From NCBI GenBank assembly GCA_947628675.1, contig CANRAR010000013.1, forward strand, positions 1 through 36,621: DNA of 36,621 nt. Direction: 5' to 3'. The number at the start of each line of letters is the position of its first letter. Position 1 is the stretch's first letter. Below are positions 1-36,621 of this stretch, in pieces. A program made the position numbers and the translations under genes. The notes beneath the pieces are model-generated. The model had not been told where the DNA came from, made no database searches, and saw nothing but the letters and a program-made list of their open reading frames with translations. Source of the stretch: an uncultured Clostridia bacterium (GTDB lineage: Bacteria > Bacillota > Clostridia > Christensenellales > Borkfalkiaceae).

Positions 1-576
1 GCATTCGCGGTAGCCTGAGGAGGAACCTCCGCCTCGCTCGCCGCGTGTTCGCCGAGCGCATACGTCACGGTGTAACTTATGGCAGGCGTGGCGACCTGCG
101 TCCACTTTGCGGTGACGGTGATGTCATCGGAGACGGTAATTGGCGCTTCGGGCTGCTCCACCGTGCTGCCGACCTGCCAGCCTGCGAACTCCCAACCCTG
201 AGCGGCTTCGGGCGCCGCGGGAAGTTCGACCGTGTATGCGTTGGCAGCATTCGCGGTAGCCTGAGGAGGAACCTCCGCCTCGCTCGCCGCGTGTTCGCCG
301 AGCGCATACGTCACGGTGTAACTCGCGGGCGTGGGCGGCGTGGAAGTATCCCGCCACGTCGCGGTGACGGTGATGTCATCTGTAACGGTAATTTCGTCGC
401 CGGGCTGCTTCACTTGGCCGCCGACATCCCAGCCGGCGAACTCCCAATCCTCAGCGGCTGCGGGCGCTGCGGGAAGTTCGACCGTGTATGCGTTGGCAGC
501 ATTCGCGGTAGCCCGAGGAGGAACCTCCGCCTCGCTCGCCGCGTGTTCGCCGAGCGCATACGTCACGGTGTAGCTC
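1..576 (-). repeat. Near-identical in-frame ~250-bp coding repeats
   Basis: The marker GCATTCGCGGTAGCC recurs at 1, 247 and 499, giving periods of 246 and 252 bases (82 and 84 codons). Similarity at DNA level, not just protein level, implies recent duplication or ongoing homogenisation. The array probably continues past the window start, so copy number cannot be determined here. Confidence 0.85.
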
Positions 577-1313
577 GCGGGCGTATTCGACGGCGCCGTC
601 TGGGTGAGCTTCGTGTAACTACCGTTCACATAGTAGTCGCTGCCGCTCTTGTAGATAATATTCCCGCGATCGGCACCGGCGACCAAGCACACGGTATAGG
701 CGCCGACTTCGTAGACCGTCATATTCTTCTGGTTGCCGGAAACCGTGTACTTTTTATTGGTGAAGTCGTAACTCGCCGCCTCTTCGGGATAATCGTAGCC
801 CACGGACGTCCCTTTGAGTTCGTACCACGTCCCCGTGAGGCCGAGCCCATCGGGAAGCGCCGACTTCGTGGGGAAGGTGAGCGTCACGGTGCTGTCCTCG
901 CCGAACATATTCTTGACGACGGCCTCGAGGTTGCTCCCGTTCAGCGTAACGGCAAAGGAAGCGGTGCTGCTGCCCTGCGTCTCTTCGAATTTATAAGAGC
1001 CGTCCGTCTGCTTGGCAAGCGCCACGTATCCGCGCGTCCAAACTTCGCCCACCGTGCCGTTATTGACCTCCGCCACGGTATAAACGGTTCTCACGCTGTC
1101 GCCGTCCAGATCCACGGTCGCGGTGAACGCGAAGGTGGTGGTTTTTCCCTCGTTGTCGATGTCAGCGGTCGCGCCCGTCCAAACGCCCTCAATGAGATCG
1201 GCAACGGGTTCTTCGGGATCTCTGCTTACAAGGTCCCCGCAAGCCGCCAATACGCCGACGCCGAAGCAAACCGTCAGCATCACTATGAGCGCGCGTATCA
1301 AGTGCTTTTTCAT
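1..1313 (-). CDS. Lipoprotein with tandem InlB/Listeria-Bacteroides-type repeats, 3' end outside window
   Basis: The frame is open from an ATG at 1313 to the window edge, so the C-terminus is missing. The start is set by an AGGAGG site a few bases upstream. The N-terminus is a lipoprotein signal (MKKHLIRALI, hydrophobic core, lipobox LAAC, lipidated Cys about residue 25). Residues about 26-235 form an extracellular domain I do not recognise; it reads like a small beta-rich lipocalin-type domain. From about residue 240 there are repeats with the pattern YTVTYALGEHA ... WEFAGWDVGG ... ITVTATW, typical of InlB B-repeats (beta-grasp-like modules of surface proteins). Two whole copies and the start of a third are present. 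A surface-exposed adhesion or spacer role is likely, but the ligand is unknown. Promoter and leader repeats lie upstream (1413-1905). Confidence 0.8.
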   Translation of the reverse strand, partial: MKKHLIRALIVMLTVCFGVGVLAACGDLVSRDPEEPVADLIEGVWTGATADIDNEGKTTTFAFTATVDLDGDSVRTVYTVAEVNNGTVGEVWTRGYVALAKQTDGSYKFEETQGSSTASFAVTLNGSNLEAVVKNMFGEDSTVTLTFPTKSALPDGLGLTGTWYELKGTSVGYDYPEEAASYDFTNKKYTVSGNQKNMTVYEVGAYTVCLVAGADRGNIIYKSGSDYYVNGSYTKLTQTAPSNTPASYTVTYALGEHAASEAEVPPRATANAANAYTVELPAAPAAAEDWEFAGWDVGGQVKQPGDEITVTDDITVTATWRDTSTPPTPASYTVTYALGEHAASEAEVPPQATANAANAYTVELPAAPEAAQGWEFAGWQVGSTVEQPEAPITVSDDITVTAKWTQVATPAISYTVTYALGEHAASEAEVPPQATAN

Positions 1314-1412
1314 ACTATCCTCCTAAAAAATCTCTTTGTTTCATCGTCCATCCTGCGCCGTCCGTGCGCCTGCACGAAATTGCGAAACCCGCTTTTCCGT
1401 TCCGCCGCATTC

Positions 1413-1757
1413 GACGTCTCGCCGCACCGCTTTCGCTGTGTTCCGACGTTCCGCCGCACCGTACCGCTCCGCCGTATTCCGACGTCCCGCCGCACCGTAC
1501 CGCTTCGCCGTATTCCGACGTCCCGCCGCACCGTACCGCTCCGCCGTATTCCGACGTTCCGCCGCACCGTACCGCTTTCGCCGAATTCCGACGTTCCGCC
1601 GCACCGTACCGCTTCGCCGTATTCCGACGTCCCGCCGTACCGTACCGCTTCGCCGAATTCCGACGTTTCGCCGCACCGCTTTCGCTGTGTTCCGACGTTT
1701 CGCCGCACCGTACCGCTTTCGCCGAATTCCGACGTTCCGCCGCACCGTACCGCTTCG
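1413..1757. repeat. Ten-unit tandem array, ~36-bp unit, in the predicted leader of the lipoprotein gene
   Basis: Each unit starts GACGT(C/T) and carries the core CCGCACCGTACCGCT. Unit starts are 1413, 1445, 1481, 1517, 1553, 1590, 1626, 1662, 1694 and 1731. Lengths are 32, 36, 36, 36, 37, 36, 36, 32, 37 and a partial unit. Units are contiguous with no spacers, so this is not CRISPR. The 32- and 37-base units shift the frame, which argues against a coding array even though long arginine-rich frames are open on both strands. It lies between the predicted promoter (1875-1905) and the ATG at 1313. Confidence 0.9.
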
Positions 1758-1874
1758 GCCGCGGTCGTACCCCGATGCTCCCCGCACTGTTCCGACATAA
1801 TGTGATAATAATCAATGTGTGCGGGAGCGCGCGTACGCGCGTAGAATGAACTACATCAACCCAATTATTGTTCA

Positions 1875-1905
1875 ATTATAGCACATATCTACCCCCCCCC
1901 GTCAA
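1875..1905 (-). promoter_or_regulatory. Predicted sigma-A promoter of the lipoprotein gene
   Basis: On the minus strand, TTGACG (1905-1900) is followed after 19 bases by TATAAT (1880-1875). A TGC just before the -10 makes an extended -10. The predicted start of transcription is near 1868, giving a leader of about 555 nt that contains the whole 36-bp array. Confidence 0.65.
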
Positions 1906-1926
1906 CCAAATTGACGGTATTTTTTT
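1899..1926 (+). terminator. Small hairpin with T-run, overlapping the -35 of the opposite promoter
   Basis: CCGTCAA (1899-1905) pairs with TTGACGG (1911-1917) around CCAAA, followed by TATTTTTTTATA on the plus strand. It has terminator form, but no plus-strand gene feeds it. The inverted repeat includes the -35 of the minus-strand promoter, so it could instead be an operator. Confidence 0.4.
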
Positions 1927-2025
1927 ATAAAATTTAATTTTTTTCCCAATTTTATCCGCATTTATGCTTATAAATGTATTTTTTATTCATATTTTGTTAC
2001 TTTTTATCCACCCCCTTCCGCCCCT

Positions 2026-2131
2026 CATACCGACCTGCCCACCCCCTTCCTCATACCGCCCCGTGCCGCTTATCTCGAACTGCCTGCCCCTTCATACCGA
2101 CCTGCCCACCCCCTTCCTCATACCGCCCGTG
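2026..2131. repeat. Two direct copies of a ~38-bp C-rich segment
   Basis: CATACCGACCTGCCCACCCC begins a shared segment at 2026 and again at 2093 (period 67). Both copies continue through CCTTCCTCATACCGCC before diverging. Confidence 0.75.
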
Positions 2132-2160
2132 CACCGTTCGTCTACGAAGCGTGGCACAAG
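2126..2160 (-). repeat. Dispersed repeat block C, copy 1
   Basis: The minus strand reads GTGCCACGCTTCGTAGACG then AACGGTGCACGGGCGG. It matches the family seen at 12375, 21582, 23950 and 24055 (consensus core CTTAGTAGACGAATGGTG). Confidence 0.65.
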
Positions 2161-2317
2161 TCGTAGGTGAAGCAACCCGCGCAGCGGGTGAGCGTATCCT
2201 CCGCCCCGTTATTACCCCCGCCGCGCGCCGCCTTCTCCCGTAAGAGAAAGCGGCGCGCGGCGACCCCGGCTTCGGACATGGTACCCCCATTTTCCTTCAT
2301 ATGACCTTCCCTTCCTC

Positions 2318-2374
2318 ATACGCTCACCGTGCGCCCGCCGACGCTTTGCGTCGGCGGGCGCACGGTGAGCGTAT
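2318..2374. repeat. 27-bp perfect hairpin, GATAC/GGTATGAGG-type family
   Basis: Arms 2318-2344 and 2348-2374 are perfectly complementary with a TTT loop. The outer bases ATACGCTC/GAGCGTAT resemble the conserved flanks of the hairpins at 12542 and 22973, but here they are paired. There is no U-tract, so it is unlikely to be a simple terminator. Confidence 0.8.
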
Positions 2375-2392
2375 CTTCCCTTATGTAGAGAC

Positions 2393-2419
2393 CGCCGCCG
2401 CGGCTCTGCCGCGGCGGCG
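2393..2419. repeat. 12-bp GC hairpin
   Basis: Arms 2393-2404 and 2408-2419 (CGCCGCCGCGGC and its complement) with a TCT loop. It follows the larger hairpin at 2318 by 18 bases. Confidence 0.7.
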
Positions 2420-2729
2420 TCCATATCCTCCCCATTTTTTTGCACCCAATCCCCCTGTTTTTGTATGGTGGAAAGGGCACTGTGCGCCGCCCTCCGCACG
2501 GCGGCAGGGGCAACCGCATTGCCGCCCTTGCTGTAAATTACTGCGCGAAGCAAAACCGCGCTTTTGCGGTAGCGCACACAATTTGCCGCATACTTGCGGC
2601 TTACTGACTTTGAGAACGAACTATTCGCGGGCGAACCGTTGAGAGACGCACTACTTAACCCCTCGCATAATTTCTTTGCCCGCAGTATGCCGCCCGCAGG
2701 GCTCTGTATAAAAAGAAATTGAACGAAAC

Positions 2730-3221
2730 TCAGCAATACGACGCCAGCAGATCGTACAATGTCTGGTAAAACTCGCCCAAATAGGAGCGCGCCAGCGAAT
2801 CCATGCCGTACGCCTGCAAGCGCGCATTGGGGTCGTCGGTGGCCTCCATGTAGTAGTTCCGCACGACGAGAAACCGCTCCGAGTACGAGAGATTGTAGTT
2901 GGGGTTCTGCGGATAGCGGTAGGGGCCGTTTTCGTCCCCCTCCGAGCCCAGCGATTCGTACGCAAGTTGCAAAATGAGATCCTCGCGCACGGTATTCACC
3001 TGCTCCTCGGCGTCGGCGTCCACCTGCTGCACGTAGAGGTCATAGGCGGTGCTGCGTTCGAAGTGGTTGCTCGTGAGCACCTGAAACATCTCTGCCTTCT
3101 CCTCCTCGGCGGTCGCAAGAATTTTATCCTTCTTGGCCTGCGCCACGCGAACCATGGAGAGTTGTACGGGGGAAAGGTCGCTGTATTCGGGGTCGGTGAG
3201 GTCGATGATGTCAATCGTCAT
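2730..3221 (-). CDS. Unknown last gene of the capsid cassette, 163 aa
   Basis: It starts MTIDIIDLTDPEYSDLS behind a GGGGAGG site and overlaps the nozzle gene by 11 bases, so translation is coupled. The product is acidic and largely helical. Residues about 20-85 (QLSMVRVAQAKKDKILATAE onward) look like a coiled-coil or helical hairpin, followed by a Tyr/Asn-rich middle and a C-terminal helix ending LLASYC. There is no signal peptide or TM segment. In T7- and P22-like phages the position after the nozzle is taken by internal/ejection or tail-needle proteins, so it could be a short ejection-type or plug protein. That is inference from position only; I do not recognise the family. Confidence 0.75.
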   Translation of the reverse strand: MTIDIIDLTDPEYSDLSPVQLSMVRVAQAKKDKILATAEEEKAEMFQVLTSNHFERSTAYDLYVQQVDADAEEQVNTVREDLILQLAYESLGSEGDENGPYRYPQNPNYNLSYSERFLVVRNYYMEATDDPNARLQAYGMDSLARSYLGEFYQTLYDLLASYC

Positions 3222-4551
3222 ATTGTTCGTCCTCCCCGATGCCCAGCGTCACGCCTGCGATGCGGAAGTCCTCCGCAAAGGTGGAAATACACAGCGAAAG
3301 TTCCCCGCCGCGCAGGACGCGGGAAAGATACAGTTTCTCCCCCGCCTTGCCCTTTGCAAAGGCGGCGCCGTCCTCCTTGGTGCTCGCCTCCACGGTGAAC
3401 TCCCCCTCGCCCTCGATGCGCACCCACTCGGCGCAGGGGTTGTTGCCGATGAGCGAGATCGTGCATAACAGCGAGCATGGGTCGCCGTCGGGGGAGAGCC
3501 CCCGCCCCTTCAGCTCGCAGATGACGCCGCCGTGGATGGCGTAGGCCTTGTCCTTTGCGCCGAACGATGCAAATTCGGCGGCGAGAAAGCGGTCTCTCTC
3601 GAAGTACGGGTCGTACGCCACCACGCGCCGGTTGCCGTCCGCGAGGGCGACGTGGGCGAAGTACTGCCCGTCGCACACGCCCGACTCCACCTCGGCGGAG
3701 AGGTCGGCCTTCGCAAGGCAGGGCGAGGGCACCCGCTCGAACTTGTTGCCGTCGAACCGCCACAGCCCCTTGGTGGTGAGAAAGTAGATGTGCCCGTCCA
3801 CGACTTGGCAGGAATTGGGGATGACCTCGCCGCCGCCGTGCGGGTAGAGCATGGTCTTGGTGTTGAGCACCTTTCCCCCCATGTGCAGTTTCCACACGCC
3901 GTATTGGGCGAAGAAGTACGCGTCGTCGCGGTAGACGATGCCCGTCACGAGGTCGCCGCATTCGGGGGGCACCGTCAGGGTGCCCGAGCCCTGCACGTCG
4001 GTATTGCTCTCGAGTTCCCAGTTCTCCGCACAGTACATCTTCGTGTAGACGATCTTGTCCTCGGTGACGACGAAGAACCTCCCCGCGTACTGCAATCCGT
4101 AGAGGCCGCCCGTCTCCTCGCTGTAATCGAGGAGTTGCCCGTTCCGCGCGTTGGCGAAGAGCGTCCGCTCGGGGAGCACCACGTTCCACGCATCCTTGCG
4201 CGTCGTGTCCCGCGCCGTATCGGCGGGCGTCACGGAGCGGGGAAGGTCGGTGAGCCTGTACCCGTAAAAGTTCCTTCGGGAGAAGACGGCGTACATCCCG
4301 TCCGAGTTCCTCTGCGGCACATGGTTGACGGAGATGAGCCCGTTTTCCACGGCGTACAGTTTGAAGGGCGTCTCGGCAAAGGGCATCTCGATGGGCACGA
4401 CGCCCTCCGCGCATTCAAAGCCCCCGTCCGTCTCCCGCATATGCACGAGAAAGACGTCCCGCGCCGTGCTCCCCGCCCGAAGGCGGGAAGCGGGAACGGA
4501 GAGCGTTCTCCTCGTGCGGCGGAGGGGCGAATAGGTTTTATCGTAGATCAT
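3211..4551 (-). CDS. Putative podovirus tail nozzle/hub (T7 gp12 / P22 gp10-like), 446 aa
   Basis: The start is ATG 4551, after GGAGG and in an ATGA overlap with the adaptor gene. The product is almost all beta: repeated short strands with aromatic and Gly turns, such as YGLQYAGRFFVVTEDKIVYT, DAYFFAQYGVWKLH, HIYFLTTKGLWRFDGNKFER and RRVVAYDPYFERDRFL, suggesting a propeller of about six blades over residues 60-400. The T7 nozzle gp12 and its P22 counterpart gp10 have propeller cores and are encoded right after the adaptor, the same order as here. Identity therefore rests on fold impression plus gene order, not on a recognised signature. There is no signal peptide. It would close the portal-adaptor channel at the base of the head. 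Confidence 0.6.
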   Translation of the reverse strand: MIYDKTYSPLRRTRRTLSVPASRLRAGSTARDVFLVHMRETDGGFECAEGVVPIEMPFAETPFKLYAVENGLISVNHVPQRNSDGMYAVFSRRNFYGYRLTDLPRSVTPADTARDTTRKDAWNVVLPERTLFANARNGQLLDYSEETGGLYGLQYAGRFFVVTEDKIVYTKMYCAENWELESNTDVQGSGTLTVPPECGDLVTGIVYRDDAYFFAQYGVWKLHMGGKVLNTKTMLYPHGGGEVIPNSCQVVDGHIYFLTTKGLWRFDGNKFERVPSPCLAKADLSAEVESGVCDGQYFAHVALADGNRRVVAYDPYFERDRFLAAEFASFGAKDKAYAIHGGVICELKGRGLSPDGDPCSLLCTISLIGNNPCAEWVRIEGEGEFTVEASTKEDGAAFAKGKAGEKLYLSRVLRGGELSLCISTFAEDFRIAGVTLGIGEDEQYDD

Positions 4552-5102
4552 ATCCACCTCCTCGAGCGGACGGAGAGCGTCCTGCGGTAGATGCCCGCAG
4601 CGCGGAGGGCATCGCGGTACTTTCTGCCCCACATCGCGCCCTCGGAGAACTGCCGGTTGGTGATGCAGAACTCGCTCGCAACGCCGAAGGCGAGAAGCCG
4701 CGCCGAGATGTGGTCGGAAAACGCCGTCTCGTCGCCGAGTTCCTTGACGGGCGGGGAATAGGCGTAGAGAACTTCCACCTCGCCGCTCCCCTCGGGCACG
4801 GTGAGATAGGTGGGCATGATGCCGAAGCGGACGGGCGTCCCCTCCTCGTCCATCACTTTGAGGATGTTCACGGGCGCAAAGGAGAAACTTGCGTAGGAAA
4901 TTTTTCCCTGCGCGGGGACGAACCGCTCCGAAGTTTTGAGCGGGAAAAAGTCGAGCGCAACTTCGTTTTCAATGAGATTGTAACAGCGCAGAAGCGACTT
5001 CAATTCGCCGTCGGGCTCCCCCTCGAGCGCGCCGAGCGCGCCTGAAAGGTCGCTCCTTCCCAGCGTCTCCGCCGCCAAAGCGACTACTTCTTTCACCAAC
5101 AT
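4548..5102 (-). CDS. Putative head-tail adaptor protein, 184 aa
   Basis: The start is ATG 5102 (MLVKEVVALAAETLGR) behind GGAGG, 14 bases after the capsid stop. The frame stays open upstream, but that part is antisense-like noise over the capsid gene. The pattern is N-terminal helices, RCYNLIENEVALDFFPL, a beta section (YLTVPEGSGEVEVLYAYSPP), then a C-terminal helical part ending in a basic tail. This resembles T7 gp11 / P22 gp4-type adaptors that dock under the portal. Its place between the major capsid and nozzle genes supports the call. The adaptor families are very divergent, so the assignment stays tentative. Confidence 0.6.
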   Translation of the reverse strand: MLVKEVVALAAETLGRSDLSGALGALEGEPDGELKSLLRCYNLIENEVALDFFPLKTSERFVPAQGKISYASFSFAPVNILKVMDEEGTPVRFGIMPTYLTVPEGSGEVEVLYAYSPPVKELGDETAFSDHISARLLAFGVASEFCITNRQFSEGAMWGRKYRDALRAAGIYRRTLSVRSRRWI

Positions 5103-5116
5103 TGCGCGCCCCTCCG

Positions 5117-6265
5117 TTATGCTTCCGTGATCCCCGTGAGCATTCCCTGACCGCAGGGGCGGTAGCAGAGAAGTTCGGCGTACTTCACGAGCGTCGCCGT
5201 GTACACGGGCTTGCCCGCGACCTGCTTCAAAATTTTGCCGTCCTCGCCCTCGAGCCACTGCCAATCGCAGAGTTGGTGCAGCCCGAAGTCCTCGGTATTG
5301 AGAAGGTACATGGTGCCCTCGGGGCAGAAGCGGTCGGCTACGACGGGGATGCCGTTGAAGGAGATGGCGGTGTAGCCCCCCTCGAGGTTCAAAGTCTCCA
5401 CGGTGCGGGCGGCGGAGATGAGTTGGACAAGTTTGCGGCGGACGCCCCACGAGCAGACGATGAAGTTCACCTTGCTGCCCGAGGACTCCTCCACGGCGTC
5501 GATGGCGGTCTGCAACGCGTTCTCGGTGAGATCCCCCACTTCCGCCTTCTTATACGGCTTCATCCACGCCGCGCGCTGAACGCCGTAGAGCGTCTCGCTG
5601 TCCGAGAAGATGGCGCCGAGCCCCGTGAGTTCGAGGTCCTTGGAGCCCTGCATATAGATGCCGTAACTTTCGGGCGTCTCGATGGCGGCGCCGGAGAGGG
5701 TGACGGTTTTCCCCGCCCTGTCCACGGCGAGCACCTCGCGCTGTTCCGCCTTCAAGGTGCCCGCGCCGTCGTACACATCGACTACCATGCCCTCGGCGAT
5801 ACTGCGCACGGAATCCACGGTGTACTTGGTCTCCTCGGAGGAGGAGACGGTGGCAAGTTTGCCCGAGCCGTCGCCGAAGAGCATCCTGCCGAAGTTGAAG
5901 GAGGAACTCTTCACGAGCCCGTCCATCTCGTCGTTCAGAAGGTCTACGAACGCGCCCTCGCCGCTCACCGAGGCGCGGAGCGCCTTATCGGTGATCTCCA
6001 CCGAGCCGTACAAATTTTTGAGGGTGGCGACGAACTGCGCATAGCGGTTGCCGCTCGCGCGGGGAAGGGCGCCCTCCTCCGTGCCCGCGCCGATGCCGCC
6101 GTTCACGCCGTAGCGCACGAGTTTCCTCACGTCCCTGCCCCACACATCGGAAGTCGTCTGCGCGATGCGGGCGAGGAAGGGATTGGCGGCCTTATTGAGC
6201 TGATCGCTCACGGCGGCGAGGTAGTAAGATTTCAAGGCATTATCTGCCGTTGCGGTTGTTACCAT
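5117..6265 (-). CDS. Major capsid protein, HK97-fold type, 382 aa
   Basis: The start is ATG 6265 (MVTTATADNALKSYYL) because GGAGGA lies 7 bases upstream; an earlier in-frame ATG at 6328 has no such site and would overlap the scaffold gene. Features typical of coat proteins are seen: an N-terminal arm (LAAVSDQLNKAANPFLARI), an early beta/E-loop-like section around residues 65-110 (NGGIGAGTEEGALPRASGNR), a helical spine (FVDLLNDEMDGLVKSSSFNF), and a C-terminal part with VNFIVCSWGVRRKLVQLI and GIPVVADRFCPEGTMYLLN, the usual beta pattern of the P-domain. It would self-assemble with the scaffold protein just upstream. Length is normal for the family and there is no sign of decay. Confidence 0.82.
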   Translation of the reverse strand: MVTTATADNALKSYYLAAVSDQLNKAANPFLARIAQTTSDVWGRDVRKLVRYGVNGGIGAGTEEGALPRASGNRYAQFVATLKNLYGSVEITDKALRASVSGEGAFVDLLNDEMDGLVKSSSFNFGRMLFGDGSGKLATVSSSEETKYTVDSVRSIAEGMVVDVYDGAGTLKAEQREVLAVDRAGKTVTLSGAAIETPESYGIYMQGSKDLELTGLGAIFSDSETLYGVQRAAWMKPYKKAEVGDLTENALQTAIDAVEESSGSKVNFIVCSWGVRRKLVQLISAARTVETLNLEGGYTAISFNGIPVVADRFCPEGTMYLLNTEDFGLHQLCDWQWLEGEDGKILKQVAGKPVYTATLVKYAELLCYRPCGQGMLTGITEA

Positions 6266-6305
6266 AAAATTTCCTCCAAAAGAATGATTGCTTTTTGTGC
6301 TGTAA

Positions 6306-6695
6306 TTATTGCTTGTTGTGCTGTCCACGGAAGTAGCCGAGCGCGAGCCTGCCCGCCTCCGCGATGCTCGCGGGCTTCACGGCGGGCGCAGTGACGCCCG
6401 CGCCCGCGGAGCCCATGAGGGGTACGCCGCCGAGCGACTGCAAATAGTCGCCCACGACGCGCGCCCTCACCTCTTTGTTTTCCGTGACGGCGCGGTACAA
6501 TGTTTCGGGGTCGCGCATGGCGGCCTCCGCCGCGCCCGCCGCCTCTTCGTACGCCTTCAGCTTCTGACTGCGACGGGTAAATTCCGCTTCCAGTTCCGAA
6601 TAGGCGCGCGCAAGGGCGTCTACGCTCTTGAATTTTCCCGGGAGAGCGGTTTCTATCTCCTGCGGGGTTTTTGCGTTTTCGTTGTCCTCGTTCAC
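6306..6695 (-). CDS. Putative capsid scaffolding protein, 129 aa
   Basis: GTG start at 6695, overlapping the portal stop (GTGA) with AAAGGAG upstream. The product is acidic, Ala/Glu-rich and helical. The N-terminus GKFKSVDALARAYSELEAEF is a recurrent motif of podovirus scaffold proteins, followed by a coiled stretch (RRSQKLKAYEEAAGAAEAA), a flexible Gly/Ala/Pro segment and a short C-terminal helix with RLALGYFRGQHNKQ, which could be the coat-binding end. The gene lies between portal and coat genes, as T7 gene 9 does. It is shorter than T7 gp9, so it may be a reduced scaffold. A 40-base gap separates it from the coat gene. Confidence 0.65.
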   Translation of the reverse strand: MNEDNENAKTPQEIETALPGKFKSVDALARAYSELEAEFTRRSQKLKAYEEAAGAAEAAMRDPETLYRAVTENKEVRARVVGDYLQSLGGVPLMGSAGAGVTAPAVKPASIAEAGRLALGYFRGQHNKQ

Positions 6696-8548
6696 TTCAT
6701 GTCTCCTTTGCGGCGGTGGCTTTCAAGGTGGCGCACGATCCTCGCCTTCGCCGCTTCATCTTGCTCGGCGCCCGAGAGGAGGGCGCGCGTGTGTTCGGCG
6801 ATGTGGAGGGCGTGGTCGTCGTATTCGTCGGCCTCCAACTCCGCATCCCCCTGCGCCAGAAGGACGTTCTCGCGCTCCGCCTTTTTGAGGTGGAGGGCGG
6901 AGACATCCCGCGATGTCTCGAACGAGCCGAAGCCCAGAGCGTCGAGGACTCTGTTCCTCGTCTCGTCCGAAAAGTTGCCCTTCTCATCCCGCAGCAGCCC
7001 GAGTTCGAGGAGATATAAAATGTCCTCCCTGATTTGTTCGGGTGTGCGCTCGTATTCCGTATCGAACTGCACGTCGTCCGCCGAAATATCGCTCGCGGAA
7101 AAGTAGAAGAGTTCGGTCTCCCCGCCCGTGCCCGTCATGCGGATGAGCCGCTTTTCCGACGCGAACTGCTTGTAAAGGTGCAAAATCTGTTTGCCTGCTT
7201 CCTTTACGGCGCGTTCGACGCTCTCGACGCTCATCTGCATTCGGCTTTGGTCTTGGTCGATGAGGAGTTGCAACCCCGTTGCCGAGGTCACGTGCGTGGG
7301 GTTCGCCGAGTTGCGGGAAATTTCGCTCATGCCCGAAACGAGAATGAACTCGCCGGCAATGCGCTCTTCCTCCTCGGCAAACTCCGCGGGCAACTTGCCG
7401 CAGTCGAGGAACTCGGGTGCGGGAGAACCCTGCCGGTAGACGAGCACCTTCCCGGGATAAAGGCCTTCGTCCGCCAATTCCTCGGCGTCCAGCGAGCCGT
7501 CCTCCACCGCGATGACCCCCGCAGAGAGGCGGTTCAAAAATTCGTGCTTGCGGTTCCGTACCGCGTTGTACGCCCTCTGCAAGGGGATCATGCGATCGAC
7601 GACGGACGTTCCGAAGAACGCCCCCGCGAGCGCCACGCACGTCTGCCGGATAAACGGCAGAACGCGCTCCCCTCTATCGCCGTTGCGGTAGGGAAGCGAC
7701 CCCTCGTAGAGGAGCCTATCCCCCGCAACGATCTCCAGCCGCCCCTCGGGAAAATTCCCGTTCGGGCGGGTATACCGTTCAATGAGGATCTCCGCATCGG
7801 AAAGCGACGGGCGGAAGTTGCCGTCCATCGGCCTCTTCCACGCGCTCGCCGAAGAGTACGGCGCGAGCGGAAATTCCGAAATGTTGCGCCCCGCGATCTC
7901 CACGCCGAAGCGCTCTTTGATCTCCGAGACGGGCACCGCCTTGGCGTGGATGAGGCTCTTCACCTCGTCCATATCCTCCGCGGAGAGCGAATCGGGATAA
8001 ATTTCGAAGGGCGAGAGCGCGACGACGTTTACATCGCCCTCGCGGATGGAGTGCCCCGTATCATCGACGCCGATGACGTTGCCGTCCTCGAAGTTCCAGA
8101 TGACCTTGTAGAACGCCGTGCCGCACGTCTCCGACCAGAGCGTCGCGCGGGAGATGACCTTATCGAGATCCACCCTCCCCTTGACCGCCTTTAAGATATT
8201 GGACGAGAGGCGCGCCGTCTTCATATCCGCTTCGCTATCCGAAAAGGCGCGCACGTTGAGCGTGGGGCGCACTTTGGCGAGCCGCGCAAGGCGGGTATCC
8301 ACCGTGGGCGCGATGTGGTTGAAGCACCGCCGCGACTGCCAATAGAACTCGGCATCCTCCTGTTGGAGATCGCCTGCGGGCGAGACGTCGCAGTACTGGT
8401 TGCCGCTCACAAAGTTCATGTTGAGTTGCCAGCCACGCTCGAGGCTCCGCCGCATTTCGCGGCGCGAGGCGAAGTCCGCCTGAATTTCCCGCACGAGGTC
8501 GCGCTTGCGCTTCTCCTCCATTCTCTCTTCCGTCTGCTGTTTATTCAT
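6692..8548 (-). CDS. Phage portal protein (P22/podovirus type), 618 aa
   Basis: ATG 8548 follows GGAGGAAG and overlaps the previous gene by 8 bases. The family is recognised from the N-terminal WQLNMNFVSGNQYCDV section, the RRCFNHIAPTVDTRLARLAKVRP segment, SETCGTAFYKVIWN, LSPFEIYPDSLS, and the stem/crown region around residues 290-430 (VDRMIPLQRAYNAVRNRKHEFLNRL, then SEISRNSANPTHVTSATGLQ). The C-terminal ~100 residues are highly charged and helical, like a crown or barrel. The dodecameric portal would form the DNA entry vertex and bind the terminase at 9213-10634. Length and gene order are intact. Confidence 0.85.
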   Translation of the reverse strand: MNKQQTEERMEEKRKRDLVREIQADFASRREMRRSLERGWQLNMNFVSGNQYCDVSPAGDLQQEDAEFYWQSRRCFNHIAPTVDTRLARLAKVRPTLNVRAFSDSEADMKTARLSSNILKAVKGRVDLDKVISRATLWSETCGTAFYKVIWNFEDGNVIGVDDTGHSIREGDVNVVALSPFEIYPDSLSAEDMDEVKSLIHAKAVPVSEIKERFGVEIAGRNISEFPLAPYSSASAWKRPMDGNFRPSLSDAEILIERYTRPNGNFPEGRLEIVAGDRLLYEGSLPYRNGDRGERVLPFIRQTCVALAGAFFGTSVVDRMIPLQRAYNAVRNRKHEFLNRLSAGVIAVEDGSLDAEELADEGLYPGKVLVYRQGSPAPEFLDCGKLPAEFAEEEERIAGEFILVSGMSEISRNSANPTHVTSATGLQLLIDQDQSRMQMSVESVERAVKEAGKQILHLYKQFASEKRLIRMTGTGGETELFYFSASDISADDVQFDTEYERTPEQIREDILYLLELGLLRDEKGNFSDETRNRVLDALGFGSFETSRDVSALHLKKAERENVLLAQGDAELEADEYDDHALHIAEHTRALLSGAEQDEAAKARIVRHLESHRRKGDMK

Positions 8549-8837
8549 GTTCTTCCTCCTTCAACTGCGCCATGAGGCGCTCCTTTTCGCGTTCGAGATC
8601 TTCATCGGAGAGCGCGCGGTAGTCCTTCTTGCCCATGAGAAGCATGGCGGCTTTCAAATCGGGCGGGACGTCCTTCTTCGTCTCCTTGCGCCGTATGAGT
8701 TTGAGTTCGCCCTCGCGGGCATCGTACTCCTCGGTGACCTCCTCTACGCTGTACCCCAGCGCGACTTTGAGAATGGCTTCCTTGACTTTTTCCTTTTTCT
8801 CGTTGCCTTTTGCGCCGGCTTTCGTGTTCTGTTTCAT
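8541..8837 (-). CDS. Small phage protein next to portal, 98 aa; possible terminase small-subunit role
   Basis: ATG 8837 (MKQNTKAGAKGNEKKEK) has a strong AAGGAGGT site. The product is a short, highly charged helical protein with VKEAILKVALGYSVEEVTEEY, which could be the helix-turn-helix of a DNA-binding packaging subunit, then ELKLIRRKETKKDVPPDLKAA and a coiled tail. A small terminase subunit is otherwise missing, and this gene sits between terL and portal, so that role is plausible but unproven. The same frame is open back to an ATG at 9005 with its own AAAGGAG; that 154-residue version would translate through a 33-bp palindrome. I prefer the shorter form. Confidence 0.7.
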   Translation of the reverse strand: MKQNTKAGAKGNEKKEKVKEAILKVALGYSVEEVTEEYDAREGELKLIRRKETKKDVPPDLKAAMLLMGKKDYRALSDEDLEREKERLMAQLKEEEHE

Positions 8838-8852
8838 GTTACCTCCTTGTTT

Positions 8853-8921
8853 TTTCCTCTCCCGCCCGCCCGCGCGCATTCCCCCTTCGGGGGAATGCGC
8901 GCGGGCGGGCGGGAGAGGAAA
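8853..8921. repeat. 33-bp perfect hairpin just upstream of the small phage gene
   Basis: Arms 8853-8885 and 8889-8921 are perfectly complementary, with TTC as loop. It ends about 5 bases before the AAGGAGGT site of the gene starting at 8837 and would form a very stable structure in that mRNA. The rest of the terL-small gene gap (8922-9212) holds the GAATGAC-type element at 9125-9170 and no other gene that I can support. Confidence 0.9.
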
Positions 8922-9124
8922 TTCTCCGCGCCGCCGACTTTTTGTTTGGGCGCTCTGCGATTTTTTGGTTGGGGTTTTTTGTGAAAATGAGTTGAGATTT
9001 TGCATTGCGTTGCTCCTTTGTGGGGGAAATATGGTAGAGATTTCTCCACGCGCTACGCTTGGTACTTCGTGCGCCGCTACGCGTCGGGCGAAATGACATT
9101 TTATAGCGGGCGAGACGGACTGCG

Positions 9125-9170
9125 TTGGTCGGGATTCTTCGGGGGGCTACGCCCCCACTCAGAATGACGC
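9125..9170 (+). repeat. GGGATTCTTC ... CAGAATGACGC hairpin element, copy 1
   Basis: TTGGTCGGGATTCTTC is followed by a GGGGGGC-TAC-GCCCCC stem and CTCAGAATGACGC. ATTCT and AGAAT pair outside the inner stem. The same outer sequence surrounds an unrelated stem at 18472-18553. Similar GGATTCTTC/CAGAATGAC palindromes are widespread REP-like intergenic elements in many bacteria. Confidence 0.7.
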
Positions 9171-9212
9171 GTAAAATAAGCGCGGGCGAGTTGGGGGGGG
9201 CGCGGGGGGCGG

Positions 9213-10634
9213 TCAACGGTGGCGGAGGGAGCGGATGCGGCGGAGTTTATCGCGTTGGACGGCGCTCTGCTCCTCGCGCAGGATGGGTCGGCGGGGATAG
9301 GACATGAGATAGTAGCGCAGTTCGTCCATGGCGTGGTCATCGACCTTCCGAGGGCTATCGCCGCTGCCCCAAAAGTACGTTTTGAATTCGCGGATCATGT
9401 TCGTACAGTTGGAGAAGATGTACAAATTTGGCGACGAACTTTTTTGGCGCAGGTAACTCTTGACCTGCGCGATGCCCGCGAACACATCCTTATTCACCTT
9501 GGGATCTACGAGGACGCCGCGCTCGTAGAAGAGTTCGGAGACGGTGCGGCGCGAGGCGAGGGTGCGCTGCCCCGCCGCGGGGTCGATGAGCGCCTCCACC
9601 CTGCCTCTGCCATCGTGCTTCCAGCCGAGTTTCTCGCAAATTTCCAGAATGGCGCGGGCGTGGAAGTCCACATCCTCCTCCGCCCTGTAGTGCTCGGCGA
9701 CGACGTACACGTTGCCGTCGTAGTCCACGGCGTACCAATGGGCGGACAGCGGGTTCTTGAGCCCGGGGTCGATGGAGATGGTATCCTGCCACTCCTTGGG
9801 AACGGGGAAGGGCTCGATTACGTGCAATGTTTCATCGAATTCGGGGTAGACGAGCCCCTCGCGCGCGCCGAATCTGCCGTACCGCCGCGACTGCAGGGAC
9901 GCCTCGTCGAATGCCGCAGAGAGCCGCTCCGCCTCCTCCTGCGGGAGGAAGGGATTATCCGCCCACTCCATGAATTCGTACCAAATTTCGGGGTCGCACT
10001 TGCGGTTCAGATAGATGTCGTCGTAGACGAAGGTGAGCCCTTTCAACGGCGTCATGGTGCCGAAGATGTCCCCCTTGCGGTCGGCGACGCGCATGACGCA
10101 CTCCTCGTAGATATCCTGCGGGGGCTCTTCGTCGAACCACACGAAATCGAGGGAACTGCCCTGAAAGCGCTCTCTGCCCTGATCGCAACTCTTGAACCCG
10201 ATGACGGAAGTCCCGCCGAAGGCGTTCCGCACGAAGATCTGGTCGATGACGCCCGCCGCGGGGTTATCCTTTCTGCCGCTCGACATGACGATGTCCTCGA
10301 TGTCCGACGAGCGGAGATAGTGCAGAATTTTGCGCTGGGCGACGTCGCGCTGCACCTGCGACGTGGGCGAGACGACCCAGCCGAACACGTCCTTTTTGTT
10401 CTCCCTATACGGGTGGATGCCGCGGGCGATGTACACCGCCTCGACGGCGCCGCACTCGGTCTTGCCAGAGCGGTTGCCGCCGAACACCCAGCGGTTGCGC
10501 TTCTTGCATCTGTGAAAGGCGAGCTGCTTTTGGTGCACCACGTCGCCCGTGTTGTAGCGGGAGAGGTGGTCTTCCTCCTTCCGCCGCCGCTGTTCCTCTT
10601 CGATCTCCAAAATGTTATACAAAATTTCGTTCAT
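9213..10634 (-). CDS. terL: Phage terminase large subunit (ATPase-nuclease), 473 aa
   Basis: Packages DNA into the prohead through the portal. Seen: Walker A GGNRSGKT (residues 52-59), Walker B VWFDEE (165-170) with catalytic Glu, coupling motif GTMTP (192-196), and the RNase-H-fold nuclease acids SIDPG (Asp289), ALIDPAAG (Asp351) and VDDHAMDELRYY (Asp432/433/437). All key residues are present, so both activities look intact. The start is uncertain: ATG 10634 lacks a Shine-Dalgarno but has TATTTT 8 bases upstream, so it may be leaderless; an in-frame GTG at 10658 would add 8 residues. The gene is divergent from the one at 10688. About 375 bases with two hairpin elements separate it from the next cassette gene. 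Confidence 0.92.
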   Translation of the reverse strand: MNEILYNILEIEEEQRRRKEEDHLSRYNTGDVVHQKQLAFHRCKKRNRWVFGGNRSGKTECGAVEAVYIARGIHPYRENKKDVFGWVVSPTSQVQRDVAQRKILHYLRSSDIEDIVMSSGRKDNPAAGVIDQIFVRNAFGGTSVIGFKSCDQGRERFQGSSLDFVWFDEEPPQDIYEECVMRVADRKGDIFGTMTPLKGLTFVYDDIYLNRKCDPEIWYEFMEWADNPFLPQEEAERLSAAFDEASLQSRRYGRFGAREGLVYPEFDETLHVIEPFPVPKEWQDTISIDPGLKNPLSAHWYAVDYDGNVYVVAEHYRAEEDVDFHARAILEICEKLGWKHDGRGRVEALIDPAAGQRTLASRRTVSELFYERGVLVDPKVNKDVFAGIAQVKSYLRQKSSSPNLYIFSNCTNMIREFKTYFWGSGDSPRKVDDHAMDELRYYLMSYPRRPILREEQSAVQRDKLRRIRSLRHR

Positions 10635-10674
10635 ATTCGATAAAATAAATGCTTTCACGCGCGCCGCCGTTCGC

Positions 10675-10680
10675 TATGAT
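10675..10680 (+). promoter_or_regulatory. Predicted -10 box for a leaderless transcript
   Basis: TATGAT ends 8 bases before the ATG at 10688. The -35 is poor (CTTTCA at 10652-10657, 17-base spacer). No Shine-Dalgarno lies before the ATG. Confidence 0.4.
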
Positions 10681-10687
10681 TACGGCT

Positions 10688-11380
10688 ATGAAAAAGCTTT
10701 TGTTTGTCCTCCTCCCGATGTTGGTTCTGTGTGCGCTCGTGTTTACCTTTGCGCCCCTGCCCGAGGCGGGTGTTGTCTCCGCCGACGGCGCGGACGGGGC
10801 GGGGCAGTACGCCGCCGTAAACAAGAACAATGTGTATTTCTACGGGCAGCCCGACGAGAGCGCGCCCCTCTTCGTGCTCCCCTATACCTACTTCGTGCGC
10901 ATCCTCGCCCGCGAGGGGGAATTTGTGCGCGTACAGTACGCCGCCGCCGAGGGCTACTGCCGCGCCTCCGACGTCGTCGCCGTCAGTTTCGTACCCCATG
11001 TGCCGTTTTTGGAGAAAACCGTGGACTTCGTGTATACCCTCGACGACCCCGGCAAGGCGGGCGCGGAGGAACTTTTATCCGTGACGCGCACCTACGACTA
11101 CTACGGGCACATCTATGAGAACGGGTGCCTCTATTACTGCGTACTCGCGGACGGCGATTTGAAGCGCATCCCCGCCAAAAAACTGTTGGACTACGAACTG
11201 AACACCGAATATTCCGACTATGTGGCGGCGCTGCCCGCCGCTGCCGAGGAGGAGGGAGGGCTCTCCGCCGCCGCCATCGTGGGGATCTGCGTCGGGTGCG
11301 TCGCCGCCGTGGGGGTGGCAGTCCTCGTGGCGCGGGGCAAGCGGCCGCCCGCCTACGACCCCGATAAGGCGGAATTTTGA
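10688..11380 (+). CDS. Secreted, C-terminally membrane-anchored SH3-like protein, 230 aa
   Basis: The start MKKLLFVLLPMLVLCALVF gives a clean signal peptide; the longer in-frame starts (10649, 10676) would spoil it. Residues about 45-110 read like a bacterial SH3 domain (VYFYGQPDESAPLFVLPYTY, then FVRVQYAAAEGYCRASDVV). A second beta region is at 115-175, an Ala/Glu linker follows, then a TM helix (AAAIVGICVGCVAAVGVAVLV) and a short basic tail. It is thus an extracytoplasmic domain on a C-terminal anchor, the same plan as the end of the protein at 12759. It lies between terL and the putative regulator on the opposite strand. A host cell-envelope role is as likely as a phage role. Confidence 0.75.
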   Translation: MKKLLFVLLPMLVLCALVFTFAPLPEAGVVSADGADGAGQYAAVNKNNVYFYGQPDESAPLFVLPYTYFVRILAREGEFVRVQYAAAEGYCRASDVVAVSFVPHVPFLEKTVDFVYTLDDPGKAGAEELLSVTRTYDYYGHIYENGCLYYCVLADGDLKRIPAKKLLDYELNTEYSDYVAALPAAAEEEGGLSAAAIVGICVGCVAAVGVAVLVARGKRPPAYDPDKAEF

Positions 11381-11418
11381 GCGGTTTTTCGGACGGCGGG
11401 CAGACGGGCAAAAACCGC
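11381..11418. terminator. Putative bidirectional terminator between convergent genes
   Basis: GCGGTTTTT (11381-11389) pairs with AAAAACCGC (11410-11418). It starts right after the stop of the plus-strand gene and lies before the stop of the minus-strand gene at 11445. The 20-base loop is long, so confidence is moderate. Confidence 0.5.
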
Positions 11419-11444
11419 GATTATCGACAATATATTGACGTTTT

Positions 11445-12041
11445 TCAGTCACCTTTCTCCGCCCCGCGCGCTTCTGCCGCGCGGGGCGGCTGCCTGTTTT
11501 CGGGCCGGGCTTTTGCGGAGTGCGCCCGCGCCTTGCCCGTAAACGCGACCCCGCCGCGCTTCCTCCGCTCCCACACCATGCGCTCCTTGCCCTCCCGAAG
11601 CGCACGGAGGATCTTCATGAAGGGAGAAAACTGCCCGAATACCGCGGCGAAACGGCGATCCGACCAGCCCAAATCTTCCAAAAGACGGGCAACTTTGGCG
11701 GCGAGCGCCTCCTGCTTGCGGAAATAGGTGCGGCTGGAGTAGGGAAAGGTCACCCTGCGCCCGCCCGCAAGCCGATCGCCGCGGCGGAAATATTTGTACT
11801 CGAGGAGGTACTTCTCCTCGTCGTCCATGGACTGAACGATGCGCTCCATCTGCACGGCGACCTCCCCCACCGCCGCCTGCATGGCGTACTCCCGCACGAC
11901 CCCGCTTGCCGCTTCCTCCGCCGAACACATCGCCCGATACGACAGAAGCGCTTTGTTTTCGGCACTCTGCGCCATCGCATCCGACAGCGCATCAAGCCAC
12001 GGATAGGCGTATAAAAATACCTTTGCATATTCGCTTTTCAT
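11445..12041 (-). CDS. Putative phage-type transcription regulator (sigma region 4/ArpU-like), 198 aa
   Basis: ATG 12041 follows GGAAGGAG. The product is helical and cytoplasmic. Residues about 75-125 have the layout of a sigma-70 region 4 or ArpU-type late regulator: MDDEEKYLLEYKYF, then a short link and YSSRTYFRKQEALAAKVARL as possible recognition helix. The basic C-terminal tail (about 160-198) is low-complexity and reads through a GC hairpin, so it may be a recent extension. I do not firmly recognise the family. A LexA-type box lies 53 bases upstream, so the gene is probably induced by DNA damage. It is the natural candidate to switch on the cassette at 2730-10634, which is on the same strand. 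Confidence 0.6.
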   Translation of the reverse strand: MKSEYAKVFLYAYPWLDALSDAMAQSAENKALLSYRAMCSAEEAASGVVREYAMQAAVGEVAVQMERIVQSMDDEEKYLLEYKYFRRGDRLAGGRRVTFPYSSRTYFRKQEALAAKVARLLEDLGWSDRRFAAVFGQFSPFMKILRALREGKERMVWERRKRGGVAFTGKARAHSAKARPENRQPPRAAEARGAEKGD

Positions 12042-12093
12042 CTCTGCTCCTTCCCCGCGCGAAACGCCCGTCCGCTCGGGAAAAATTAAAATA

Positions 12094-12107
12094 CGAACTT
12101 TTGTTCG
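12094..12107. promoter_or_regulatory. LexA/DinR-type SOS box
   Basis: CGAACTTTTGTTCG is a perfect palindrome with both half-sites of the Firmicutes SOS box (CGAAC-N4-GTTCG). On the minus strand, TTCAAT - 17 bases - TACGAT (12114-12119 as -10) places the box at the expected transcription start, where LexA binding would block it. Another possible -35/-10 pair (TTGTCA, 18, TTTAAT) also lies just upstream. Confidence 0.75.
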
Positions 12108-12219
12108 TTTTTATCGTACCACAAATTAAAGCGGAATTGAAGTATGTATGACAAACTTTTTTTAATTTTTTTCAAAAATTTTTTTTGCGGGGGGATTTGG
12201 GGGGAATTTGGACGGAATT

Positions 12220-12264
12220 TTTGCCCGCCCCCCGCCGCGCTACGCGCGGCGGGGGGCGGGCAAA
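12220..12264. repeat. 21-bp perfect hairpin
   Basis: Arms 12220-12240 and 12244-12264, loop TAC. The stem is C-rich on one arm and G-rich on the other. Confidence 0.85.
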
Positions 12265-12340
12265 GCGGGACGGGGATGAGAGTTGGGGGAAAGATACGCT
12301 ACTTCGGCGCGTTGCGCCTACTGCGCGGCTACGCCGCTTG

Positions 12341-12407
12341 TGCCGCCCTTGGTCGAAAATAGTGCGGGCGGGGCGTGCCGCGCTTAGTAGACGAATGGTG
12401 CGCGCGG
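12341..12407 (+). repeat. Adjacent dispersed repeats: block B then block C
   Basis: Block B (12341-12375) contains CCCTTGGTCGAAAATAGTG; block C (12375-12407) contains CTTAGTAGACGAATGGTG. The two blocks look like diverged copies of one another. Block B recurs at 23986 and, diverged and inverted, at 21542; block C recurs at 2126, 21582, 23950 and 24055. Confidence 0.75.
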
Positions 12408-12526
12408 CTCGGTATGAGGAAGGGCGAACGAGCGGCATAAAACCCCCACCACCGCCTACGGCGGAGCCGCCCCCTTCAAAAGGGGGCAGCCAAGAATAGG
12501 CGCGGGGCGTTGGTTCCCGTGGAGGA

Positions 12527-12590
12527 GAATAAGATACTCTCGCCCTGCGCCCGTCCGCAGAAGCGGACGGGCGCAGGGCTCGGTATGAGG
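12527..12590 (+). repeat. Variable-stem hairpin with AAGATAC / CGGTATGAGG flanks
   Basis: The left flank AATAAGATACTCTC precedes a 17-bp perfect stem (arms 12542-12558 and 12563-12579, loop AGAA), followed by TCGGTATGAGGGGAAC. The flanks match those at 22968-23025; the stem sequence does not. Confidence 0.75.
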
Positions 12591-12723
12591 GGAACCCCTA
12601 TCGGCGCGCAAAGGCGCGCCACTTCCCCCAAGGGGGGGGGGAAGCAAGCCCCACCCCCTACCCCCCTCCCGTGGAGGGGCAAAAAGCGAGACAAAAACGG
12701 GAGAAATTTTTGGCGCAAAGTAA

Positions 12724-12752
12724 TTGTGTTTTTCGCGCGCGCGTGTTATAAT
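12724..12752 (+). promoter_or_regulatory. Promoter giving a leaderless mRNA
   Basis: TTGTGT (12724-12729), a 17-base spacer and TATAAT (12747-12752) preceded by TGT as extended -10. The ATG at 12759 is 7 bases after the -10, the normal distance to the transcription start, so the mRNA should begin at or next to its start codon. Confidence 0.75.
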
Positions 12753-12758
12753 GCTACT

Positions 12759-15386
12759 ATGCTCATACGAAAGACTGCGGGCTTTTTTCTTGCCGCCCTT
12801 CTTCTGGCGGCGTCTGCGCTCGGCATTGTAGCGGCGTTCCCCTCCCGAACTGCCACCGCCGACGCGCCCGCAACCCTCACAACCGACAACGCCTCCCTCT
12901 TCCTGCCCGATTCCTACGAGCAGTATCTGGCGCTGGATAGTCCCGTTGACGTCGCCGTCGGCGAGAAATATATTGCCGTGGCGGACAAGGACGCGCTCTA
13001 CGTTTACGACCGCGCGGGAAAGAGCTATTCCAAGACGGAACTACAAAATGAGGGCGACACCATCACCAAGATCGGCTTTGCGGGGAATAGACTGTTCGTC
13101 TCCACGCGCGAGGGAACAGGCAATCAATGCTACGAATATGATTTTGAGGTTGGCGCAAGCAACAGGCTCAGGAAACTCGAATTCAACTGCTCGACGTTCT
13201 GCATCAACGGCAATATGCTATATGCCGCGACGGTTGGCGGACAGCAGACGACGATTACCTCTTATCCCCTTTCCACCGTGAGCACACAACACCCCAGCCC
13301 TAAAAATCTCGGTGCGCTTGGAGTACATACTACGCCGAGCATGACGCTTTTGAACGGTATTCTGTATTGTACGGTGAATGACCAAGTTTATTATTACGAC
13401 CTCAACGGAAATGGAAATTCCGACGCCGCACAATCTTTTTATCTCTCCAAGGATGCCCCCGGCGAAGCCAAAGACGTGCAAAGTGCTTGCGCGCATAACG
13501 GCGTGTTTTACTACACCGCCGCGGGCGGGCTGTACCGCATTGAACTCGCGGAGGGCGGGCACTCCTCCCAAAAGGCGGTGTGCATCCTCAAAGAGAGCGG
13601 CCTCGGCGCGCTGACCTCGTTCGGCGACGCGCTGTACGCCGTGAAGGGCAACGCAGTCTGCCGCATCGACTTCGACGGCGAAACGGCGATCCTCTCCGAT
13701 TACGAAATTTCTGCGGCGTCGGCGAGCACAAACCGCCTTAACGGGGCGACGGAGTGCGTGAGGGCGGGGAACCTTCTCGTCACCGCCGATGTGAACAACG
13801 ACCGCGTTTCGGTGTACGATACGGCGGAGAAACGCTTTGTGACCCTTTCCTGCGCAAACGTCAAATCCGTGGCGACGGACGGGACGATCATCGCCGCCGC
13901 GACGGATACGGGAATTTCTATTTTTGAAAAAGTGCTCAATTCCGAGACCCTTGTTTGGGAATTTTCTTGCACAAAGGCGATTCAAGCATCCAACGTTGTA
14001 GGCGTGGTGTGCGTGTACGACGCGATCTACTATATAACGAGCGATTATAACTATGGGAAGATCGAACGCGGGGACGACGGGTGGATCTCGACTTCCAAAC
14101 AGCGTGGTTTGGGTACCACGCCCAAGGCAATTACCGCCGATTTATTCGGAGATATTTACGTCGCCGCAAACGACGGCAAGGTGTATGAGTTCAGCGAAAA
14201 TGATTTTACCGTGGGGAACGACCTCGGTAGCACTGTGGCCGAAATAGGCTCTGACTTTTCCTCCCTGCGGGCGGGGTTCGACGGGAAACTGTATTACCTC
14301 GACGAAAATAAAAATCTGTGCGTGAACGACGGCGCGGCATCGCAGACGGTTGCGAGCATCGACGGTGCGGCGTTTGTGTACGCGGGCGGCGCGGAAAAGA
14401 AGCCCGTCTCCTTTGCGCTCGGGTATGAGGACGACGAGGTGTACTTCTGCTTCGGCGATTTTATTGTGAAGTCGAATGCGGGCGAGTTGACAAAGTTGGG
14501 GCTTGCGACCCTCGAGACGCTCTCCCAAACGGTGCTGAACGAGGCCGAGGAGACGCTCACCGCGGTGGCGGATGCGGAAAATGTGCGCCTTGTGGACTGC
14601 AACCCCGGCGCGGTGGGCGTACACGGGAACCTCTCCGCCCTCCAAGGCGGCGGCGCGTTTGCGGCGGGCTACAAGCGCTACACCGAGGCGCGGCGCGGCG
14701 TGGTGCTCGACGGGCAGGACGATTACAGACTCGTTGCCGTATACGACGGCCACGTGTACACCGCCGAGATCTTCCGCAACGAGGACGTGGGCGAGCCCTT
14801 CTCCCCCAAGAAAGAGGACGGGGAAAATGCGGTGATGTACCTTTCCAGCGACTGCCCCGCCTATCACTTCCCCTGCATCGCGGAAGCCCCCGCGCGGGCG
14901 GGAACGCTTGCCCGCGGCACGAGGGTGACGGTAATTTCCTACCTCGACGGAAACACCGAAGAGGGCGGAGTGCAGGGCGGATACCCCTTCGCCTATATCG
15001 AGTATGAGACGAAAACGCGGAGCGTTGCCCGCGGCTATGTGCCCGTCTCCTACCTCACCGACGCCGATCCCCTCGGCGACACGGAGACCCGCTACACCTT
15101 GGGCTATGTGAAGCCCGGGGCGACTTTTACGGGCTCCGACGGGAGCGAGGTAGTGAACGAGGAGCGCGTACAGGCGCGGCTCTATCAAAATGAGGACGGC
15201 ACCTACACCGCCACCTACGAAAAGGACGGGGTTTCCTACACCGCGACCGTGGAGGAAGGGCAAATTGAATGGGGAGAATCCGACGCGTGGCGCATCGCGC
15301 TCATCGTCATCCTTTCCGTCGTTGCCGTGCTCATCATCGGCGGGTATGTGTTCCTTATCCCGTGGAATAAAAAACGAACCAAATAA
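12759..15386 (+). CDS. Secreted propeller-like protein with SH3-like domain and C-terminal membrane anchor, 875 aa
   Basis: The start at ATG 12759 (MLIRKTAGFFLAALLLAAS) is supported by the promoter and by a signal peptide cleaved near residues 33-38. Residues about 45-620 are repeats of short strands, such as VDVAVGEKYIAVADKDALYV, GDALYAVKGNAVCRIDF, VVGVVCVYDAIYYITSD and ADLFGDIYVAANDGKVYEF, the signature of a WD/NHL-like beta-propeller, perhaps two. Residues about 700-780 resemble an SH3 module (GTLARGTRVTVISYLDG, then SVARGYVPVSYL). One TM helix (IALIVILSVVAVLIIGGYVF) and a basic tail end the protein. It is extracellular and membrane-held. The next gene, a GH43 enzyme, starts 11 bases after the stop. 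Substrate or partner unknown. Confidence 0.75.
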   Translation: MLIRKTAGFFLAALLLAASALGIVAAFPSRTATADAPATLTTDNASLFLPDSYEQYLALDSPVDVAVGEKYIAVADKDALYVYDRAGKSYSKTELQNEGDTITKIGFAGNRLFVSTREGTGNQCYEYDFEVGASNRLRKLEFNCSTFCINGNMLYAATVGGQQTTITSYPLSTVSTQHPSPKNLGALGVHTTPSMTLLNGILYCTVNDQVYYYDLNGNGNSDAAQSFYLSKDAPGEAKDVQSACAHNGVFYYTAAGGLYRIELAEGGHSSQKAVCILKESGLGALTSFGDALYAVKGNAVCRIDFDGETAILSDYEISAASASTNRLNGATECVRAGNLLVTADVNNDRVSVYDTAEKRFVTLSCANVKSVATDGTIIAAATDTGISIFEKVLNSETLVWEFSCTKAIQASNVVGVVCVYDAIYYITSDYNYGKIERGDDGWISTSKQRGLGTTPKAITADLFGDIYVAANDGKVYEFSENDFTVGNDLGSTVAEIGSDFSSLRAGFDGKLYYLDENKNLCVNDGAASQTVASIDGAAFVYAGGAEKKPVSFALGYEDDEVYFCFGDFIVKSNAGELTKLGLATLETLSQTVLNEAEETLTAVADAENVRLVDCNPGAVGVHGNLSALQGGGAFAAGYKRYTEARRGVVLDGQDDYRLVAVYDGHVYTAEIFRNEDVGEPFSPKKEDGENAVMYLSSDCPAYHFPCIAEAPARAGTLARGTRVTVISYLDGNTEEGGVQGGYPFAYIEYETKTRSVARGYVPVSYLTDADPLGDTETRYTLGYVKPGATFTGSDGSEVVNEERVQARLYQNEDGTYTATYEKDGVSYTATVEEGQIEWGESDAWRIALIVILSVVAVLIIGGYVFLIPWNKKRTK

Positions 15387-15397
15387 TCGAGGTTTTT

Positions 15398-16408
15398 ATG
15401 GCTGACTATCTCTCCCCTCTCGTGCTGCAAAGAGCCGACCCCTATCTCATGAAAAAGGACGGGAAGTATTACTTCACCGCCACCTGCCCCGCCTATGACC
15501 GCGTGGAGATCCGCTGTGCGGACACCGTGAACGGCATTGCGACTGCGCCCGCGCGCGTCGTCTGGAAAAAGCACCCGCTCGGCGCCATGGCTTGCCACAT
15601 CTGGGCGCCCGAAATTCACTATATTATGGGGAAGTGGGTCATCTACTTCGCCGCAGGACACAAGCCCGGGAAATGGCGCATCCGCCCGTATGCCCTCGTC
15701 TGCAAGGGGCAAGACCCCATGAAGGACGAATGGGTGGAGGCGGGCAAGTTGCAACCTGCCGACGGCGACAGTTACCCCTTTACGCACTTCTCCCTCGATA
15801 CGACGGTGTTTGAGCACCGCGGCAGGTGGTACATCATCTGGGCGCAGAAGGTGGGCACCGAGGACAAGGGCATTAAGCCCATCTCCAACCTCTACATCGC
15901 CGAACTCGAGACGCCCTTCAAATTGAAGACCTTCCACGTGCTCTTGACGACGCCCGACTATGCCTGGGAGCGCGACGGCGGCTTTTGGGTGAACGAGGGC
16001 CCTGCCGTCATCAAGAATGCGGGCAAAATTTTTGTGACGTTCTCCGCCTCGGCGACGGGCGCCTGCTACTGCATGGGGATGCTGGAAGCGGACGAGGACG
16101 CCGACCTTTTAGACCCCACCTCGTGGCACAAGCGCAATACGCCCGTCTTTCAGACGGACGCGGGCAAGAAACTGTACGGCCCGGGGCACAACTGCTTCAC
16201 CGAGGGCGACGACGGCGAGCCCATCGCGCTTTTGCACTTCCGCAACTATGAGAAGATCACGGGCGACCCCCTCAACGACCACAACCGCCACGCGCACGTG
16301 ATGAAGGTGCGCTTTGACGAAAGCGGCGCGCCCGTGTTTGGGTTCGGCGAGGGAGAACTGTACAACGCCGAAGTGGTGAATGAGAGGCAGAAGAATATCA
16401 ACGATTGA
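15398..16408 (+). CDS. Glycoside hydrolase family 43 enzyme, likely alpha-L-arabinofuranosidase/xylosidase type, 336 aa
   Basis: ATG 15398 follows TCGAGG. Family 43 five-bladed propeller motifs are clear: RADPYLMKKDGKYYFTA with the catalytic base Asp14, HIWAPEIHYIMGKWVIYFAA with the pKa-modulator position in WAPE, and FWVNEGPAVIKNAGKIFVTF with the general acid Glu near residue 205. HNCFTEGDDGEPIALLHFRNY supplies the usual late blade. There is no signal peptide, so it should act on imported arabino- or xylo-oligosaccharides in the cytoplasm. Its co-transcription with a secreted membrane protein hints at a shared glycan task, but no transporter is in this operon. Exact specificity within GH43 cannot be read from motifs. 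Confidence 0.85.
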   Translation: MADYLSPLVLQRADPYLMKKDGKYYFTATCPAYDRVEIRCADTVNGIATAPARVVWKKHPLGAMACHIWAPEIHYIMGKWVIYFAAGHKPGKWRIRPYALVCKGQDPMKDEWVEAGKLQPADGDSYPFTHFSLDTTVFEHRGRWYIIWAQKVGTEDKGIKPISNLYIAELETPFKLKTFHVLLTTPDYAWERDGGFWVNEGPAVIKNAGKIFVTFSASATGACYCMGMLEADEDADLLDPTSWHKRNTPVFQTDAGKKLYGPGHNCFTEGDDGEPIALLHFRNYEKITGDPLNDHNRHAHVMKVRFDESGAPVFGFGEGELYNAEVVNERQKNIND

Positions 16409-16421
16409 TTTGGGAAATTGA

Positions 16422-16449
16422 GCGACCCTCCCCGCGCGGGGAGGGTCGC
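16422..16449. terminator. 28-bp palindromic terminator between convergent genes
   Basis: GCGACCCTCCCCGC is followed directly by its complement, then TTTCTATATTTATC on the plus strand. It lies 13 bases after the GH43 stop and before the TetR stop at 16535, so it can serve both strands, although the T-run is interrupted. Confidence 0.65.
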
Positions 16450-16534
16450 TTTCTATATTTATCTATATTTTATTATCTTTCCTTTTTCCCAAATATTTTT
16501 GACAAATCCCCTCCTCGCATTTCCCTTCAAAATC

Positions 16535-17050
16535 TTAATTGTTTTCGCAGATCTTATCGATATACGCCTGCATTTCCTGCGGCGTTTCGTGGAAGCCGCG
16601 CCGGATCCACGCATCGAGAAGTCCGAAGAGACCGTGCGAATAAAAACTGCCCTCATAACATTCGAGCGCGCTCTCGCTATCCTGCGGGATCATAATTTCA
16701 TGGAAGGAATCGTAGATCGCCGTCTGCAAACCGCGCTCGTAGAGAAGCGCAAGAAGATCTTTGATGCTGTAATTGTATTCAAAGAACGTCAAACCGTTTT
16801 GGGGCGTAAAGTTTTTGCGTTCCGCCACGTCGTGCTCTTCCGCCCAGCGTTCCCACAATTTGATCAACTTAAACGTGATCGCCTCTTGCTTATTTGAAAA
16901 GTTGCGAAAATAAGTCGTCCTTCCCACCTGCGCCGTCGCCACGATCTCGGGGACGGATATTTTTTCGATGGGTTTTTTCTTCAACAACTTGATCAGCGCG
17001 TCGGCAAGACATTCCTTTAAGAACTCCGTTGTTTTTGCGTTACCGCCCAT
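16535..17050 (-). CDS. TetR/AcrR-family transcriptional regulator, 171 aa
   Basis: ATG 17050 follows GGGAGGGG. The N-terminal domain has the TetR pattern: KTTEFLKECLADALIKLLKK, then KISVPEIVATAQVGRTTYFR and NFSNKQEAITF, with the recognition helix VGRTTYFRNF around residues 42-51. The C-terminal helical domain (about 60-171), which would bind the ligand, has FEYNYSIKDLLALLYERG and a conserved-looking SHGLFGLLDAWIRRGF near the end, as in the DhaS-like TetR subgroup. It is transcribed away from the esterase at 17312, and the 261-base space contains several GGTAC half-sites, so autoregulation and control of the esterase are likely. Confidence 0.88.
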   Translation of the reverse strand: MGGNAKTTEFLKECLADALIKLLKKKPIEKISVPEIVATAQVGRTTYFRNFSNKQEAITFKLIKLWERWAEEHDVAERKNFTPQNGLTFFEYNYSIKDLLALLYERGLQTAIYDSFHEIMIPQDSESALECYEGSFYSHGLFGLLDAWIRRGFHETPQEMQAYIDKICENN

Positions 17051-17065
17051 GATCCCCTCCCATAT

Positions 17066-17182
17066 GGTACTTTTTGCCGATTTCGTACCGCAAAGGATAT
17101 TTTATCCCGCAAAGTACCGTTGCGCTTTTTTACCCGACGAAACACTTGGCAAAAGCGACAAAAAGCGGTACATTATTGGTAC
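17066..17182. promoter_or_regulatory. Putative TetR operator cluster
   Basis: GGTAC/GTACC half-sites occur at 17066-17070, 17085-17089, 17114-17118, 17167-17171 and 17178-17182. Several sit next to AAAGTACC or CGGTAC contexts. A possible plus-strand promoter for the esterase (TTGGTA, 18 bases, TATATC) overlaps the last site. The rest of the space to 17311 has no other feature that I can support. Confidence 0.45.
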
Positions 17183-17311
17183 GATAGTATCATAAAAAGT
17201 ATATCATGCGCGATATGGTCTGTCAAGCGAAACGGAGAAAAATGCCGAGATCGCGCGGAAATTTCAGTGAATGACTTCATCCCAAAAATTTTCATGCAGG
17301 AGAGATAGAAA

Positions 17312-18382
17312 ATGGAAGAACAAACCGATGTGCAAAACAAAACCGACCCCCCAAAAAAGAAAGTAAAGCACAAAGGACTTATTATCGCGGGCTCTGTTTT
17401 GGGCGGCTTGGTAATATTGGCCTTGATCCTCTTTTTCGTGTTTACTTGCCATACGCAAATTATCGTGGGCTTTCTTCAAAGGGCGACATACGGGGACAAA
17501 CCGTTCAATTCGTACGAGCCCTATTATGCGCCGATCGACGGCAAAAAGGACAACGGGCAGTATCTCATCAGCGAGATAAAATACGATACGGAATATCCCA
17601 ACAGTTATCTCGACATCACTTATCCCGACGAAAACAGGGACTTTGACCGCCCCACGCTGTTTTATTTCCACGGCGGCGGATTCTTCGCGGGCAGCAAAAA
17701 CATGGGAGACCCCATGGCGGAAACCGACGCAACGGCTCTCATCGACGATATTTGCGCCGCGGGATACAATATCGTCAATGTGGATTATGCGCTCGTTCCC
17801 GACTACCGTTTCCCCGTGCCGCTGATTCAGGCGAACAGGGCGTTTGCGTTTATGCAGGAACACGCCGCAGAATATCACTTGAATATGGACAACGTGGTTA
17901 TTATGGGTTCGTCGGCGGGAGCGATCATGGCGAGCCAACTCGGCAGTATCATCACAAATCCCGAATACGCCGAATTGCTTGGAATTACCCCCGCTTTCAG
18001 ACCCGAACAAGTCAAGGCGGTCGTTCTCGACGACGCACCTCTCGATTACGAGAAATTCTCTTTTGCAACGAAGATCCTTGTCGGGAATTACGTCAAGGGC
18101 AGCATCTATCTGAATAAAGACGAAATCAAAAGATACAACAACATCAAGAGTCTTACCGCAAATTATCCCGCCGCCGTGCTTCTCGGCAGTGAATACCGGC
18201 ACGATATGAATGTCATGCACGGGGAACTCAATAAACTCGGCTGTGAACATATTCTTATCGACCCGTATGCGGAACGCGGAGAGACAAAACAGCATTGCTT
18301 TGTGGCTTCCGAACGGGTCGATCCCGTGGCAAAGGACGCATTTGACAGAATGATGGCGTTCATAGGCGAAAGGACAAAATAA
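17312..18382 (+). CDS. Membrane-anchored HSL-type alpha/beta hydrolase (esterase), 356 aa
   Basis: ATG 17312 follows AGGAGAG. A Lys-rich N-terminus (1-21) precedes one TM helix (GLIIAGSVLGGLVILALILF, about 22-45), so the catalytic domain should be outside the cytoplasm. Hormone-sensitive-lipase family motifs: oxyanion hole HGGG (120-123), nucleophile elbow GSSAG with Ser201, likely acid Asp298 in SEYRHDMN, and His328 in KQHCF. VNVDYALVPDYRFPVPL is the usual conserved stretch before the elbow. All catalytic residues are present. The substrate is unknown; small acyl esters are typical of the family. Its divergence from a TetR regulator suggests ligand-induced expression, and a terminator follows at 18399. 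Confidence 0.88.
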   Translation: MEEQTDVQNKTDPPKKKVKHKGLIIAGSVLGGLVILALILFFVFTCHTQIIVGFLQRATYGDKPFNSYEPYYAPIDGKKDNGQYLISEIKYDTEYPNSYLDITYPDENRDFDRPTLFYFHGGGFFAGSKNMGDPMAETDATALIDDICAAGYNIVNVDYALVPDYRFPVPLIQANRAFAFMQEHAAEYHLNMDNVVIMGSSAGAIMASQLGSIITNPEYAELLGITPAFRPEQVKAVVLDDAPLDYEKFSFATKILVGNYVKGSIYLNKDEIKRYNNIKSLTANYPAAVLLGSEYRHDMNVMHGELNKLGCEHILIDPYAERGETKQHCFVASERVDPVAKDAFDRMMAFIGERTK

Positions 18383-18398
18383 GGTTGCTTCGATATTC

Positions 18399-18434
18399 CA
18401 AAGCGGAGAGAGGGCAAAATGTCTCTCCGCTTTG
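18399..18434 (+). terminator. Terminator after the esterase gene
   Basis: A 13-bp stem (18399-18411 with 18422-18434, CAAAGCGGAGAGA and its complement), a 10-base loop, then CTTTGTCTG. The U-tract is weak, but the position 17 bases after the stop fits. Confidence 0.6.
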
Positions 18435-18471
18435 CTTTGTCTGTGCGGAAAAACCTGTTTAGGGCGGTTGG

Positions 18472-18656
18472 ACTTCGTTGGTCGGGATTCTTCACCCCCT
18501 TCCCGCGCCCTGCCCCTGTGGGGGCAGGGCGCGGGAAGGGGGTTCAGAATGACGCGGTGGAACAAGCGGACGGGCAGAATGACGCGGGGAACGGGCGCGG
18601 GCGGGGCAGAATGACGCGGGGAACGAGCGCAGGCGGCGGCTCAGAATGACGCAGTA
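18472..18656 (+). repeat. GGGATTCTTC ... CAGAATGACGC element with extra half-copies
   Basis: TTGGTCGGGATTCTTC leads into a 23-bp perfect stem (arms 18494-18516 and 18521-18543), closing with TTCAGAATGACGC. The end motif CAGAATGACGC then recurs near 18576, 18610 and 18645, separated by spacers of similar sequence (GGGGAACGGGCG, GGGGAACGAGCG). It is a REP-like element followed by a degenerate tandem of its right end. No gene is seen between 18383 and 18707. Confidence 0.75.
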
Positions 18657-18707
18657 ATCAAGCGGACGGGGCGGGGCGCTTGGTTTTTGTGAAGGGCTAC
18701 CGTTTTT

Positions 18708-21362
18708 TTACTTTCTGCGGCGGAGAAGCACGACGGCGAGCCACGCCGCAACCGGAAGCACTGCAACGGGCACAACGATGCCCAACCACCACAAACTTTT
18801 CGGCGCGCCGTCCTTTTTCCCGTCGGAATTCTCTTCGTTCCCCTCTTTTTCTTCGGGCGCCTCTTCGTTCTCGTCTTGCCCGTCGGGGTCTTTTTCCTCG
18901 TTCTCGCCTTGCTCTTCTGGATCTTTTTCCTCGTTCTCGTCCTTTTCCTCGGGCGCCTCTTCACGGGAGAGGGTGATCTCCACCTGCGTGTGGAGGTAGT
19001 TATCCGCATCCGCCCCCGTGTAGACCGCCGTCTGCACGAAACTTTCGCCCGTCACCGCAAGCCCGGGGGTCAGCCAAGCCCAATTGTCGCACCCAAGGGG
19101 GATCTCTCCCAACGTTGCAATGTTTCCGCTGAATTTCAGGGCATCGCGCGGCCTTTCCGACGGCCATTCGGCCTTACCGATCTCAAATTCGCGGGTGATC
19201 TGCCCGTAATATTTGCCGCTGCCCATGATGACGGCCGTCGCCGTGCCCGCATTGACGTTATCCCGGCAAGTGACGATAAAATCGACGCCCGCGCGGAGAG
19301 TCTCGCCCGCGTAGGTGACTTTCACGGTCGGGACAATGGCCTGCCCCGTGTAGATATACTCTCCCGCGATCTCCGCCGTGGCCGATGTGATATCGACGGT
19401 CGGAGGCGGGGGCGCGTCCGTCTTGTTGACGTAAAAAGTGCAGGTCAGCTTTTGGTAGAACGCCCGATCCGCCCCGATGTATTCGAGCGAATCCGGGCAA
19501 TAGTTCATGCCAACGTCGAGCGGCCTGTCCGCGACCGCCCACTGCCAATCCTCGGGCGGGGAAATATCGTAGAGCGACAAGGTATCGTTATAGACCTCGA
19601 TCGTCTCGTGCACCGCCCCGGGCGGCTCCTTTGCCTTGGCCATTTCAAAGTAGGCCTCCCGCGAGCCCGTATAATCGCCGCACCCCGAGACGGTGAACGT
19701 CACCATTCCGGGCGCAAGCACCGCGGGGAAGCGAAGGGTATAGTCCCTCTCCTCTTCAAGAAGTTCTTCCCCGAAGTAGACCTGCACCGCGGGGCGCTTT
19801 TCCACCCCCCTTTCATAATAGACGAGGGGAGCGGAGACTTCCACCCGCGCGTAGCGGAGATCTTTTCCGAGATCGGCACCCCGTTCCACGGTGTTGGTGA
19901 TCGCCCTGATCTTGGCCGCCATGTTGCTTGTCGAACTGTCCGCATACATACCGCCGCCCTTGTAACTGCGCCACGTCTCCCCTTGGAGGTAGTAGGTCAT
20001 ATCGTTGACCGACCTCGCGGGATCGACTGCGCACACCACGGGAACCACACTGCCGAATTGATTTTTGCAACACACGACGACGGAGAAAAATTCCCCCTGT
20101 TCAAGCGGGAGGGGCTCCTCCAACTCGATGGTGTGCATACCCATGTTGCCGAGGTGAACATTCCTCTCCGCCGCCTCGGGGTTCTGCACGGGCACGTTCC
20201 GTGCATCGTTCACGTTGGCGGGATCAACTTTGAGGTTTTTATAGATCTTGACGTTGACATCCAAATCTCCCTGCGAAGTTGTGATCGTCACGGCCTTCAA
20301 CTGCTCCTTGCGGGTAGCAGACGAAAGTTTGGCCTCGTAGATGGCCGCCTGTGCGTCCGCGACGTAATTGCTCATGCTCTGAATGATGCCCCCATCGTAA
20401 TAATAAATGTTTTGGTAATTCTCCCGCATCTCCACGTCCACGGCATACAGGGTGCCGATCGGCAACTCGTAGGAGCAGTAAAAGCAGTACGTCCCATTGC
20501 TTTCGTAGCCGAAATTCCCCCAACTGTTCTTCACGATCCACGCGCCGTCGGCGGAAGGCGTCTGCGGGCGGAAGTTCTCCTTGGCCATATTGTCATCCCA
20601 CCCCACGATGAGGGAAGTGTGGTCGGAATACTGCGAGGTACTGTAATATTTCGCGTTCGTGGGGCTCTTGTAGACAAAGGCCACCGCCCCGTACTGCAAG
20701 ATGGCCCTCTTGATCGACGCCTCGTCCTCCCCGATCCGCACATAATTCTTGATGTAATATCTCGACTGTTCCAGCTTTTCCTTCAATACGCTGTTGCCCG
20801 TGGAGGAATGGAGGTGGCAATCGTCCCTTAGGGCAAAGCCCTGCGTCATGGCTGCAAAGGCATTGAAGGAATTATCCCCTTGGTTCCACGAGCCGTAGTC
20901 ATAGGTATCGTTCGCCGTCAAATGCAGGGGATCCTGCCCGCCGTCCCGCTGGGCGCAGGTGTACGCCACCACCATTTCGTCCAAATTGAGGGTATCCTTC
21001 GTCGCGCCCTCCTCGATGCCCTTGCGCAAAATATTCGCCTCAACGGCGCCCACGGCTCCGTATGCCCAGCAGATATTGGTAGTATATTGGTTGCGGGCGG
21101 GGGTGATGATGCCGAAATCCCGCCCGTCGAAGCGCGCCAGCGTCTGCGCCCACGCGTCGAGTTGCCCGCCATCCGCCCCTTGAAGCGCCTCCAAACTCTG
21201 CGGCCCGTCTTGGGGGAGTTCCTGCGCGCTCGCGGCCGCGGGAAGATCGGCGGAAGCGTATGCGAAAGCGCCCTCTTTCCCCCCGAGGAAAAGAAGCCCC
21301 GCGGCGAGCAAAAGGAGCGCCGCTTGCAAGAAAATGAGAACGGACAAAAGGGATCTTTTCAT
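18708..21362 (-). CDS. Surface-anchored papain-family (C1) cysteine protease, 884 aa
   Basis: I take ATG 21362 because MKRSLLSVLIFLQAALLLLA gives a signal peptide; an in-frame GTG at 21401 would add 13 residues, and neither has a good ribosome site. The C1 catalytic domain spans about 75-320: Gln92 and Cys98 in NQYTTNICWAYG, His248 in YSDHTSLIVGW, Asn279 in WIVKNSWGNFG, all present. A lectin-like beta domain follows (about 325-470), as is usual in clostridial surface C1 proteases. Two or more beta-sandwich repeats come next (e.g. YTGQAIVPTVKVTYAGETL ... NAGTATAVIMGSGKYYG). An acidic Glu/Asp/Gly linker (about 780-850), TM helix and RRRK tail complete it. It likely cleaves external proteins at the cell surface. 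Confidence 0.85.
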   Translation of the reverse strand: MKRSLLSVLIFLQAALLLLAAGLLFLGGKEGAFAYASADLPAAASAQELPQDGPQSLEALQGADGGQLDAWAQTLARFDGRDFGIITPARNQYTTNICWAYGAVGAVEANILRKGIEEGATKDTLNLDEMVVAYTCAQRDGGQDPLHLTANDTYDYGSWNQGDNSFNAFAAMTQGFALRDDCHLHSSTGNSVLKEKLEQSRYYIKNYVRIGEDEASIKRAILQYGAVAFVYKSPTNAKYYSTSQYSDHTSLIVGWDDNMAKENFRPQTPSADGAWIVKNSWGNFGYESNGTYCFYCSYELPIGTLYAVDVEMRENYQNIYYYDGGIIQSMSNYVADAQAAIYEAKLSSATRKEQLKAVTITTSQGDLDVNVKIYKNLKVDPANVNDARNVPVQNPEAAERNVHLGNMGMHTIELEEPLPLEQGEFFSVVVCCKNQFGSVVPVVCAVDPARSVNDMTYYLQGETWRSYKGGGMYADSSTSNMAAKIRAITNTVERGADLGKDLRYARVEVSAPLVYYERGVEKRPAVQVYFGEELLEEERDYTLRFPAVLAPGMVTFTVSGCGDYTGSREAYFEMAKAKEPPGAVHETIEVYNDTLSLYDISPPEDWQWAVADRPLDVGMNYCPDSLEYIGADRAFYQKLTCTFYVNKTDAPPPPTVDITSATAEIAGEYIYTGQAIVPTVKVTYAGETLRAGVDFIVTCRDNVNAGTATAVIMGSGKYYGQITREFEIGKAEWPSERPRDALKFSGNIATLGEIPLGCDNWAWLTPGLAVTGESFVQTAVYTGADADNYLHTQVEITLSREEAPEEKDENEEKDPEEQGENEEKDPDGQDENEEAPEEKEGNEENSDGKKDGAPKSLWWLGIVVPVAVLPVAAWLAVVLLRRRK

Positions 21363-21425
21363 ACCGCCAACCGCTCGGCTCGCCTTTTCCGCGCGCCGCA
21401 CTTTTTTACGGCCTTTGCCGTTTTC

Positions 21426-21434
21426 ATTATATCA
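21426..21434 (-). promoter_or_regulatory. Extended -10 of the protease gene
   Basis: The minus strand reads TGATATAAT (21434-21426), giving a transcription start near 21419 and a leader of about 57 nt. No clear -35 is seen. Confidence 0.55.
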
Positions 21435-21482
21435 TACCCGCCCCATGAAAGCAAGAGGAATTTTTTAGTGCCCCTCCCCCTG

Positions 21483-21517
21483 TGTCCCCCTCCCCGCGGG
21501 GAAACCGCGGGGAGGGG
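21483..21517. repeat. CCCTCCCCGCGG hairpin, copy 1
   Basis: Arms 21483-21497 (TCCCCCTCCCCGCGG) and 21503-21517, loop GGAAA. The stem and its left flank (CCCCTGTGTCC) are nearly the same as at 24175-24218. Confidence 0.8.
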
Positions 21518-21541
21518 GATATAATATGGTGCCCCACCCCC

Positions 21542-21615
21542 TATCGCCCGCACGTATTATGCCGTCGAAGGGCGACACACCCCGCGCGCACCATTCGTTT
21601 ACTAAGCGCGGCACA
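21542..21615 (-). repeat. Dispersed blocks B (diverged) and C, inverted
   Basis: Block C on the minus strand (21615-21582) reads GTGCCGCGCTTAGTAAACG then AATGGTGCGCGCGGG. A diverged block B (TCGCCCTTCGACGGCATAAT) follows at 21576-21542. Confidence 0.65.
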
Positions 21616-21710
21616 AGCCGTAGGCGCAGTAGCCCGCAGGGCGCAGTACCACCCCCATTGCGGAGAAAGGCTCCACATATCATAGGTCGCCTTTCCCGAA
21701 AGCCTCAAGG

Positions 21711-21795
21711 AAGGCTCCCATGGAGGGGCGAGAAAGGGAAGGCTCCCGAGGAGGGGGCGAGAAAGGGAAGGCTCCCGAGGAGGGGCGGCAACGAC
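21711..21795 (+). repeat. Three tandem ~28-bp units upstream of murG
   Basis: Units start at 21711, 21739 and 21768, each AAGGCTCCC(A/G)(T/A)GGAGGGG; the first two end in CGAGAAAGGG. The array ends 34 bases before the murG -10 box, so it may be part of the promoter region. Confidence 0.75.
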
Positions 21796-21829
21796 AAGGC
21801 GGGGCGGAAATAAAACGGGGCGAAGGGAA

Positions 21830-21835
21830 TATACT
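21830..21835 (+). promoter_or_regulatory. -10 box for leaderless murG mRNA
   Basis: TATACT ends 7 bases before the GTG at 21842. There is no recognisable -35 at the right distance and no Shine-Dalgarno. Confidence 0.5.
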
Positions 21836-21841
21836 GTAAGC

Positions 21842-22876
21842 GTGAAATACATCCTCTTTACGGGCGGGGGGAGCGCGGGGCACGTCGTGCCCAACCTCGC
21901 CCTCATGCACGAACTCCGCTACTCCCACCGCATCGCCTATATGGGCACGGGCGGCATCGAGATGCGCCTCGTGGAGGAGGGCGGCTACCCCTTCTTCCGC
22001 GTGGAGACCCCCAAACTCGTGCGGGCGTTCACCCTGCAAAATCTCAAGATCCCCCGCCTCCTTGCCAAGGCGAAGAAGGAGGCGCGCGCTGTTTTGGAGC
22101 GCGAGAAGCCCGACCTCGTCTTTTCCAAGGGCGGCTTTGCGAGTTACCCCGCGGTGTGGGCGGCGCACCGCCTCGGCATTCCCGCCGTCACCCACGAGAG
22201 CGACCTTTCCCCCGGGCTCTGTACGCGGCTCATCGCCAAAAAGTGCAAGTACGTTTTGACCTCCTTCCCCGAGACCGCCGCGCTCTTTTCAAACGGCGTG
22301 TGCGTGGGCTCCCCCATCCGCCGCGAGGTTTTGAGCGGCGAGAAGGGCCGTGCAAGGCGCAAATACGGCTTCTACGGGGCGAAACCCGTGCTCCTCGTGC
22401 TGGGCGGCGGGAGCGGCAGCAAGGCCTTAAATGATGCCGTAAGAGCCCATCTCGCGGCGCTCCTGAAACGGTTTTGCGTTCTGCACATCACGGGACGCGG
22501 GCATACCATGTCCGAGGTGAGAGCCGACTACGTGCAGCGGGAGTTCGAGAATGACATGGGCAGCGCGTACGCCGCGGCCGACCTCATTTTGGCGCGCGCG
22601 GGGAGCAACACCGTGTTTGAGGCGCTCGCCCTCAAAAAGCCCGCCCTCTTCGTGCCGCTGGAGCGCGGCTCCCGCGGGGATCAGGCCGAGAATGCGCTGT
22701 ACTTCAAGGAAAAGGGGCTGTGCCATGTGTGCCGCGAGAGCGAACTTGAAGGGCTGCCCGATGCGCTCGGGGCGCTGGATGCCGACGCCACCCTGCGGCA
22801 CAATTTGGAGGTGTGCGAAATTTCAAGCGGCACGGAGAAAATTTTGGAGATCGTGAAGAGCACCGTGGCGGAATAA
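21842..22876 (+). CDS. murG: MurG-like UDP-GlcNAc:lipid I N-acetylglucosaminyltransferase, 344 aa
   Basis: Adds GlcNAc to lipid I to make lipid II at the inner membrane face. GTG start (MKYILFTGGGSAGHVVPNLA) with no ribosome site but a -10 box 7 bases upstream. GT28 motifs: GGGSAGHV (8-15), SKGGFASYP (95-103), THESDLSPGL with His118-Glu119, the glycine-rich LGGGSGS (187-193), and the donor-binding RAGSNTVFEAL (252-262, Glu260) followed by KKPALFVPL and GDQAENA. Length fits MurG. The N-terminus has the longer GGGSAGHVVP form and lacks some of the usual hydrophobic patch, so it could be a second MurG-like paralogue. It is not in a cell-wall gene cluster here; it converges with yunB. Confidence 0.85.
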   Translation: MKYILFTGGGSAGHVVPNLALMHELRYSHRIAYMGTGGIEMRLVEEGGYPFFRVETPKLVRAFTLQNLKIPRLLAKAKKEARAVLEREKPDLVFSKGGFASYPAVWAAHRLGIPAVTHESDLSPGLCTRLIAKKCKYVLTSFPETAALFSNGVCVGSPIRREVLSGEKGRARRKYGFYGAKPVLLVLGGGSGSKALNDAVRAHLAALLKRFCVLHITGRGHTMSEVRADYVQREFENDMGSAYAAADLILARAGSNTVFEALALKKPALFVPLERGSRGDQAENALYFKEKGLCHVCRESELEGLPDALGALDADATLRHNLEVCEISSGTEKILEIVKSTVAE

Positions 22877-22900
22877 GGATGGGAGAATTTTTATGCCCCT

Positions 22901-22951
22901 CCCCCCTTACCCCCTCCCCGCGGCGTTGCCGCGGGGAGGGGGTAAGGGGGG
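22901..22951. repeat. 24-bp hairpin after murG
   Basis: Arms 22901-22924 and 22928-22951, built on CCCCTCCCCGCGGC. It may act as a roadblock between convergent murG and yunB, though it has no U-tract. Confidence 0.8.
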
Positions 22952-22967
22952 GCGCGGGGATAAGATA

Positions 22968-23025
22968 CACTCACGCGCCGCCGCGCTCCTGTGGAGCGCG
23001 GCGGCGCGTTCGGTATGAGGGAACG
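22968..23025 (+). repeat. Variable-stem hairpin with AAGATAC / CGGTATGAGG flanks, copy 2
   Basis: GATAAGATACACTC precedes a 17-bp stem (22973-22989 with 22993-23009, loop TGT), followed by TCGGTATGAGGGAAC. The motif GCGGTATGAGGAAACCG recurs just after, near 23027-23044. Confidence 0.75.
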
Positions 23026-23118
23026 AGGCGGTATGAGGAAACCGTTAGCCCAAGGGGGGCGCGTTGGCTCACGGACGGGGCGGCATGAAGAAACCGTCAA
23101 TTCGAGGGGCGTAAGGCG

Positions 23119-23799
23119 CTAGTCCGAGGGGGCGAGGGTGTAGCCGTCGCCGAAGATGTCCGTCTGCAGGTAGGTTTCGGGGACTTTGCCGAGAAGGACG
23201 CTCTCGCAGATGAGAACCTCCGTGAGGGAGGCAAAATTGCTCGTGCCCGAAGGCATGACGATGGAGATGTCCGCCACGATCTCCAAATAGATGGAGTGCT
23301 TGGTCTGGTTGACGCCCTGCGCCTCGAAATTTGAGACAAAGCGGCAGGCGACGTTGGAGATGGGGATGATCTTCATGGTGATCTTGGGCCCGAAGCCCGC
23401 CCACGCCTCGATGCCCGTGAACGCGCCGAGGGGCACTTCCACCCCGCTCTCGCTCATCTTTTGCAGGTTCTGTTGCGACATATACGCCGCGTCGCGCGCA
23501 ATGCGGTTGATCTGCAGGGGGTCGGAGGTGAGCGAGACGACGTTCCCTGCCTCGTCCTTTTCGACGGTGACGAGGTCCTCGTAGCGGACGCCGTCGGAGA
23601 GGGTGTAGTAGATGGCGTCGTTGACGGCGACCGTCGTGATGGAGCGCATATTGGCCTCGGCGATGGCCTTTAAGACCTTGGTGACGTTGACCATCGCCAC
23701 GATGACGAGGGAGATGAGAAGCAGCGCGATGAGGCCGAAAACGATGCGGCGGCGAATTTTATTTTGGCGGGAACGATACTTTTTTGCGGCTTTTTCCAC
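23119..23799 (-). CDS. yunB: Sporulation protein YunB, 226 aa
   Basis: GTG start at 23799 (MEKAAKKYRSRQNKIRRRI). A basic N-terminus precedes one TM helix (IVFGLIALLLISLVIVAMV, about 19-38). Family motifs follow: NDAIYYTLSDGVRYEDLVTV, DEAGNVVSLTSDPLQINRIA, VEVPLGAFTGIEAWAGFGPK and VNQTKHSIYLEIVADI, ending GKVPETYLQ. Length is close to the Bacillus subtilis protein, where YunB is needed for efficient spore formation and is made in the mother cell. Its presence points to a spore-forming ancestry. There is no Shine-Dalgarno, and TACAAT lies 6 bases before the GTG, so the mRNA may be leaderless. The C-terminus ends against the hairpin-rich gap before murG. Confidence 0.9.
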   Translation of the reverse strand: MEKAAKKYRSRQNKIRRRIVFGLIALLLISLVIVAMVNVTKVLKAIAEANMRSITTVAVNDAIYYTLSDGVRYEDLVTVEKDEAGNVVSLTSDPLQINRIARDAAYMSQQNLQKMSESGVEVPLGAFTGIEAWAGFGPKITMKIIPISNVACRFVSNFEAQGVNQTKHSIYLEIVADISIVMPSGTSNFASLTEVLICESVLLGKVPETYLQTDIFGDGYTLAPSD

Positions 23800-23804
23800 G
23801 GTTT

Positions 23805-23810
23805 ATTGTA
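23805..23810 (-). promoter_or_regulatory. -10 box for leaderless yunB mRNA
   Basis: TACAAT on the minus strand ends 6 bases before the GTG at 23799. No sigma-E-like or sigma-A -35 is obvious upstream in the GC-rich run. Confidence 0.4.
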
Positions 23811-23928
23811 TGCCCGCGCCGCGCCGCAAATACGGACAAGATATTATAATGTGGAAAAGGGCGCACCCCCTCCCCTACCTTGCTTGCGGCGACAGGAACC
23901 GCCGCAAGCCCCGTACTTCGCCTAAGGC

Positions 23929-24090
23929 TACTTCGGCGCGTTGCGCCTCGTGCCACGCTTAGTCGGCAATGGTGCGCGTGGGGCGTACCGCCCTTGGTCG
24001 AAAATAGTGCGGGCGGGGCGCGCCTGCCAGCGCTCCTGTCGCGGCGCGTTACTTCGTGCCGCGCTTAGTAGACAAATAGTGCGCGCGGGG
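23929..24090 (+). repeat. Cluster of dispersed blocks: C, B, C
   Basis: CTACTTCGGCGCGTTGCGCC (also at 12299) opens the cluster. A diverged block C (23950-23982), block B (23986-24020) and a second block C (24055-24090) follow, then GCGCGGGGCACAGCCCACAG. This is the densest copy of the family in the window. The whole 23811-24290 gap has no gene that I can support. Confidence 0.75.
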
Positions 24091-24183
24091 CACAGCCCAC
24101 AGGGCTGTTGAACATGGTGCGCCGCTCCACCCCTTACGCAGGGGGAGGGCAAGTCGCCAAAGGGCGCACCCCCTCCCCCTGTG

Positions 24184-24218
24184 TCCCCCTCCCCGCGGCG
24201 ATGCCGCGGGGAGGGGGA
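24184..24218. repeat. CCCTCCCCGCGG hairpin, copy 2
   Basis: Arms 24184-24199 and 24203-24218, loop GAT. It shares the left flank CCCCCTCCCCCTGTG with the copy at 21483. Confidence 0.8.
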
Positions 24219-24223
24219 TAGAT

Positions 24224-24255
24224 AAAGAGCCGACGGCAGTTGCCGTCGGCTCTTT
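24224..24255 (-). terminator. Terminator after the giant surface-protein gene
   Basis: A 15-bp perfect stem (24224-24238 with 24241-24255) and 2-base loop lie 36 bases after the stop of the minus-strand gene. The minus-strand tail is TTTATCTATC, a weak U-tract. Confidence 0.6.
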
Positions 24256-24290
24256 GCTTTGTTTCGGGGTATTCCCACGTTTCTCTTTTA

Positions 24291-27200
24291 TCAATCGGCT
24301 ACATTCATATCGCTTACTTTCACAGTAAATGTGATATCGTCCAACCCGTCAATGTGATAGGTGAAGGTAATAACAGCGTAGCCGTGTTGACGTTTACAAT
24401 CGGCACCAAAAGCACTATCACGTTCCCACGTTTGATCCCACTTATATTCGATAATCCCGTTCGCTTGCGAAATAGTGGGATCATTGGTAATCGACAATTT
24501 ATCCTTCTCATTGTCTTTCGCTACATAATGCTCTACCGAAATCGTCCGATTCAAAGACAGTTCCGCCACCATAGTGCCGATGAAGAGGAGGCCATCGCCC
24601 TCGATTTGCAATGTCGATTCATATCTCCACCGGTTTTCGCCCCACCATTTTGAATCGACTGTTCTTACGGTTTTAAGTGTTGTGGAGAGACCCTCGTTCG
24701 TTTCCGTTACCCACAGCGCTTCGACTCTGGTCGTGGTCTCCGCTGCGGCGAGGTCGAGCGTGTCGCTTACCTTACTCCACTTGCCGTTCGCATCCTTCGT
24801 GTACCAACCGAGGAAGGTGTAGCCATCGGCAACGGGCGTCCAAGGCGTGTATGAGCCCTGATAGTTTTCGGGATATTCGGTTTTCGCATTGTAAATGCTA
24901 AAATCTCCGTCGCCCTTTTCGATCTTGAAGGGAATCTCGCTGTAATACACGATCGTATCTTCGCCGTACTCCGCGGTGAACGTGAAGCCGTAAGGATCGT
25001 AATAGTACGAGGTCGATTTCCATTCGCCCTTGCGGTTGCCAATGCTGTAAATATCGCCACCCGTAGGAAGATCGAAGAGATTGTCGCCCGCCTCTACAAT
25101 ATCCGTGCGGATCAAGCCGTTGTAATCCCTGTAGTAGACCTTCGATTCAAGGTAGAGTTGCGTCTTGAAGACGTATTTGCCCGTGGGCTCGCCGTCCTCA
25201 TATTCCTCCACCCACCTGTCGTCGAGTTTGACATCGGAGCGGAAGGTGACATTTTGCAGTTCGGTCACATAGACGGGGCTAATATCGAGTTCGCTTGACG
25301 TAACCTCCTTGTGCGGCCAAATGTACACTTTGCCCTCTTCGTCCGTCTGCGGGCAATCGATGCCGTTGCTCGCAGCGAGTTCATCGGCATAGACGTGAGA
25401 ACTCGAAGTGATCGTGCCATCGAAGGTAAGTTTGCCATCGAAGAAACTGCTGTTGAAGCTGCCCGTATAGTTGAGGTGGATATCGGGCACGGAGCCGACG
25501 ACGGTGCCTTCCTGATTCTTGAAGTTCACGGTGTAGGTACCAATGGTGATGACCGCAACATCGTGCACGACGACCTTGGCTTTCTCATCGCGATCGGTGA
25601 AGGTGAGTTCCACCGCCGCGCCGCCGTGAGCCGCACCGCTCGAAAGGAAGCCGTATTTTGCCGTCGTCATGCCGGTATCGCTAAACTCGGAGGTGTTACT
25701 TCCATCGTTCCGCGGGGTGAGCGTGAAGTCTTTGCCCGACTTCAACGTTTCATCGCCCTTCTTGCCGCCGAGGATATAGATCCCCTTTATATTCTGTTTA
25801 ACGCCCGCAGCGGTATAAATCTTTTCGCTGAATGCCCCGTGAGGAAGCCCGCCCTTCGCGGTGCCGGAGATGGAATAAGTGGCCGCAAAGTCGTTACCTT
25901 CGCGCGAGACGGACGCAATGTTGAGCTTGATCTCTTCGATCCACACGGCGTAAAGCTCGACATCGTAGTCCTTCTCCTCGTCTTCGTAGGCGTTCTTCCC
26001 CTTTGTCACGCGGAATTCCAAAACGTCGGTCACGAGCCTCCATCCGCCCTCCACGGCGGAATCTTCCACGAACCACGCGAGGTGCTGATAGCCGCCGTCC
26101 GCCGTGGGCTTGAAGGTGATCTGCGTATCGTCGTCCAAGTAGATTTCGTCGTAATAGAAGCCCTTGCCCGAAGCGTAGAGGTCGAGATCGCTCGTCTGAA
26201 TGTCGCTGTAGAAGCGCACGGTGATGGCGTTGCTCTTCCAATAGGCATAGATGGAGAACTTCACTTCGGCGCCACCCGTCCAACCAAAGACGCCTGTGAT
26301 GGTGTCGTTATTGATGGTCTCAATGGATTTGCCCTCGCCGAGGGGCTCGGAGAAGAAGCCCTTGTATTCGAAGCCCTTTTTGTGAGCGCCCTGCACGTCC
26401 ACGGCATCGCCGCCGCCTTCGAGTGTCACTTTATTGCTGTCGTAGACGTAGAAGAGCTTCCGCACGTAGTACTCGGTACCCGTGACACTTTCGGACTTTT
26501 CGACCTTCGTAAAGCCGTCCAACGGATAGAGCGAATACTGGTCGATCTCGAAGGTGATGGGCGTGTATTTCGCCCTGATGACGATCTTGCCGTCCTCTCC
26601 GTCGCCCGACTCGGGCACGGTGTAATCGGGCGCGATATTCCATTCGCCCGTATAGCCAAACCGTTCGGGCACTTCGTCGGGTATATCCTCATCGGTGAGA
26701 GTAGAGCCAACCTGTTTGTTTCTCCCCTCGAACTGCTTAAAGATGTTACCATTTTCATCGCCGAAATACACGTAGACGCCGCGTTTTTCCCAGACCGCCG
26801 TAAAGGTGGTGGGCTCCAAAACGTTGGGAAGATTATCCTTATAGGTCTTGTCGCTCTTCCAACCGCTGAGGATAAACCCGCCGTTCTCCGCCTTGGCGTT
26901 GATGGGGAGTTTGAACGGCTTATCGTATGTGAACATATACGTTGCAACGTACTTGCCGCTGTGTTCCCCTTCATTGCACATGGTGAAGGTAAGGCCATCC
27001 CATTCGATGAAGTGCTCACTCACGAAGGTGATCTCAAACTGCTTGGGCTCGTACTGCGCGGTGTACTTCGCATTATCTACTTCGGGCGAGAACGTCTTGG
27101 GAACATTGCTATCCCATTCCGCAAAGGAATAGCCCTCTTTCGCGGTTTCGTACCCTTCGGGGAGTTTGATCTCCGCGCCGAAGATGCCCTTGCGCTCCGT

Positions 27201-30200
27201 GATTTCGCCGTTGACATCGAAGGTGACGGTGAATTCCACGTCCTTCCAAACGGCGATAAGTTCGACCGTCGTTGCATCGTCGATGGGTTTCCACTTGGTA
27301 AGGTCGGTGATGACCTGCCCCGCGTACTGATAGCCGACGAGTTCCTTGACATAGTCGTCCCCGCGAACCTGCGTACCGATGCGGAGATCGTAGGAAGCCC
27401 CGTAGGTGTATTCGTCGGTCTTGACGAACTTGCCCTCGGAATTTTCAAAGCGGTCGCCTTCGACATCGTAGTCGCTCTTGAAGAGGAAAGTGTACGTGTT
27501 GGGAACTTCCGACGCGTTGATTTCCATAATGGGCTTGAGTTTGAGGTTCTTCGGCCATTCCCAATGATACCCTGCGCCTGCCGCCTCTGCGCCATCGAAC
27601 GAAGGATATTTGAGTTCGCTGTAAAATTCTTTCGTCTGCGTATCGTAGACGATATGTTGCTCGTTTACGAGTTTGCCCTTGACAAAGTATTTGATGCTGC
27701 CGAGTTGCCCTTCGATGCAGTTCGTCGTCTCCCAATCGGCGTTCTCGAGCTTGATATCCATTGCGTCTTCGAGCGTCGCGGCAACATCCGTCGTGGTATC
27801 CTTGGAGTCCGCATCCATCTTGCCGCCGGGGTTGTGCCACGTGAGGTCTGCGTGAATGGTGACGGCGCCCGCAATGTCGAGGTCTGCCGCGATTCCGCGG
27901 AGGTATCCCACCGCATCCGTCGTGACCGCGACCTGCATCTTCTTGAAGGTATCGCTCCCCGTGAGACCCTGACCGTTGATGTTGAGCGTCCACGTATCGC
28001 CCACTTCCGCCTTATTGTAGGTGCAGGACTTGACAAACTTATCGAGATATGCGCCGAGATCGGTGGGCGTATTGTCCGCCGCGCCGCCCGAACTGCCGCT
28101 CGTGCCGACCATCTCCATGACGTTGGTTATGACCTTCTCGCTGAGGTTGAACATGAAGCAGATGTGGTTCATGTAGTCCTTCATAAAGTTGGAGAGCGGC
28201 AACGCGCGGTAAATCACGTAAGGTTCGGGCAACGTGAGTTCTTTGCTACCGTCGAACTCCGTCGTCTGCGTACGCTTCATGTAGAGCATGAGGCCTTCGC
28301 CGCTGCGCGGGCTCTCTTTGATGGTGACATCGAGCGCCGTATCGCCCTTGATGATGTCACTGTCGCCGAGAACGCCGCCCAAGAGGTTGTGATAGCCGTC
28401 GTATTCGAGGCGGAGATTGATGCCCACCCTGCCGTCTTCATCGAGATTGACGGAGATCGCAATGACCTTGATCGTGATCTTCGCGGCACCGCTCAACAGG
28501 TCGAGCGTCGCCGAGCCGTCGATATAGAAGTTATTGTTGAGCACGTAGTGGTGCGGCGTCTCCTCGCCCGTGTACACCGTGCCGTCCTCGTTGACGCCGT
28601 GCGTCGCGGACTTTGCAAGCGCGAGAATGAGCGTATCCACCGCCTCGACGTTGAAGTAGCCCTCGATCGCGGGCGCCTGCGCCGTCACTTCCGCCGTGCC
28701 GATGTTGAGGGCGATGTCCGTCTTTTCCGTGCCCTTCTTTCCATATATATTATTGATAGAAAGCGACGTGAGCAGCGTGGAGCCGTCTTCGCCCATCGCC
28801 TTTTGCAGGGTGACGGTGAGGTCGTCGCACCCTTCGCCGAACAGCGCGGCGCCGTCGAGCGAGAAGGTGAACTTGCCCGCCTGTTCCTTGGTCGCCTTGG
28901 AGAGTTCGAGCGCGGTGATGTAGCCGCCCTTCTTGGCGGGCGCCGATTCTTCGGGCTGCCCCACGGACGTATCCTGCCCTTCGGGGGTCTGCCCGTCGGG
29001 CGCATCTTGCCCTTCGGAGATCTCGAGTTCGGCCGCCGCGGGTTCGTCCTTCTTGCCGAAGAGCCCCGTAAGCCCGCCGAGCCCATTTTCTTTGAGCCCG
29101 TTGAGCGTCCCGATGACGCCCTCGATCTGCTCGAGGATGGGCCCGACGCCCGAGATGTCCGCGAGCATGGATTTGAGACTGTCGCCGAGGCCTTTTAACT
29201 CGCCCACGTTCTCGGCGGTCAGCCACTTGCCGATCATGTAGTCGTTGAGAATATCCACATCCACGCCGAACATCGCGCACACGCCCGAAAGGATCGTCAT
29301 CACTTCGTCGGCGGGGGCGTACAGTTTGAGCGGGTCATAGTAGTCCGCGTTGGCCGTGTCGGCCTTGCCGATCGTGGAAGCGGTAATGTAGAAGTCGAGA
29401 ATATCGTCCTGCTTGACCTCTTTGTCGGCATCCACGACGGTGATGTCGAGTTCCATATTGCTGTCGTCGGGGTGCGGCGAGGTCATGGCGAACGAGACGT
29501 GCAGGTAGACGTCGGGATCGACGACGAGGTGCTTGCCGTCCACGTCGAGGTAGAGCGGGAAGTTCTCGCCCGCCTTGTATTCTATGGTCGCCTCGATATT
29601 CGACTTGACGTACCCGTAGTCCGCGTACTTCTCATCCGTCGAGGTGACGGTGCCCGTGAGCGTGAGGGTGAGGTTTTTCTGCGAGATGAGCCCGACCGCC
29701 GCGCCGAGATAGTCGATGAGGTCGGCGATCTCCTCGGTGCCGAGGTATTCGATTGCGGGCATTTCGGGAATTTCGCCCGTGTACACGGCGGCGTGGAGCG
29801 CGCCGTTGACGGTGACGGATTGGGCGGTAAAGCCGAGTTTGAGCCCGATGAGCCCCTTCGCCGCGAGTTCGGAGAGGATCTCCACCGTGAGCCCCTTGTA
29901 TTCGAGGTGCGCGATGCCGCCCTCCTCCGCGGAGGCGCCGATGACGATGCTCCCCACGAGTTCCGTCCAATCGAAGTCCTTGCCCTCTTCCACCGTCTCC
30001 TCGGTGGCCTCGGCGAGCACTGCGCTGCCCTGGAGCAGATCCATGAGATCTTCGAAGCCCGTAAGTTCTGGAAGCGGGTTCTTTGCATCCGCACCGAGCG
30101 CATCCTGCACAATGCCGCGTACACGGCCGTACACGTCGAGTAGCGCCGTCTCGAGCTGGGAGAGATCCTTATAATACAACTGCACCCCGATGCCGCTGTA

Positions 30201-33200
30201 ATACAGCTGCACTTCGGCATCCGTGATGCGCAGAAGGATGTTCTGCTGCACGTCGCCCACGCCGAGGATGAGGTCGAGGTAGACGTCGATGCCGTCCTTC
30301 CACGAGATGTACCCCTTCTGCACGGCGAGGGAGATCTCCGTCTGCGTGACGCCGGGCTCCGCCTTGCCGAGGCGGACGACCACCTCGCCCTCGAGGGAGA
30401 GCGTCTCCGCGTTGAGAATGGCGGGAAGTTCCTTGAGGACGGGCGTGAGGTCGGTAAATTCATCGGGGTCGGGAAGTGTGCCGAGTTCGTCGCCCTTAGC
30501 GAGCGTGAGCGAGAGGCCAAGGTCTTCCGCCGTCGCCTCGATGGTGTCGCCCAAGGTGAGAACGACGGTGCCGAGCCCGAACTTCACGCCGAACGCTTCG
30601 AGAAGCGCGGTGCCATTGAGGGTGAGCGAGAGAGTATCGTCCGCATCGGAGAGTGAGAGCACGTCGCCGAAGCGGAAGGAGAATACGGCGTCGAGGATCT
30701 TCTCCACGGTATCGTCCTCCGCGGCGTCGGGATCCTCCTCCGCAATGAGGCTCTTCACAATATCGATGGCGTCGCTCGCGTAGACTTTGAGTTTGAGGCC
30801 GTCGATTGTGAGGCACAATTCCTTCCCCTCGCCGCCCAAATAGGCAATTTGTATCGTCTTGACAAGTTTCTGATATGTGAGGGTGATCTCGCCCACTGCG
30901 GCGAGGTGGTTGATGTCGAGTTTCACCGTCCCGCTGACTTGCAGGCCGTTCTTATTATAATCGACGTTCGCGCCGATAAATCCGCTCTCCGTGATGGCGG
31001 TGACGGCGTTCACGAAGCCCATGAGGTCGGTATAGCCGTCCTTTTCCACCGTGACGCCCGTGCCCTTCGTCACCTTGAGGCTCGCGCCGAGTTTCTCGGA
31101 GGCGACGGAGATGCTCTCGCCCGCAACGCCGAGCGTGAGGTCGCTCAGATCGAAACTGCCGAGGTCGAACCCGAACGCCTTGATGAGCGCGGTGACGTTG
31201 ACGGCGGCTGTGAGCGCGTCCGCATTGCCCGAGACCTTGATGTTGTCGGTGAGGAGCGTCGTGAAGAGCAGGGTATCGACGAGTTTGGGAATGGAGAAGC
31301 CCTCATCCGCGGCGGTGTCCTGATCCGTCGCGCCGTCCGCGTTGTCCTTATCCTCGTCCTTTGCGAGGAACTTCTTCACGAGGTCGGCTGCCTCGTTGAC
31401 GCTCGCCGAGATCTTCACGCCGTCGAGGTCGATGTAGGCGACGCCGTTTTCGTAGGCGATGCGCACCGTCTTGCTCGCCTCTCCCCTCTTGATGGTGAGG
31501 AGGGCGCTCGCCTTGATGCGCTCCTGTTTCTGTTCGTCGGTGAGTTCCCCGTCGGCGGAGGTGGGATAGGTAATATCCACGCCGCCCGTCACGGTGAGCC
31601 CGTAGCCCTCGTAGGCGAGTTCCACGTGCAGATCGCCGCTCTGGACGAGCGCGAGGATGTTCTTTACGTGCCCCGCGAGTTCCACATAGCCGTCCTTATC
31701 GGAGATGGGCGCGGGCGCCTTGTCCGCCTGCGTATAGCCGAGCGTCGCCTCGACGGAAATATCCGCCACGGTGAACGCGGTATGTACATTGTTGAGGGAA
31801 GCGGTGAGTTTCTCCTCGTCGATGAAGTAATTGAAGTCGATGGGAAGAAGCAGCCCGCCGAGGTCGAGTTCCGCGTGTGCGTTGGCGACGCCCGAGCCGT
31901 CCTCGTGGACGAGTTCGGCGTCCATGATGGCGCTGAGCGGGTTGGAAGCCTCCTCTTCGGGCGTCTCCGCAGGCACGGTTTCCGCGGGAGGTTCCGCAGT
32001 CTCCGTGTCGCCGCCGATGAGTCCGCCGAGCAGATCCATGAGTTCGGAGATAGTGAGTTTGAGTTTGAGGTCGTCCCCCACGCTGATGTACGCCGCCGCG
32101 GGGGTGACAACGGTCACTTCGCCCGTCGCCGCATCCGTCTGTTTGACGGCGGGATCCACCTGCAACCGCACGTTGCCGAACTTCGCGCGCACCTCGAGAT
32201 TGTCGATGAAGTTGGTAATATCCTCCTCCGTCGCAAAACTCGGGACGCCGCCGCCCGTGTGCAAATCGACGTAGATGATGCCCTCCACGGGTTTGCCGCC
32301 CACGGCGAGATCCACCCGCAGGGTGCACGGACCGCTGATGACGGGCGCAAACGCCGAGGCGAGCGCGCTCATGCCGTCGATGGTGGGATCGGGCGCGCCC
32401 GTCGCCTCCATCTGCGCGTACTGCTGGAAGTACTCCTCGTACGCGTTGGAGATGGGCAAATAGGGCGTATCGTAGGAGAATTCCGTCACGCCCTCCGCCT
32501 CACAGCCGACGGTAAAGCCCATCGTCGCCGTGTATTTTTCGTGCGCCTCCGTCTTGAGGTTTTCCCAATTCTCGTTGAAGGTGAAGGAAATTTCGATGTC
32601 CTCGAAGGTGGGCACGTCGGTGAGGCCGCCCGTGAACTTCATCTGGTTGGAGTAGTAGGCGGGCGCGCCCTCGGTGGAGCCGTCCTCCGCCTGCCACACC
32701 GCGGGATTCATATGATAGGTAATGGTATAGGTGCCGTCGCCGTTATCCACCGCGGGGTCGGAACTCAAAATGGTCTCCTCGCGGAAGACGTACACCGAAA
32801 GTTCGGTCGCGGGCAGGCCGTTCTTGGCCTTGAAGCCATCGGGGCCGCTGATCGTCATGTTGCCCCGGGGGGCACCCTGCTCCCAAGGGGTATCGAAGCC
32901 GTTGTAGGTGGAGGGGCCGCCCGCCGCCTCGCGCCAGATGACGCGGTCTTGGGAGGGAATATAGCAGAACTGCCTCGCCGCATTGACGAGGCTGGAAGTC
33001 GTGATGTCGGCGGAGATGAGCCGCCCGTCCTTGAACTGTTTGTACGTCTTGACGTCTTGGTTGACCGTCGTATAGACGTAGCCCTGATAGGAGGAGTACC
33101 ACTCCGTCTTCTGCTGGAACGTCCAGTTCAATCGCCCGAACACGTCGAGCCCCGAATAGCCCTTATCGGGGGAGAAGGTCTCGCCCTCCTGCACGACGTA

Positions 33201-33671
33201 GGAGACGGAGCCGTAGCCCTCGTTGACCACAAAGCCTTCGCCGGGTCTGAACATGAGCCCGATGCCGAGCCCCGAGGCCATCAGCGCGAGCGCCACCGCG
33301 ATGGCGGTGAAGAGTTTGAGTTTCCTGTGGGTGCCCACCTTGAGGGGACGGCGCCCCATGCGCTTGTCCATGGCGTCGGCATGGCGCTTGGCAGCGGCAG
33401 TCGCGGCCGCTCTGCGCGCAGCCGCCTCGGAATGCGATACTTTCTGCATGGAACCCGCCGCGCCCGTATGCGCCGCGGTCGTATATACCCTTCCCACGTT
33501 CTCGGGAACTTTCCTCGCTTCGGCGGAGGCGCGCATCGCCTCCTTCATCTCCCTGCGGGCAATGCGCTCCTTCGCCTTCTGTTCGGCGAGCGCAGCCGCC
33601 TTGCGGCGGGAGGCAGAGACCTTGGCTCCCTGCCGCGTTCCCATGGCGTTTTTCCCGGATTTATTACTCAT
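24291..33671 (-). CDS. Giant N-terminally anchored surface protein with tandem beta/helix modules and InlB-type repeats, 3126 aa
   Basis: ATG 33671 lies 7 bases after AGGAGGT; a GTG 9 bases earlier is less well placed. Residues 1 to about 117 are very basic and Ala-rich (SASRRKAAALAEQKAKERIA) and should stay in the cytoplasm. One TM helix follows (LFTAIAVALALMASGLGIGL, about 120-142), then about 2980 external residues. From about 660 to 1300 three or more tandem ~200-residue modules alternate amphipathic strands with short helices (motifs KTVRIAYENGVAYIDLDG and KTIQIAYLGGEGKELCLTID align). A Pro/Gly/Glu linker sits near 1545-1580. InlB-like units (TVTFDVNGE, YSFAEWDS, YTFLGWYTKD) occupy about 2130-2960. 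There is no sorting signal or C-terminal TM. Function unknown: adhesin, matrix or lipid-handling scaffold are options. Confidence 0.85.
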   Translation of the reverse strand: MSNKSGKNAMGTRQGAKVSASRRKAAALAEQKAKERIARREMKEAMRASAEARKVPENVGRVYTTAAHTGAAGSMQKVSHSEAAARRAAATAAAKRHADAMDKRMGRRPLKVGTHRKLKLFTAIAVALALMASGLGIGLMFRPGEGFVVNEGYGSVSYVVQEGETFSPDKGYSGLDVFGRLNWTFQQKTEWYSSYQGYVYTTVNQDVKTYKQFKDGRLISADITTSSLVNAARQFCYIPSQDRVIWREAAGGPSTYNGFDTPWEQGAPRGNMTISGPDGFKAKNGLPATELSVYVFREETILSSDPAVDNGDGTYTITYHMNPAVWQAEDGSTEGAPAYYSNQMKFTGGLTDVPTFEDIEISFTFNENWENLKTEAHEKYTATMGFTVGCEAEGVTEFSYDTPYLPISNAYEEYFQQYAQMEATGAPDPTIDGMSALASAFAPVISGPCTLRVDLAVGGKPVEGIIYVDLHTGGGVPSFATEEDITNFIDNLEVRAKFGNVRLQVDPAVKQTDAATGEVTVVTPAAAYISVGDDLKLKLTISELMDLLGGLIGGDTETAEPPAETVPAETPEEEASNPLSAIMDAELVHEDGSGVANAHAELDLGGLLLPIDFNYFIDEEKLTASLNNVHTAFTVADISVEATLGYTQADKAPAPISDKDGYVELAGHVKNILALVQSGDLHVELAYEGYGLTVTGGVDITYPTSADGELTDEQKQERIKASALLTIKRGEASKTVRIAYENGVAYIDLDGVKISASVNEAADLVKKFLAKDEDKDNADGATDQDTAADEGFSIPKLVDTLLFTTLLTDNIKVSGNADALTAAVNVTALIKAFGFDLGSFDLSDLTLGVAGESISVASEKLGASLKVTKGTGVTVEKDGYTDLMGFVNAVTAITESGFIGANVDYNKNGLQVSGTVKLDINHLAAVGEITLTYQKLVKTIQIAYLGGEGKELCLTIDGLKLKVYASDAIDIVKSLIAEEDPDAAEDDTVEKILDAVFSFRFGDVLSLSDADDTLSLTLNGTALLEAFGVKFGLGTVVLTLGDTIEATAEDLGLSLTLAKGDELGTLPDPDEFTDLTPVLKELPAILNAETLSLEGEVVVRLGKAEPGVTQTEISLAVQKGYISWKDGIDVYLDLILGVGDVQQNILLRITDAEVQLYYSGIGVQLYYKDLSQLETALLDVYGRVRGIVQDALGADAKNPLPELTGFEDLMDLLQGSAVLAEATEETVEEGKDFDWTELVGSIVIGASAEEGGIAHLEYKGLTVEILSELAAKGLIGLKLGFTAQSVTVNGALHAAVYTGEIPEMPAIEYLGTEEIADLIDYLGAAVGLISQKNLTLTLTGTVTSTDEKYADYGYVKSNIEATIEYKAGENFPLYLDVDGKHLVVDPDVYLHVSFAMTSPHPDDSNMELDITVVDADKEVKQDDILDFYITASTIGKADTANADYYDPLKLYAPADEVMTILSGVCAMFGVDVDILNDYMIGKWLTAENVGELKGLGDSLKSMLADISGVGPILEQIEGVIGTLNGLKENGLGGLTGLFGKKDEPAAAELEISEGQDAPDGQTPEGQDTSVGQPEESAPAKKGGYITALELSKATKEQAGKFTFSLDGAALFGEGCDDLTVTLQKAMGEDGSTLLTSLSINNIYGKKGTEKTDIALNIGTAEVTAQAPAIEGYFNVEAVDTLILALAKSATHGVNEDGTVYTGEETPHHYVLNNNFYIDGSATLDLLSGAAKITIKVIAISVNLDEDGRVGINLRLEYDGYHNLLGGVLGDSDIIKGDTALDVTIKESPRSGEGLMLYMKRTQTTEFDGSKELTLPEPYVIYRALPLSNFMKDYMNHICFMFNLSEKVITNVMEMVGTSGSSGGAADNTPTDLGAYLDKFVKSCTYNKAEVGDTWTLNINGQGLTGSDTFKKMQVAVTTDAVGYLRGIAADLDIAGAVTIHADLTWHNPGGKMDADSKDTTTDVAATLEDAMDIKLENADWETTNCIEGQLGSIKYFVKGKLVNEQHIVYDTQTKEFYSELKYPSFDGAEAAGAGYHWEWPKNLKLKPIMEINASEVPNTYTFLFKSDYDVEGDRFENSEGKFVKTDEYTYGASYDLRIGTQVRGDDYVKELVGYQYAGQVITDLTKWKPIDDATTVELIAVWKDVEFTVTFDVNGEITERKGIFGAEIKLPEGYETAKEGYSFAEWDSNVPKTFSPEVDNAKYTAQYEPKQFEITFVSEHFIEWDGLTFTMCNEGEHSGKYVATYMFTYDKPFKLPINAKAENGGFILSGWKSDKTYKDNLPNVLEPTTFTAVWEKRGVYVYFGDENGNIFKQFEGRNKQVGSTLTDEDIPDEVPERFGYTGEWNIAPDYTVPESGDGEDGKIVIRAKYTPITFEIDQYSLYPLDGFTKVEKSESVTGTEYYVRKLFYVYDSNKVTLEGGGDAVDVQGAHKKGFEYKGFFSEPLGEGKSIETINNDTITGVFGWTGGAEVKFSIYAYWKSNAITVRFYSDIQTSDLDLYASGKGFYYDEIYLDDDTQITFKPTADGGYQHLAWFVEDSAVEGGWRLVTDVLEFRVTKGKNAYEDEEKDYDVELYAVWIEEIKLNIASVSREGNDFAATYSISGTAKGGLPHGAFSEKIYTAAGVKQNIKGIYILGGKKGDETLKSGKDFTLTPRNDGSNTSEFSDTGMTTAKYGFLSSGAAHGGAAVELTFTDRDEKAKVVVHDVAVITIGTYTVNFKNQEGTVVGSVPDIHLNYTGSFNSSFFDGKLTFDGTITSSSHVYADELAASNGIDCPQTDEEGKVYIWPHKEVTSSELDISPVYVTELQNVTFRSDVKLDDRWVEEYEDGEPTGKYVFKTQLYLESKVYYRDYNGLIRTDIVEAGDNLFDLPTGGDIYSIGNRKGEWKSTSYYYDPYGFTFTAEYGEDTIVYYSEIPFKIEKGDGDFSIYNAKTEYPENYQGSYTPWTPVADGYTFLGWYTKDANGKWSKVSDTLDLAAAETTTRVEALWVTETNEGLSTTLKTVRTVDSKWWGENRWRYESTLQIEGDGLLFIGTMVAELSLNRTISVEHYVAKDNEKDKLSITNDPTISQANGIIEYKWDQTWERDSAFGADCKRQHGYAVITFTYHIDGLDDITFTVKVSDMNVAD

Positions 33672-33744
33672 GACCAACACCTCCTGCGCCCCGTCGGCGA
33701 AAATATGACGGCGGCGCCGCGATGTAATTTTTTTCTATGACACG

Positions 33745-33773
33745 ATTGTACCACAACAAATTATGCCTGTCAA
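33745..33773 (-). promoter_or_regulatory. Strong sigma-A promoter of the giant gene
   Basis: On the minus strand TTGACA (33773-33768), a 17-base spacer and TACAAT (33750-33745), with TGG just before the -10. The transcription start is near 33738, giving a leader of about 67 nt. It is the best consensus promoter in the window. Confidence 0.85.
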
Positions 33774-33830
33774 TAAAAATTATGACAAAAATCGAGATTT
33801 CCACAAAATAATTTCAAAAAAACAAAAAAT

Positions 33831-33853
33831 TTCCCCTACTGTAAGTAGGGGAA
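33831..33853 (-). terminator. Terminator of the ABC importer operon
   Basis: A 9-bp stem (33831-33839 with 33845-33853, TTCCCCTAC and its complement) is followed on the minus strand by ATTTTTTGTTTTTTT. It is a classical intrinsic terminator 25 bases after the ATPase stop. Confidence 0.88.
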
Positions 33854-33878
33854 CGCGTTTTTGCGGAAAAATTGCCGC

Positions 33879-34544
33879 CTAATCGTGCAAAAGAGCGCCC
33901 AAAAGTTCGCGCTCCAAGGGGAGCGGCGCCAAAAAATCGCGCGGATAGGGCGCGGGGTTCTCCACATCGGCGACGATCTTCCCCGCGCGGAGCACGAGCG
34001 CGCGCTCGGAGAGCACGGCGGCCTCGTGGATGTCGTGCGTCACAAAGAGCACGGTCGTGCCCGTCTCCCGCCACAGGGAGAGGGTGAGCGCGATGAGCGA
34101 ACGCTTCAACGAGACGTCGAGCGAGGAGAAGGGCTCGTCCATGAGGAGGGTATCGTGCGGGAAGAGGAAGGCGCGGGCGATGGCGACGCGCTGTTTTTCT
34201 CCCCCCGAAAGTTCGGAGGGGCGCGCCTTCTCCCTGCCCCCGAGCCCCACTTTTTCGAGCATGGAGGAGATCTCCCCCCACTTCTCCTTGGGCAGGACGA
34301 ACTTCAGATTCCCCTCCGCCGTGAGGTTGGGCAGGAGTTTGGGCTCTTGGAAGAGGTAGGAGACGCGCCCCGCCCCCTCCACCTTCCCCTCGAAGGGGAT
34401 GCGCCCCGCAATGGCGGAGAGCAGCGTCGTCTTTCCCGCCCCGCTCTCCCCGAGCACGGCAGTCATCCTCCCCTCCCCGAGCGTCAGTTCGGCGTCGAGG
34501 CAAAACGTCTCGCCGTATTGCTTATGAATTTTCGCGCAGATCAT
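33879..34544 (-). CDS. ABC importer ATP-binding protein (SsuB/TauB-like), 221 aa
   Basis: ATG 34544 follows GAGGAGG and overlaps the permease stop (ATGA). Full set of motifs: Walker A GESGAGKT (32-39), Q-loop FQEPKL (Gln66), signature LSGGEKQR (112-119), Walker B LLMDEP (133-138) with SSLD, and switch His170 in FVTHD. It energises the permease encoded next to it; two copies would form the motor. It is short compared with typical ~250-residue relatives, with a trimmed C-terminus. Last gene of a three-gene operon that ends in a strong terminator at 33831. Confidence 0.93.
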   Translation of the reverse strand: MICAKIHKQYGETFCLDAELTLGEGRMTAVLGESGAGKTTLLSAIAGRIPFEGKVEGAGRVSYLFQEPKLLPNLTAEGNLKFVLPKEKWGEISSMLEKVGLGGREKARPSELSGGEKQRVAIARAFLFPHDTLLMDEPFSSLDVSLKRSLIALTLSLWRETGTTVLFVTHDIHEAAVLSERALVLRAGKIVADVENPAPYPRDFLAPLPLERELLGALLHD

Positions 34545-35299
34545 TTGAGCCTCCTCTCCGCAAAGCGGTACAGAAGATACCCCGCCCCCTCGAGGACGAA
34601 CCCGATGACGACGACGATGAGGGTGAGCGCGAAGAGGCTCGCAAGTTGCAGTTCGAGTTGCGCCGTCTGCATCAGCCCGCCGATGCTGCGGTACGTCCGC
34701 GCGAGGATCTCCCCCGAGACGGTGATCTTCAGCCCGAGGGAGAGGATGGGGCCGCACTGCGCCAAGACGGGCGGCGCGGCGAGCGGGACGTACATCTTGA
34801 AGAGTTGATTTTTGGCGCTCACGCCGAACGCCGCCGCAACTTCCCCGTAGCCCGCGCGCACCTCGTCCACACTTGCGAGCATCGCCGCATAGAGGGTGGG
34901 AAGCAGCACGAGCAGGGCGACGATGATGGGCGCCGTCGAATAGAGCGCAGGATAGCGCACCGCCCACGCGAGCAGGATGAGCGTCACCGCAATCGTGGGC
35001 ACACTGCGGAGCACGGAGACGAAGGGCGCAATGAGGGCGCGCGCCTTCTCCGAGAGCGAGGCGAGCGCGGCGAGCCCCGCCCCCAAGAGAAAGGCGAGGG
35101 CGAAGGCGGCGAGGTCGCGCAGCAACGTAAAGGCGAACCCCCGCCAGAAGGCGGCGCTCCCGAACTCCCTCCCCGCGGCGACAAAGGTATCCCAGAGGGA
35201 GGGAACGATGCCGTCGTTTCTCACAATGAAATAGACGGCGACCCACGCAAGCGCCAAAATGGCGAGCGAGAGCGCCGAAAAGAGCAGATTTTTCTTCAC
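34541..35299 (-). CDS. ABC importer permease (SsuC/TauC-like), 252 aa
   Basis: GTG start at 35299, one base after the receptor stop, so translation is probably coupled. About six TM helices are readable: SALSLAILALAWVAVYFIV at the N-terminus, LAAFALAFLLGAGLAAL, VPTIAVTLILLAWA, IIVALLVLLPTLYAAML, a short one near AAPPVLAQCGPILSLGL, and LASLFALTLIVVVIGFV. The cytoplasmic EAA loop (EVAAAFGVSAKNQLFKMYVP) that contacts the ATPase is intact. The family includes taurine, sulfonate, nitrate and thiamine-precursor importers; the true substrate cannot be read. Confidence 0.92.
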   Translation of the reverse strand: MKKNLLFSALSLAILALAWVAVYFIVRNDGIVPSLWDTFVAAGREFGSAAFWRGFAFTLLRDLAAFALAFLLGAGLAALASLSEKARALIAPFVSVLRSVPTIAVTLILLAWAVRYPALYSTAPIIVALLVLLPTLYAAMLASVDEVRAGYGEVAAAFGVSAKNQLFKMYVPLAAPPVLAQCGPILSLGLKITVSGEILARTYRSIGGLMQTAQLELQLASLFALTLIVVVIGFVLEGAGYLLYRFAERRLK

Positions 35300-35300
35300 G

Positions 35301-36335
35301 TTACTTGTTTTGCGCCTTAAAATTGTTCACTTTGAGGGTCGCGGCGGGCTCGGGGCAGAGGTAGTAATCGCACCCGCCCGCAGGGCCGACGGTCGTCGCA
35401 TCCGCGTAGGAGACGAGGTTGACCTTATCCGCGGCGACCTGTCCCTCCGAATTGAGCACGGAGAAGGGTATGCCCGCCTTCGTCAGCACGGCCTTGAAAG
35501 TGAGCCCGGGGACGTTTTCGAGTTGGACGACCCCCACCTTCTTGCCGACGAGCGCCGTAAGGTTTTCCGCCGTGAGATCGGGGAGCAAGGTGTTCGCGCG
35601 AAGGAAGTACATATTGCCGTGGGTGACGACGCCGAGCATCGTGTACTTTTCCGCCGTCCCGAGTTTCTGCGCCGCCGCATTGGAGGGCAGGATGCAGAAA
35701 TCGGCATTCTTCGCCGCCTCCTCCCCCGTGACGGTCGTCACGATGCCGTTCGCGTTCACAATGTGATAGGCGAAGTGCGCGTTCCCGTCCGCAATGGCGC
35801 CCGCAAGCGCGAGCGCAGGCGCACCGTCGGGCGCATACACCGTGTACTGCCCGCTTATCGTCCCCTCCTGCGCGCCGCCCGCGTAGAAGAAAGCGTCTGC
35901 GGGCGCGGGGAAATTGACCTCTGCAAGATAACTCTTCACGCTCGCCTTGGCGGCGGCAGCCGCCTCGAACTTCACCGAGCAGTTCTCAATGACCTGCGCA
36001 TTGAGATTTTTCGCGTTGAACGAGGGGGTGAAGTCGGTCGCGGGATAGGCCACGGAGAGATCGGAGACCACCTTTGTCGGCTCGGAGGCGGCGAGATAGT
36101 CATGCGCGCCCTCCATGTAGGTGAGCATCTTCGCAACGGCGGCGGGGTCGTCCCCGAGGACGTCGTTCTTGACGACGAGCACCGCCTGCGGATAGCCGCC
36201 CTCGCCGTAGAGCGCCTGCAAACTGCCGGCGAACTCGAAGGTCGTCTCGCCCTCCACCGCCTCGCCGCACGCCGCGCCGAACATCGCCACGCCGCACACC
36301 GCGGCGCACAAAATGCCTGCAAAAAATTTTTTCAT
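35301..36335 (-). CDS. ABC importer substrate-binding lipoprotein, apparently circularly permuted, 344 aa
   Basis: ATG 36335 follows AGGAGG. Lipoprotein signal with lipobox GAAC, lipid on Cys23. The fold elements are those of the SsuA/NMT1-like receptors common in Clostridia, but in swapped order. Residues 35-151 (FAGSLQALYGEGGYPQAVLV ... TPSFNAKNLNAQVIENC ... ADAFFY) match what is normally the C-terminal part, ending in FFY. A linker (AGGAQEGTISG, 152-162) follows. Residues 163-337 (YTVYAPDGAPALALA ... ICILP-type FCILPSN ... VGVVQLENVPGLTFKAVL ... CPEPAATLKV) match what is normally the N-terminal part. Nothing is missing, so the protein can be functional. It heads the operon with permease and ATPase; ligand unknown. 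Confidence 0.85.
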   Translation of the reverse strand: MKKFFAGILCAAVCGVAMFGAACGEAVEGETTFEFAGSLQALYGEGGYPQAVLVVKNDVLGDDPAAVAKMLTYMEGAHDYLAASEPTKVVSDLSVAYPATDFTPSFNAKNLNAQVIENCSVKFEAAAAAKASVKSYLAEVNFPAPADAFFYAGGAQEGTISGQYTVYAPDGAPALALAGAIADGNAHFAYHIVNANGIVTTVTGEEAAKNADFCILPSNAAAQKLGTAEKYTMLGVVTHGNMYFLRANTLLPDLTAENLTALVGKKVGVVQLENVPGLTFKAVLTKAGIPFSVLNSEGQVAADKVNLVSYADATTVGPAGGCDYYLCPEPAATLKVNNFKAQNK

Positions 36336-36414
36336 ATATGCCTCCTGAAATTACTTTTCTTTCGCTTGATTTATGGTTTTGAATCGATTTTCGTTTGTTG
36401 ATTTTATGTTTATC
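36336..36414. other. Short leader between the ABC operon and the 18-bp array
   Basis: It contains the AGGAGG site and AT-rich, degenerate relatives of the array unit (TCGATTTTCGTTTGTTGA near 36384). No convincing -35/-10 pair is seen. Confidence 0.5.
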
Positions 36415-36621
36415 GATTGATTTGTGCTTGTTGATCGATTTGCGTTTGTTGATCGATTTGCGCTTGTTGATTGATTTACGCTTGTTGATTGATTTGCGTT
36501 TGTTGATCGATTTGTGTTTGTCGATCGATTTGCGCTTGTTGATTGATTTGCGCTTGTTGATTGATTTGCGCTTGTTGATTGATTTGCGCTTGTTGATTGA
36601 TTTGCGCTTGTTGATTGATTT
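36415..36621. repeat. 18-bp tandem array upstream of the ABC operon, continuing past the window
   Basis: The unit is GATTGATTTGCGCTTGTT, repeated about 11.5 times without spacers. Units near the gene carry substitutions (GATCG, GTGTTTG, ACGCTTG); the last four or five before the window edge are identical. 18 is a multiple of 3, but the array is not preceded by a start with a ribosome site on either strand inside the window. Confidence 0.92.

Follow-up and report, generated by a model that had tools for sequence, protein, structure and literature searches.

Circular permutation of proteins is usually met as an ancient one-off. Two routes to it, duplication and fission-fusion, are set out in a review, which also treats the DNA methyltransferases as a family with permuted members explained by duplication (Jeltsch 1999 and Bujnicki 2002, as cited in PMC3320104). 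A natural circular permutation in a lipid-anchored ABC substrate-binding protein (SBP) is already described in TpMglB-2 (Tp0684) of Treponema pallidum, a 'Type Ic / cluster Bc' ligand-binding protein; its permuted relatives also occur in Gram-positive gut bacteria and its authors suggest a link between permutation and membrane tethering (PMC4990184). Because TpMglB-2 is known, SBP permutation as such is not new. The same report treats TpMglB-2 as a sugar-binding protein of Type I (cluster B); a single topology is given for it, and its permuted part shares 13% identity with MglB (PMC4990184), whereas the family described here is SsuA/NMT1-like, is opened at three loops and appears to have been so in many events. 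The SsuA, nitrate and ThiY-type SBPs (2x26, 3hn0, 3ix1) are among its closest known systems. In the portion of the open-access literature that we could consult, we found no report of recurrent permutation within one SBP family, and on that footing recurrent, multi-phase permutation looks new.

A permuted receptor gene in an ABC transporter operon

On the minus strand of the window, a stretch of 36,621 nucleotides from a gut bacterium, the open reading frame 35301-36335 (ATG start) encodes an ABC substrate-binding lipoprotein with a chain order that we call T1. The features of this gene and of its operon are:

35301..36335, minus strand: circularly permuted (T1) ABC substrate-binding lipoprotein, 344 aa (swapped-block matches, phase detector, predicted fold)
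36267..36335, minus strand: lipoprotein signal peptide and lipobox, kept N-terminal (sequence)
35883..36245, minus strand: block A (residues 31-151), the C-terminal part in unpermuted relatives (block comparison)
35847..35882, minus strand: seam linker AGGAQEGTISGQ (residues 152-163), Gly/Ala-rich, joining the old C- and N-termini (sequence, block comparison)
35328..35846, minus strand: block B (residues 164-336), the N-terminal part in unpermuted relatives (block and structure comparison)
34541..35299, minus strand: ABC permease (BPD_transp_1), directly downstream of the receptor (PF00528, E 2.4e-15)
33879..34544, minus strand: ABC ATPase, its start (codon placed by eye) overlapping the permease stop (PF00005, E 2e-26)

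We take the lipobox to end at Cys23. The mature chain opens with the FAGSLQALYGEGGYPQ block and reaches ADAFFY at residue 151, as the original prediction had it; the Gly/Ala-rich linker that follows was also correctly seen, although we count 12 residues in it and not 11. Then come YTVYAPDGAPALALA and CPEPAATLKV, and block B ends near the new C-terminus, with a short tail after residue 336. The permease and ATPase provide the operon context of SsuA/NMT1-like SBPs, and a profile search of the genome itself, at E up to 10, returned a single match.

Upstream of the receptor gene lies an 18-bp tandem array (36415-36621, 11.5 copies, 92% matches, unit GATTGATTTGCGCTTGTT) that is cut by the contig end, and the array may be the reason why the contig stops at this point. 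Downstream of the operon, the minus-strand frame 24291-33680 encodes a protein of 3129 aa that matches the Listeria-Bacteroides repeat domain (PF09479, E 1.4e-06); at two other loci (L182 and L198) large proteins with similar N-terminal parts, as compared by eye, also follow the operon.

When blocks A and B (here taken as residues 31-158 and 160-344) were compared separately with 29 relatives, 19 of these showed the order B-A, four (L002-L005) the order A-B of the window, and six were cut elsewhere, in an order that we call T2. The swap was also found on DNA: in the unpermuted genome G111, window residues 149-338 match first (E 8.9e-62) and residues 31-155 follow (E 2.5e-31). The window protein found a match in 129 of 151 family genomes, the unpermuted ones in two swapped pieces on DNA and four (G009, G117, G055 and G132) in one piece across nearly the whole protein. 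Identity to unpermuted congeners of genus g1 is 37-52% for block A and 53-61% for block B. The circular permutation of the window protein is real and far beyond chance, and the claim of two blocks, each present once and swapped against ordinary relatives, stands.

Ancestral order and predicted fold

We fetched the loci of 104 family genomes out of the 129 with a match (the remaining 25 being mostly weaker or unlisted matches). All 104 hold both blocks, 86 of them unpermuted (C), five in T1 order, the window included, and 13 in T2 order. Beyond the order, 291 class genomes gave 12 with a match, eight of them from outside the order, and the loci of all eight are unpermuted, so that the order A-B is not the usual one. 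Among the matches listed, which were the strong ones only, no permuted relative came from outside the order, neither in these class genomes (E 1e-20) nor in a search of 398 phylum genomes with a threshold of E 1e-18 (nine matching, the window's own included), and this negative is accordingly a weak one. The Pfam NMT1 profile runs colinearly along the unpermuted L085 (profile 36-216 on residues 73-262), and on the T2 protein L031 it matches as two stretches, with the second half of NMT1_2 at the N-terminus. The unpermuted order is also that of SsuA-type structures. Because NMT1, these structures and the eight outside loci all show the unpermuted order, we take T1, T2 and a third permuted order, T3 (see below), as derived.

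Structure prediction, which had been proposed as a check, gave a confident fold for the whole permuted chain (AlphaFold pLDDT 88, with residues 1-26 below 50). In structure comparison with the two-lobed fold of SsuA-type SBPs, the C-terminal half of this model corresponds to the N-terminal half of SsuA, and the model of an unpermuted congener matches SsuA and 3hn0 over its full length; the agreement in fold between the two orders is thus one of predicted models and partial structure matches. The matches listed for both models are SsuA, Thi5 and similar SBPs, which we take to be type II.

At the sequence level the window protein reaches the curated cut-off of no Pfam or NCBIfam family. Among close kin, NMT1 attains E 0.01 in one of 33 unpermuted congeners and in one of 18 T1 proteins, and the more distant L085 and L031 pass PF09084. 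Since the window protein and most congeners miss Pfam, the name SsuA/NMT1-like rests on the fold and on these distant relatives. We had considered that permutation hides the gene from Pfam and dropped the idea, as the unpermuted congeners are mostly missed too. Searching solved structures by sequence gave only chance-level rows with the window protein (best E 0.29), and 3hn0 only, at E 1e-4, with the unpermuted alignment. As for clues to the substrate from RNA elements, no Rfam element reached the gathering score in the window and 16 loci.

Three breaks in the receptor chain

An order-wide search found a match in 293 of 395 genomes and, among the matches listed, further T1- and T2-like cases as well as the third break, T3, so that the number of permuted cases is at least that seen. 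We added 40 further loci from the order, 10 of them chosen as permuted-looking, and assigned each chain a phase with a detector built from a doubled profile (304 positions, twice). The 144 rows fell into 116 C, 18 T2, eight T1 and two T3. Chain ends are discrete, at 172-177 (T1), 125-132 (T2) and 82-83 (T3) of the 304 positions; fitted starts are more scattered (165-181, 114-140 and 91, respectively), partly because signal peptides get aligned. A T2 chain opens with the last part of block B (in several proteins, VNL..PEPAA), passes through A and finishes with the start of B; it begins within block B and is therefore cut at a different loop from T1. Matched by eye onto the model of the unpermuted L198, the T1 break, which the original prediction placed in the hinge between the two lobes, falls between helix 196-203 and strand 212-216, the T2 break between strands 157-160 and 171-176, and the T3 break between strand 109-113 and helix 122-128.

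Named genomes yielded 76 loci, many from chicken bins and from bins labelled 'Lapin' (taken as rabbit), five under the name Candidatus Gallimonas and the others as uncultured Clostridia or the like. Seventeen are T1, 57 are unpermuted and two, cut by contig ends, start in unpermuted order. Candidatus Gallimonas merdae (L193) is T1 and the other four named Gallimonas are unpermuted; one further protein (L181) is 89% identical to that of the window. In the T1 gene of genus g3 (L005/L108, from G132), undetermined residues stand shortly before the readable seam. Genus g10 holds a far-diverged T2 pair (L036 and L037) with a permease lineage of its own, perhaps a separate paralogous transporter.

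The unpermuted form is present at the same locus in congeners. Across 197 loci, with some genomes entered twice, the nearest permease is downstream on the same strand in 190, upstream in two, and none is in reach in five. DNA comparison of a T2 gene (L031) with an unpermuted gene of the same genus (L082) shows a common 5' flank, a common permease start and, between them, both coding blocks in swapped order at 78% each. Permuted DNA methyltransferases, those of Jeltsch and Bujnicki, reportedly form far-diverged classes, whereas events in the present family fall within genera, such T2 and unpermuted sisters being 75-78% identical in DNA. Finally, six pairs of permuted genes gave dN/dS values of 0.07-0.22 (first 35 columns excluded), and the permuted genes are under purifying selection.

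Independent changes of chain order

To count changes, trees were built from sequences rotated to a common order. The family tree (104 rows) holds nine topology changes, all nine forced, that is, on branches with SH-aLRT of at least 95. The order tree (144 rows), in which the long rows L145 and L172 are uncertainly placed, holds 15, with 11 forced when C is set against the rest. A bootstrapped tree of 60 hand-picked rows (25 of 28 permuted and 35 unpermuted) also gave 15 changes; scored as C versus all other types, it needs 14, of which 13 are forced (14-16 across bootstrap trees); by type, T2 changes 10 times, T1 three times and T3 twice (one forced). Counted changes can be gains or reversals. 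With this reservation, permutation in this SsuA/NMT1-like family appears to be recurrent, and the sequence trees put the number of order changes at about nine to fifteen. The tree of the adjacent permease (141 of 144 rows) holds 19 changes, at least 10 of them forced.

Could this pattern instead reflect a small set of ancient permuted alleles or paralogues, distributed by horizontal transfer or sorted by loss? The recurrence of T1 and of T2, each at a nearly identical break, would fit, and so would five of 26 permuted rows (L036, L037, L145, L146 and L147) that have no unpermuted neighbour of the same genus in the permease tree. For the other 21, the nearest unpermuted permease listed is from the same genus. 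AU tests on 103 family rows (without L104) rejected both a single T1 clade (lnL 129 lower, p 3.5e-15) and a single T2 clade (lnL 540 lower, p 6e-18); the test groups were set by block order, yet the tests were picked after the first tree had been seen. Because the permease tree resembles the receptor tree, spread of permuted alleles is unlikely as the main cause, and we consider the ancient-allele explanation very improbable. An assembly or binning artefact, which could be suspected since nearly all named sources are metagenome-assembled genomes, is scarcely credible: the T1 order is common to 17 of 76 loci from different bins, reading frames are intact and under purifying selection, and permuted genes lie on long contigs (G122, 656 kb; G225, 543 kb; G381, 973 kb).

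With this many changes, several of them having unpermuted sisters in the same genus, it becomes testable whether the route is duplication or fission, how the break loop is chosen, what moving the lipid anchor does and whether topology is reversible. The family would be a rare natural series in which to study the re-ordering of protein chains, and permutation in it may be close to neutral. For receptor engineering it would supply natural controls, in the form of one receptor that has been opened at three loops with purifying selection kept.

A probable route by duplication, fusion and trimming

Our preferred reading, which we hold with good confidence, is that the window gene encodes a working SBP, permuted to T1 by duplication, fusion and trimming, and that the change recurred at three loops in the family. 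On this reading the product is a lipid-anchored SBP that has an SsuA/NMT1-like fold and would serve an ABC importer, in a species probably of the Candidatus Gallimonas group. Tandem duplication of the receptor gene would come first. The two copies would then have fused in frame, the second losing its signal peptide, and a redundant part would have been trimmed away from either end. In the present chain a short linker connects the ancestral termini, the new termini lie in a loop that follows the PEPAA helix, and signal peptide and lipobox have remained N-terminal. Changes of this kind appear to have occurred many times, at the T1, T2 and T3 loops, in place and in the same operon.

Relics of a duplication were sought outside the permuted gene at 27 permuted loci (the window's excluded), and none was clear (best E 0.001, over the signal peptide). 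A fused dimer or second copy, as two such ORFs of at least 60 aa, was found in none of 221 sources, nor did any of 256 loci show two longer ORFs. Two apparent overlaps were discarded: that of L252 (35 positions) comes from a signal peptide wrongly aligned with the last part of block B, and that of G436 proved spurious once the protein was read.

This lack of intermediates speaks against the duplication route. In a T2 pair of genus g6, a loop of unpermuted kin is gone at the new ends, and at the seam the old C-terminus runs into a spacer that, in our reading, resembles the lipoprotein spacer of unpermuted kin. Genus f3.g78 (10 genomes) has four T2 forms, four of near-original order in which block A is missing its final element, and two unpermuted ones that are more distant. 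In one near-original form, L164, the mature chain opens after a short spacer with DSVFYDASAASEKGGGSGTLDL, a sequence that its congeners carry as their T2 seam: out of 22 residues, 16 are identical to L143, no shuffle out of 2000 reached the score for any of the four T2 seams, and the DNA is 85% identical to L143 over 55 nt, with two shorter pieces of 79-80% to L150. At its C-terminus L164 lacks the final element of block A. This T2 seam relic is the strongest evidence that we have for tandem duplication, fusion and trimming.

Fission-fusion, in which the gene splits into two half-genes that later fuse in the opposite order, is a recognised second route (PMC3320104), and it gains from the fact that the duplicated intermediate is likewise absent from the 27 permuted loci and 221 sources. 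The family is split over two ORFs in none of these 221, however, and in our reading a fusion of two whole copies agrees better with the relic in L164 and with seam spacers that resemble those of lipoproteins; we regard this route as unlikely. We give equally little chance to a one-step excision and re-insertion, in which the gene would form a circle and be opened anew at a different loop, between the signal peptide and the stop. Such a step would account at once for single-copy blocks, kept flanks and absent intermediates, but it needs extra steps for the L164 relic, and we know of no machinery for it.

The simplest reading of genus f3.g78 is that its near-original and T2 forms were both cut from a seam-bearing ancestor, either a fused dimer or a T2 chain, and the sequences hint at a reversal of topology there. 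We find it somewhat more probable than its opposite that topology in this family is labile, the chain hopping among at least four phases (unpermuted, T1, T2 and T3) through duplication, fusion and trimming that recur at its native locus, visibly within genera, and including, in the f3.g78 clade with its L164 relic, the re-opening of a permuted or fused ancestor to near-original order. The relic, borne by a single protein, could also stem from a later local rearrangement. L178, a close relative of L164, has only the linker after its lipobox and lacks the roughly 20 residues of the seam relic; the junction is still changing.
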